In this document: piece after piece, positions 1 to 64,000 of the stretch
How the letters are laid out: every line of letters begins with the position of its first letter
Numbering within the stretch: the first letter of the stretch is position 1
Source: Eutypella sp. D-1
Lineage: Eukaryota; Ascomycota; Sordariomycetes; Xylariales; Diatrypaceae
Reading direction: 5' to 3'
Assembly (NCBI GenBank): GCA_023313575.1
Contig: JAJTTP010000008.1
Coordinates: 1,612,001 to 1,676,000 of the forward strand
Length of the DNA: 64,000 bases
The notes under the pieces: model-generated
Databases searched by the model: none
Told to the model about the DNA's origin: nothing
The model's input: the letters and a program-made list of their open reading frames with translations, nothing else
Made by a program: the position numbers and the translations under genes

Positions 1-610
1 CGAGATATAGGAAGACACGGAGGCCAGATTGACGATGGCCCCACGGGTAGTGCCTCGCTCTGGATAAATACTGCTGACGGGTCGGGGCTCTTGCGATTTC
101 ATGGCGGCCGAAACTAAACTGACGACAAGAAACGTGCCGTTGACGTTGACTTCTTGAAGGCGCTTGAAGTCGGCGAAACTCGCTTCTGCGATCGGGTCAA
201 ACGTCCCTCCAGGTATCTGAGTGTGACTGTTCAGCAAGATACCAAGTATTAGTTGTAACTTGGGAGATGGAACTAACACCAGCACAGTGGACTGCATAGT
301 CAATGCGGCCGAAAAGTTCGATTGTACGAGAAACTGCGTCCTTGACCGAACTCTCGAGACGGACATCAAGTTGAACTGCCTCGGCTCGAAATCCTGGATG
401 GGTAGCAGCAGCTTTGGCGCCTTCAGCAGTCTCTTTGGCAGCCTCAAGATTGATGTCTGCGACGATAACACCGCTGGCGCCATCTTTGGCGAAGGCATAA
501 CAGCATGCCTTGCCAATACCGCTCGCTGCGCTAGATTAGGGAGAGTTCCATAGTCGAAGAGAAGAGCACTCACCTCCACCGGTAACAAACGCGTACCCGG
601 TGATATCCAT
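1..610 (-). CDS. Short-chain dehydrogenase/reductase, 3' part outside window
   Basis: Classical SDR, an NAD(P)(H)-dependent oxidoreductase with a Rossmann fold; the substrate cannot be read. Exons on the minus strand are 610-574, 525-278 and 216-1 (continuing out of the window), with introns of 48 and 61 bp. Splicing rebuilds the cofactor motif TGGASGIG across the first intron, which supports both the model and the ATG at 610. A basic-strand Asp follows (VIVAD), which usually favours NAD. The usual NNAG motif reads HCAG. VNVNGTF and the start of the catalytic Ser region (VNLASVSS) are present; the YxxxK motif lies outside the window. I am sure of the family and not of the substrate. Confidence 0.85.
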
Positions 611-1059
611 ATTGCTGGGTCCTGTTCTGGTCGTTGTCCACTTGCTCATTCACTCGATGACGAGTGATAGAGATCATGTATAAAACGTAGAGTCAGGCCC
701 AGGGCCCCCAGGAGGGTTAAATAGGTCCAACGGTAGCTGAAAGACTGGAGAAAGTGACCATTGCAAGTTGGCTGGGCGGGCACTTGGGAAGCAAGGGAGA
801 AATGGGCCAGCAAGGCCTATAACAACCATTGCCGGGGTTCAAACTGGACCAATTTTTGTTGTTACTACTAGAGAAGGTCGTAATCTGAATAAGGGAGCTG
901 TGCCCTTTCATGCAGATAACAGGCGGCGTTTTCACCCAGACCACATGCCTTTTCTCCAATCAGGGCGAGACCCGTGCCATTGGGAACGGCTCATATAGCG
1001 AGTTACAAATGGCATTAACTTACTTAGGTATAAGAACCATATACGGGGTAATAGGCTTG

Positions 1060-1411
1060 CAGTAACGATAGCTGAGCAGGGCGGATTTGATAACTGAGCA
1101 GGATATTAACCGCATTTGTAGCTGCAGGCGCTGTAAGTAGATGGGTCGCCTTAGCCACTATAGCCACAGCTATTATAATTATTATAGTAAGCACCGATAA
1201 CATAAACTGTATTCTTGAAAAAAAAAAAAAAGAAAAGAAAAGAAAAAAAACCAATATTAAAAAAAAAGCGTTACTAACTATACCCCATCATTAAGTAGGC
1301 CTATATAAAGCTGGAGGCTCTAGCCATATAAAAGGGGTATCCATCCAAATGCGGTTAATGCCCTGCGCCCTGCTCAGTTATTAAATCTGCCTTGCTCAGT
1401 TATCATTACTG
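1060..1411. mobile_element. MITE-like element with imperfect ~60-bp terminal inverted repeats
   Basis: The left arm (1060-1118) and the reverse complement of the right arm (1346-1411) match over about 60 bp. Both start CAGTAA(C/T)GATA(G/A)CTGAGCA and end ATTAACCGCATTTG, and both contain a second internal copy of TAACTGAGCA. The right arm carries a short insertion relative to the left. The interior is AT-rich, has no open frame, and includes a poly-A/G stretch near 1218-1250. The CAGT start recalls Tc1/mariner-pogo type termini, but I cannot identify a clean TA target duplication. Non-autonomous and probably old. Confidence 0.65.
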
Positions 1412-1495
1412 GTAGGCTGGCATCAGCCCCCTGTCCCCTTGCACCAAAGCCCCTCCCATCCCCTTACGTCGTGCGCTGCGCATGTGTTGGTTGAC

Positions 1496-1533
1496 CTGCT
1501 TTTAAAGCCTTCCATCAGGGCTAAAAAGCAGTG
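1496..1533 (+). repeat. CTAAAAAAGCAGTG repeat, copy 1
   Basis: This copy reads CTGCTTTTAAAGCC, then a short spacer, then GGGCTAAAAAGCAGTG. CTGCTTTT and AAAAGCAG are complementary, so the unit can form a hairpin. Six further copies lie at 9430, 9633, 9721, 35534, 35685 and 35934. This one stands alone, about 0.9 kb upstream of the NLR start. Confidence 0.75.
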
Positions 1534-2386
1534 AACCGAGCGACCTTGGAAACAAGGCAAGGCGCACCACAAGGTGAAACGATCATCAAATTTAAAATAC
1601 TAGATTTAATCCATTTATGTTGAGATGTCCTGGCCGTATGCTAAGTATGAGTATATATGATGTGTATGGGGAAGATGATGTTAGGTAGATGGCTTACTCG
1701 CGTGGCGCAACTATTTTATGGTGTGTGCCTTACCAAGGATCGTGAATTGGGGCAGGGCGTATCGCCTCTAGACCGTACTAATCAGGAGGGCTACAACAAT
1801 AACAAGCCAAGAACAAGACCGAAAGGTGAGGCAACGAATAATGATGTTAGTAACCTGGCCATTGGACGATAAGTCGACGAGAAGAAGGAAAGCGTACATA
1901 AAAGCTGTAGGCTTAAGGATAGTATCGTACAAATAGGACCCGGCAGAGCTGATCAGTGCAGCATGCAGGCCACCCTGCCCTAGGCATCATTGCAACACTT
2001 GAGCTCGTATCGCCAGAATATGCACTCAAAGCGCCTACCACCTTCTGAGTCTCCAATATGCACATGCATGTCAGACTTACATGTTTAGTGTAGTTACAAT
2101 GAGCCCCGAATTGGTCGCTAAGCGACCAGTCAGCCAGGGCTGTGAGGGTAGGGAGTGACATACGTGGGTGGCAAAAAGCCCCAGACCGCAAGATTGAATA
2201 TCTAGGGTAAAGTAAGCTCCTTCATACTCTTCGCTCCCTTCTTTCACTTGAAACTTGTCACTTTCATTCCTCCTATAAACTGTGCAAACCGTCCTAACTC
2301 TAGAGCATGCTCCTCTGCGATCTCGTCTGGTTATGAGCATATTTAGGCAATCCACCAAGAGGAGAATGTCATAATCCAATGACGAA

Positions 2387-5300
2387 ATGGCCGATCCTCT
2401 TTCGATTGCCGGCAGCGTCGCCGGCCTGGCATCACTCGCTGGGCAGGTCTTCAAGACCGTGATCGACTACAGCAATGCCGTAAAAGATGCGAAACTCGAC
2501 GTTACAACGGTTGCCACCGAATTGCGGACCCTGAGTGGCATGCTGCATAATCTCTCGCTTCTAGCAATCACTCTGAAGGCATCAGGCTCGAGCAGAATCC
2601 TCTTCGGCGAGTCACAGATCACCAACTTGACGCGGATAATCAAGAATATAGAAGCCAAGCTGAACAAGGCGAAAGAAGATTTTGACAAGAGCAGACTTAA
2701 GGGCGCCATCAGAAGTTTGAGATGGCCCTTCTCAAAACCCGATATCGACAAGATGATAGATGATTTGAGAGCCCATAAAGCTACCATAAACCTCGCTCTT
2801 TCTGCCGACACACTCGAGAAACTAGCAGAATGCCTGGAACTGCAAAAGGAGATGAGAGCCGAGGTCGTCTCTAACCGGGATGCCATAGAAGCCCTCCAGG
2901 AAATGCACGCCAGGGTGAAGATGGATAGCGAAAGGCAGAAGACCGTTGACTACTTCCTCAAAGTTAACCCTCAACCTATGCTGCAAACTAGTTTGCGGCT
3001 CAGGAAAGATGCAACCGGAGGGTGGCTATTCAATGACCCAGTCGTCATGCAATGGATGTCGGAGCCGAATTCCAAGCTTTGGCTAAGCGGTCTTGCCGGT
3101 TCTGGGAAAACGGTACTGGCCGGCTCCGTAATCGAACGTGTTCTGGCAGCTTGTCAGGATAACGTGGCAGTGGCATTCTTTTTCTGTGACTACAAAAACC
3201 TGGAGACGCAAAAGCTCGGCAACATTCTTTCATCTCTCGCACTCCAGATCGGTCTACAGAAAGTCGAGGCATTTGAGAAGCTTCAGAATTACTACGGGCA
3301 ATTACATCCGCTCAGTGGACTGCCGAGACAGCCCGAGACGACACAACTAGTAGACATTATTGGATCCATGAGTCGCCTCTTTGAAAAGGTTGTTGTTATT
3401 GTGGATGCTCTAGATGAGTGCATAGATGATACTAGGGAGGTTGTGGGTGGCATCGCCAAGGTTGCCAGGGCTGCTGCCAACATCAGTATTGCTCTTTTCG
3501 GTCGAAATGAAGATGAGCTTAGCGCAGAGCTCCTTCCGGAGTATCAAAACATCGAGATAGCGGCCCAAGCGGAAGACCTGGGGCTATACGTCGGGGCCGA
3601 AATGACGAGACGTCCAGCACTGAGTTTGCTAGACCCTCTTGAAAGCAACGAGATTCGGCAAAAGTTGATTGCCAAAGCAAACGGAATGTAGGTCGTCGAC
3701 AACTCCATATCTGCTATTGCGTGGCTGCTAACTCACTGGTGTACATACAGGTTTCGCTGGGTCGCGTGTCAGCTCGACTATCTTGAGGGTCTCGGCAAGA
3801 TCGGCCGCAAGAACGCTCTAGATGAATTGCCCCCGACACTTAACGAAACTTACGACAGGATCCTGCTTAAGAGTCTATCAAAGAGAGGCAACAGCTTCGC
3901 CAAAGAAGTCGTCCGGAAGACCCTGCACTGGCTATGCCTCGATCGTGACTTCCTCACTATCGATCAGCTTTGCGAAGCTTTGTCTATGGCACTTAGGCAA
4001 GGCAGACGAAGTGGTAGTAAAGGTCAGTTCATAGACGAAAAGGAGATTGCGAGGTACTGCAGCAGTTTGATCCGGAAAACCCATGAAGGTGATAGATTCG
4101 AACTCGCTCATTTTACCGTGAAGGAATATCTATACGCCATAGATACGTCGTCGAAGCTGGGAGAATTCAGATACTCAGAATCCGAAGCAGCTGAGTCCTT
4201 GACGGTGGTGTCACTAGAGTGTGTCCTGTTGCCAGATTTCGGCAGGCCGGTGGCCCTAAACGAACTGACTGACGAGGAGAGGGCGTTGATGGTCGCGAGG
4301 TGGTACAGTCATCACCCATTCTACTCTTACGCGGTATCGTTTTGGATACATCAACCGCAATCGCATGGAGAACCATCAATCAGGAAGCTTCTGAAAGATC
4401 TTTTCGGCCAGAGAAAAAAAGCGCACTTCCAGAACTGGCTGCTTTGTTTCGCCTGTCAAAGTGGCAAAGTGCATCCTAGATATGTCAATATGTATCAAGA
4501 TCTCAGCCCCCTGCACGTTGCAGCTTTGTTTTCTATCCCATGGCTCTGCGAATGGCTTCTTCAGTCTGGCGCAAACGTGAATGCGACAACAAGTTATAAG
4601 TTCTCTGCCATACACTTTGCCCTGATTGGCCCAAAGATCTTATGGATCAGTTTTGCGGAGGACAACATGGATGAGTTTCGAAAGAAAGAACCTTTAGCAA
4701 CGATCGATGCGACTAACCTAATGGAAACAATCGATATCCTTCTACAGAATAATGTTGAGATCACAGAGACATCAAAAGATACCATTGGGACTCTGGCCTT
4801 GGAAGCGTCCGCCACACATGAAAGTGAAATTCCATTCATGCTTTTGCTCAACCACGCTCCTGAACAATGCCTGACCCAAAAAACGCTTGACAGGATTAAA
4901 TTCCTGTTCGACGACAATGAGCCCGACATAGATGACCCATTCCATGAGATCCTTCAGGGAGTGCTTGACATGGAATATCAGTTTGGGGAAGATGTCCACA
5001 TAATGGTGGCAGTCAGGTTCGTGCAAGAGTTGTTGAGATCAGGCAGCTCTTGGGATACTTACAGTCACTACAACAACAACTTCCTTCCAGCATCCATTAG
5101 GGATGAAGAGTTCGAAAGCTACGTCCGATATGCGGCTAGTCAGAATAGAGCGGAAGACATTACTCGCCTTTTTGAAGATGACCGATTCAAGAAAAATTTT
5201 GAACTTGAGGATGGGGCAGCAAATATCAGTTTCAGGCAGGCTTTCATGAGGGCTGCTGAATCTGACAGTTCTGATGTGGTCAGAGTCTTGTTCAAGCATG

Positions 5301-8300
5301 GGTTCAAGCCACTGGACAAGAACGTAGAGGGCAATACAATCTGGCACATCGCGGCCGGACACGACAGCATCGGTGTTTTGCTAGCACTTCTTGACAATCG
5401 CTTGAACGTCCAAGATGCCCTACGGGTTGCATCGGAGAATGGACGCACGCCGTTTGCCGAGGCCATGTTTTACTCTCGTTTCAAAGCAGCGGAACTGCTT
5501 CTGGACCATTGCGGTGACGATCCGGCCTTCTTCCGTAGCCAACCTCCGGTCTTACATCTCTCAGTCCGAATGAGCTCACAGCCGCTATTCCAAAAGTTGA
5601 TTACCAGGAATTTGCCGGGAATGAACAAAGCACTTGATGGCTCCACGCCCCTTCATTTTGTGAGAAACCAGTGTAATAATGACTTTCTTCGAGAGTTAGT
5701 TGCACTTTACGACACGGACTATCAGCGAGTTGATGGGAAAGTAGCATTCCAAACATACATGACCTTCATTCTGGACTCTGAGCTTCCTGAGCGTTTCCTG
5801 GCTGATCAGCTTACCTCCGCGATCAAGATACTGGCCCCAACAAATTGCAAGGTTCACCATAATAGCTCGGATATCCACATCTGGAGAGATTTCTGCCAAC
5901 AGCTTGGCCTTGTTGGTAATCTAGAATGTTCCTTACGCAAAAGTGCAAGCTTTCTGAGTCTTGTCACTGCTTTCCGGGACGCGCGTATCATAGAATCGTA
6001 CGAACAGCAGTATCAGCAATCGGCTCTTGTGCCGCTCCTCGAGAACCTTGAATCTCTGGACTTCCGCGCGGGGCCTTATCGATGGGAAGCCAATTTTGTT
6101 CAGAAAGCGATTGAAGTCCTGAAAGAAACATCCACCAACCGGCCACTCATGGCTCAGGACCATCCTGCTCCCATAGCCTTGCTGACAAAGGGTGTACGGC
6201 GAGACCACTATCCTATTGTTCGCACGTTGATCGATATTGGGACACCCGTCCACCTCAGAGTAAATGGAAGTTCGCCCCTCGAGATGGCCTGTATGGCCGG
6301 ATCACATAAAATTTTCGATACGATCTTAGAATGTGTCGATCTCTCCGTTATCAACGGGACAGGAGACACAGACCCCGAAGTTCTCTGCCGCGTTATTGCC
6401 ACACTGGGACAAGCTAGGGGTAGTGTGGGTGCCCTCATAGTATCCATAAAGCTCACGCTAGCGCTGAATTATGGTGCGTCACCAGATTCAAGAGTTATCA
6501 GTGGCCCCTATGCCCAATACCCAGCCATTGTCATAGCTTCTATGAACGAACAATACAACATAGTGGACAGCCTACTCAAGGCAGGGGCGGATATTCTTGC
6601 GCGTGGGCCAACCGGTTGGGATCTAACCTTTTACTACATCCTTCAAGGGAGGACCGACCTTCTTCGAGGCATTTCTAATGAGCTTGAAAGAGTCTCCTAC
6701 GACTGGACACGTGGCGTCCCATTAAGCGTGCGCAAGAAGTCAGAAGAGACCTTTGTTACCTGGCAGGGTTGTACCGCATTACATGTCGCCACGTCGTCGG
6801 GCTCAACCGAACTCATCGAGTACCTTCTACAAAATGGTCTATGTGCCAACGTAAATATCACTTCAGCGGGATCACATACACCTTTGCATGTGGCAAGTAT
6901 CAATGGCCACGTGAAAGTCATCGAATGCTTGGTGACACACGGCGCGGACATCAATGCTGTTGACGACGAAGGAAATAGGCCTATTGATCTGGCTTTCCTG
7001 GATGGTCTCGGAACGACCGTTGAATTACTACGGCAGCTGGGCTCAGCGGAGCCGAAAGGTGACAATGAAGACCACCCAGACGGGACCGAGGACGATTCGT
7101 CCGATTTCAGCACTAAATCTGAGGAATCAGAGAGTGACGATGATCTAGATGAGTGGTCTCAAGACGAGGAGTCTGGAGACCAAGATATCGGCACTGGAGA
7201 GCAACATGGAACTGAGGACCAGGGGTGGGTGTCCGACGTCTCAGAAGAAATAATGGAGCTCATGGGAGATATATCCCAAGCCGAGGATGACAGATGCGAA
7301 TCAGATGATAAGAGGACGCAAACGAAGTACCAAACAGCTCTATCGTGGTTGGCACAAGTTGAACCACCCAGACTCGAAGTGCTCACGTCGATGGTCAAAC
7401 TTCGAAAATGTTTAAAGAAGGGAGATCTTGAAGGCTGTCAGAACCTAGTGGCTACAGGCTGTCCCCTTGACCGCCCAATGCCATCATGCGGTCGCTGCGA
7501 CGCTCTGACCTACGCCGTGCTCGCGGGGCGGGAGGATATCATCACCTGGCTTCTATCCATTGGGGCTGCGCCACAGCTTTCTCGATGCACTGAACATAAA
7601 GCACCTAGCACCATCCACGTTGCAGTACGGAGGCCGCATCTGTCCGCGTCATGTCTGAGCCAACTATTCGACGGCGCCCTAGAGACGGGACACGGGTGGC
7701 ATTTTTACCCCCTCAGCCCTCTTCACATTGCGAGTTTGCAACACAGTACATCAACTCTCGAGGCGATTCTGGACCACATAGATAACCACGTCGAGGCATA
7801 CAGGTTTGTCACTCGCAGCCATAGCAGTAACCCAGCTGACTTTTTACAGGACGGTATTGGCGAAATTTCCACGGAAGAGAGACTCGCTCCCATCAAACAA
7901 TGCCAGCTTAAGAGAATTCCTCGTCAACAGTCCGGCAGGAGTGTGCGACGAGGAAGTGCCGAAAGACTGGCAGTGTGGGCTTTCGGGAATGACCCCGCTA
8001 CACATAGCTGTATCCATGCAGAACTTGGCCATGGTCAACATGCTGCTTGATGCGGGTGCACAAGTCAACATAACTGACAACAAGGGAAATACACCTCTTA
8101 TCGTCGCGGTAGTCGAATCAAACGATGACTATAGCATTATTGAATGTCTTCTTGACCATGGAGCGGATATCAACCAAAGGGAGGGCGTGGGCTACTCACC
8201 CATCATGTTTGCGGCTCAGCAGAATTACATCCGGGTCGCGAAGTACTTAGTCGAAAGGGGAGCGAATCTCGATGATAAAACGCCATGGGGTCAGAGCTTG

Positions 8301-9062
8301 CTTCACCTATCTTCACGAGGTGCGCTGCAATGTTATGTTTTCTTCCATCAGCAGGGCTGCGACTCGACTTTATCAGAATGGGGAGAGTCAATGCTCCACG
8401 TAGAAGCCCGTTATGCTTCTCTAATGATGCCATATATCCTTAACGCCCGGTTGGCCACGAGCGCGTTGGCCATGAAAGCAACAGACGACTACATAATACC
8501 CTATTTCATCCGATCGTTAGGACCTAAATTACTGCACAGAGTCTTGCGTAGTCTTCCCAGGGATCAGGCCCTGCGTCTGGTAAATAGTAGACAAGATAAG
8601 CTGTCACCTCTTTGCGTAGCTATCTCAAATAATTGCAAGATGTCCCTCACAAAACTCATAGATTTTGGGGCTGATATCGAGATCGAGGGGTCTACATATG
8701 GCACGCCGCTTCTGCACGCCTGCGCGTACGACAAGCTGGACATGGTTCGGGAGCTCGTCCGGCGGGGCGCCAGGCTTGAGTACGTCGGCCAGGACGGCGT
8801 GTATCGCAGCGCGGTGGGCGTGGCGAAGGCGTTCCCTCGCGTCGTGGGCTACCTGATCGCCTCGAGGTTTTGGGACCAGCCCAGACTGAGTATGGAAGCA
8901 CATGACCAGCCGAGGGACGTTAGCTTACCAGCTGGTGTGCGAGTATGTGCGGTTCGGTGGGCGGAGTACTATACCCTCCCGGTGGACCAAACGGACTTCG
9001 AACGGTTTCGGAGTCTTGAAAATATGAAAGTACTTATGCGCGGAACTACGATAAGTGTATAG
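2387..9062 (+). CDS. NACHT-ankyrin NLR (STAND ATPase), 2188 aa
   Basis: Exons 2387-3687, 3751-7803 and 7850-9062, with introns of 63 and 46 bp; both junctions keep the frame (6567 nt with stop). The N-terminus (MADPLSIAGSVAGLASLAG) is the fungal Helo-like/PF17111 type found on STAND proteins, at about residues 1-120. A NACHT follows, with Walker A GLAGSGKT (235-242) and Walker B VVVIVDALDEC (335-345). The winged-helix part runs to about 560. Ankyrin repeats fill about 680-1530 and 1640-2130, separated by a very acidic Asp/Glu/Ser linker at about 1540-1625. By family, such NLRs sense non-self and trigger cell death or heterokaryon incompatibility in the cytosol; this role is inferred here. Reading the two long open frames as two genes would break the NACHT and the ankyrin array. 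Repeat copies on both sides suggest a mobile or rearranged setting. Confidence 0.9.
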
Positions 9063-9429
9063 ATACTTATAAACTAAGATTGCTTATTCTTTTGTGTTCT
9101 TTTCCCCTTAAATTCGAGAGAAGTTTCAGTGAGAACCGGTTGCCGAAATGTACTGTCCGACCGACAAATCCTAATTAACTCTTATTTCAACGGGGCGGTA
9201 TATATACTATCGAGTTCTGCTACAATATCACGGTACACCATCGGGCTGGGTTGCATTTTAGAAGGTGGCGATATACGCATTGTTATTCCAGTTCTGTTAG
9301 ATAACTAGAATCTGAGAGCCAGCGTCTACCGAAACCTATAAAGAGACGAGAGGTGAGGCTCAAGCCACATAGGAGGCTCACAATCTGACCAATAAAGCGG
9401 GTGCCCCGAACCTGTTCGAATTGTATTTT

Positions 9430-9470
9430 CACTGCTTTTTTAGCCCCGACGGAGACGGTTCCCAAGGCAG
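9430..9470 (-). repeat. CTAAAAAAGCAGTG repeat, copy 2 (inverted)
   Basis: The plus strand reads CACTGCTTTTTTAGCCCCGACGG. With copy 3 (9633-9663) in the opposite orientation it forms terminal inverted repeats pointing outward, which would bound an element of about 234 bp. I see no target-site duplication. Confidence 0.75.
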
Positions 9471-9632
9471 AATATCACCCTCTTTCCTGCATGCAGACCA
9501 AGTACGCAGTTAATAATATGTCGAAAAGGGATAGGATGTCCATCCAGCTTCCACCTTATACCCCCCCCCCTGCATAGGGTTACATTCAACCCCTCCTATC
9601 ACCCGACTTCGTGTGCTATACGGCTTACTATC

Positions 9633-9663
9633 GAAGGGGTCCGTCGAGGCTAAAAAAGCAGTG
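9633..9663 (+). repeat. CTAAAAAAGCAGTG repeat, copy 3
   Basis: Reads GGTCCGTCGAGGCTAAAAAAGCAGTG. It is opposite in orientation to copy 2 and parallel to copy 4. The flank AATAT after the motif is shared with copy 4. Confidence 0.75.
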
Positions 9664-9720
9664 AATATGCATCTGCCATAAACCTGGTAGAGCGATATGC
9701 ATAAGAGCCTCTTTTATCGC

Positions 9721-9759
9721 CTACTGTCCAAGACGTCCGTCGGTGCTAAAAAAGCAGTG
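9721..9759 (+). repeat. CTAAAAAAGCAGTG repeat, copy 4
   Basis: Reads GACGTCCGTCGGTGCTAAAAAAGCAGTG and is followed by AATAT, as copy 3 is. The conserved core over all copies is about 25 bp: (G)TCCGTYRGGGCTAAAAAAGCAGTG. Confidence 0.75.
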
Positions 9760-10716
9760 AATATCCGGACCTACCTTTTTAAACAGCACTCGCAATATCT
9801 TCGCAGCCTTCTATATAGTCGTAGTCCATAGTTACCCAGCAAATCCTACCTACGTAACTGATACGAAACGTATCATGTGAATAGGTAAGTAGGGGCATCA
9901 AATGTGAAATTACAGTAAAGCCAAGAGAAATCAAGCGAAGCCGTACGAAAAACTAAGGCAATATTCAAGGTGAGTTTGGAAAAGGAAAATAAAAAGCAGG
10001 AAGTCGATGTGAAGGCATAGAAATAATCAATCAATCAATTAAACTATCTTCCACACTCCCACACCATTCACACATCTCTCCGTCTCTCCCCATCTCCCCG
10101 TCCGTCTCCCCGTCTCTCCATGCTCCCCGTGCTATCCATGCTCCCCATATCTCCGTCCATTCGTGTGCGTGTGCGTGTGCGTAGTTCTCCCCCGCGGACC
10201 CATTCATTGAACAATACAATTAATCAAGCAATCAATCAAGCAATCAATGAAATGCCCACAAGCACCAGCGTCAAGGTAAAAGGGGGGTGAATAGATAGTA
10301 TGGTATGGTATGCCGGAGGGAGAACGAGGCCTAGTAGCACCGCCTCCCCAGCTCACTTCCATCTCCTAGCGGACCCTGGGGAGGTAAGTTTAGGGGGTAA
10401 GGGGAAGATCAACCACGTATTCGCACGCGGCTACCTCGAACGACCAGGCCGGGGATCATCTGTTCTCTGGGACAGTACAACAAGCTACCCGCAAACACAC
10501 ACACACACACACACAACACGCAAGATCATGCATACATTCATATATCTATGTATTCGTATCGTTGCTCCACTCTCCACTCTCCCTTCTCCATTTCTTTTCT
10601 TTTTCACAGCAGAAGCCGTACAAACAACGCCACATTCTTGAACAATTAATCCTTCAATTTCCCCCAGGGGAAAGAGTGGGGAGTGGGGTGTAGGGGGCGC
10701 GCGAAATGATGGAAGC

Positions 10717-13700
10717 TCAGTTCGTAACCTTGCTCATCTGGACGAGGCGCTTGACACCGACCTGTAAAGAATTTTGAGTTAGCGTCACATGTACACATAT
10801 ACCACAGCCAGGGGAGATGGCTAGTTAGTAAAACAGTAGACAGCGATAAACATACCATCCAGTTCCCGCACTCCTCCGTCTTATCGCGCTGGATCTCGAC
10901 CTGCAGGCGCTGGGCCTCGGGATAATTCTTGGCCTCGAGAGCATTGGCGAGCTCCGTGAGCTGCGCGATGGTATCGGGCTGCACCAGCTCCTCGTTGTTT
11001 AGGTGGTCGAATAGTAGGCCGAGTCTTTTCTGCGTGTCTTTCACCTGCGGCGCGAACGATGCGGGCGCCTTGCTCGCTACCCGCTGCATGTCCCGGCTGA
11101 ACACGTCTACGAGCTGTTGCGCGCTCGGAGGGATGTGGGATCGGTCTCCCGGCGGGTGGCGTGGCTTCGCGGGGGGTGTCGCCTGTGCTGGGGGAGGCGC
11201 GGGCGTGGATGCCGCGGACGGTGGTCCGTTACCTGGCAGGGGGCCGACGGGAGGGGGGCCCTGTTGCGCGGGCGGCGTGCCGTAGGGAGATGGGGCATAT
11301 TGGCTCTGCGATGGAGTACCACCGGGTGCCGGGGCATAGGGGTTCGGAGGCGGAGGTCGGCCGGCAGCGGGAGGTGGCACCATGCCCGGGTGTTGCGGAG
11401 GCTGGCTACCGGGAGCCGGGGCCGGGGCTGGCGAAGGCGCATACCTGTTGCTAGGCGGCGCAGCCGACGGTGCGGTACCGTAGGGGGATGCTGTCCTTGG
11501 GACCATGTTTCCCATCGGAGGCGGCTGAGGTAGACCAGGCCCACCTGCAGCCTGCGGAGGCGCATAGGCGTTCGTGACAGACCCGGGTCGGGGAGGCGGC
11601 GGCATCTGGCCAGCCTGAGGGGGTCCGCCGAGAGGAGACATGACCCTCGCGGGCGCAGGTCCCTTAGGAGGCGGAGGTGGGGTCGCTCGCTGTGAGCCGT
11701 AAGGGCTCTGGGGAGGCGGCATACCTGGGGTCGCCTGGTTGAAGGGAGCAGCAACGGGAGCCATGCTGGGCGTGTTTCTCCTAGGAGGTGGCCTCGAGAC
11801 CATGGGCACGTCATTCCAGTTGCCAGCTTCCCCGGCTCTGGGCGGAGGGGGTTTCGAAGCTGGTGGCGCGTTGCTAGGGGGCGGGCCATATCCGGGATGG
11901 GATGGGGCAAACTGCGATGGCGGCGGTTGCGACGGCTGGTAGCCCTGAGGTGCGTAGGGAGAAGACGTCGTGGGAGGCGCATATGGGTTGGCGGCAGGCG
12001 TCTGCGTGGGAGGGGCGTAGGGGTTCGCAGCAGGTGTTTGTGCGGGAGGGCCATATGGGTTCGCCGCGGGTTGGACCGGGGGCAGAGTGGCGGCAGGTCC
12101 GTAGGAAGTAGCGGGACTAATGCCAGGTGCAGCCTGAGGGGCCCCGGGCTGGTATCCGGGCTGAACACGGGAAGACGCGCGGGGGTTGACCGCCGGCTGT
12201 CTGGCGGGCTGTCTCGCGGCGGCCTGGGGAGCCGGTTTCTGAGTCGCCAGTCGTATCCGCTCCCGCGCGACATCGGCGGAGGCGTACTTGCCAGGGAGGA
12301 GGCTGAGATACTTCTGCGCAGTAGCTAGCTGGCCGTGCGCGGCCACGATGTCGGCATACTCGAGATACTTGGCGTATAGGGCAGCCAGCTTCCAGTCCGA
12401 ATCAAGAGTCGTCTCGGTGTCCTGGAACTTCGTCACGTGGCGGAAGACCTCCACCTTCTCGATGAAAGCTTGTAGCGTCCTCGCGTGGATAGAGAACGCC
12501 GAGTCGGCTCCCTCGGACAGGCCCGCCTTCTCGGACTCTTGCAGTTCCGAGATCCAGATGTCTACCACCTTCTCGAGCTTGGCGCCGACTAGGTAGCAGA
12601 AAGAGGCGTCCTTCCTAGAACCACCCTCAATGATGCGGTCACCAAGGGCCTCGCACAGATCGGGGAACTCAGCCGGGTCCGCGAAGGTGCATAGCGTAAC
12701 CATGGTCTCCTTCCAGTCAGCCAGGTCGGCATTGTAGACAACATCCCACAGGTTCTTGACGATAACCGAACCTAGGAGTCGTAGGTAGTTCGGCATGCCG
12801 GTCTTCTGAGATAGGTAAGCCGACTGTACCCTGTCCACTAGCTCTTTCCCGCCGGAGTTCGCAATGACGAAAGCATCAGCCATGAGCCCTTCCTTCAAGC
12901 AAATCTCCGTAGCCTTCTCGAAATTGCCCAGGATCAGCGCCTTGGTGATCTGCTTCTCCGCAGCACTGTCACTCTCGCCAAACAGATGGAAGGGGTTATC
13001 GGTCTTGGCTCCCTTGGTGGCAGAGAGGTTGGCCAGGAAATCATCGTCACCGTCCGGTCCGTCAGCGAAGAAAGTGGACATGCTCTTCTTGTGGCCCTTC
13101 TTCCCCTTCTTGGACTTCTCGGGCTTGGCTTCTTCGGGCTTTTCCTCCTTCTCTGGCTCTGCGGTTTCCTCGGCGACACCGTTCGTAGACTCCTCGTCCT
13201 CTTTCAGACCCAAGTACTCGACAATCTTCTGCCGGGGGTTCTCGGCGAGCAGGGTCTCCATGATGCGCCATTCGGCCTTCTCTTCCTCCGTCTTGGCCTC
13301 CTCCATGTGCGACTCGCAGATGGCAGCCACGTCTCCGGACTTCAGAGACTCCTCGAACTTCTCGGTGGCAGAGCCGATGTCGGAATCGACGGAGAACTGG
13401 GAGATCTCGATCTTGGAGGAGCGCTTCTGACCGGGCTGGGTCGGAACCTCCTTCAAGAGGACAATTTTACCACCAAACCCGAAAGCAGCACTGATGGGCC
13501 TTTCGAACCACTTGGGCGCCTTTGCCAGGGAGAAGGTTGCGTCCTGAGGTTGTGTTTGGGCCTGGGTGAAGAAATCCTCGCCGTCTAACGTGCTTTGGGT
13601 GGTGTTTTGAGTGGCGGAGGGGTTCGTGTTCTGGAGGGTCTGGATGGTGATCTTACCATCAAAGGACGCGGTCGCCGATAGGTTGGGGTTGTCGGGGTTG

Positions 13701-14688
13701 AACCTCGTCAGGAAGGTCCAGTTGGTAACCTCGGGGAATTCGCCATACCGCTCGCCGGTCTGGGGGTTCCAGATCAAGGATCGGTTGTCCTTGCCGCTCG
13801 AGATCAAGAGGTCAGCATCCTGCTGGCACCAAGACACAGACAGGACACCCTGGTCGTGGCCTTGCAGCACCCTCTCGGGAGCGTTGGAATTGCGCAGGTT
13901 CCAGAGCAGGATGACGGGAGTGGTATCATCGGGGGTAGCGGTCACGAGCTTCGTGGAGCTGTGGGGATCCCACGCAATGGAAGCGACGGCCTTCCGGTTA
14001 TTGTTGAGCGTCAAAGACGCCTTCTTCGTCTTCAGATCCCAGACGGTGACGAACCCGCCGGTGCCACCCGTAGCCAGGATATGAGCCACCTTCAAATTCC
14101 AGGCGACGCATTCGAGGTCATCGGAGCGAGCGGCGGCGGTGCCCAGACGGAAGGCATTTTCGGGATCGTTGACGTCGTAGACGAAGAGTTCACCCTTGGC
14201 GCCGGCAGTGGCGAGGATCTGGGGCCTCAATGGGTTGAACTGGAGAGACTTGATAGCTCCGGTGTGCTTGGTGGTTCGGGATATTAGGGCGTTAGAGTCG
14301 CCGGCGATGAGCTTCTCGGCATCCCATAGATCAAGGGAACCGTTCTCAAGGGCACCGGCGATGACACCCTGAGGGTAGTCCTCGGACGGCTGACCCCAGG
14401 CAATATCGTAGAACCTGGGTGGTGTCTGTCAGCAGGGCCGGCGCTTGCTCGTGTTTACTTGCTTTTGTTTTCCTACCTAGAGTCGGTGACGATGCTGGCA
14501 ACAGGGTTCTGAAGTTCCAGCCCTTGGTCCTGGTTATCGAGACTAAGATCCCATAATTCCAGCTTCGTCTCATCCGAAAAGTCAGCATCGACGGCGCCCG
14601 CCCTGGTTCCGGTAACTAGAAGGGGTTTCGAGGAGCCCCGGGACCAGGCAAAGGCGGCCGTCCGCGAGATCTCTCGCAACCTGACCAT
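10717..14688 (-). CDS. sec31: Sec31, COPII outer-coat subunit, 1271 aa
   Basis: With Sec13, Sec31 forms the outer cage of COPII vesicles at ER exit sites and stimulates Sar1 GTPase through Sec23. Minus-strand exons are 14688-14477, 14414-10856 and 10761-10717 (introns 62 and 94 bp; 3816 nt with stop). The start is [16 protein letters not shown], the usual Sec31 N-terminus. WD40 blades follow ([34 protein letters not shown]) over about residues 1-400. Then come a charged linker, a helical ACE1-like region (about 540-810), a Pro/Gln/Ala-rich segment (about 830-1140) that would bind Sec23/Sar1, and a C-terminal helical domain. The last intron is needed to reach the conserved end, [15 protein letters not shown]. 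Length fits the family. The long antisense frames over the proline-rich part are shadows. Confidence 0.96.
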
Positions 14689-15709
14689 GCTGATCCGGTA
14701 GGTAGGACGAGCTCGGATCAGGAGGTGGGAGTGGGTGGAGGGCCGGTTAGAGGGGGGGGGGGGGGGATGAGGGAGGTTTAGAAGAGCGGGAAGGGGGGAA
14801 AGGGGGAGTGGGAGGGGATATGAAGGTTCCGCTACTTTTATTTGAATAATCCAACTGGCATTGAGTTTTTTTTTATCTAGACCAGCTAGGACCACGGGGA
14901 TGAATGAATTACGAGTATAGGAGTGAGGTAGGTTTATTGTCGGTGTGAGCCTGGGGGTGTTGGTGTTCAAGACGGGAGAGTAAGTAAGTATGTAAGGAAA
15001 CCAAATGTTTGATTGGAAGAAGGCTCTTGTTATTTTTAGTATTCTTAGTAGTATTAAACAGGACAGAACCTTAGAAGCAGCTTGTCCGCGCCTGGTCTTC
15101 ACTTCATGTTGCCAGATAATAGCAATTGGGGGGGGAGTTGTCCAAGGCGGGCCAGTAAGGTACGTGCATATATGTATATACTTAGGTACCTAAGTACGTA
15201 CAGGAGAAGGGGTGAGGATCTAATCTTGCCTATCCAGGTTAGACTTAAAAGGTAATCGTACCCAGCCCTGGAGGTCTGCTTGGAATTTTAGGGGGGTTTT
15301 TGAAGCAGCTTTTTGAGTGACCTCACCCACACACAAATGCAACACCTGTTCCTTCCTTCCTTCCAGGCTGCCGTTCAGCATATTACATAAGTACGTACAT
15401 AGGGTACCTGATAGTGGGGAATTGACCAACAACAAGGAGCTACGAGATCTGAGCACGGACCACAAAGAGATCATACATCGTCAACCGCTCTTCCTCTTTC
15501 CCCCACGTGACGATAACCTCTTTTTGCGGTCCATGAGCTCCGATACTTGAGTACATAAGTACATATATCTATCAACCTACGTGAACCACTACCACGTGCA
15601 TCCACGCATTATACATTCGTTAGCCATCACCAGCTAGTCATCGACACAACACCTGGGGACAAAGCAAAAACAAAAAGAAATAAAAAAAGCAACACAGCAT
15701 CCAAAAGCC
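14689..15709. other. Divergent promoter region between sec31 and the RRM gene
   Basis: No gene. It contains a run of 15 G residues at 14752-14766 within a purine-rich stretch just upstream of the sec31 start, and a TTAGGTACCTAA palindrome near 15182. It serves both divergent genes. Confidence 0.6.
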
Positions 15710-16317
15710 ATGACAGACGCAGCCCGCTGGAAAGCAACAATCTACATCGGCGGCCTAGCCCCAATGGTAACGCCAGGCTCCCTCCACGACGCCTTCGTGC
15801 CCTTCGGCGAGATCGCCGACGTCTCCCTCCCGCGCAGCGATCGCGCGGACGCCACCGATACCCGGACGGGCGAGTCCGCGCACCGCGGCTTCGCGTACGT
15901 CGAGTACGAGGACCCGGACGACGCCCGCGACGCCGTCGATAATATGGACCAGGCTGAGTTCTACGGCCGCGTGCTCCGCGTTTCGGCGGCGAAGCCGCCG
16001 AAGAGCGCTGAGGAGGGTCTTGGGAGTAAGACTGCTGTTTGGGAACAGGTAAGTCCCCCCCCCCCTCTTCTCTCCATTTACTTTTTCTTTATATCTCTTT
16101 CTGCATTGATTTTATCGACGGAAGAAAATAAATTTAGGTCTAGATAGATGGATTACTGACCGCACGACAGGAGGGCTGGTTGGCCGAGCACGCCGTCAGC
16201 GAGGAAGACAGGCTGGCTACGGATAGGGCCAAGGCCGGCGGCGAGCAGCAGGACAGGCACGACGACCCGATGCAGGGGCTCGAGGGCCTCGACGTCGCCG
16301 GGCCGAGGCCGGAGTGA
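15710..16317 (+). CDS. RRM protein of the cyclophilin-E (Cyp33) type, 161 aa
   Basis: Exons 15710-16048 and 16171-16317 (intron 122 bp, phase 0). One RNA-recognition motif spans about residues 8-92, with RNP2 IYIGGL and RNP1 RGFAYVEY, and ends GRVLRVSAAKP. This matches the RRM that precedes the isomerase in metazoan PPIE/Cyp33. Here the protein stops after a short tail (AVWEQEGWLAEHA, then acidic residues), so there is no peptidyl-prolyl isomerase domain. By family it would bind RNA in the nucleus and may join the spliceosome. It is divergent with sec31. The RRM is certain; the exact partner is not. Confidence 0.88.
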
Positions 16318-16800
16318 AACTTACTTTCTCTCCAATTATTTGGATTGCGGACAAAGTGCACATTTTTTTTCATTGTATTTCCTGCATAGCGTAGGCGTTC
16401 GGTACAGAGGCGCCCTCATCTATTTAGTATGGAAGGCTATTTAATGGCAAGGCACAGCACAGTACAGCAGGTCAATTCATAAAACGAGGAGGAATAGGGG
16501 GGGGGGAGCTTTTGTGAGATAGACATTGGGCAGACATGAACACCCCATACGGATGACCCTCGGGTTGTTGATACTCTCTGAATGAATTCGATATTCCCCT
16601 CCCCCTTAAAAAAGTTTTGAATATTTTCTTAAGAACCATATACAAATGCCGCGAACCGGTTTCCCAGCGCCGGCAGCAACATACACACACAAACCCTCCC
16701 TCCGGGATTCCTCTGCATGCCACAACTCTCCAACCCTCTTCAATCCTCCAAACTTCCCATTCACATGCATGCGATCGGTTTTCCGCGCCGCCTCCCTAGC
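16318..16800. other. Convergent 3' region
   Basis: Lies between the stops of the RRM gene (plus) and the MLRQ-family gene (minus). It contains a G-rich run near 16498-16507 and no gene. Confidence 0.5.
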
Positions 16801-17658
16801 CTAGTGCTTCTCGCCCTCGCCGTGCTCGCCGCTGCCGTGCTCGGCACCGTGGGTGGAGTGGTGCTCGGCTTGGCGGTTTTGGCGGGCGAGTCGGAGGTTC
16901 TTGTCAACGACGAACTTGCGGGAGATGGAGTAGCCGGCAGCGAAGAGGGCGAAGGCGACGACGACACCTGCAGAGATTTCCCCCCCGTGTTAGCAACGCA
17001 ACGAAACGCCTCATCCTCTAAGCCCCTCTCTCCCTCCCTGTCGCTTCCTCCCTCCTCCCCGGGGATTTCCCCCACATCCGCATATATCCCTCCTCCGGCC
17101 GGGATGTGACGGAAGGGGATGGCTAGCGAGCTAGCTAGCTGGCTATCAAGGGAGAGATGAGAGATATATGTAGGTGGTGGTTTACTGACCGAGAGGATAT
17201 AATTCGGCGGGGATCTTTCGGAGCTTGCGGAGTCGCTGGGAAATGGTATGCGCTGTTTAGGTACACGGGGTTTTCGTTAATAAAACATGTCGTTCTTTAT
17301 TGGTTTCTTGATTCTCTACGCCTGCCCCCTTCGGCGCGCGGGGAGAGTAATTCCAAGGGGCCAATGGCTTCTCAGATTGGATTGAGGACGAGACGTGGAA
17401 TATATGATCATGACGAGGATGTTGTTGGAGATCAATCATGGGAAGAACGTACCACTCTGTTCCTCCTTCTGTTGGTCGAGGGGTGGAAGGTTAGCGAAGC
17501 GACGTCATAGAGGGGGGGAAAAATCAATTATATCCTGCCCGCCGGCAGTCGGATCATATCATATCACATATAAAAAAATACAGCACGGGAAAACGTACGG
17601 GGATGGGACGCATCATGCGCGGCGACAGCCTCATCCGTAGAGCTCGGGTAGCGTACAT
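16801..17658 (-). CDS. B12D/MLRQ-family mitochondrial membrane protein, 101 aa
   Basis: Four minus-strand exons: 17658-17599, 17468-17453, 17252-17190 and 16967-16801 (306 nt with stop). The second exon is only 16 nt (encoding KEEQS plus one base). Skipping it would shift the frame, and including it gives the family's continuous core: SAHTISQRLRKL, PAELYPLGVVVAFALFAAGY, SRKFVVDKNLRLARQ. One membrane helix spans about residues 46-63, followed by a His/Glu/Gly-rich tail. B12D/MLRQ proteins (relatives of NDUFA4) sit in the inner mitochondrial membrane and have been tied to complex I or complex IV; the exact role in fungi is unsettled. The N-terminus (MYATRALRMRLSPRMM) looks like a mitochondrial targeting sequence. 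Confidence 0.85.
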
Positions 17659-18536
17659 CTTGGGCGATTTATGGGGTTGATTGGTTTTTGTTTATTTATT
17701 GGGAGATCCCTTTTATTTTATTTTGTTTGGAGGTGGTGATGGTGGCGTCGAAAGGGGATATAGAAGGATTCCAGTCCGGCTATGTTAATCTGCCTGTGAC
17801 AAGGTGGGTGGAAGAGCTCTCTCTCTGTCTCAATAACAAAATCAACCTACCAAGGACAAAAAAAGTAGAGCAGCTTAAGGGCGGGCGGGCAAAAAGCAAG
17901 AGTCAGTGCAATTGATTGGTGGGCGGGGGGGAGGAGGTCCGGGTGTTACTGTAGGTACTTAGGTACCTACCCAAGTAATGCTTGTGTGGTAGTTAGGATA
18001 CATAATGGAACGTTCGATTGGCGGATGCTTGAAAGCCAGCTGCTCGGACCGGATTATCCAATCAGAAATTCTCAAACTGACGTTTTGGCGGGGCTTTTCA
18101 GCGGGGAACATGAGGTGAGGTCACTTTGATTTACCAGCTTGAACCAGCTGCGGAGGTCAATCTGGCAGTCTGCGGGCAGATGCGAGTAACCAGCCAGACA
18201 GCCCAGAAGGTACTCATGTACTGCAGATAGATCTATGAAGGTTCCATGTTTCCATAACTCAGACCACCACCTACCTACACTGGTGGAGCACCCTTAGAGC
18301 AACCTTGACAACCAAAATCCCTCGTCTGATTCGACGAATCGCCGTTTAATTGGTTTCCCATTAGTTAGTTACCTAGCAAGCTTTCTCCGTCCCCCGACTC
18401 CGAATCTTTCGATATCATCACCACTATTCCTGCCACCAACTTCGAACTACCAACTACAACCACCGAACGAAGTCGCCATTGCGCAAACAAGCAGCAAAAA
18501 AATCTCCCCTCAAACCAATATAAAAAATCCGCCAAA
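17659..18536. other. Divergent promoter region of two mitochondrial-protein genes
   Basis: Separates the MLRQ-family gene (minus) from cox12 (plus), so the two respiratory-chain genes may share control. It holds a TAGGTACTTAGGTACCTA palindrome near 17955 and an AT-rich CCAATATAAAAAAT stretch just before the cox12 ATG. No gene seen. Confidence 0.55.
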
Positions 18537-19280
18537 ATGTCCGACGATGAGCGCGTCACCAAGCCTTTCAAGTTCGTCACTGGTCAGTCAAAGTCCAAGT
18601 CTAATTCCCCGGAGCTCGAGCCGCATCTCCCCGGTTCACTCAGATGTACCCTAATTACGATGATGCTTTGGATGTCCTTGCTAACCTTTGTCTAGCCGGT
18701 ATGAATCCCTTTTCCCCCAAACCCCGCGACAGATGAGGCGATCAGAACAAATGCGCATAGATCATGCGGACTACCCCTCGGTCCAGGGATATAAATCCTT
18801 GCATTGGAATCTCGGAGGGACAAGAAAGAGAGAGGAAAGATGAGAAAAAAGCAGTTTTCTAACGAAAGGGTCCTTTCACCCCCCAAAACAACAACAGGTG
18901 TCGATGCTCGGTTCCCGAACATGAACCAGACCAAGCACTGCTGGCAGAACTACGTCGACTACCACAAGTGCATCAACGCCAAGGGCGAGGACTTCGCCCC
19001 GTGCCGCCAGGTAAACGCAACCGCTTCCCCTTCCCCTGGGAAACCGTCGATTTTCAAGGCCTCTCTGATCTAACCATGTTGAAAACAAAAAATTCAGTTC
19101 TTCCTCGCCTACCGATCCCTTTGCCCCAGCGGATGGTACCAGCGCTGGGACGAGCAGCGAGGTCAGCAACCCCTCTACCCCCCTTCCCCCGGAGCATTCT
19201 TTCCGCGCTATTCAATGTCACCAACTCTTAACTAACACTCGTGATCAGAGGCCGGAAACTTCCCCGCGAAGCTAGACTAA
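18537..19280 (+). CDS. cox12: Cytochrome c oxidase subunit VIb (Cox12), 84 aa
   Basis: Nuclear-encoded complex IV subunit facing the intermembrane space. Exons 18537-18582, 18898-19010, 19098-19161 and 19249-19280 (255 nt with stop). The twin-cysteine CHCH fold is complete: [11 protein letters not shown] (Cx9C) and [12 protein letters not shown] (Cx10C), the spacing typical of Cox6B/Cox12, followed by the conserved [14 protein letters not shown]. Proteins of this type have no cleavable presequence and are imported by the Mia40 relay. The first intron (315 bp) is long for this locus and may hold regulatory sequence; I found no extra conserved exon in it. Confidence 0.95.
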
Positions 19281-20299
19281 GCTAGATGCGTAGACGGGTA
19301 TCTATGTCCAGGTCGTGGGGGGACGGAGAGGAGAGGTGACTGGCTGGTCGGATAGAAACTTGGAGGGGCGGTATGATGTAGTATAAGTTGTTTCAGTTGA
19401 TAACCGTTACATAAAAAAGAAATTATTCCGGAAGCCTCTCTCCGGACTATGGTTGGTTCTCTCCGGAATACGATCGGCTTTCCACCGGATTATGTGTTTG
19501 GTTTTTTTTTTTTTTTTGGTGAAATCTGGTCTATGATTCGACATGTGATCCCCCTCCCCATGAGGACTCTCGTAAATGTAGGGAGGCCGTTCTAGGTATC
19601 GGATTATATGATGCGCTACATACGGAGGAGATGACCAGCTGGTAAGCCGTTCGGATAGACGCTCGCTCGTTGGCATGACTTCTACAACCAATAATGACCC
19701 TCGACAATAAACAGAATATATCAGCTATAGGGGGTTTGTGATTTCACCACTCACTCGATCTCACAGCTTAGGCCTGAACGCCTGCCCTTTGAATGCAACC
19801 TTGGCGAGCTGAGTAGGACAAGTTCGCGACATTACAAGTAGATGACGACATTCCGACATCGTTTATTGCACAGCTACTCATCAGTACCTTTCTTGCCCGG
19901 TGAACCAGCAGCCAGCAGGATGCATATACCCCTTTTAACCGCACGTTAACATTTGATATTTCACGACATAGGAAGGGACGAGCGTAATCAAGTAATGGGG
20001 AAAACAGCATATGATCTGGGGGAGAGAGAGGACCAGTTGGTGGTGTTGTATGATTATATTTTGGTATCGAGTATATTGCCGTTAAAAGCCATCAAAAGTC
20101 ATGCTGAACGCCATGTCGCAAATTGTGTAAATAATCGCCTACACCATTCCTGCCCGCTAGCGCCTGGTGTTGTATTCCGAGATGACAAAGGCAAATAAAC
20201 CCAATTCCCCAATATCCCTGAAACATGCCGCGAACATGAAGCCCTAAGTGTGTGTTGCTCCTCCAATGATATGATATCGAAACCAGAATCCCTATTTTC
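19281..20299. other. Convergent intergenic region between cox12 and sde2
   Basis: No gene recognised. It holds the cox12 3' UTR, a T-run near 19502-19517, and unremarkable sequence down to the sde2 stop. Confidence 0.5.
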
Positions 20300-21301
20300 C
20301 TATTTTCCACCGCCATCCTCCTCATCAGACGAACTCATGAACTCATCATCCTCATCGAACCCCGCAAACGCTCTCGTAGGTTTCGACTTCTTAGGCGCAG
20401 CAGCCTCCTTCTCCTTCAGCTGCTTCGCGTTGCCGTCACTGCTGCTTCCGCTACCGGGCCCGTCCTGCTTCTCCTCCTCATCGGCGTCGCTGCTCTCGGA
20501 ATCCTCCTCCATATCCTCAGGCTCCGTCGCGGACCCATGCGACGTCGTAGTAGTAGTAGCGAGTAAATTATCCTTATAATTCCCCGCCTTAATAGCAGCT
20601 AACACCGCATCACGGGTGCGCTCGCCCGCCTCCTCTTTATCCTCAACCCAGCGCCCATCCAGTCTAGCGCGGGTTCCACCTCCACCTCCATTCCCATTCC
20701 CCGAACGAATGTCGTGCTCGCGCTGATCAGCCGCATCGACAATCTGCTGCCACCGCTCGCGCCGCCGCTGCTTCTCGCGCTGTTCCATCTCCGGCCGGAT
20801 CGCCAGGTACTCGGCCAGCGCCTTCGCTTCGGTCACCGTGCGCAGACGGCGGCCGTCGAGGTTTCGCGAGGACGCGTTTTCGTCGCCTCGGTTTTTCTTT
20901 TTTTTAGACGACATTCGACCCCCTGCTGCGCGAAGCTGCGAGCCGAAGCCGCCTTTGCCGCCGCAGAGGGGGAGTGAGAGGCGGAGGGATAGGAAGTCTG
21001 CTGCGGCGTTGGTGTTGTTGTTGTTGTTGATTTCATTGGTGCTGATACCGTCGGTGCTGTTGCTGTCGTCGGTTTCGCTGGCGTAGAGGTCGCATATTGG
21101 TGTCGGCGAGTCCCGGAGTAATTGCTTGTTTGATATTGTCGTGAGGATGAGCCGGGACCCCGTCTGCGGTAGTCGCGACTCGATGCGCGCGTGCAGATCT
21201 GAGACGGCGGTCGTGGGAGGTAAGGGGAATGAGAGAGTGGGTGGCAGGCCGAGACCGGGGAAGGTCGTCACGAAGACGTTGATGTTTTTCTGGGTTGCCA
21301 T
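20300..21301 (-). CDS. sde2: Sde2, ubiquitin-fold spliceosome/telomere-silencing factor, 333 aa
   Basis: Single exon starting [11 protein letters not shown]. The N-terminal ~115 residues form a ubiquitin-like fold ending in CGGKGGFG (residues 113-120). In the Sde2 family this invariant GGKGG is cut by deubiquitinases after the first GG, giving a Lys-starting C-terminal part that enters the spliceosome. Then follow [14 protein letters not shown], a helical [18 protein letters not shown] segment, and an acidic Ser-rich tail ([27 protein letters not shown]). In fission yeast Sde2 promotes splicing of selected pre-mRNAs, telomeric silencing and genome stability. An Asn-rich insert (about residues 90-99) in the ubiquitin fold is lineage-specific. 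Confidence 0.93.
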
Positions 21302-22108
21302 GGCTGGCGATGTCTGTTGTCTTGTCGTTGTGCTGACTTGAATGAATGAATGAACGACTTTTGTGGTATTTGGTGGGGGGGGTTTTAGGGGAAGGAAGGT
21401 GGCGAATTGGTGGTTTTGAGGTTTGTAGATGGTAGAAAGTTGGGAAAGAATGAAGACTTGATTGATGGGATTGTTGTGGGAAGTAGGTGGTATTTAAATG
21501 GCTGTCGAATATGGTTCAAGGTTGAAACTGTATCGAAGTAGGTTCAATATGAAGGCTGAATAAATGCGATTGATAACCTTCCATGGAACCTTTAGAAGTG
21601 GAACTGAACCTTAGGTTAGCTAAAGTTGGTTGGAACCGCAACCCAGGAGCCCCGGTATGTACCGATGTACCTGTCCGGTATCTTATCAAGTAATCCCCGC
21701 TAGCTGGTTGTCGATGGTTAAATGCATACATATTCCCCGCCACAATACGAACCACTTGAACGCTATCTTATCTTGCTTATCCTGTTTGCGCCAACCTTAT
21801 CTATCTTGATAGCTAAGATAGCCACACAAGCCACAGAGCAATCGGCAAGGCTCCCCACTCAAGCCCACCCACACCCACCGATAGGGTTTTTTGCTGCCCA
21901 CCAAAAAATTCCCATCACAGCCAATTCCACTTTGGAACTCCAATCCGATAACCAAACCAACCAAACTTGGTAGTGGTAGTAGTCTTTTTATTACATTACC
22001 ACCTCTACGCGAAGTAAATCAACATCACCACCGTCAACCGTCAACGATCCTCACGGATTTCTCTAAAATCAACATCACTGACGACATTTCCACAATAATA
22101 CCGCCAAG
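21302..22108. other. Divergent promoter between sde2 and rps10
   Basis: No gene. The rps10 side is C/A-rich with pyrimidine stretches before the ATG, usual for ribosomal-protein promoters. Confidence 0.5.
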
Positions 22109-22882
22109 ATGTTGATTCCCAAGGCCGACCGCAAGAAGATCCACGAGGTTAGCAAAAGATGCCATCACCACCACCACCACCACCCACCCCATTCACCTAC
22201 CTATGCGCGCGAGAGAGAGACGAGGAGAGAAGGAGATAAACCACGGGATTCAGAAACTTTCGAGGAAGGGGGCTAACGTATTGCTTTTATTTTTTTTAAT
22301 ATAGTACCTCTTCCGTGAGGGCGTAATGGTCGCGAAGAAGGACTACAACCTTCCCAAGCACCCCGACGTCGACACCAAGAACCTCTACGTCGTCAAGGCC
22401 CTGCAGTCCCTGACCTCCCGCGGCTACGTCAAGACCCAGTTCTCCTGGCAGTACTACTACTACACCCTCACCCCCGAGGGTCTCGACTACCTTCGCGAGT
22501 GGCTGCACCTCCCCGCCGAGATCGTCCCCGCCACCCACATCAAGCAGCAGCGATCCCACGCTCCTCCCCGCGGCATGATGGGCGAGGGCGAGCGCGAGAG
22601 GCGGCCTTTCGGTCGTGGCCGTGGTGGTGACCGAGGTGACCGTGGTGACCGTGAGGGCGGCTACCGAAGACGGGATGCTGGTGAGGGTGGCAAGGAGGGC
22701 GGTGCCCCTGGTGAATTCGCTCCTCAATTGTGAGTTCCTCCTCTTATTCAGGCGCCAAGAAGAAAACCCCCAAACCAAAGTAAAGCTTGGCTACCGCTAC
22801 AGATGAAAAACTAACCTCGAATTTTCTTTCTCCCTACAGCCGTGGTGGTTTCGGCCGTGGCCGTGGCGCTCCCCCGTCGTAA
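22109..22882 (+). CDS. rps10: 40S ribosomal protein S10 (eS10), 168 aa
   Basis: Exons 22109-22147, 22305-22729 and 22840-22882 (507 nt with stop). The N-terminal winged-helix domain carries the family signature: [50 protein letters not shown], and [17 protein letters not shown]. The C-terminal third is basic and Arg/Gly-rich ([13 protein letters not shown]), ending [10 protein letters not shown]. It is longer than yeast Rps10 and similar to other filamentous fungi. eS10 sits at the beak of the small subunit near the mRNA entry side. The short first exon ending at an early intron is typical of fungal ribosomal-protein genes. Confidence 0.96.
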
Positions 22883-23889
22883 GCGGGCAACAAGCCAGCT
22901 TCGCCCTAATCCTCACCCCCCACCTACTCCTCACAACAGAAATCTCGATCAACGATGACGACGCACATGAAAGGCCGGCGGCGGCACATGGACATTGTAT
23001 TCTAGAGGAAAGGGGGTGGTTCTGTTCTATCGAGAAGCGTCGTAGAAGACTCAACAAAAAAAAACAAAGAAAGCTGCTGCATGGCCGCCCCCGCGCCTCT
23101 TTCCTGCTCGCATGTGTGTGAGGATTCTACTTTTTTTAAAGCACCAAAAAAAAAAAGACCTCGTGGGAGGTTGGAGGTGGTTTACGGCTGTTGGGCGGGG
23201 AGCCAGCCAACACACCTCTTCTTCGGAAATTTGCACCGGTGGGAGTTATTAGGAGGGGGGGCCTCTCTTACATCATCCATCCTTTTCGTCGTGGTGGAAA
23301 CGTAAAATATCCGTCCCTCGATGGTCTCTCTGGGTTCATGGTTTTGCCGTCATAAGAAAAAAACAAAGTTTCTTCCAAAATTTTGGAGCTTTACGTGTGA
23401 TGTGTCCCCGTGTTGTTGTTTGCGAACTAATAGACGCGTCGGCCTCTTCAGGTAGGACTTCGCGTTGGCAAAACTCAGTAGGATACCCAACCAAACGGAC
23501 TCCCGCCGCCTCTCGGCGGCTATGCGAAGGTAGGTAGGTAGGTACCCGGATTCCTCTCACCGTCGTAAGAAATAGACCGACCCCTATGTATGTATCCCCG
23601 TCCCAACACCACACGAAGCGGCTCAGCAGACTTTCGGCTTCTCGTGTTGGACTATGCGGCTGTGTCATCTTCACTACCGCTCTCCGTCTATACCGGCACA
23701 TTAGAAAGCGCCCTCGCTTATGATAGAAGTCTGATACGGGACGATTGACGATGCGGCCGCCAGCATAACAATACTGAGGTCTCTTCTAGCCGCAATGGTA
23801 ATAGCCCATGTAATAAAGACCCGCGACCTCAAAAACCTGAGTATAGCTATATAGACGGAACCTGACTCTTCATATACGGGGTTAACTGA

Positions 23890-24275
23890 AGCAAGGTAGT
23901 TGAAAGTTACCATCAAACCTCCAATGCCGGCAGATCTCTTCCGGGGGGCACGGCCACCCGGTCTCCCGACCTCGTTCTGTGCCTGTTTCCGACGGTGCAG
24001 CGGATTTTGATGTTTCGATGACGGGCGTTGCGCTGCTTGGAGTCGTTTCTTCAGCGCCTCGTCCTCAGATGGAGATTTGACCATGCAACCTGCTTCTACC
24101 GTCCCCGATACATTATATATATATATAGAGGAACTTGCGCGCTTCTCTTTTTCTTCGCCGAAGGAGCAGATGATCATAGGAATGAATACGTAGTCTAGCA
24201 GGGCGCCACTCACCTCCAGATATTCCCTTGATAGTCGAGAATGCTTCAACTACACAGATAAAATCACCATGACCT
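23890..24275 (-). pseudogene. Possible small gene or gene relic
   Basis: The minus strand has gene-like pieces: a potential 36-nt exon between a CTGTGTAG acceptor and a GGAG|GTGAGT donor (about 24248-24213), then an AGAAGCAG acceptor leading into a basic, coding-like stretch starting MVKSPSEDEALKKRLQ and including RPGGRAPRKRSAGIGG. I do not recognise the family and could not assemble a full frame. It may be an orphan gene, a remnant, or chance. Confidence 0.22.
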
Positions 24276-25985
24276 TATTGTACCAAGACATATATATCTC
24301 TTTTCTGCGTACTCAATAATACCTCTTTCCACATATCCTCCCCCCCCCCCTCCAGCTCGTCTCCCTGCTCACCGCCGCGTCCAAGAAGAAGAAGGGAAAA
24401 AAGTCAGGTAGCCGTCACATGCACGTTAAAGCACTCGCTAGGTCGGTCTTGGCCCCAGGGGGATGCGAGGAGGGGAGCTTGGCTGGCTACCTACATGCTT
24501 AAGTATATGGTTCGGGTGGATGTGCCGGGGAGAGGAGGGGATTCAGGGGTTTAGTTTACTACCTTACTAGGTAAGTAGGTATATAGTTACCAAGTACCTA
24601 GGTAGGTAGTTATGCTGGTTTTAGGTGGTGCTACTAGGGTATATTACGTAGCTGCTTGAAGACCGACTATCTGGTATACCTATACGGAGAACCGCTCGCG
24701 GAAGCGGTATCAGGAGGATAAACAGCATAACCAGCTTTACCTTCACCTCCGAGTAGGCGAGCCAGCCCAAGCACAGCATGAGAAAAGAAGTCAGTCAAAC
24801 ACCAGGTTAGTTTCGACATTTTTTGGGCCGGTCTAAGTAAAGCAATCGGCAACGGTTCTATGCACAATGACGACAGACGGCCTCTACTATCTTTTCTATT
24901 CCACTCAACAAAATTTCTTTTTTACCTTCGGTATGCCGTTTCGTTGGATGAATGACGGGACGGCCTGGTGGCGGCGGCGGGTCTCTCTCTCTTCTTCCCA
25001 AATCGTGGGGTCGGGTCCTGGGTGGGTGGGTGATACGCATGGATGTTGTGAAACAACCGGGGCCACACTCAGTCACTCAACTTACACAGACACATAGCGT
25101 TTTTTGGTTTTGGTTTTTTTTTTTGAAGGTGCTTTACTTTCGACTCCCACGCCTATAATCCGCCAAGCTAATGTGGTACTGCGTAGTTACTCTGCCTCTG
25201 CTGACGTGGGGGGTGGTCGGAGTACAGATCCATATCTAGATAACTAGATACAGCCAAATATGTCAACCTTAATGATTACTTTCCATGCCATGCCATCTCA
25301 GCAAGTAATTGGCGAGCCAGAGTTCTTCAACAGATTCCCGCTCGCTGACAGGTACCGTGGAACCGCGGACTTAACAGCCGTTGCATAGTTACCTAGAGAA
25401 CGCTCTAGGGACGCACGCTCGAGGTAAACTCCGGGTTAAGGAGTTTAGTTTTTTTTGGGAGTTTTTACAGACAGACTGGGGAAGTTGAATGCGATTGTTC
25501 CTGGAAAGTTTCAGCCAGCCCTGCGGGTGATGTAAAACTGAATTCCCATACCATTCCCGCCTTGCCCCGCTCGCTTGTCAAACTTCATACGCAGAAAGTC
25601 TTAGAAGGATGCGATGCGATGCGATGCGTATATGCCCAGAAGTGATATTTTATAGTGGATTATCATTGACTTGGGTAGCGACTCCAGGGCGCCTAGTTTC
25701 TATAACCTATTCAGGGGAACCGATCCGGGACTACGTAAGGGCTACATATAACTTTCCAAGGTTCCCGTCTACTCTAGTAGTTCTATGCCCCACCAATTCT
25801 GTCAAAGCCGGGCAAATTTCTTCGTCCATGTAGTTGCTATCACGGGTGCCTCCACTGATATACCAGGGATCCGGGGTATCACTTTCTAGTGAACAACTAG
25901 CACATTACGCGTATGGAAACGATATGACCAGACTATCGAGCCAAACCTATACCAAAGACCATATTGCCTGAGCCTAGGTACATAT

Positions 25986-26017
25986 ATTCATATGTACATG
26001 TATTCATATGTACATGT
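25986..26017. repeat. Perfect 16-bp tandem duplication
   Basis: ATTCATATGTACATGT occurs twice in direct succession. Each unit contains the palindromes CATATG and TGTACA. Confidence 0.8.
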
Positions 26018-26709
26018 AAGGCATCGGGCATCTGTAAAGTGTACATCATCCCTGTTAACACCCTCCCTCCTGTAAGTTAGTCCTGACTGCTGGCTAGCGG
26101 CGCTTTTAAAGTGGCTTTTAGAGTAGGGCCTGGACGTCTGGGCTCTCAGTGCCAGGTGGGCTGTCACCGGTCCCACAGCGGGGGATCTGACTTATGGAGC
26201 CCCTAAGCTTTAAAAGCTGCCAGTTGCGTAACGTAAGTACCCGCGTAAAATACCAAGCAAGCGTGCCTACACTTTCTCCCCCCTCCAAGGCTTACGGATG
26301 ATGACGCCTCACTCCCGTTTTTCTTTTTACCCCTCCAACGGGGACATAGAGAAGAAAAAAAAAACTGTAAATTTTTCAAAAGGGGGCAAATTGACCACTA
26401 TGTAAAAACAAAACCAAAAAAAAACCTCACAACCGGGATATTCTGTGTTTTTGTTTTCAAAAAGTGGAAAGATGACAAAACAGCTTTCCACCTATATGGA
26501 CCTTGTACAATCGTAGATGATCTCCCATTGGAAGACTCCGTGAGACGATACCTAGGTAGGAGGGGGAAGGGAAACGGCTCTAAGACCCAAGACCCCTGAG
26601 AGAGGGATATACCGCCTACCGCCTTTTTCGCCCCTTCTCTTCTCTCACCTGCCTACTCTCCTACTCATAACCTCACATGCAGCGGGACAAGGTCATACGT
26701 AGAGTAGAG

Positions 26710-26732
26710 TAGGGTAGGGTAGGGTAGGGTAG
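26710..26732 (+). repeat. (TAGGG)n pentanucleotide tract
   Basis: Four TAGGG units plus a partial one. It resembles the fungal telomere repeat but lacks the second T, so it is a pentamer microsatellite. Confidence 0.8.
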
Positions 26733-27225
26733 CTACGTACATTAGGGTACCCAGTCGGTCGTGTCTTCGTGGCGGCTTTCGGGGTAACGAACTAGTTGGG
26801 AAAAAAAGGCTGGAGAAGAAAAGATGCGGGAGCGTTAGTGTTTTGGTTTTGAACCATCCATTGGAACAAAAGTATCGTCGACTTTTTGGGCTGACGGGGT
26901 TAAGGTAGAATTTTAGCTTTGGCTCCTTTGCACCTCCTCTCTTTCTCTCTCTCTCTCTTTGTGTGTGTGTGTCCCCTTATCCCTCCACATATACTCTTAT
27001 CCCCTTCTTCATATCTGGGCACTTGTCTCCTTTTATCTCTCTCGCCTACCCTGTGTATAAATATCCGAAGCTTCCCATCTTAGTTGCTTTAGTCCCATCT
27101 GGCTTTTCTTCCCTCTCTTTCGCTCTTTGATATACAACTCCGTCTTGCCCTATAAACCCTAGCACATCTTTAGTATATCTCCTAGTTTACTTAAGTATTA
27201 CCCACCACGAAACACAAACGTCACG

Positions 27226-28858
27226 ATGCCTTTCGTCGATAACCTCCCCACGACCATGAAGGCTCTCAGGTAAGGGCTCGCTGCTCTGTGATCTCTCTCA
27301 ATCTGATAAGCCGGACCCCCTTGCTCCGATGTCGTCCCGAGAATCGGCAAGCCTCGTCCACACAACGACCCCCCTGCTGACGCCATCAACGAACCGTGCA
27401 GATATGAGAAGCCCGAGGTCTGGGGTATCGTCGAGGTTCCTCTGCCTAAGCTCCGCCCCGGTGACGTCCTGATCAAGGTTAAGGCAAGTGTACCACACCA
27501 AACCAGATGTCTGTCGCGCGGTTGTAATAACGTCGTAACCTCCGGATATAGTCTTGCGGTGTCTGCGGTACGGACCTGCACATCCACGAGGGAGAGTTCA
27601 TCGCCGAGTTCCCCCTCATCCCCGGTCACGAGACGACCGGTGTCGTTGTTGGTATGATGTCCGACTTTAAACTTTTAAACTCGTGCACGCCCTGGTTAGC
27701 TAACGACTGCTCCCAAAGGCTTCGCCGACGACGTCAAGGGCTTCGAGATTGGTGACCGTGTAACTGCCGACAACTCCGAGCTGTGCGGCCACTGGTGCGT
27801 AGAACCCCCACCTCCTAATTATCAACCGGCAGTCCGGAACTAACCTCTGCTCCCGTGACCAGCTTCTACTGCCGAAGAGGCCAGGAGCTTCTGTGCGAGG
27901 ACTTCAAGGCCCACGGAGTCCTGGGTCTTGACGGCGGTTTCGCCGAATACGTAAGCTGCTCCTCCCCCTCCCGTGATATGGTGTTCGTGTCTCAGACCCG
28001 CTAACGAAACCACTGCAGTGCTCGTACACCCAGGGCCGCCTCTTCAAGATCAAGAACATCAGTGACATCGATGCCACCCTCATCGAGCCCGCATCGTGCG
28101 CCATGCACGGCCTGGAGAAGATCGCTCCCAAGGCCGGCTCGCACGCCCTCCTGATCGGTGCCGGTCCCACCGGTCTCATGATGGCTCAGTTCCTGTATGG
28201 ATAGCGCATACTCCGTGGCTGCAAATGGCTAACACCCCTTGACAGACGACACAGCGGTGTCTCGCAGCTAACTATTGCTGCACCCGAGGGCGCGAAGATG
28301 GAGCTCGCGAAGAGCCTCGACGCCGCGGACTTCTACGTCCCGCTCTCGCGGTCCAACTCCGCTCCTCAGTGGGAGCAGCTCAAGAAGGACAACCCGTACG
28401 GATTCGACATCGGTGCGTCCTCGTAGACTGTGACCCCCCACTTCTGCTCCGTGCTAACGGAATTTCCACATAGTCGTCGAGGCCAGCGGCAGCAGCAAGG
28501 TGCTCGAGGACGCGATCAACTACGTCCGCCGCGGCGGCAAGCTCGTCTGCTACGGCGTGTACCCGAGCTCAGCGCGCGTATCGTGGCCGCCGGCCAAGAT
28601 CTTCGGCGACGGTAAGTTTCTCCTAGGAACCCACCATAGACCACATCGCTGACTGATAAAACTTCTTAACCAGAAATCACCATCATCGGCTCCTTCTCCG
28701 AGACGTACATGTTCCCCGCGACGGTGGACTACCTCGACAGCGGCAAGATCAAGACCAAGGGCATCGTCAACAAGACGTTCAAGCTCGAGCAGTGGGGCGA
28801 GGCCCTCGAGAGCATCCGCAACAAGAGCGCCATCAAGGCCGCCATTATCTTCGACTAA
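27226..28858 (+). CDS. Zinc-dependent alcohol/polyol dehydrogenase (D-arabinitol-dehydrogenase-like), 351 aa
   Basis: Nine exons: 27226-27269, 27402-27483, 27552-27651, 27719-27794, 27863-27950, 28019-28194, 28246-28412, 28474-28611 and 28674-28858 (1056 nt with stop). A medium-chain dehydrogenase. Catalytic zinc ligands are Cys44 (SCGVCGTD) and His68/Glu69 (GHETTG). Structural zinc cysteines are 98, 101, 104 and 112 ([15 protein letters not shown]). The NAD(P)-binding turn is GAGPTG. Sequence style ([20 protein letters not shown]) fits fungal polyol dehydrogenases acting on arabinitol or related sugar alcohols in the cytosol, but substrate and cofactor are inferred. Intron 2 starts with GC (AAG|GCAAGT); a GT donor 6 nt upstream would delete the conserved Val-Lys before SCGVCG. 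The exon count is high for this locus. Confidence 0.92.
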
Positions 28859-30768
28859 AGCCCCCCTCCTTCCCCCTATCGTATACCCTTGCGCCGCCCA
28901 CCGCTAGGTGGAGGATAGATAGATCCTGAGGGATGGGTTCTCGGGGCTGGATAGAAATGTAAGGCGAGCGGATAAATAAATAAAAAAGAAATGAAATAAA
29001 GAAGTAAAAATGGAATAAAAGGTCACTGCCCTGGCCTGAAGAGGTCATCATACTCGTGATCCAAATAACTCTAGTCGGACTCCACGACACCACATGCTAT
29101 GATGACCAGATGGAAACAAGATGACTCGACATGAGAGATAGTATCTCCCGTCCATCACTCGACAAAATGATAGCAAGAAGAAAATATAAAAGCAATCACC
29201 AACCACTAACGACAACGACGACGACGTCAAGCTCTTCGTCCATCACGGCCCAACGATAGAAACGTAGTAATAGCCCGATGACTCGATAGCAACACAACGT
29301 AAGGGATGTATGTGTGCACCCTCCAGCGGTCTGGCTGAGCTGGTTGGGCAGGTCCGCTTGGAACTTCAACCGACCAATAAGCGAGACTCGACGTTCCAAA
29401 AAGGGAAGAGAGGGTAGACCTCATTTCCCGCAGGGCATATATAGGTAAGATATTAGCCGGCGGTTCTTGCAACTAAGTACAAAACGACCTCAAGCACCAG
29501 CACAGCAACAAATTAAAAAAATTAACAGAGAGCACATAGAGGTAAGAAGAGAGGGGGGAGGTTTTGTATTATTATACTCGGGTGGGCGGTATTGGGCTGA
29601 CGGGGCTGGACGACCCCACGCAGCCAGCACGTCACGGCATGGAAATAGACGACCTTGATGGCCATCTGGGTCAAACTTTTTGCTCGACTAGAGCTAGGCT
29701 GTTTAGTGTAGGAACGGGACGGGGGCTGATGGGTCCTTTTTCCGCTGATGATTTCGGCTGTATGTGAGTTGTTTTGATGGAAATATTTATTTAGGGTACT
29801 GATATGCTGTAGATGCGGCGTATAGGTTGTTCTATTTGATTATCGTGGAGAATGGGTTAACTCTGGTCTCCTGGATCCCGTACCAATCACCCCCTTATTC
29901 GACCCCTCTCCCCCGCCCCCTTCCTTATACGTCAGCGCCAGGGTGATAGCAATATATTTTACCCATGAAGTAAAAAGGTCATGATGTATCTTGTAAAATG
30001 AGCATTAGTTCTGGACTGTTCCAGTTCCTGTTTGTTCTGCTGTTTGGGCTATCCCGTACCGCCGCAGTAAACAAGCAGCTGCACTTGCATGACGATGGCG
30101 AACGAGTACATGCAACGTACCGGAGATATCCTCGGCGATAATTAAGTTCAGAAAGGCGAAGGAAGAAGCCCTCAGTATAGTCCACGACGAGGTTGGAGTG
30201 CCGAACCACTCCGTAAATCTCTTGTTATTGGAGTTGTGCCTCCCAGATCCGAATTGGCATATGCCTCTGGCCTCCTGGAGGATAACATTGAAGCTGGGTG
30301 AAACGTAGCCGCTGGACTGTCTGGTAGTGTTCGCCCGTGAATTCCACCTAGGTGGAGCGGAGTTTCATAAGAGCTAAGAGACCGGTCCGGAGACAGCAGC
30401 GGAGCAAGGAGGCCCCTCGGAGGTCTGGTGGCGAACTAAGCGGCGATAGCTTCGGGAGGTCATAGCGAATGAAGAGGCCACGGCCGTTATTGTATGCTTA
30501 ATTTATAAAAATTGAATAGCAACTGTCAGTGACCTTCTGGCGTTCAAGAACGCTCTGTAAATCAACTGTTTGGCTGAGACCTTGGTTTTTGCCGAAGTGG
30601 ATATTATGTATTGTCATGATTATAGAATAGGGGCAACAGGTCCACGCCATCCTAACCCCCCCGTCTCTCGCCTACATTGCTTTTTCGGTGGTATCTCGAT
30701 AGCTCTCGCAGCATTACAAACATAATACACTTTTCCACGCCCTCCACTAATCCCCACTCCCCGGCATA
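28859..30768. other. Convergent intergenic region between the dehydrogenase and lin1
   Basis: 1.9 kb without a recognisable gene. AT-rich near 28975-29020. Short frames only. It contains the 3' UTRs of both neighbours. Confidence 0.5.
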
Positions 30769-32205
30769 TCATACAAACGCAACAACGCGGGTCCAGCCCT
30801 CATCGCCATCGACCTCCCTGAACTCGACGCCCTCGCCGAAGTATCCGGCGTCCTGCCAGGCCTTCATGGTAGGGCCGTCGAAGGGGCCCTGTTTAGCGGC
30901 GTCGTCGCGTCCGTCCGTCCAGCGGAACTCCCACATTTTCCTCGTCGTCGTTGTCGCGGGGGCACGCTCCTCGTCCCCGTCACCGCCTCCCTCCTCTGCT
31001 GCCGCCGTCCGCGCCGGCTCGACCCACGGCTCGTCCGCCTCCCGCCCGTACTCGCGCACCAACCGCTCTCGCTCGCGGTCGTAGATATCCGGACGATCGC
31101 GATCGAGCAGCTTGCTCGCGGCGTCGGTGATGGCGTCGATAGCCTCCTTGATGCGCGCCTGCTCGCGATCCTCCTCCGTCTCCTGACTTTTCTCCGTGCC
31201 CGTATTCGGGTCCACATCCATCGCATCCGACTTCTGCTGTTGTTGCTTCTTGAGCTTCCACTTCGGCACGGGCTTCTTCTTCGCCTTGACCTTAGCCTGA
31301 CGCCTGCCGAGCCGACGCAGTGCATCCTCGGGCGTCTCGCCGCGCTCGAGCTGTAGAATCAAGGCGCGCAGGAGGTCCGCGGTAAGCAGGCCGTCGTCGT
31401 GGCGGCGTTGTGCGCGCAGCTCGGCCTCGCGGCGCTCGTGCGCCTCTGCGGCCCGCCGCATGTCCTTCTTGCTGACCCCCTCCAGCCAACGGTCGTGCAC
31501 GGCGTCCGGGTCCGCGGCTTTCCGGACGTAGTTGCCCGCCTCGTCGAACCGGCCTTCTTCCTGCTCCGCTTTGAGGTTGAACGCCTCGACTTTCGGCGCG
31601 TGTTTCTTCAGCCCGCCGAGCCCGACCTCCGCGTCGAGCCCCTCTTCTTGTATGGCTAGCTCGACGGCCTCTTCGTCGTCGTCGGATGAGGATTCCTCGT
31701 CGAGTCGGATGCGGCCCCCGGATTTCGACTGCCCTTCTTGGCCCTCGATTTGGTCGGCGTCTAGGAAGCGCACTTCTTTGCTCTTCTTCTTCCCCGTCGT
31801 GTTGTCGTCCGCTGCTTCCGAGTCCATCTCGTCGCCGTCTTCTTCCTCAGCGAACATGTCGTCTACATCCACCTCCTTCTTCTTCGGCTTCTCCTTCCCG
31901 CCAACCCGCAGCGCGCCCATCTCCTCGCGGTCAGAGTCGGAATCGTAGCCATCGATGTTCACGGCGCCGCGCTTGGTGGTGGCGCCACCCCGTATCACGT
32001 CTGCGTCCGCCTCGAGGAAGACGTCCGCGGCTTCGTCCTCGTCATCGTCTGGGTTGTCGGGTGCCAGTGCCGAGGGATTCCGCACGTCGAACTTCACTTT
32101 CTTGCTGTCGGGTTCTCCGTCCTCGCCGCCGACGCCGGCGTGGTGTTGCCGGGCGTAGGTCTCGCCGGCGCGCTTGGGACGCGCCGCGCTGAATCTGGAT
32201 GACAT
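30769..32205 (-). CDS. lin1: LIN1/CD2BP2-like GYF-domain U5 snRNP protein, 478 aa
   Basis: Single exon. I chose the Met at 32205 (MSSRFSAARPKRAGETYA) because fungal LIN1 proteins begin this way; an upstream in-frame Met at 32253 would add 16 residues. The body is acidic and low-complexity, with family segments DSKKVKFDVRNPSAL, INIDGYDSDSD-like AVNIDGYDSDSD, and EEGRFDEAGNYVRKAADPDAVHDRWLEGV. The C-terminus is a GYF domain: WEFRWTDG, then QGPFDGPTMKAWQDAGYFG. LIN1/CD2BP2 binds proline-rich partners and the U5 component Prp6 or Prp8 and leaves during tri-snRNP assembly in the nucleus. Divergent with ufd1. Confidence 0.93.
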   Translation of the reverse strand: MSSRFSAARPKRAGETYARQHHAGVGGEDGEPDSKKVKFDVRNPSALAPDNPDDDEDEAADVFLEADADVIRGGATTKRGAVNIDGYDSDSDREEMGALRVGGKEKPKKKEVDVDDMFAEEEDGDEMDSEAADDNTTGKKKSKEVRFLDADQIEGQEGQSKSGGRIRLDEESSSDDDEEAVELAIQEEGLDAEVGLGGLKKHAPKVEAFNLKAEQEEGRFDEAGNYVRKAADPDAVHDRWLEGVSKKDMRRAAEAHERREAELRAQRRHDDGLLTADLLRALILQLERGETPEDALRRLGRRQAKVKAKKKPVPKWKLKKQQQQKSDAMDVDPNTGTEKSQETEEDREQARIKEAIDAITDAASKLLDRDRPDIYDRERERLVREYGREADEPWVEPARTAAAEEGGGDGDEERAPATTTTRKMWEFRWTDGRDDAAKQGPFDGPTMKAWQDAGYFGEGVEFREVDGDEGWTRVVAFV

Positions 32206-32974
32206 GTTGGGGCGCGCCTGTGGGCCTGGTAATTGGAAGGAAATGGGTGACAATTCTAAGGTGTAAATCTCAATGATCAGCAGTTTCTAATTGGAGCTGG
32301 AAGAGATGATATAGTGAAGGATGCTTGTGGAAGAGAAGTTCAAGATAGGTACATGTAATAGTGCAGGTAGCAAGTACTCCCTTCCTGACTTCTTCCAATG
32401 ACGTTGAAGCTTCCAGGGCCAAGAGCTGTACCTAGGTACCTGGGTAGCTTGTACAGTGGGGTAGCTGCGGATAAACCCACTATCGGCCCCCTGTGTCAAC
32501 TGCTGAGGTGTAACTGTGATGTGCCTGGAACTGCATTTACACAGCAGTATTTTAGCCGTTTATCGGGCGGAATAACCCAGTAACCGGGGCGATTTCGTCA
32601 TTAGCACGCAGCCTGAGCTTAGGTAATTTGTACCTAGGTACTTGCCAGGTAACCCACCTCTTCTGTATAAGCTCATAAGTTCAGGAAGGGACCTTCAAGC
32701 TTCAAGCTCCACATTAAGTACCATTCTAAGTACCTAAACCTATCAAATAGACATCGTCACTTTCACACTCACACTCACTCTTACTCTTATACTTTACTCT
32801 TTACACTCGTCTTTTTTTCTACATGAACAACTATATTTACATTATTCCATATTCCATAGTGAAAACGGTAGAAACCACGACGAGCTTCCTTCCGACCTCC
32901 ATACCTACAATTTTTACTTATCAGCCTTACTAGTCTCGCCACTCTTTGTTACCACGAATCCTTGGCCCTCCCAC
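32206..32974. other. Divergent promoter between lin1 and ufd1
   Basis: No gene. It contains two CCTAGGTAC-type palindromes (about 32430 and 32630) and a CT/CA-rich run (about 32760-32815) before the ufd1 start. Confidence 0.55.
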
Positions 32975-34402
32975 TTGAACATAAGACGAGGAAGAGATAA
33001 TAGTGATAAAGGAATAAACCACCTTCAAAATGGTTCATCCCCCCAAACATCCCCGCAGTCTTTACCCACCCTGCTAACCACAGAATCCGACTTCCAGTTC
33101 CAGCCGGGCTTCGACGCTTTCGACGCCGACGATCCCGCCGCCATGTTCAACATGGCCCGCTCCGGTATGATGCGAGGTCACGGTATGCGCCGCTTCGACG
33201 AATATTTCCGCTGCTACCCTATGGTTATGGCCCCCGGCACCGAGAGACCCGATCTTAACTACGGCTCTAAGATCTTTCTACCCCCCTCCGCCCTTCAGAA
33301 GATCTCCCAGCTACACGTTCAGTGGCCCCTTATGATGGAGCTGGTCAACGGCGAGAAGGACCTCTACACCCATGCCGGCGTGCTGGAGTTCGTTGCTGAG
33401 GAAGGCCGCGCCTATATACCACAATGGGTGAGTTCGCTTTCTCTTCCCGTGCTACTATCCTAGTTACACATGTAGAGAACACTCCCTTTGACTAACCGGA
33501 AACAGATGATGCAGACGCTACAGCTAGACGTCGGCGACATGATCCAGATCAAGTCGACGTCCCTCGAGCTCGCCAAGCTCGTCAAGCTGCAGCCGCAAGA
33601 CACCAACTTCCTGAACATCAGCGACCCGAAAGCCGTGCTGGAGAAAGTCTTCCGGAACTTTGCCACCCTGACCAAGGGCGACGTCTTCAACTTTGAGTAT
33701 AACGACGAGGTTTACGAGGTCGCCGTGCTCGAGGTCAAGCCCGAGACCGACAAGATGGGCGTCTGCATGATCGAGACCGACGTCTCCGTCGACTTCGCCC
33801 CGCCCGTCGGCTACGTCGAACCTACCCCCACTGCTCGCGGCAGCGGCACTAGCACCCCGCGGAGCACCCGCGGTGCCGGTGGTCTGCCCGCCGGCGGCCT
33901 CCTACACAGCCAGGGCACCATGGCCCAAGCCATCAACTACGACGCCATCGCGCCGAACGCCACGGCCGCCGCGGCCGGCGCCCGCGCCGTGTCCTCGCAC
34001 TTCCTCAACGAAGGCCACCGCCTCACCACAAAGAAGGGATCCAAGGCGCCGACCCCGAAACCCTCGACCCCAGTAGCCGGCGCCTCGAGCTCCACCTCTA
34101 CCTCCGGCGGCAGCGGCACCACCGTCCCCATCCCGGCGCCACGGCGCACCAACGGCCCCATGCCCCTGCGTCTGCCGCCCAACAAGCTCTTCTTCGGCTA
34201 CGAAATCAAGCCCGTGAAGACGGATGCCGACCGCGAGGCCGAGAAGGAAAACGCCGAGCGGCCCCACTTCGCTGGCCAGGGCCAGACACTGCGCGGTGGT
34301 GCTAAGAAGAAGGGCGGTGCTGATGCCGAGGCTAAGGGCAAGGAGAAGGAGAAGGGGAATCCGGATGCGGGTGGGCGGAGATTGGATGGACGTAAGGCGT
34401 GA
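32975..34402 (+). CDS. ufd1: Ufd1, Cdc48/p97 cofactor, about 393-449 aa
   Basis: Exons up to 33427 and 33506-34402 (intron 78 bp, phase 0). The open frame starts at 32975 (449 aa). Conservation begins near the Met at 33143 (AMFNMARSGMMRG), so the true start may be there (393 aa) or in an unseen upstream exon; the first 56 residues are doubtful. The N-terminal double-psi barrel is clear: FDEYFRCYPMVM, GSKIFLPPSAL, GVLEFVAEEGRAYIPQWMMQTL, then LDVGDMIQIKS, NFLNISDPKAVLEKVFRNF and DFAPPVGYVEP. The C-terminal half carries the SHP-like PHFAGQGQTLRG that binds Cdc48. With Npl4 it unfolds ubiquitinated proteins in ER-associated degradation. The middle contains an Ala/Ser/Thr/Pro-rich insert. Confidence 0.92.
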
Positions 34403-35533
34403 TCTGATCTGATCTAATCTGATCGGAGCAGGGCAGGGCAGGGCAGGGCAGGTAAAAGATATTTATCTGACTACGATGACAATGGCATGATGGCACGGCA
34501 TGGATTCACACGGCGTTTGGGAGTTTGTCGTTGCCCGTTAGGCTTGGCGGGCGGCTGGGCTTTACTTTACTACTACGAGAACTTACGTATCTTAGACTTG
34601 ACGATCATCGTGGTTAGTGCTGGGAAGCCGGGGAAGGGGGGCAGTAGTCATCTTGCAAGCTAGTTGAATGATACCGTTGGCCGTATCTCTGGATTAGGGG
34701 GGATACTTGTGATGCCTTGGTTAGGCTGGCCTTTGGCGAGTTCGTGGATTCTTTTGATGTGAAGCTGTGTGGTTTCACTGGTATTGCTTCGTACTATGAC
34801 TACCTCCCCTGCTGGCCCCGGAGCCTTCTGGGGGGTCGAAGTGAAGTCGGAGACTACGTATACTAAGCCTCCAACCACCCCCCCCCCCCGGCGCCCCCTT
34901 CCTTTTACGCCGGGGCTTCTAGGCATTATCGATATGTACGCCGTTGCAAAATAACGACATAGATGCACGGACGAATGGATTTATCAAAAAATAGTTCATT
35001 AGCTATATCTTGTGACTTCACTTCAACTGTCCACTCCATTTCACTTCCCATGCACTTATTATTAGGGTTTATATCTTTCATTCTTGCTATGGTATTCGGT
35101 GGTCTGTGTAGGTGTGTATTTTTACTTGTTGTACTAAACATAAACTCAGTTGCCGTAACGTGACTACCAGAGGAAAAAAAATACAATCCCTTTTTTATTA
35201 CCACCCCCTTCGCCCCCACAAGAAAAAAAGCAAAACTTACGCCTTTTTTGGGGTCTGGAATATATCGCTTTTTGGGTTTCTCATCGAGACGAAAAGCTTG
35301 AAGCTATAATGAGATTCTCCTTTATGGCTTTTGAAGCAGTTTACACTTAAGCCATTCATACCACTTTTCTCGTAACTAGACGAGGAAATAAGGGCGAGAA
35401 AGCTTTTTAGGGGGAGGGGTTGCGTGTTAATGGTGAGGCCAGGGTTCAGGGGCTCGAAAGGGGAATATCGTAATACCATAATTTTTATTCTAATTCGGAA
35501 TGCTGCATACAAATGCTGTCCCTGTGCATACTG

Positions 35534-35574
35534 CACTGCTTTTTTAGCCCTAACGGACGCCTTTTAAAGCAGGC
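35534..35574 (-). repeat. CTAAAAAAGCAGTG repeat, copy 5
   Basis: The plus strand reads CACTGCTTTTTTAGCCCTAACG followed by GACGCC and the complementary AAAGCAG arm. Part of the first 80-bp direct repeat. Confidence 0.75.
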
Positions 35575-35684
35575 GTATGGCGCGCGAACTAGACGATAAT
35601 TATTTTAAAAAAAGGCTGCATACCGTATACAGCCTACGTTCAGCTAGGTACAAACCTTATGCAGTGCAGTCCCTCTGCATACTG

Positions 35685-35725
35685 CACTGCTTTTTTAGCC
35701 CCAACGGACGCCTTCCAAAGCAGGC
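35685..35725 (-). repeat. CTAAAAAAGCAGTG repeat, copy 6
   Basis: The same core as copy 5 with CCCCAACGGACGCC after the T-run. With copy 7 (35934-35973), in opposite orientation, it could bound an element of about 290 bp. Confidence 0.75.
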
Positions 35726-35933
35726 GTATAACGCACGAAGTAAACGATGGAAGGGGGGGAGGGGAGTAGGCCAGACAAACATCGTACCCCTTTTTGACGT
35801 ATTACTGGTTGTGTAGATAGGTTGCGTGCAGGAAGGAGGGTTATATCTCTCTTAGCCGGTTGGTCTGTTTCGGTAACAGAGGCGCCGGGGGTTGGGTGCT
35901 AGATAACATGCGCTGTGTTACGATGGACTGTCA

Positions 35934-35973
35934 GCCTGTAGGACCGTCACCGTCAGGGCTAGAAAAAGCAGTG
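35934..35973 (+). repeat. CTAAAAAAGCAGTG repeat, copy 7 (diverged)
   Basis: Reads CACCGTCAGGGCTAGAAAAAGCAGTG, with an extra G inside the A-run. Opposite orientation to copies 5 and 6. Confidence 0.7.
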
Positions 35974-36191
35974 CTCCCGCCCATCTCTCAAACGAGGCTG
36001 ACTCGAAGGGCTCACTCAATGGACAGTCCGGTTTTTCAGTAGTGTTACCCCTTTTTATATATTGAAGGGGTATGGGATCACTCCCCTCTTACATAGTCTC
36101 TCCTTAGCTAGCCAGAAATCAATCTAAGTATTCAGCCCTTCTATATATTCTGTTATATGAAATCAAGACCAGTGGTGGCGGCTTCGTGTGT

Positions 36192-36276
36192 GGAGATAGT
36201 CACACGCCCATAGGGTGGGCTATCTGGAGCCAGGTCTATACATAAGGGGCTTCGCCCCCTTATATTCATACGGACC
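36192..36276. other. Cluster of strong inverted repeats (possible structured element)
   Basis: Nested arms AGATAG (36194-36199) with CTATCT (36220-36225), and CCCA with TGGG inside them. These are followed by an 8-bp perfect stem ATAAGGGG (36242-36249) with CCCCTTAT (36256-36263), closed further out by GGTC (36233-36236) and GACC (36273-36276). The function is unknown; it may be an element end, a terminator-like structure or an RNA. Confidence 0.4.
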
Positions 36277-36714
36277 AAGGGGTTATGATTTACTATAATT
36301 GGGCCTTAATGTCTGATTTTGGCGAGCCTCCGTCGTATTCGCGGGCACGTATCACTTTGGTACTATAACATCTGACACTTCGTTCCAGACGACTAGGTGG
36401 CGGATCGTTACCCAGCCCCTTTCTTTCCTTGCGCAACAATATAATCCTTTTACCAAACCTTGTGTTCAGTTGGTGCCGAGACACGGCTTATAATATCGGC
36501 AATCAAGCCTTTTTAATCATTTCAGTCCTTTATCTGCCGATGTCATACGAATTAACCCCTCACTGGCAATTAGATATTAAGTGTAAGGTAGACGTGGACT
36601 CCTCCAGCCAGGGACTAATGGCTGGTAACTTTCAGTCATCACTTACCGTCGGTCCTCCTTCCAGCCATACCTTCAGCCTTTGATAGATCCATCTACGCAA
36701 ACCTATCTCACGCT

Positions 36715-39164
36715 ATGGGCAACTTTTCCACTTGGACGGCTCCATCTGCGACAGCACAGCGTGCGATTCATCTTGGGACTTGGACTAACTGGTCCCATGG
36801 GCGGATCATGGGTGCGACACTGACCCTTACTCGCCAGAATGGTAACCTTCTCATCGCATTTACGGCGTTCTTTGTCAGTTTGGTCTCTTCTTGTTTCTGG
36901 AGGATTGTTTGTATGGGCATCCACCGATACCAGTCCACCCCGATGCCGCGTGATGCTCCGCACCACCAGAAGCAAGCCTCCCTTCGTAACTCGGCATCTG
37001 CAGCATCTGCAGTGTGGGTATTCCTTCAGCTCGCTTGGACATGGCGCCGTGGTATCCCTATCGGCCGGACCCTGCCCATTATCATTTGCGCCGTTTTATC
37101 GGTTGTCACCTTTGCTATCGCAGGTGGCCTCTCGTCACGTATTGCTTCTGGGATCGACAATGAGGTTCTCCTCGACGGTTCAAATTGCGGTATTGTGATG
37201 GCTGCTGGCGGCGACGATACCGACGCCGTGGGCCCTTTGTCAACTTATAATGTACTGAAGATCAAGAATGCGGCCAGTTACGCTCAACAATGCTACAACA
37301 ACGGAACCAAATTGTTTGACTGCACATCTTTCATTAAGAACCACCTGCCTGGAATGACGGAGCTCAACGCGCCTTGCCCCTTCCAGGGTCACATGTGCCG
37401 CTCTAAATCTAATTTGCGCCTTGATACTGGGTATATCGACAGCAGCGAAGATTTGGGTATGAACTGGCCCCGTAGCGGCCGGATCTCCTATAGGATGGTG
37501 CTCCACTGTGCCCCTCTAGTGACCGAGGGATACTCTAACAACACGAGGGCCAACGATCACACCCGTTATTACTATGGCTCTTATCGGAATATAACTAATT
37601 ATGCATATGAAGCCAATGCCTTAGATATTCAGTATAATCTGTCGCCAAACAGCGTCGGGGCCCTTTATGCCACCAGAAACTTCGACTTGGGGTAAGAAAG
37701 CAACTTCTCACCTCTCACCAAGTTGTGGATTCGCTATGTCCTAACATTCTTCGCCTTACTAGCAAAGCTTCTACTATCGTAATCAATGGTAGTACATACA
37801 CCCCCTTCGATGGAGAGTTTATGCCCATTTCCGAGCTGTTTAGGTCTGATGGGGATCTGCTTCTAGTGTTTCTTTCCGGAAACGGGGTCTATTTCGAGGA
37901 AAAGTCTAACGACCCATGGTATCGTGGGACTAGAGATGGTGGAGATGGCATGTACCAAACAGAAGTGGCAGCATCACCCCTAGGATGTGTGCAGCAGTTC
38001 CAGTTTTGTAACGAGGACAACAAGTGTGGGCCGTTAGCGAGTTTCGCGGATGCTGTGGCAGATGCTGCGCCTTTATTTAACACTACAAAACATGCTATTT
38101 TGACAGCGGCTTGGGAGGGCCAAATGGACGACCATCTGTTCGGCGCACGAGCTAGCCAATACTACTGGTTTTATTTGGTATTGAGCTCGGCCTTTAATAC
38201 CCTTCAGATGCAAATCGATCGCCTTGGAGCCGCTTCTCTCGCATCTATACACAGTCTATTCTACGGGAGGTTGGGCCCAATACCGGATAACCAATGGCAG
38301 GCTGACGTGACTTCATGGTGGGCTACTTTTCTGGCATCAGTGCAAGCGGAGTTTGTAGAGGTGGCCTCCGGACCGACAGACAGGGAACTACAGAACCATA
38401 CAATCCCACCCTTCAATTCACATGCGTGGGACATGTGCAGAAATCAGGTACTCGAGACAATTCAACCTTCGCCTATGAGCATGCGCACTAACATAACAAA
38501 TTCGTACTAGAAGATTCGCAGTACCGATTACATATCTTTCAGCCTCTTCGGACTGTACTTTACATATATCACCGGCATAGTTATCATTGCTACCTCGTAC
38601 ACACTTGAACCGTTATTCGCATGTCTGCGTCGTCGCTGGAAATACAAAGAGTACAAACTCCTGGAGTGGGAGACCAACAGTATCTTGCAACTTCAGCGAC
38701 TTGCGTATCAGGGGCTTGGCTCAGGATCTTGGGAGGGTTATACCGACTGCATACCTAGGACGCGACAGCTCGAAATTCTTAAGGACTTGCCTCTAAGTTA
38801 CCCAATCCCTGAAGACGCTGGCATGCATACCACTGAAGGAAATATAACTACCGACCAGCATGGATCTACTCTTGAAGCACCCGATGATGTTGTTGTTACT
38901 ACGAACGAAGGTGAAAGTATGGCATCAACTATGGAAGAAGCTCATAGAGACACGTTCGACTCGCTACTGCCTCACTCGGAACAGGGCCCTGGCCTAAGAT
39001 TCCAGGAGAAAGATGAGGTCAAGTTAACGGGTCGTAACCTCCAACGAGCCACTTGGCCCCTTCCATCCAGTCAATTGGGCTCAGCCGAGCCTCAGACACA
39101 ATCCACAGATCAGCCAGGACTAGACAGCCTCCATTCGCCATTGACTACCCGGGCTTCCGTCTAG
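36715..39164 (+). CDS. Membrane protein with large ectodomain, unknown function, 771 aa
   Basis: Exons 36715-37691, 37763-38447 and 38511-39164 (2316 nt with stop); both splices keep the frame. Predicted helices by eye: about 44-66 (NLLIAFTAFFVSLVSSCFW), about 92-108, about 119-139 (TLPIIICAVLSVVTFAIAGG) and about 562-585 (SLFGLYFTYITGIVIIATSY). Between the third and fourth lies a region of about 420 residues with many Cys and N-glycosylation sequons (NGT, NNT, NIT, NGS, NTT, NHT), so probably extracytoplasmic. The ~185-residue Ser/Thr/Glu-rich tail would be cytoplasmic. It has the general look of a fungal-specific uncharacterised family, and I know no assigned function. It could be a surface receptor, transporter accessory or cell-wall sensor. 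Confidence 0.8.
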
Positions 39165-39365
39165 GCTTTTGTCGGACACAAGGGTGTATTCAGTAAGCAT
39201 AACCGGATTTTCTTTTTGCCTTATTCTGCCAAAGCCCCTGACGCGTTCTCGAAAGGAATAGGTTCCATATAATGGGTACAATAGGCACGGCTAATAGTGA
39301 TCTTTTCAGATATTCCACTAGGTCTCCTGAGCCAATGCTATCACGGAGCTACAAACCAATGCTAG

Positions 39366-39937
39366 TCAGTCAGGCCAGTCATGCTGGCGTGCAGAAACCG
39401 GACGGGTCTCGAAGATCTTGACCCAAAGGCCCGTCCTGCTTCTTCCATCACTGATCGTCTCACCCTCACTTCGTAAATTCCGGGAGACGCCCGAGCTGGT
39501 ATTGGTCGGGACCTTAACTTTCCACCTGTGCTTCGAGTCGTCCACTGAGATTCGAATGGCAGTGCTTGTATCTCCATCTTTGAAAATGTAACGCTGCCCG
39601 ATGGTGTGTGTGCATGGCCACTTTAAGCGTCTACGTGAGCTTTCACCCACCGTCAGGTTGCACGGTAGTGCGGATCCGCAGAAGTTGTCGATATATTTAT
39701 GCATAGGAGAGAAGAAGACTTCCTTGTTAGCTATGTCAGAGATTTGGGAGATTGATTTGTGCTGCACGGCAATTGGAACGAAGCGCTTCTGCGAAGATAG
39801 TGGCAGTTACGCTGTCAACTTTATTGCTACAGTCTAAGGGCTCGCTTACGATGATACATTCTGTCTAACGCGCGCCTGTTTACTCGTTATCTTACCTGCC
39901 TGATTTTAGTCTGTGATACGGAGCCCAAGCACTCCAT
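39366..39937 (-). CDS. Possible small hypothetical protein, 154 aa
   Basis: A plausible two-exon model on the minus strand: 39937-39896 (starting MECLGSVSQTKIRQ, donor CAG|GTAAGA) and 39788-39366 (acceptor CTTCGCAG|AAGCGC, phase 0). The frame then runs 140 codons to a stop. The sequence (for example KRFVPIAVQHKS, HKYIDNFCGSALPCNL, QRYIFKDGDTSTAIRISVDD) looks coding but matches no family I recognise. It lies just downstream of the P450 stop at 39956, so it could also be a relic of an older gene. Confidence 0.35.
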
Positions 39938-39955
39938 CGAAACCACATACCCGGT

Positions 39956-41868
39956 TTACTTCTCAGCATCCACAGGCTCGTAATCCTTCCAGATGATACC
40001 TTCGGGAACAGTCTTCCACTGGAGCTCCTCATCGAGGAGCGCGGTCATCTTATCCCACTCCTCGCGGACGCGACGGGCCTTGTGCTCGCTGCGGGGCTTG
40101 ATATCGGCGGCGAAAGGGAGGGGCTGAACGAGGAAGCCCTCGGTGAGGCGGGCAGGATCGGGCACGACTTCTTGTCCCGTGGCCGCGTCGACAGCGCGAC
40201 GCACATCGAACGCCCATAGTAGCCGCGCCATCCCCAGAAATAAGCTCGCGTCCGCGATGTGCATCCCCTGGCACATCCGCCTCCCCGTCCCGAACACGAA
40301 GTGATCCCGCTTGCTTGCGTCATTGTTGTTCGCGGCCTGCGCCGAGGTCTGCATGTCGCCGGCCCAGCGCCCTGGGTCGAAGCGCTCGGGGTTCTGGTGG
40401 CGGGCTGGGTCGCGGGAGATTGCCCTGCGTTTGCGGGAATCAGTCCGGACTCCTACAATAACAAGTAAACAACTATTAATGGTGCTAACTTACCAGACAT
40501 TGCACATGATCTCAGACCCCTTCGGGATGCGGTAACCTAGGTACTCATCATCGCGAATATTCGAATGCGGCACGCCGAGGATGGCGGTGGGCATCCAGCG
40601 CATGCTCTCCTTAATGCAGCCGCGCAGGTACGGCAGGTCCGCGATGTCGTTGAGCTCCGGCAGCCGGTCCCCGCACACTGCGTCCAGGTGCGCCTGCGCT
40701 ACCGCTGCTGCCTCCGGCGCGCACAGCAGGCCCTGGATGAACCCGATTAGCGTCGCTGCCGTCGTATCCGAGCCTGCTTCTAGTAGCGACCCGCTCGTGT
40801 ATCCCGCTAGTCCGTCCGAGAACCCCTCTTGTTCTTGTGCGCGCACTAGGTCTGCGCAGAAGCAGGGCTGGTGTGCGTGTGTTAGATAATTCTGATACAG
40901 CGTATATATACAATGCAATGTATAACCCGAGTGGCTCACCTTCGCCTTCCCCTCTCTCAGCCTTCGCTTCGTATCCCGGTAATGCTCGACAAAGAGGTCG
41001 AATTCCTTCTGGTGTAGCTCCTTGGCGTGCCGCACCATCGGTATCAGCCAGTCGGGCAGGTACCGTAGGATTGGGAAGATGTCGACAAGAGCGGCGGTTT
41101 CGGTGCCGAGGACCGCGGAAAATTGCTCGAAGTTCTTGCAGTCCATTCAAGTCAGCGGCTTTTACCCCCTAGGCCTTATCAACCTTCTCATTTGTGTGCT
41201 CGAGACCTACGCTAAATAGCCGCCGCAACTTCGGGTCGTCGGTGTCAACGGTGCGAAAGCCGAACATCATCTGCGTGCTCAGCGAGTTGGTGAACCGGCG
41301 GATGTGGTCGATGAACTGCGTCGGCCGCTCGAGGAATCCCACCAACATCGCCTTGTTTTCCAGGTCCTGGTACGGGATGTACGTCCTCGACGCCTTGACG
41401 TTCAGGCTGTTGTGGATAATTCGCCGGATCATGCGCCATGTCTCGCCGTATTGCTTTCAGTTCGCGTTAGTCAGTCTATGCCGCGTTTCAGGGGTAGGTA
41501 GTGCTTACCATCAATAGCACCCGGAACCCCCCGCTAACTATTTTGCTACCGAGATACATATCCGGACGCGAAGAATAGATCCCGCTTCGCTTATCGAGTA
41601 AGTCTTTCACTGCCTGGTCCGTCGAGAGAACGATGACGGTTCTCGAGCCCAGTACGAGCGAGTAGATCGGGCCGTACTCCTGTGCCCATTTCTGAAACTG
41701 CAGGTGCGGCCTCTCCTTTGGGATTTGATGTAGGTTCCCTATGATAGGGAGGGTAGGGGGTCCAGGAGGTAGGTCCTTGGGCCTCCTGCCAAGCTTGCTG
41801 AGTCGGTAAAGGAGGAGGACGATTAATATCAGGGCGGCAGACCCTTTTAAAGAGAATTCCAATTCCAT
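39956..41868 (-). CDS. Cytochrome P450 (microsomal, fungal class), 546 aa
   Basis: Minus-strand exons 41868-41509, 41453-41211, 41134-40940, 40867-40494 and 40424-39956 (1641 nt with stop). N-terminal membrane anchor (LILIVLLLYRL) and hinge DLPPGPPTLPIIGNLHQIP. I-helix AGSDTTAATL, K-helix ESMR, PERF region NPERFDPGRW, and heme loop FVFGTGRRMCQG with the ligand near Cys442. The overall style resembles O-methylsterigmatocystin-oxidoreductase-type P450s often found in biosynthetic clusters, but the substrate is unknown. The splice between exons 2 and 3 (AGC|GTAGGT to GCAAG|AACTTC) was chosen to keep the family LFxxFEEF pattern and is the least certain. Same strand as the next P450. Confidence 0.9.
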
Positions 41869-42865
41869 GGCGGCGGTACGAATAGGTCTCACGTAGATTG
41901 ACACGAACACAAATGATGCCTTGCGTCTCCTATCACAGCACCTCTACATAAGCATGTCTCGGGGCCTTACAACTCTCCCGTCCCAGACGGCCGGATCTTA
42001 TAGTTTAATGGCCCATGCACCACCCGCTTCCGACCACCAATCCGGGTACGCCATGCAGGCCGTCTCGCGAACACATGCGGATGACGACTGGGACAGGCAA
42101 CCCCCCCTTCAAGAACACTGAAATCATAACATGACCGTGGGAAGCACTCGCGGCTGGTGACTATGCACGGCCGTGTCCATCGTCACATCTCTCGGCGTAG
42201 CACGGCGTGCGGAGAAAGCTACCGACAAGTGGCACCAGCCAATCATGGTATACTATAGGACACCACTTTAAAAAGCCCTTCTTCGAGGGAATTCGCGCTC
42301 GGCGCGTTATCGCCAAGCCCCCCGTTTCTAACAGACGAGTTGCCATCCAACCACGGTCTTCACGCCTTGCGGGTAGACGCATGTCTTATAGCGTGGCACG
42401 CCCCCTCATTTCCCTATCAGAAATGCATGTCAGATTGGGGGGAGACGTGCCTTCATGCAAAGGACTAAGTGATAGGCTCTCTCGATATTGACGTGCGTAG
42501 TCAGAAGTCACCATGTGATTTTAAGGCTAGGGACCACTCTTTCTGACATGACATGCCGCAATGTAATGCCGTGTGTAGGTTGGTTCGAAGATCAATACGA
42601 CAGTGTTACATTATAGAATGACATCTCAGGTGGCGGTATTGGCATTGCTGCGTTCGTTCTGGAAGGACGGGTATGCGCATTTAAGGCAAACGGTGAAGGT
42701 GTAATGTTTGTTTCTACGTATCCTAAAATAGACAAGAGACATATGCAGACGCAATATATTCCTCCCTCCGTACATTCACTGTCGTATAGCTTCATACTAT
42801 TTTGAATACACTTTCCTTCCCCACGGGTACTTTCATCCAAAGTCCAACGCCGGACTAGGTACCCC
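41869..42865. other. Intergenic region between the two P450 genes
   Basis: 1 kb with no gene. It should hold the promoter of the first P450 and the 3' UTR of the second. No clear regulator motif or inverted repeat noticed. Confidence 0.5.
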
Positions 42866-44768
42866 TTACGTACGAACTTTACGGAACATTATCTCCTTCG
42901 TGGTATCCGTACCATTGACGACGCCGACGGAGAAGTTCTTGTACGGCTCGCTGACGCCTGGTGGCATCTTGATGTCGTAGTCGAGCAGCAACCGGGCCAT
43001 GATGAGCTTAATCTCGTTGGCGGCGAAGAAGCGGCCCGGGCATGCATGCCGCCCGAACCCGAAGCTCATGTTCTCCTTGGTCACGCTCACGAACTGGTAC
43101 TGCTCCCGGTTCCGGTACCCGATCGGGTCCGGCGCGTCTGTCGTCCGCAGCTTGTAGAATCGGTAGGGGTCGAACTTCTACGGCCGGGTTAGTAAGGCTG
43201 CACTGTCTCATGACAGGAGTATATAGGGGAATAGAGGATGTGCGATCCTGACCTCTGGATTGGGGTAGTGATTCGGATCTTGCAATGACGGCGTATTCGC
43301 AGCCTCGATGAATGAGTGCGCTGGGATAAACGTCCCATCCTTCAGCGTAATCGGCTTGAGTGTGTATCTGCGAAAGCCATCTGCTCTTCCATTAGCAAAG
43401 GCGACTCCTAGATGCATAAAGCATTTGTCGAGAAACATACCCGAGAATGGCGGATTCAGCCGCTGGGACTCCCGCATGACGCTGTCCATGAGCTTCATGT
43501 CGAAGAGCGCCTTTGTGGTCATCACACCGCCGTTGTCTGCGAGGACCCTGCGAACCTCGTCGCGCAGTGCTTCCACGGTTTCGGGCTCGGGCGCAAGGTC
43601 GTAGAGGCTATTTACGGTTGTTACACATGTGAGTTCCCGAACACGAAACCACACGGGCTGGGGTTTGGGACCCACTCACATTCTAGTGGCGGTGAGCGTC
43701 GTGGTATGAATAGCGGCCATGGTGAGCAACAGCTGCATGTGCGTGATATCGGCCACGTCGGTGATACCAGCATCGTCGGCCCTGTTGAGCAACCACTGCA
43801 GAGTGTCGTCGGGAAGCTGCTCGCCCGCCGCCTTGAGACGCTTCCTCTCGTTGATCACGGGGCCTAGAAACTTGGCCGCCTCCCGTCGGTGCTCGCGCAA
43901 CCTGACGACTTCTGGTAGGATGCGGCTCATCACAGGTCTCATCCACCAAGGCCATGCCTTTAGCCGCCCTACCGCTGCTGTGATATCTATCGTGTAGTCC
44001 ACCGCCGCGTGCAGGTACTCAGGTCGGCGGTACAGGTCTGGGCCTAGAAATATGAGCCCTGACACGATCGCTACGATGTTGAGGAGCGGGCGCGTGATAT
44101 TGACGGGTGTCCAGTCCTCGCATGGCGGCAGTTCAGACCCCACCGTACGTTCGACTTCCTCGGTAAGTTTGTCCGTGAGCCTCGCTAAATGTCTGTCAAT
44201 ATTGACAGGTCACACTTGAGGATACACTCGATTACTCACGTAGAGCCCGGATTAAATCCGCCTTGACGGTGTGGTTCACCACGACCGTCCTTGATCTCTC
44301 TGGAAAGACGGCGGTGTAGTCATTTTCGAGTGTCTAGGAGATTAGCGCATGGCCATTGAAGACATGGCTAGGATAGCATACATCCTTGAATGTGTGAAGC
44401 ACATCGATCATATCATCTGGCAGTTGTCTAACTTCGTCGAGGTAGCGTTCCGGAATAATGATGTGGTCCCCTATACCCTAGTCAGTAACCTCGAAAACCA
44501 CCAGTGAATGTGACGAACCAGAGAGTGTAGTCAATCGATAGACTCTATCCTTGAACTGCTGATATCCCTCCTGATAGACCGACGCAGCTGAGAAGAAGTA
44601 GTCCCGCACCCGCTTAGACCGCTTCTGGTCCTCAGCGACGAGAGGGAACTGTCGCAGCTTGGCTTTCTGGAGCAGGTGGGGCCAGAAGAGCGCTGCTCCT
44701 ACGACGACCAGGGTCGCGGCGACAACCGACCACGTGCTGTTAGCGAGTTCGACTTTGCGGGCTTCCAT
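42866..44768 (-). CDS. Cytochrome P450, CYP68/ent-kaurene-oxidase-like, 514 aa
   Basis: Seven minus-strand exons: 44768-44519, 44470-44382, 44333-44240, 44184-43680, 43607-43441, 43380-43253 and 43177-42866 (1545 nt with stop). N-terminal membrane helix (VVAATLVVVGAALFW). The I-helix reads AAIHTTTLTATRI, lacking the common acid-Thr pair, as is usual in CYP68-type enzymes. K-helix ESQR, then KFDPYRFYKLR, and heme loop SFGFGRHACPGRFFA with Cys457. Relatives oxidise terpenoids, indole terpenoids and polyketides; the substrate here is inferred only as a small hydrophobic metabolite. Seven introns-and-exons all stay in phase. Adjacent to another P450, so the two may work in one pathway. Confidence 0.9.
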
Positions 44769-46517
44769 GATCGCTGTCGATAATGTCCAGCATATACGAA
44801 GTTGGGATTTCGAATGACATAGCACGAATTCCGCACCTACTTTATGTACCAGAGAAACATTGACCTCGCTGGTGAGGTCGGTATCATCGGATGGCCGCTG
44901 AGACGTGGCTTGTCTATAGGCTGGATGGCACTACGGTGATTTCTGTTGATATTCTATTGCCGACGCACTAATAGGGACTGCCGTGTGATATACCTGGACA
45001 TCTCTCTAGGCTATAATGATTGACGTGACACCCCGCTCCATCGTTGGAAAAACCCCCGACACCCTCCATTTGGGTCTGTATAAGCCTCCACGTCCTGGGA
45101 TCATCCCGACTCTTCATAGCACCAGGATAGTCTGTAATCTGGGGAAGCAACATGTTCTAGTCTCGGAACTTATGGAATTGTGAACACCGATGTCTCTCAG
45201 CTCAGGTTCTTTGTCGAGTGGCTGATACTAAGAAACTGGGGAGGACTGATCTGCCCCATATTTCCCCAGATTATACCCCGGGTGGAGCCCTCTATAGGTT
45301 CCCCACATGGTGTCTTGGAGAAGTGAAAAGGGGGGAGACTTCCGGCTTGGCAGTCGAATAAGCTTGAAACTATTCCTTTGCTTATATAAGACACAACAGC
45401 CACAACTAGCCCTGGGAGCGAGCAGAACAGCCACAATAACATCATGGCCGAGATAGGTAGTCCGAGATAAAAGATTCCAAGGTTGGCGACAAGACTTCCA
45501 CTCTTCATGTACGTCGTTACCGGTTTGGACACAGCTGCATATAAAGCTCCACGACTCCCGTGTGCTAATCCCAAATACTGACTGTTGGCCGTTTGATAGC
45601 GTGGCGTGGCAGAATTGGGATTTTGGGACTCGGGTTATCTGGTCCCCGGCTCGGCCGCTAGCACCTCTATGCCCGATCTAGCATCCCCAGCTATTTACCT
45701 ACCGGCTCCGATAGGAGAAGTGGTTATAGCGGAGATCCGACCGTTGAATCACAACGGTGCAATACCTGCTGCCAAAAGCACAGAAAGCACCGGTGCGCCA
45801 GATATATAGTTCTCTGGAGACTCTCGAATCTTGCACACGAAAACGTGATTGACATACGTTCCAAAAGATTGAAATGACCAGTCGCCTCTCGGTCATAGGG
45901 AGGGAAGATAACATGTCGGCTTGTTATCCGATGCAAGATATAAGCAGTAGTGGCATTGTTATCTCTCAACCCCGGCCATCTGCGAGTTCCCCTCATTCTC
46001 CAATGGAACCACCCCGCATTGATATACACCATGACCGACATGATGATCTAATGGGCAGCGATTGTTATATAATGGCTCCGTGCTAGGCCTCCTGCGAGCA
46101 ATACGAGCAGCGCAGAAGCTCATGATATAATTCTTGGCATGCGACGTAAAGTCTTGGCCGGCTCCCAGGAAGCCGAAGCCGACCGCAGTGGGACATGGGC
46201 CTTATACCGAATGGTACGGTGTTCGGGCGCATATAGAATGCACAGAAAGCAGGAATCGAGAACCCACGATGGAAGCTAGAAGAACCCCGCCCCTGTGGCT
46301 CTCGATGCGATGACGAGGGTTCCGCCCGTCGGAGGCATCCCGACAAGATGGGGTAGATAGCTGGCCGGCTCACCGGCTGCTTTCGATAAGGCCTAGTTCT
46401 AGATTGAATGAAAGTAAAGCATAAAGAGTCGGTGTGTTCCATCATGGGACCCCGAGAGCTTTTCCCCCTCCCTTCGACGCAAGTGAATACGAATGGCTTG
46501 GTAGAAAACGGTCCACC
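44769..46517. other. Intergenic region with membrane-protein-like debris
   Basis: 1.75 kb. The first part holds the P450 promoter. On the minus strand 45200-46050 has pieces that look like decayed coding sequence but no complete gene. The last ~100 bp precede the peptidase start. Confidence 0.5.
45197..46043 (-). pseudogene. Possible relic of a membrane-protein gene
   Basis: Minus-strand pieces: a frame starting MSVMVYINAGWFHWRMRG near 46041, a short hydrophobic run (GAPVLSVLLAAGIAPL) near 45800, and a 125-codon frame (45574-45197) with the hydrophobic segment ISAMMLLWLFCSLPGLVVAVV. They are in different frames with stops between, and I could not join them by plausible introns. An integral membrane terpene cyclase or wax-synthase-like acyltransferase relic was considered, but no signature residue is convincing. 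Confidence 0.25.
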
Positions 46518-49062
46518 ATGACTCGCTCTCTGCTCTCACTCGTATCTCTCGCGGTCGGGGCAACGGCCTGCGTGCGTGACTGGGAGGGTCTTAACCGTCG
46601 TATCGAAAGGCACGGCGGGCATTCCCACCATGCGAAGAGGCAGGACGTGGTCGAGTACCCTCCCGTGCTGACGGAGAACGAAGCGACGCTCGTGAACTCG
46701 TTCGATAATAACTCTATCAGCGAGTGGTCGCACTACTACACCCATGGCGACCACTTGGGTGGCCATAACAGGACCATGGCTGAGTGGACGGCTGATAAGT
46801 TCATCGAGGCGGGTCTAAACGCTTCCTTGGCCGAATTCCCTATCTGGGCTACGTATCCTATCGAGAGTAGACTGGCCTTGATCCGTGAGGACGGCAGCAT
46901 CCACAATGTGTCGTTGGTGGAAGACGTGCTAAAGGAGGACGACACGTCGAGTTACCCGAACGTCATCCCGGCATTCCATGCCATGTCTGGCAACGGGAGT
47001 GTCAAAGCCGAATACGTCTATGTTGGGTGAGATCTGGTGTTCCTGCCCCACACCTCTCACATAGCTGACCAGAGTGTGAAACAGCCGTGCGACTCGGGAA
47101 GATTTCGCCGCGCTGAAAGAAGCCGGCATCAAACTCGAAGGCAAGATCGCCATAGCTGCGTATGGGGGTGGCTATCGCGGAATCAAAGTCAAGAACGCTC
47201 AGGAGAATGGCATGATCGGATGCGTCATCTACACGGACCCTCAAGATGACGGTGAAGTGACTGTAAAGAACGGCTACGCTGCGTATCCAGGTATGAGATG
47301 TTTCGAAATTTCGCGATCCTGCTTCTAACATGCTATAGATGGACCCGCCCGGAACCCGTCTTCCATTCAGCGTGGAAGTGTCCGGTTCAGTTCGCTCTAC
47401 TCCGGCGACCCGACCACCGTCGGCTACGCCTCTGCCGAGGGAGTGCCGCGTAATGGGTTGGAGGAATATACCCCGTCCATTCCGTCAATCCCCATTAGCA
47501 TGACGGATGCAATCCCGATCCTCAAGGCACTAGAAGGCCACGGATTGTCTGCGGAGCAGGCCAATCGCTCGGGCTGGGTTGGCGGCCTCGACGTCGCGTA
47601 TAGCAGTGGCCCCGCTCCCGGCACAGTTCTCGACATGAACCATTTCATGGATGGCTTCATCACGCCGGTGTGGGACGTGATCGGCGTAATCAACGGCACG
47701 AGCTCCGACGAGGTCCTAATTATTGGTAATCACCGTGACGCGTGGGTCATCGGCGGTGCTGCCGATCCGAACTCTGGTACTGCTGTTTTGGTCGAGCTCG
47801 CGAAGGCTTTTGGGAAGCTTCTGGAGAAAGGCTGGAAGCCGAAGAGAACAATGTTAGTATTAAACCCAGCATGAACCTTGGAGGGGAAAAAAAGAAAAGA
47901 GAAGACCAGTTTACTGAACCTGCAACCGCACAGAATCCTAGGCTCGTGGGACGCCGAGGAGTTTGGTCTCCAAGGGTCGACGGAGTGGGTCGAGACTCAT
48001 ATGCCCTGGCTCGTCTCATCCGCCATCGCGTATCTAAACATCGACATCGCCGTGTCGGGCCCACGTACCGCGCTTTCGGGGTCTGGCGAGATCCAGACTA
48101 TCGCCATCGAGACGATGAAGAAGGTCCTGTTCCCCGACACCTGGGGAATCGGCCCCACCCTGTACGATATGTGGTATAACACCACCGAGGGCGAGATCCC
48201 ACCGCTGGGAAGTGGCAGTGATTATGCTGCCTTTTATCATGCTGGTATCTCTGCTGTGAGTAGATCGTTCGTTGCCTAGATCGTGCTGTGCTAACTTTCG
48301 TATAGATTGATATCGGATCCGACGGCGGCAGGACGGATCCCGTATACCACTATCACAGGTAAGCCCAAGCGTATCTGGGAAAACACGAAAACGAAACTGA
48401 CGCGCCGCAGCAACTACGACTCCTACCACTGGATGTCAACATACGCGGACCCGGGCTTCCACGTGCACGCGGCGATGGGCCAATGGCTGACGCTGATGGC
48501 GTACCACATCGCAGACGACGCGGTGATTCCATGGGACCTACCGCGGGCAGCGAAGGTGCTGCGCGAGTACCACGACGAGCTGGCCGACACCATCGCCGAC
48601 TCCGGTTTCGAGGTCGACACCGCGGAGCTCGAGGACGCGCTTAATACTTTCTCTGAGCGCGCTGATGCTATTGCTTCTACGGCTCGTCTTGCTGAGGCGG
48701 CGAATGATCAGTCTTTGCTTGCTGTTGTCAATGCGAAGTATCGTGATTTCGCGAGAGGATACGTTAGTCAGGGCGGTTTGCCCGGTCGCCCTACCTTCCG
48801 GAATGTGCTTAGTGCCCCGGGTATCGATAATGGTGAGTCATTCTGCTTCGACTTGTAACTCGGCGTCTAGAAATGGCGCCTGGGTGCTGTGATTTGGAAT
48901 TCGAATGATCGACTAATCGCTGTGTCGTCCGTAGGTTACGGTGCTTCGGTCTTCCCTCCTGTGACGGAGAGCGTGGAGGCAGGTGATCTAGAACTAGCTG
49001 CTGAATGGGTCAGCAAGAGTGCCAAGGCGATTTTGAGGGCTGCGGAGATCTTGAAGATCTGA
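46518..49062 (+). CDS. Secreted M28B peptidase (glutamate-carboxypeptidase II-like), 717 aa
   Basis: Seven exons: 46518-47026, 47085-47290, 47339-47852, 47934-48255, 48306-48358, 48411-48832 and 48935-49062 (2154 nt with stop). Signal peptide (MTRSLLSLVSLAVGATA). A PA domain (AAYGGGYRGIKVKNAQENG, GCVIYTD) is inserted in the usual way. Dinuclear zinc site: His370 in NHRDAW, Asp381 in DPNSGTA, catalytic/ligand Glu418-Glu419 in WDAEEFG, Asp in LNIDIAVSG, and His in YHYHSNYDS. A helical dimerisation domain follows. Members remove C-terminal Glu or other residues from peptides outside the cell or in the vacuole; several N-glycosylation sites are present. It is next to the P450 pair, but a role in that pathway is only a possibility; nutrient scavenging is equally likely. 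Confidence 0.93.
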
Positions 49063-50033
49063 GGGAGGGGAGTTAATGTTGCTATTGTGGAGTTGGTATG
49101 GTAGTGTAGCATCTGTCTGTTGAGTAGGATAGGTAATAGCATGAATGGTAATTCTAATGCTTCGCGATGCGCAAAGGTCGAAAGTGCAGCGCACTGTCTC
49201 GTTTACAGTGAAGTACTCCTTCAAGGTATGTACGAATGGGCGACGCTGTATACAGCTACAAGGCCATTCAATATCCAATATCACAGACACGTCGATCACA
49301 ATCAAGAGAAAAGGCAAGACAGTGTACGGGGGTGGAATACGGTTTCTTCTGGCTACGGACGACTAACGAGACTCCGAGCATGTCGACGATGCGACCTAAT
49401 ACTATGGCAATAGCTGTTCCTACTAGGTGCGAGGAACTAGGTGTTGGTGACCACGTGCCCGGATTCGCGGCAACGCCATCATCGTCGGATAGGTAGATAG
49501 ACGGCAGTTGCGAGGCGAACGAGTGTGCTTGCGTGACACGAACCAAGTGAGATAGCGAGACTTTCTTTCCGTAGGCGGGCTTCCTTCCAGACCATTCCAA
49601 TGAGATATCCCGTGTGATGCCAAATAGAGAACCTATATCCGTCCGAGGTTGGTTGAGATGGGGGGAGGATGGGGGGAGGGCAAAAAACACGCGCGTGAAG
49701 AGGTGGGTATATCAAGAGGAAAGTGATAGAGATGATGACTGAAAGTGCCAAAAAGAAAAAGCGGAAAAATCAAATAAACTCGTATTCCGTTTCCACCACT
49801 CCGTCAGTCGAAAGACTGTGTCTGTGCCTGTATGAGAGAGGACGAGGACACCGCGTTGTTGTTTTATCACCATGGATCAGTCAGCCGTTTGATGTTGTTG
49901 TATGGTTGGTGTTCATGTCCGGGAGGAAAACTAGGGACCGTGTTTCAAAACCATGTAGGGAAAGGGCCAACGATGTTTTGTCGAAGTAGAAAAGGGAAGC
50001 AGTACGGCATGGTGAAAACATCATCGCAGGTGT
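49063..50033. other. Convergent intergenic region between the peptidase and Myb gene A
   Basis: About 1 kb, no gene recognised. GGGGGA-rich near 49660-49680 and A-rich near 49750. Contains both 3' UTRs. Confidence 0.5.
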
Positions 50034-50992
50034 TTAGGCCTCGCCCTCAACCAAGCCACCGTCCTCCTCCATCCTAGAAAAATTCGGTTGGTAAGTAATT
50101 TCTTGTTACATATAGCAGTATTCATAATGAACACGTAGATCGGTGCTTACTCCTCAGTCTTGAAGACGTTACCGTCCCTGCGACAGGCGGTTAGCACCTG
50201 ATCGCTCAGGAGGTGGAGCAGAGGCTGGGGTAGTCGGGTGTACTTACTCCTTCTTGAGAGCCTTCTTACCGAGCTCAGAAGCGGAAGACCTGCGGGAACG
50301 ACATTTTAGTATCTGTAGACAGACAGCGAACGATGCTAGAAACATGGGAAGCTTCGGTGGCGAACTTACTTGATCTTGCGGCTGGCCTTGGCCTTCTTGG
50401 CCGCAGGGGTCTCCTCAGAGTCATCGGAGGAATCTGTGTGAAAGTTAGCGTCGGCACTTTTTGAAGTATTAGGCTTAATAATGGGGGATCTTACCGCCGC
50501 CTTTGGCGGCGCTGGGGCGGCCTCGCTTCTTGGTAGGAGTACGCTTGGCCGGAGTCGAGGGGACACTTCCGGCGGCGGAACCACCGGCGCCCGACTGGCG
50601 ACCTTTCTTGAGCTTCTGGAGATGCTGTCTGTGGCACGAGTTATGTTAGCTAACGTCTGCCGAGGCGAAAAGTAGACAGAAACAAAACATTGAAGCATTT
50701 AAAACAGAATAGCACATTAGTAGTCATCGAGAAGTCCTTCATCTGCAGCAATTCATCGGTCATGCCCATATCAAAGGTCAAGCAAGGATATGGGAAGGGT
50801 ATCAGGAAAGGGCAAGGAGCATTACGTGACGGCATATGGGGTATAATGGTAACCACGGCCGTGGATTCGCTCGATGATTTTCTCCCATTGATCGGATGAA
50901 GGGGAGATGACCGCCAGGACTTCGACGAGGAGGTCCGATCGGGTCTTGTCATCCCAGATGGTGCGGGAGGGGGAATCGGTGGAGGGAGCCAT
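50034..50992 (-). CDS. Myb/SANT-like nuclear protein A with AT-hook-like tail, 157 aa
   Basis: Six minus-strand exons: 50992-50826, 50628-50495, 50433-50370, 50289-50248, 50177-50151 and 50073-50034 (474 nt with stop). Residues about 12-66 form a three-helix Myb/SANT-like module: TIWDDKTRSDLLVEVL, then SDQWEKIIERIHGRGYHYTPYAV, then TQHLQKLKKG. The first intron falls inside the last helix (AC|ACAG, phase 2). The tail holds Thr/Pro/Lys-rich KRTPTKKRGRPSAAK, an AT-hook-like core, then an acidic Ser stretch and Lys-rich KKAKASRKIK, and ends EMEEDGGLVEGEA. This fits a small chromatin or DNA-binding protein of the fungal Myb-like class; target and function are unknown. It is the only member of modules A-D with a complete set of downstream exons. 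Confidence 0.85.
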
Positions 50993-51294
50993 GGTGAGGT
51001 AATAAATATGAATAAGATAGGGATGAATTGTAAAAGATAATAATGTAATGGATAATGATGATAGATGATGGAGTTAAGTTGTGTAATGGGAATAATGTTG
51101 AAGAGGTTCAAGGGATGGGCAAGAGGGAAGTGTTCTGTAATCAGGAAAGTTGGGTATGGAAGTGGCGGGGGAAGGCACTTGCCCCAAGAAGAGATCTAGT
51201 TTACGGGAGTGAGGCAGGGTTATGTTGCTTTTTGTGGTACTTGGTAGGGATTGGGACACAGGACAGGATTGTTAGGGAGCCAGAAAGGTCATAC

Positions 51295-51449
51295 CTCAAG
51301 GCCGACACAGAGAAGGTGTACCCCATATCTTTCGTAGCCTTGATGATCTCCTCCCACTGGGGAGGGGATATCTTCAGGGTATCTACGATAGAAATGAGGA
51401 CATCGGTGTGGACGTTGTCGCTCCAGACCATAGTACTGGAGGGAGCCAT
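51295..51449 (-). CDS. Myb/SANT-like domain exon B (partial or alternative first exon)
   Basis: Starts MAPSSTMVWSDNVHTDVLIS and continues PPQWEEIIKATKDMGYTFSVSAL, ending in a phase-2 donor, AG|GTATGA. The first residues MAPS match gene A. The domain lacks its last half-helix unless it is spliced onward. Local acceptors give only a non-conserved tail (for example TLPSCPSLEPLQHYS at the TTACAG near 51128). Joined to the acceptor of gene A (50628) it would read SAL-R-QHLQKLKKG, the expected family sequence, over an intron of about 670 bp. So it is either an alternative first exon of A or a truncated paralog. Confidence 0.6.
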
Positions 51450-51745
51450 GTTTGATCGCGATATTTGTGATTTTTGAACTTGGCTACGAGGTTTCGTCGT
51501 GATGGAAGTAGATAACGATGGCTGAGAAGCAGAAGATGTAGTAGAAGGATGGTTGTGAAAAGGAAGGAGAGTAGATGTTTTAGGCAGAAGTGGAAGTGTT
51601 AAAGTAGTTGCTGGGGAAAGATGTCACTGGGGAGGTTGGGGTTGTTGTAGATGGCACTCGCGCAAAACAAAACAACAGTGGCCCCGCAGTATATGGCACC
51701 GAGTAGGAAATGGTGTTAGAGAAGTGAAGGACAAGTACTATATAC

Positions 51746-51918
51746 CTCAAAGCATTCTGGTTGACATTGTGACCCTGGGACTGGAGCGCACGCAAGAGCT
51801 CAGCAGACTGCTCCGGGGTCAGCTTGATGACCTCCATGCCCCAGAGAATCCTGAGAATCTCGGCATCGATCTCCGAGGTCCATTTCATGGTGGGCGTCTG
51901 AGTAGACATCATGGGCAT
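51746..51918 (-). CDS. Myb/SANT-like domain exon C (partial or alternative first exon)
   Basis: Starts MPMMSTQTPTMKWTSEIDAE, continues LRILWGMEVIKLTPEQSAEL and LRALQSQGHNVNQNAL, and ends in a phase-2 donor, AG|GTATAT. It has the same Trp-helix-helix plan as A, B, D and E. No nearby exon supplies the QHLQ helix end. Reading through the donor gives a low-complexity tail to a stop at 51580. Joined to the A acceptor it would read NAL-R-QHLQKLKKG (intron about 1.1 kb). Confidence 0.6.
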
Positions 51919-52426
51919 GTTTTCTGATTGGAGAGCGGAGGGAAGTGTGGGCGTAGCATAGACTGGTAGGCGGTCCTACTGAGGAAGTGTGGTGATGTAA
52001 GATGTTGATGATGGTGTTGGAAGAGAAATTGAAAAAAGATAGAATGATGATATGATGAGAGAGAGAAGTGAAAAAGTTTGTGTTGTGCTGATGGAGGGGG
52101 GATTCTATTTGCGGAGAGAGTTTCAAGTCTGGGTCAAAAGAAACAAACTGGGGGCCAGAGGGAAAGGGGAAGAAGCCCCACATATGTTCGACGATGTCAT
52201 AATTATAGGCACACCATACCTAGGTACCAGAAACACAGCAGCAATGTGGAAGGAACCCAGCAGCTGATTCTTGGTCACTCAAGTACAGGGATACTTCCCT
52301 TGTCACTGATGTCAAGTCAAGGTCAGGCCCTTGATACTTATCTGATAGCAGCCTTGGGTGGACCAATGGCAACATCACAGCAATACCAAAAAACACATGT
52401 AGGTAGACAAAGTGAAAAGGACTTAC

Positions 52427-52590
52427 CGAACATTCTCCCAGTTGGTGTCGTAGCCGAGAGCCTTCATGGCTTCCATGATCTTCTTCTGGTGCACAAGGTC
52501 AATGGGCTGGTGTGCAGTAAACAGGGCGACAGCAACGTCCTTGAGGACGTCAGCACTGTCCCAATTGACAGAGGTAGCTCGGCGAGACAT
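52427..52590 (-). CDS. Myb/SANT-like domain exon D (partial or alternative first exon)
   Basis: Starts MSRRATSVNWDSADVLKDVA, continues ALFTAHQPIDLVHQKKIMEA and MKALGYDTNWENV, and ends in a strong phase-2 donor, CG|GTAAGT. The Trp and the GYDTN turn align with A, B, C and E. The strong donor argues that splicing really happens here, but no local acceptor restores the helix; one gives an immediate stop. Joined to the A acceptor it would read ENV-R-QHLQKLKKG (intron about 1.8 kb, long for this genome). Confidence 0.6.
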
Positions 52591-54563
52591 GATAACGATC
52601 CTGGTCCTTGGGGTAGGAGTAGGCTTGGGCTTTATCGCCTTGCTATGTCAATGTGGAATCACAAGAGTTAGTAGCAGTTATGGTATAGGGGACAAAGAAG
52701 TGACTGTTAACGTTATGGTGTATGTGCGTGCACGTGTATTTGTGTAGGTAAGTGACGTGATGTGCAAGTGAGACTTTGGACTAGTAACAGAGGGTCAAGG
52801 CGGAATCTTTTGGAGTAAATAGGCACAATGGAGAAGAGTTGTTATATGGGTGGAGAGGAGGATATCATGGAATGATGATTAACATCTTTGGAGAGCAGGA
52901 CCAAGGTTGAGGCGTGTTTTGGGGAAGTAGGTTTGGTCATAACAGATCTTAACAAGAAGTAATTGGGGCACTTGGTTGGATATTTATTGGCCGTTACAAG
53001 AATCTCTCTCTCCCTCTGCGTGTGTGTGAAGATTGGTGTGGTTGAAGGAGATGGAATAGGTGTACATGGACGTGGGCTAAAATTTCTCAAGTGGTGACAT
53101 ACCGTATTGTAATTGTCACCTCCGGACAGCCTGGAATATGGGTACGCGCAGGGGGCAGCGACTCAGGCCAGCGCGAGGGCGAGGGTTGCAATGATGAAGA
53201 GGAGCTGTAGTACAGGAAGAAAGAAGAAAGGTGGCTGTAGTAAGAAGACCTGTCAGGTGGATGGGGAGAGAACTTTGGAAGAGAAAGTGTGTGCTGTGTT
53301 GGTGAATTTGGGTACACAACCAGAGAAATCTGAAAGTGACTGGGGAGATTGTGGACTGGGTAGGTGAATGCAAGCCAGGGCTGTCATGGTTTTGGAGCAG
53401 AAACCAACAGAAACATGGAATTAACTTATGGATCCGCTTATATGGCGGCTGCGCAGGTGTTGGTACTATGTATACTTATGCTCAAGTAAACTGAGACTCT
53501 CTTGCCTTGTCTGCATTGGCCACTTGGATGCTCTGCCTTGCTTGGCCCTGAGTGTTATTAGAATTTGGTGGACAGAAGGTATTGCTTGACGCTGGCTATA
53601 CGTCCTTGTACGTACGCTATAGCGTATGGCTCCCCCCCAAAACACATAATATCACGAGGGAGGGCAGGCTGGAATTCCTCCTTGCCACATGGAAAATAGG
53701 AGAAGGGAAATGTACCAAGTAGATACCTCTAGGGTTTCTCAGGAGAACTCATCTAAATTTCGATTACCTATCCTAATTGATCCGCAGAGCGGTGGTTGAG
53801 GCGTAGATTGCGCTACATCGTCTAGACGTGACCGTCGGTTTCGACTGAACAGCTATTAATGAAGCGGGCTTCGGCAGGAAGAGATCAATCAGTCAGATCA
53901 TGCGCATATTCCTACCGCAAAATCATCTACGTAGTAGGAAAGCTCGTCAGTTCAATACGTAAGTGCCTTCAAACTGACGACTCGCTTGGTACGGTTTACT
54001 GGTAGGAGTCAGTAGACTAGGTTCAGAAGGGTACGTTACACACCAGGAGGACCAGCACCGAAATATCTTGCGAGAATAGGATAAGCCTCCGGGTTGGGAA
54101 ATAGAATACGATGGGATTCGTCGGGGATATTATCAACGCCGTAACTGGATCTAGTGAGTAGCATGTATTCCTTGCCCGACTGACGCCTGCGCCGTGTGCT
54201 TTTTCTTCTCCTCGAAATTCCGACCGCCTCGAATAAAACTCCGACCAACTAAATCAACGCCAAACGATATTGTAAAATGTGTTGTACAAAAATGTATTGA
54301 TATACGACTGTGTCAATCTCACGCCAGCCGTCTTTCATGAGGGCGGCGGAGTGACGGCTTAGGCGAGTAGTTGTATTCCAGTGCGGCGGCTCGCTCGAGG
54401 CTTTAATAAGGAGAGCGTAGGCCGTCTTGGCGCAGTGGGTCTCGCGGATCACTCACTATTAGATCGGTGTTGTGGTAGTCTGGTGTCATGCCTCATCGTA
54501 GAACCTATCGATAGTTAGCATTCGACTCTATAGAAAGCTGCCGCAACATGTCCTAGGAATTGC
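52591..54563. other. Intergenic region between Myb modules D and E
   Basis: 2 kb. The part next to D (52700-53400) is pyrimidine-rich on the minus strand and looks like promoter or 5' UTR. I searched it for a further domain exon (Met, then Trp after about 10 residues) and found none. The part near E (53400-54560) has no recognisable gene. Confidence 0.5.
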
Positions 54564-55845
54564 TCACTCGGCTGCACTGAAATTGTCTACAGGGTCGGCT
54601 AATCCGTCCGCTGCTAAAGCCAGGACGGCCTCGTCTTCATTAGATGGTTGGCCATCATCATTCTGCTCCTGTCCTTGCTCTGGTCTCAGGCCTAGCTCTA
54701 GTTCTGGTTGCGGTTGTGGCTGTGGCTCCGGTTGTGGGTTTGGTACCGATGCTTCACGTTTTTGTCGTTTGGCAGGATGGCCTTGGAGATCGTCTTCATC
54801 TACATCCTCAATCACGCGATGACTTGAACCAAATGCGTCTGGCTCTTGCGGTGCGGCAGCAGCAGCAGCTGGCGCGGAAGTTGGTATAGGTATGGCTACA
54901 GGCATAGGCGTTCCGATGGTCAATCCCTCCATGCTCCGCTGAGCATCTGGGGTACGCGGGGGCATAGGTGCAGGTGTTGGTGTTCCCGCTGGCCTACGAC
55001 CAGGAGTGATGGGGGCCGCAGAGCTGATGGGAGGCGCAGAGACTGGATGTTCTGCAGGCGGCGCATGGACTGCAAGAGACGTAGCAGAGCTAGGGGGTGA
55101 GCTGGTGACAGGGAGTGGATGCTTTCTCGGACGACCACGTCCCGGGCCCGGCCTACGGGTGATGGGGTTCTCAGCCGGGTCACCCTTGCGGGGACTATCT
55201 CCTACGGTACCATTGGGTTCGGTCTTGTGCTGGGACCTTCGCAGGCCCTGGAAGTGTTGGCTGTCGTTTTGTCAGACTTATAGTTATATTAGACCGCATG
55301 AGGAGCGCATGTAACCACGGGGACATAGAACGCAAAACACTCCGGGGGCGCGCTTGAGCCCCAGCTACATATGCTATAGATTGACAAGGTTCTATCCCCA
55401 CTGGGGATATTTTTAATTCAAATTCTAACGCGATGTACAGGCGAAAGTATACTATATATAAATGTATGCCGCCAGTAATGAGAGTTTACGAAGAGAGACT
55501 ATCAAAGTTACCCACTTAGGTACACATATAGGAAGGACTCGGCACAAGGTAAGAACAGAGTAGAAGTAGCAAGTAAAGGAATGATACAAAGGAATGGTGC
55601 ATTCGACGTCACAATTATAGGGGGAAAAAGGAAAGGCCTTGGAGGTAGGTCGAAGTAAGGAAGAAAGATGGCATCAAGAGCTATTCTACTCACCGGCAAC
55701 CCTCATTGGTGAAGCCGTAGCCTAAAGTTCGCATGTGATTGCCGATCGTGGTCCAGTCAGAGCCGCTTATGATGCCAATGTTCTTGACGGAAAGAATAGT
55801 GAAGAAAAGGTCCTTATCGGCCCTATCGTTCCAATTCTTATTCAT
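54564..55845 (-). CDS. Myb/SANT-like nuclear protein E with AT-hook, 282 aa
   Basis: Exons 55845-55694 and 55260-54564 (849 nt with stop; intron 433 bp). The domain covers about residues 1-58: MNKNWNDRADKDLFFTILS, SDWTTIGNHMRTLGYGFTN, EGCRQHFQGLRR. The intron cuts the last helix in phase 2 (CG|CCAACAC), exactly as in A. The second exon encodes a real AT-hook (GPGRGRPRKHP), a long Pro/Ala/Thr/Ser-rich linker, a basic AKRQKREA patch and a Gln/Pro/Glu-rich acidic tail. It is probably a chromatin-binding or transcription factor; the target is unknown. Its complete structure shows what B, C and D lack. Confidence 0.85.
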
Positions 55846-58754
55846 CTTGTGCAGCAGCGAGTGTTACTTTTTGAGAATTGCTATTGTAGAGCGCGCGGGC
55901 AAGAGCGCGGTCAGGAGTCCCCTGAGATATGATACGGGATCGACCAAAACTCGACGAGTAACTTATAGACAGGCGGCCCCAGGGGTTCCTCAGGCGGGCT
56001 TTTAGTTAGAGTTAGGTTCGCTGTACCTGGGAGTTTAGAATAGGATATGTGGATCTCGCGGACCGACAACGTGCTAACAAAGGGGTGCTCCACGTCGGGT
56101 GCAATACGATCAAAAAATAGACGAGACGAAAGCTGTTTAGGAGGTTGAATGAACCGACAAAAGCGGGATTGCGTTCGGAATTGAATTGAAGTAGCCGGGG
56201 AAGTGACCGGGGAAGCAACCGAACTCAATTTGATTGAAGAAGAAGCAGCAGTTAATAAAAGATGCAGGTGTGATTGACCTGTGTAGTTTGTGAGGTACTT
56301 CTGTCGTAAGTTCCTCGAGTTAAGCCAGCGATTGGAAAGGTAAGAAATTGGTAAAGTAGGAACCTTGGGACATGGCTGGGGGAGTTGCCTTTAGCTGAGT
56401 GGCTGATGAACCACCACGGACCTCCAGAGATTCTGTTAGCTACATAATTAGGTACCTGGTATAACTTTAGGGGTTTCCCACCACGTGGAGAATACATGAA
56501 TACGATATATGCATGAGCCTCTACCTGATCCGTGCACATAACCCAATCCAGAATCGTACCTACTAAGTACAGTACTTACGTAGTTGTCCAATCACATGGC
56601 TTTACATTATATGCAGACTCCACTCAGCCACTTCCCAGGTTGTGTCAGGATAGACTGCCCTGGACTGCCCTGGGCTGCCCTGACTGCTGCCGGGGAAGGA
56701 GCTTACCGGTCCGAATTTTGCAGGCCTCCTAGGGCTAGTAATGTCTTCAATTAAATCATGTGATATGGCGTTCTGTTCGTGATGTGGTTTAATTACACTG
56801 TACCACTATCAAGTTTCTAACGCGTGTCCTTTCCAACCTCTCCATTTTTTCTTTTTGCTAACGAATTCATCAGGCAGGGCATCGCCGGCTTATCCTGAGA
56901 CGGACCCAGCGATTGGCTAGACCCTCGTAATTCTAATCTAAAGGACCTTTCTTTTTCCCATCCTCTGACTTCATAACGTTTTTCGAAATTTATTTCAAGC
57001 GGTACAGAGAATTGGCCTCAACATTTGGTCCGACCCGGCACTTTGCATGATGCAGGTGATGTTTCCGTTTGTCTCGGTGCTTGATATATTGGCTGATGAA
57101 TCGTTCCCGATGTCCTCCTTGCCCCGGATTTGCGATGTACTTGCCGAACATGTCCTTCCCATTCGGGAAGACCTGTGACGGTTGCGCGGCTGCACGGCTA
57201 CCGTTTGGCAACCATTTCATAAACTAGGATAACTCCCTGACCTAACAGCCAGCCCATCTGCGTCTCGACATACTAGGACGGTGACGTTACGCTAATCAAT
57301 TACTAACCTCGCTTGGCTTGACATTTATCTCCTGCATTATATGTGACTCATCTGTTTCACACAGGCACTTCCTAATGTGACGAGTTCATTTTCACCCCGC
57401 CCGCCTAGTCCACCGCGGCAGAAGGTTGGATTCCAGGGCTTCCTACACTATCGTTCAATCAGTTTAGGCGCGCGTGGCTTGCCGCCACTCTGGGAAATTT
57501 CGATCTTGAATTGGTAAAGTGTGTTACGGCATCCCACCCACTATCATGATGTTATATGTCTGTTATATCCTCCAGGACGCAAGTGGACGGGGTGACGGCC
57601 GACGGCCGACGCTGTAAGACCAACTAGCGCCATGCTAGTATCGGTTTCCTCCATTCAAACGGCTTCCCCTTTTCTTGGTTCATCAATGGTTCCCAAGAAG
57701 AAAAGAAGGGATGAGAGACGCATGCAAGGTATGATCGTCCATCCAACCCACCCAAGCATGATGACTGCACCAGCCCATGATGAGCAATCGAGATGAGCTG
57801 CCTGCATATTTCATTGCCGTGCCCATTGCTGGCCTCAAATCGGAGACGGGCCTAGGGCTACATTGACGTTGGCTGAACATGCCACAATTGATATCGACGC
57901 AAGTCTTCCCCTCCAGCAGTCTCCAGTCATGGATGGATGGATCAACAGGGGTCTCCGAGGATGACTACATGGGTGCCCCCCTGTTGGCTGCTACCGCCAC
58001 TGTTACCGAGAAACACTTCTAGAACCACTTTACACGGTGTACGCGCCCCCTTCCGACTTTCGCGTCCCTCCCATCCCCCACCTCGCGGTTGATTATCTGA
58101 ATTTTTTATGATGGGCAACCGTCAGCCAAGACAAAAACGAATCGTTGTCTCAAGTTGCTAGGCAACCAAGGCAACCATCGCTCCATCAAGTTAATGATCG
58201 GCCATCCACACGCCGATAGAAAAAGAAAGGAGCCCGAGTTAGCTTCATGCAACCTCTTAAAGATGGGCCCGTCCCGTTTGTTGCAACGCCTTTTTTGACT
58301 TGAGTCCTTGTACCAGTAATGTAGACCCAACAAATCATCCCAGCAAACAGAGATATATACAGACCTTTTCTCTTTCTGGTTTCCTTACAAAGTGATATTG
58401 GTCCCACCTTGAATAGGGATCTTTCACTCCAAGCTTCTATTCATTCAGCTTCAGTGATAGTTCTCTACCTTCACCACGAGCCTAGTTCGATCTATCATAT
58501 CGTATCCTACTGTCACCAGCAGCTGCCTTATAATTCTCCTATTCCTTCTCACCGACTTTCACACTCATCCTGTTCGTGACTCACTGGCTCTGCTCCACTC
58601 CACCTAGTCACTTCACTTCTGAACCTCGAGCCAGCACAAATTGGCAGCCATCCCGCTGTGCCTTTCAGCTTGGGAACCCTGAGCTACTCTCTCCAGCCCG
58701 TACTATCCAACGTGCCAGTGTAGCAAAGAGTGACCTCAGGAAGGAAGAGCCACA
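55846..58754. other. 2.9-kb divergent region between Myb genes E and F
   Basis: No gene recognised. It contains tandem CTGCCCTG units near 56660-56685 and long AT-rich stretches. The last 400 bp are pyrimidine-rich and form the likely promoter of F. Its size suggests large upstream regulatory regions. Confidence 0.5.
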
Positions 58755-59681
58755 ATGTCCGCAAATGCAGATAGTGCCATGACAAGGTTCCTGTTCGCTA
58801 TACTGCAACAGAAGAATCTAAAGGATGTGAGTCGAGTCAAGACCTCTCGGGAAAGATTGTTGTAGATTCGAAAGTGTCTGACTTTTCCCAAGATCGACTG
58901 GAACCAAGTCGCTCGCAACCCGGTGCTATCTCAGGAGATCACCAACGGCCATGCTGCTCGCATGAGATATTCCAGATTTCGCTCGACCATACTAGGACTG
59001 GAACCTATGAGGCGGAACCGGACGACCGCGCCGAAGTCCCGAGTGACGAAGTCCAAGAAAGAGCCGAAGGCGAAAAAGAACGACAAGGCGAAGGCTGAAC
59101 CTAGTACCAGCTCAACGCCCTCGCCCCCGCCCCCGCCCCTGCCCAAGTCGCGCGAGACGGCGCCGTCTCCCACACCATCAGCACCATCGGCACCATTGCC
59201 TACGCTGAGAGTCAAACAGGAAGTCTCACACCACGGCCTTGACGGTGTCTGGGAAACCCGTCTTACGCCGAGACTCACCCCAGGCCCGGTACCACCTCCC
59301 ATGTCAGCTCCCGCGCCGACTCCAAGCATGAGCGCCACACCTCTAACGATCCAGCCGCGGCTGCTCACGCCATGTAGCGAAGCAGACGTGTTTAGCCCTC
59401 TGAGTGCAAGCCCCGCCAGCGATATGATCAACATGCCGTATGACTACTCGCCGCTTCCCGCCCATGGCCAGGCCTGGCATCAACCCATGTCATACTCCTC
59501 GCCCGCAAATTCATATCCTTTCAACGACTTTCCGATGTCTTGCGATCATCAACATCACCCTGACAACTTCGCGTTGCTGAATAAGTCGATCGAGGACGAT
59601 GGGGAGCACTGCGCTGGTGTAAAGCAGGAGAGGTGGGATGACTGTCTTGATGTGAAGCAGGAGTGGGACTACTACCCTTAA
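58755..59681 (+). CDS. Myb-like DNA-binding protein F with three SUMO-type motifs, 286 aa
   Basis: Exons 58755-58826 and 58893-59681 (intron 66 bp, phase 0; 861 nt with stop). The N-terminal module (about residues 8-62) is of the fungal Myb-like kind: RFLFAILQQKNLKDIDWNQVA, then ITNGHAARMRYSRFRSTILG. A Lys-rich stretch follows (TKSKKEPKAKKNDKAK), a probable nuclear signal, then a Pro/Ser/Thr-rich region. VKQE, a perfect sumoylation consensus (hydrophobic-Lys-x-Glu), occurs three times: in RVKQEVSHH, GVKQERWDD and, at the very end, DVKQEWDYYP. It looks like a regulated transcription factor. The start at 58755 is set by the conserved domain. Confidence 0.87.
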
Positions 59682-62303
59682 TCTTGGTGGACGAGCGAGC
59701 TGTGGGAGCATTCTTCTTTCGGTAGAATAGTGAGGTTTAATCAGTCTGCATGGGTTGGTATTTTGTTTCTGGAGCTTTCCATTTGCTGAGGGGTAGTCTC
59801 TAACCACCCCCCACCCCCCTGAAAAAAGAAAAGCACACACGACGATTTATGATTTCTTATCAGTCTATGTACGGTTAGCTATGGATCTCGGAAGTATCAA
59901 GAATGCCTCGAGAATGGGATACGGAATGGGAGTTCGGCTGGTCACGCGGTCATTACGGCAGTACAATCTAGATACTCCCCCACGCTCCTCGCGTTCATAA
60001 TGAATTCCATAATCATGTCCTTGACTCAATATCTCCTCGTGGCCTTGTGCTGTCTTTCACTCTGCAACCACTCAAAGGTCTACCTTTGCGGGCCCTGGTT
60101 TAGGCTCTTCCACGCAGCTCATTCGAGCCTCGAATCACCATTTTCACGAATGCTCTGGGCGAGCGCCACTCCATCTCAATTAGACACTAATGGCATTATG
60201 CCTCCATTGGAGGTGCGAAGTGGATGGGCTACAGAGCAAATGCTCATAACCCATTATAGTAGCTGGCAGAACCCTCAATTACTACCAGAGATGGACCCAA
60301 CCTCCAACTGACCGCGAGGGGCGCAGATGGAATTCCCCCCGGCACAACCCACCTTAGATCGAGATTTTGCTAAATAGAGTGTGGGATCATACATCTGGCG
60401 CAGATAGACTAAGTGCGGCCCGCCCCGGCACGGTGATACATCTCATGGGAGGTCCAGATCGAGGGCTGCTTCATATCCGTCCCACGCCGTCAAGTACCAC
60501 AATAACAATTAAACACAAAGTCCTACCGAGCTACGGGTGCTCCCGCGAAGTCCGCGACGGCAGAGCCGGGTTTCCTACTCCGCGAAGCCGTAGAAAAAAA
60601 GAAATGGGGGACTGGAAGTCGAGGTACATAGGGAAAGCCTCCATGTCTCGTGTCTGCAAGTTGCAGACTGCGACTTCGTCTATGAAGGTACGAGCAGAAG
60701 TGCAACGTCATAGATACCAGCCTATGTATTTCTGCACGCTGCTCTATCTAAATGCGGGACATGCTGGACCATGCACCGTTGCATCGAGAACACGGGGACT
60801 GATTTTAAGGGGGCGTACTGCACGCAACTCAAGTACCCTGGTTAAAAGTTGGCGGGCTGAACAGGGGGGCGAGCCCTGTGGAAACGGATACCGGGTCCGC
60901 GGGATTCGCTCGCGATTACACCCTGCTCGTGAGTCCTACACATTATCTTCCGTGGCAATGATCTGCATATCCCTGTCCCCCGTCATCATTTCCATCGTGC
61001 ATGTTAACGAGGGGGCGATAGATACATCCCGTAAAATGGTAGGCCCATGCAGGGGGATTAAAACATGGCTGAACGTGATTCTCCAGGGCTGTACGCGACT
61101 GTATGCGGCTGGTCTTAGTGTCAGGGGTAGGTGGCAGGGATACAGCCTTGTGAACGTGCGGGGTCTATATGTGGCTGGACTCCCCTCCATCGTGAGAATT
61201 TCTTTTTCAACCCATCCGGGTTTCAGCTGCGCTCTGTCCTCAATATATTCGCGAAGCGCACCATGTCACATTATTCCCCGAGAACACAGAAACGTTGGGC
61301 AGAAGTTTTGGCCCCGAGTCCTCGGGTGGTGGGGCCTACTAGTCACTCGAGCAGTTCTTTCTCGGTTTTTATTAATTACATACCGGGCCGGCATGTTAAG
61401 ATCACTCGTACCTGTATCTGGCAAATCGGAACGCTGGGGGACAATGCGTGATGCAGAAAATTCTATGATTAGTATCGCTGCTTGGCAAGAGGACGAGGAG
61501 GAGTCCGATATGATCGTCGATTGAATCCTAGGCTCGAATCTACCCCAGACTTACTCGCTTGCGTCTCCCGTGGCTACCTAGTGCACTGCCCTATATGCTC
61601 GGTATAGTGCGCGATTGGATTTTCTTCCTCGGCGGCGTTTGCATGATGCACATGCCCGATACAATCACGCGAGAACTATATAGTCAATTATGGCCTCGAG
61701 AGGTACATATGGTGGCAGGAACAAGGGACCGTGATACCGAGGACCTATTACGAGGAATACAATGCCGATATCACGGCATGAGGTAGCATGTGGCCACTTA
61801 GTAGTATATAATCTATACTTGAGAACTGACATGTCATATTTGCATACGGAGCGTCTTCAATACGATATGTGAGTACTTTATGTCCCTTAGTCGGTAGGTA
61901 CCTACGTGCTTGGTATATGGCAGCAACCAGTGGCTCTTCCTTGATATGCCAATATCTGAAAACTACTGGAGTCGATGATACTGCTGTTGCCTGGTAACCT
62001 TCTTACTTCGTACCTTCCTTCCCAAGGCACCCGCAGCCTTACGCACCAACTTCCTACAGAAATTTCAACCGAAACAACTCCGACCCAGACATTCAAGATT
62101 CTTTCTTTTCACATCCATCCACGACAAGCTCAACATAACAATCAAAGCAAGTTCCCGTCACCAACATCGCACAACAGACCAAGACAGCTCGTCATCCACA
62201 CTATCATCTCCAACATATCTTACCCGAAATTTTCACACAAGTAAGCCTCTCCACTCAACCTTGAAGCAGGCCGATCCAAGATATTCACATCAGGCAGGTC
62301 ACG
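59682..62303. other. Region between Myb genes F and G
   Basis: 2.6 kb. It contains the F 3' UTR, one unusually long open frame (60367-61524), and the G promoter with CA/TC-rich sequence near 62080-62260. A TAGGTACCTA palindrome lies near 61895. No other gene seen. Confidence 0.5.
60367..61524 (+). CDS. Long open frame of unknown nature, 385 codons
   Basis: An uninterrupted frame starting MLNRVWDHTSGADRLSAARP and ending in an acidic AWQEDEEESDMIVD. At this base composition 385 stop-free codons are unlikely by chance. Yet the protein is rich in Arg, Ser and Gly, shows no domain I recognise, and has scattered hydrophobic runs (AMICISLSPVIISIVHV). Neither its start nor its expression can be judged from sequence. 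It may be an orphan gene, an old exon of a lost gene, or a chance frame. Confidence 0.38.
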   Translation: MLNRVWDHTSGADRLSAARPGTVIHLMGGPDRGLLHIRPTPSSTTITIKHKVLPSYGCSREVRDGRAGFPTPRSRRKKEMGDWKSRYIGKASMSRVCKLQTATSSMKVRAEVQRHRYQPMYFCTLLYLNAGHAGPCTVASRTRGLILRGRTARNSSTLVKSWRAEQGGEPCGNGYRVRGIRSRLHPARESYTLSSVAMICISLSPVIISIVHVNEGAIDTSRKMVGPCRGIKTWLNVILQGCTRLYAAGLSVRGRWQGYSLVNVRGLYVAGLPSIVRISFSTHPGFSCALSSIYSRSAPCHIIPREHRNVGQKFWPRVLGWWGLLVTRAVLSRFLLITYRAGMLRSLVPVSGKSERWGTMRDAENSMISIAAWQEDEEESDMIVD

Positions 62304-62816
62304 ATGGTCCCCAAGACTCCCAAAGCCGATACCGATGGCAAGCCCTCCACTGCCGCTCTGAATGAGCGCGAGGGCAAGATGATCTCCTTCGTTCTGAAGT
62401 CACTCCCTGCGTCCATCAAGACCTCCATCGACTTTAAGGCGTTCGCAATGGAGTTCGGCCAGAAGGACTCCAGAGCTGCCCAGGATTCCTTCCGCTACCT
62501 CTGCAAGAAATACGGTTGGTTCGAGGGCAACGTATGTACTAACTACTTGTTTTCTTTCTCTGACGTCTACTAACCGAAAGCTTAGGGTGCTACTTGCGCA
62601 ACTCCATCTACGCCTACTAACAAGAAGGCGATGGCCAAGCCCACTCCTACCAAGAGAGCCGCCAACAATGATGACGGTGTAGTCGACGAGAGTCCCACCA
62701 AGAAGAAGCGTACGACCAGGCCCAAGAAGGCTGCTTCAGAGAAGGAGGCCACTCTCAGAATGGAGGACTTGGACCCGGCGGACATTGATATGGATCTGGC
62801 ACAAGGCTTGGCCTAA
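62304..62816 (+). CDS. Myb-like nuclear protein G, 152 aa
   Basis: Exons 62304-62531 and 62586-62816 (intron 54 bp, phase 0; 459 nt with stop). The module at about residues 22-75 reads EGKMISFVLKSLPASIKTSI, then DFKAFAMEFGQKDSRAAQDS and FRYLCKKYGW, related to F and H in helix plan. The second exon is Lys/Thr/Pro-rich (PTKKKRTTRPKKAASEKEA), likely a nuclear signal and DNA-contacting tail, and ends in an acidic helix (MEDLDPADIDMDLAQGLA) that could act as a transactivation or partner-binding segment. Function unknown. Confidence 0.83.
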
Positions 62817-63635
62817 GTAGAAGGGATATCAACTCTATCATGACCAGGAGAGGTCGATCTGACATCATCTTCTTTACTACACAACATCATGAAGATAGCC
62901 ACCATGGGCTTTGGGGTTTCTACAGGCATTGAAGCAATCTGCATTAGCTACTAGGACATCTTTCATAGCATAAAGGGTTAGGCACAAGGCCAACCGGAAA
63001 TCACCGTTTGCCTTTCAAGGCACTTGCATATGCATGACTTATATTACATTGTGATTATTGCTCTAAGTGTTACTCTTGGTCCATAGAGGAAGGTGCTCAC
63101 CTGCATGCCCAAAGGCACCTTTGAACAGTAGGTCGATGCTATCCTGACAGTCACAGTCGTAGAAATAGACATCCATGTCCATCCTATGTCATGATCTACA
63201 CCAATATCTGCAAAGTCTTGATTCTATCTCAAACTACCCAAGCCTCAAGTATATCGGACCAACCCCTGTTTCTGTAGTGGTTGCCTACTTGGACAGAGCC
63301 TGCATAGGACTTTTGCTTTTGGAGTGGCAATTACCTGCTGGTTGTCAGCACACAGGAAGCAGCCACCAGACTGTGGAAGGCACCCAACACCAGCGGGCCG
63401 ACTTGTCTACCCACCATCCAGTCTTTCCCCAAGACTTCTCCTCTTCTCCTTCACTCCCACTTCTACTTCTACTCCCACAACTCAGATTGAACATAAATAT
63501 CGACTCTCCCCAGACTTAACTCTCACTTTTGCACATACCATCATCGTCCAGCATCTTCTTGTCTTCAGCTCTATTCCATCTCCATCTGATATATCATCCA
63601 CACTCTATCATCATCATTTCTAGTCTCTCTTCAAG
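62817..63635. other. Intergenic region between Myb genes G and H
   Basis: 0.8 kb, no gene. CT/CA-rich in the last 200 bp, typical of the promoters in this window. Confidence 0.5.
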
Positions 63636-64000
63636 ATGGCGCCCGCGAATGATACTGAGTCCCAGTTCAAGTTCTTGATCGCCTGCATCAGGAACTCGCA
63701 GAACGGCAAGGTACAGTATCCTACACTCGCCCTCCTGTATGCGCTGTTACTGATGTATATCTACTCGAACAGGTCAACTTTGATAATGTTGCCAGAGAAT
63801 GCGACATCGTCACCCGCGGCGCCGCGTAAGTAGTCACCCACACACACACATGGGACACCTGCCACCCAGCCGTTAGTCTCACATACTAACACGTAACTGC
63901 CGAATAGTGCCAAGAGATACGAGCGCCTCATGAAGCAGCACGGCATCGCTTCCTCGGGCGGCGTGACCGGCGTCAAGAAGGAGGCCAAAGAGGCTAAGGA
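63636..64000 (+). CDS. Myb-like nuclear protein H, 3' end outside window
   Basis: Exons 63636-63710, 63773-63825 and 63908-64000 (continuing). The module reads SQFKFLIACIRNSQNGKVNF, DNVARECDIVTRGAAAKRYE, RLMKQHGI; this is the clearest example of the fungal Myb-like type in the window. The intron positions differ from those of A and E. A Lys/Glu-rich tail begins (GVKKEAKEAKE) and is cut by the window end. It is in the same orientation as F and G, which makes it part of the same local family expansion. Confidence 0.82.

What the first reader, a model, noticed from the sequence alone, without database searches (positions are those of the whole stretch)
50034..52590. Possible alternative-first-exon array swapping Myb-like DNA-binding domains onto one constant tail
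Seen: four Myb/SANT-like domain exons (D 52590-52427, C 51918-51746, B 51449-51295, A 50992-50826) stand head to tail on the minus strand. Each has its own ATG and a GT donor at the equivalent spot in the last helix, and all four donors are phase 2. Only A has a recognisable downstream exon (50628, starting A-CAG-CAT) that supplies QHLQKLKKG. Joining D, C or B to that acceptor would give R-QHLQ, which is what complete gene E encodes across its own intron (R-QHF-Q). Inference: separate promoters could drive variable DNA-binding domains spliced to one AT-hook-like tail, as in clustered protocadherins. I know of no such fungal case. The rival reading is tandem duplication of first exons with loss of the second.
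Basis: partly seen in the sequence, partly recalled or inferred. Interest (0 to 1): 0.88.

Follow-up and report, generated by a model that had tools for sequence, protein, structure and literature searches.

The report
Fungal gene with swappable DNA-binding heads
A fungal gene appears to carry four alternative starting pieces, each with its own start signal and each encoding a different DNA-reading head, that are joined one at a time to a single shared tail; related fungi show the same arrangement in the same order, a layout best known from animal gene clusters.

Summary
On the minus strand four ATG exons (D, C, B, A) end at equivalent positions with phase-2 donors, and of the AG acceptors scanned downstream only 50628 supplies QHLQ. 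All four look coding and are found by a profile built without them (E 6.6e-18 to 1.8e-6, next non-family piece 2.6). They are old paralogues (13-35% identical) with open frames. Each, unlike the constant exon, follows a C-skew peak, a published fungal signature upstream of start codons. Stringing them into one protein is blocked by phase for D to C and for anything to A, not for B.

In database gene models of other Sordariomycetes, near-identical tails carry different heads: 17 clean pairs, including three heads on one identical tail in Pyricularia oryzae. Head classes keep one order: 106 pairs in order, 1 reversed, 22 ties. AlphaFold puts the junction inside helix 3.

I support a multiple-variable-first-exon array. 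The kind is known (vertebrate Ugt1, Gcnt2, protocadherins); ten paper searches listed no fungal case. Transcript evidence is missing: gene models are predictions, and the longest intron would be 1,798 nt.

The parts
52427..52590 (-). Variable first exon D (distal class I/II head), MSRRATSVNW...NWENV + CG, donor GTAAGT
   Evidence: db-only profile E 1.8e-6; clade I/II
51746..51918 (-). Variable first exon C (class III head), donor GTATAT
   Evidence: db-only profile E 1.7e-7; groups with Monosporascus third heads
51295..51449 (-). Variable first exon B (class III head), donor GTATGA
   Evidence: db-only profile E 2.4e-14; groups with Monosporascus fourth head, support 0.895
50826..50992 (-). 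Variable first exon A (class IV head), donor GTAATG
   Evidence: db-only profile E 6.6e-18; class IV clade
50629..50660 (-). 3' splice region of the constant exon: GCTAAC branch-like site and cacag acceptor
   Evidence: sequence
50495..50628 (-). Constant exon 1: rest of helix 3 (QHLQKLKKG) and basic stretch with an RGRP AT-hook-like core
   Evidence: helix 3 placement by homology; AT-hook label recalled
50034..50433 (-). Remaining constant exons (50433-50370, 50289-50248, 50177-50151, 50073-50034), acidic/basic tail to stop; exon borders predicted from sequence
52591..53300 (-). Putative promoter/5' region of D: C-skew 0.22-0.66 in 100-base bins
51919..52118 (-). Putative promoter/5' region of C: C-skew peak 0.95
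51450..51649 (-). Putative promoter/5' region of B: C-skew peak 0.81
50993..51192 (-). Putative promoter/5' region of A: C-skew peak 1.00
54564..55845 (-). Sister gene E (exons 55845-55694 and 55260-54564): same head type and same split codon, own tail with RGRP; next to the array in relatives too
   Evidence: P0134 fused model

Best explanation
A multiple-variable-first-exon array. Each of D, C, B and A has its own promoter and start codon and encodes helices 1 and 2 and the start of helix 3 of a small Myb-type DNA-binding domain. Whichever promoter fires decides the head: that exon is first in its transcript, and its phase-2 donor is spliced over any later first exons to the single constant acceptor at 50628. 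The constant exon supplies the rest of helix 3 (QHLQKLKKG) and a basic/acidic tail. The locus would so make four proteins with different DNA-reading heads and one tail. Shown: anatomy, coding character, phases, start-site-like skew, homology of every head to heads elsewhere, conserved order. Inferred: the splice junctions, separate promoter firing, DNA binding and differing specificity.
For: Only acceptor 50628 completes the domain for every donor; all joins open to the stop. Heads coding and found by an independent profile. C-skew peaks before each head, not before the constant exon, a signature reported upstream of start codons in N. crassa and M. grisea (PMC555766, passages). Same or near-identical tail with different heads in 17 clean pairs, 5 of them within one named species (3 P. 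oryzae, 1 P. grisea, 1 Rhypophila decipiens). Models that join a distal head straight to the tail: P0160, P0190, P0091. Conserved head order, 106 pairs in order against 1 reversed. Junction inside helix 3 in two AlphaFold models.
Against: No transcript evidence: I recognised no spliced alternative-head isoform among the read-assembly and metagenome proteins listed; those I read look genomic, several with the intron translated, e.g. P0179, P0180, P0187. The gene models are predictions and many string several heads into one protein. D to constant exon would be a 1798-nt intron, C 1117, B 666, long for a filamentous fungus (recalled). No shared promoter motif. One model out of order, Cytospora P0100. 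B could be entered in frame from D or C.
Confidence: 0.82

Rival explanations
1. Tandem duplicates of a first exon that lost their second exons; B, C and D are decaying or transcribed without use.
For: In the window none of D, C, B has a completing exon of its own, and no transcript data exist here.
Against: Heads are only 13-35% identical to each other, so old, yet all frames are open and coding-like; a database-only profile finds each; class order is kept across genera; in other species each class is joined to the tail in some model.
Confidence: 0.06
2. One multi-headed protein: the heads are internal exons spliced in series, as many gene models in relatives show (for example P0122 with five heads).
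For: 37 models with more than one classified head; D to B and C to B have three in-frame AG sites each.
Against: In this window no in-phase, stop-free acceptor from 200 nt upstream to 44 nt inside the exon allows D to C or anything to A. Linkers in the models read by eye look like translated 5' leader sequence (by eye). Single-head models with the identical tail exist (P0160, P0015).
Confidence: 0.05
3. Separate short genes: each head is used with a local ending (retained intron or local acceptor) as a truncated peptide or upstream reading frame that regulates A.
For: Start-site-like skew before each head. Read without splicing, D and A stop directly after the donor (CGG TAA, ACG TAA).
Against: No scanned local acceptor supplies a QHLQ-like string, so helix 3 would be cut. 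The head end lines up across classes in the models, which a stand-alone peptide would not need.
Confidence: 0.05
4. The heads are joined to the tail by trans-splicing or read-through chimeras rather than by promoter choice with long cis introns.
For: Long introns would be needed in cis (up to 1798 nt). Not tested.
Against: All heads lie in order on the same strand just upstream of the tail, in the window and in model order elsewhere, as cis splicing needs.
Confidence: 0.02

Closest known systems
Vertebrate Ugt1 and Gcnt2 clusters (multiple variable first exons)
   Same: Tandem variable first exons, each with a distinct promoter, separately spliced to shared constant exons (PMC1885805, passages read)
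   Different: Encode enzymes; that paper calls the Ugt1, Gcnt2 and Ugt2a organisation vertebrate-specific. Here a fungal nuclear-type protein, heads of about 50-58 codons, and the domain itself is split at the junction
Clustered protocadherins (Pcdh alpha and gamma)
   Same: [quoted passage not shown] single-head choice by promoter is recalled
   Different: Cell-surface cadherins with whole ectodomains in the variable exon; stochastic and CTCF-based choice (recalled) was not tested here
Fungal alternative start-site or splicing cases: Fusarium ZEB2, Trichoderma Xlr2
   Same: Isoform choice changes a transcription factor's DNA-binding part (PMC9604717 and PMC11121469, passages read)
   Different: The domain is present or absent (truncation or microexon); no array of interchangeable heads
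Plant GARP / SHAQKYF-type Myb domains (ARR1, LUX, PHR1)
   Different: Sequence support below threshold (TIGR01557 E 0.4 in 1 of 28; ARR10 E 1.5); the P0008 model gave no Myb match

Membership tests
Multiple-variable-first-exon gene cluster (Ugt1/Pcdh kind) | Tandem homologous first exons upstream of one set of constant exons, same strand, same donor phase | tested here: met
   one tail at the locus, with only a tail-region match at E 0.075 elsewhere in the genome
Multiple-variable-first-exon gene cluster (Ugt1/Pcdh kind) | A distinct promoter before each variable exon | tested here: inconclusive
   start-site-like C-skew before each head, but no 5' ends mapped and no shared motif
Multiple-variable-first-exon gene cluster (Ugt1/Pcdh kind) | Variable exons cannot be internal exons (no usable acceptor) | tested here: inconclusive
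   met for C after D and for A after anything; not for B, which has three in-frame AG sites from D or C
Multiple-variable-first-exon gene cluster (Ugt1/Pcdh kind) | mRNAs joining each variable exon to the constant exons | not testable with these tools
   no reads for this species; gene models of relatives show such joins but are predictions
GARP / SHAQKYF-class Myb DNA-binding domain | Match to TIGR01557 above its cut-off | tested here: not met
   11 bits against a cut-off of 29.3, in 1 of 28 relatives scanned; the window exons themselves were not scanned against this library
GARP / SHAQKYF-class Myb DNA-binding domain | Three-helix GARP-type fold | tested here: inconclusive
   [not shown]
Pfam Myb/SANT families | Match above gathering score | tested here: not met
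   none for A-D joined to the tail start at E <= 10; Myb_DNA-bind_4 weakly in 2 of 14 members of A4, best E 0.0068

The most novel reading that the evidence does not exclude
A head-swapping transcription or chromatin factor spread through Sordariomycetes: regulated promoter choice among an ordered array of first exons changes which DNA sequence the same tail is delivered to, while the constant exon carries the DNA-contacting part of the recognition helix. It would be the first such array in fungi and, as far as I know, the first anywhere in which promoter choice rewires DNA specificity by splitting a recognition helix.
Probability: 0.4. Interest if true: 0.93.

Novelty: new variant of a known kind. 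Interest (0 to 1): 0.85.

Why it matters
Variable-first-exon arrays are best known from vertebrates, where they diversify cell-surface proteins and enzymes. One in compact fungal genomes, with head order kept between distant genera, would show that the design arises outside animals and can diversify DNA recognition. It would explain why this gene is annotated inconsistently (one head, another head, or several strung together) even within one species. Laboratory fungi such as Neurospora crassa would then offer an easy genetic system for asking how promoter choice and long-range splice-site pairing work.

Tried and rejected

Results against my reading: Cytospora P0100 breaks the head order. Of the models counted as joined to the tail, Friedmanniomyces P0203 (class III) and Cytospora P0100 (class I/II) are doubtful members of their classes. 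P0175, one of 38 multi-head sequences, was left out of the tree because I had given it no name; partial heads of P0132 and P0137 were dropped by the length filter. In one search, P0152/P0155 has intron residues on one side, and P0091/P0201 and P0141/P0211 compare a head with intron-derived residues; these 3 of 20 pairs are not counted as clean. Sister gene E has only a weak skew (0.23) before its ATG.

Full report
What was checked. The window lies in a 48.5-Mb genome of 72 contigs. Among the proteins held here, the sister-gene protein E is most like Eutypa lata P0030 (51% over 286 positions), so the source is probably a Xylariales fungus (inference). For each donor I listed the AGs from 40 nt downstream to position 50400: 82, 49, 33 and 24 sites for D, C, B and A. 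In each case one site alone, 50628, gives a QHLQ-like string, the residues that follow the same position in gene E (QHFQ) and in homologues. Joined there, D, C, B and A give open frames of 157, 160, 154 and 158 codons counting the stop.

Are B, C and D real exons? Codon log-odds trained on twelve long open frames of the window and flank (not verified genes) favour the stated frame of all four heads (12.9 to 20.8 bits; their other frames at most 9.8), with inter-exon stretches at most 3.7. An HMM from 182 domains of 110 database proteins, without window sequence or E-type domains, recovers A, B, E, C and D at E 6.6e-18, 2.4e-14, 5e-9, 1.7e-7 and 1.8e-6; the next of 2049 pieces scores 2.6 and the best reversed piece 3.5. 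A to D are 13-35% identical to each other in protein, so the duplications are old, yet every frame is open. Genome-wide, searches with A plus the start of the tail and with B return this locus only, apart from one match to the tail part at E 0.075 on another contig. C and D were not searched genome-wide on their own.

Promoters. In Neurospora crassa, Magnaporthe grisea and other filamentous fungi a C-over-G skew peaks 50-100 bp upstream of start codons (PMC555766, passages read). On the minus strand, in 100-base bins, this skew is high before D (0.40 to 0.66 in most bins over 700 bases), C (0.95), B (0.81) and A (1.00). It is low within D (0.15, 0.02), in the middle of C (-0.03) and of B (0.08), moderate in A (0.41, 0.22), and only 0.07-0.14 just before the constant exon. 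Controls: in the 200 bases before the ATG of neighbouring genes it is 0.23 (E), 0.28, 0.48 and 0.71; over the window the 200-base value has sd 0.20 and exceeds 0.4 in size in 6% of positions; before D, C, B and A it is 0.42, 0.73, 0.68 and 0.72. So each head looks like the start of a transcript and the tail does not. This is indirect evidence.

One protein or several? Many database gene models in other fungi string heads together. In this window that cannot work for D to C or for any exon into A: no phase-compatible, stop-free acceptor exists from 200 nt upstream to 44 nt inside the exon. B after D or C is possible at three AG sites each.

Relatives. A search with the A isoform found one good homologue. 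Two profile searches (312 hits, 120 listed; 122 hits, 120 listed) brought the proteins held to 223. Many of the hits are orthologues of E (93 of the 121 then held match an E-type pattern). Of the 223, 115 carry a QH[LI]QKL tail of at least 50 residues. Of 6539 tail pairs compared, 43 are at least 80% identical, and in 20 of these the heads are below 50% identical; in the other 23 the heads are alike too. Seventeen of the 20 are clean; P0152/P0155 has intron residues on one side, and P0091/P0201 and P0141/P0211 compare a head with intron-derived residues. In Pyricularia oryzae three models carry three heads on an identical tail; P. grisea and Rhypophila decipiens have two heads each; Neurospora crassa P0173 and N. 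intermedia P0128 share 99% of the tail and 11% of the head. P0122 (P. grisea) holds five heads and one tail, so these heads belong to one locus. P0134 runs from an E-type protein straight into an array; X. hypoxylon g721/g722 and Apodospora 606074/606076 are array and E under neighbouring numbers, so E beside the array seems conserved (inferred from numbering).

Order. A tree of 141 domains gives four clades: distal I/II (support 0.75), III (0.78), IV (0.93) and proximal V (0.85). Window D falls in I/II, C and B in III, A in IV. Among 37 models with more than one classified head (of 38 multi-head sequences; P0175 was not in the tree), 106 head pairs are in the order I/II, III, IV, V, 22 are ties and 1 is reversed (Cytospora P0100). 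Shuffling labels within models gave 53.6 reversed pairs on average and never fewer than 34 in 2000 trials. Related species are not independent, so the shuffle overstates the strength, but the order is seen in Xylaria and Monosporascus, Pyricularia, Neurospora and Podospora, and one Colletotrichum. Heads joined to the tail in the tree's models: V 26, IV 18, III 10, I/II 4, the last two counts each with one doubtful member.

How it most likely works. A promoter before one head fires; that exon is first in its transcript, so its donor pairs with the one acceptor that suits it and later heads leave with the intron. The longest such intron is 1798 nt, the main mechanical worry. D has the most consensus-like donor (GTAAGT) and A the least (GTAATG), which would help a distal donor compete; that is a remark on sequence, not a test.

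Known or new. Vertebrate Ugt1, Gcnt2 and protocadherin clusters have this plan, and the paper I saw in passages calls the Ugt1, Gcnt2 and Ugt2a form vertebrate-specific (PMC1885805). The fungal isoform cases that I saw remove or truncate a DNA-binding part. Ten paper searches listed no fungal variable-first-exon array. I rate it a new variant of a known kind. The decisive missing piece is transcripts.

Noticed in passing
58755-59681 (+), 62304-62816 (+), 63636 to past the window end (+): Three further small DNA-binding-type genes close to the array; all three places where Pfam Myb_DNA-bind_8 (PF22980) matched in the genome search lie in the first and last of them (E <= 10; one of three over the cut-off). 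The middle gene was judged by eye only. A local cluster of small DNA-binding genes may exist.
   Followed up: partly
54564-55845 (-): Gene E: its head (MNKNWNDRADKDLFFTILSVKNIG...) is very similar across the listed Sordariomycete hits (93 of 121 held proteins match the E pattern) and all look unnamed or 'Myb-like'; its first intron is 433 nt, at the same codon position as the array junction.
   Followed up: partly
P0002 and P0045 (database proteins): Short environmental (ENA) sequences that nearly match the window's constant region (reading another frame) and exon A (96% identical), so a close relative of this fungus has been sequenced.
   Followed up: no
P0203 and P0035 (database proteins): Single-head relatives from Friedmanniomyces and Glarea, outside Sordariomycetes (class recalled), may show the state before the array grew.
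   Followed up: no
46425-48858 (+): Likely M28-type glutamate carboxypeptidase gene downstream of the array; its last long open frame matches TFR_dimer at 5.4e-12; the M28 label is recalled.
   Followed up: no
43676-44209 (-): Weak cytochrome P450 match, E 0.0027, below the curated cut-off.
   Followed up: no
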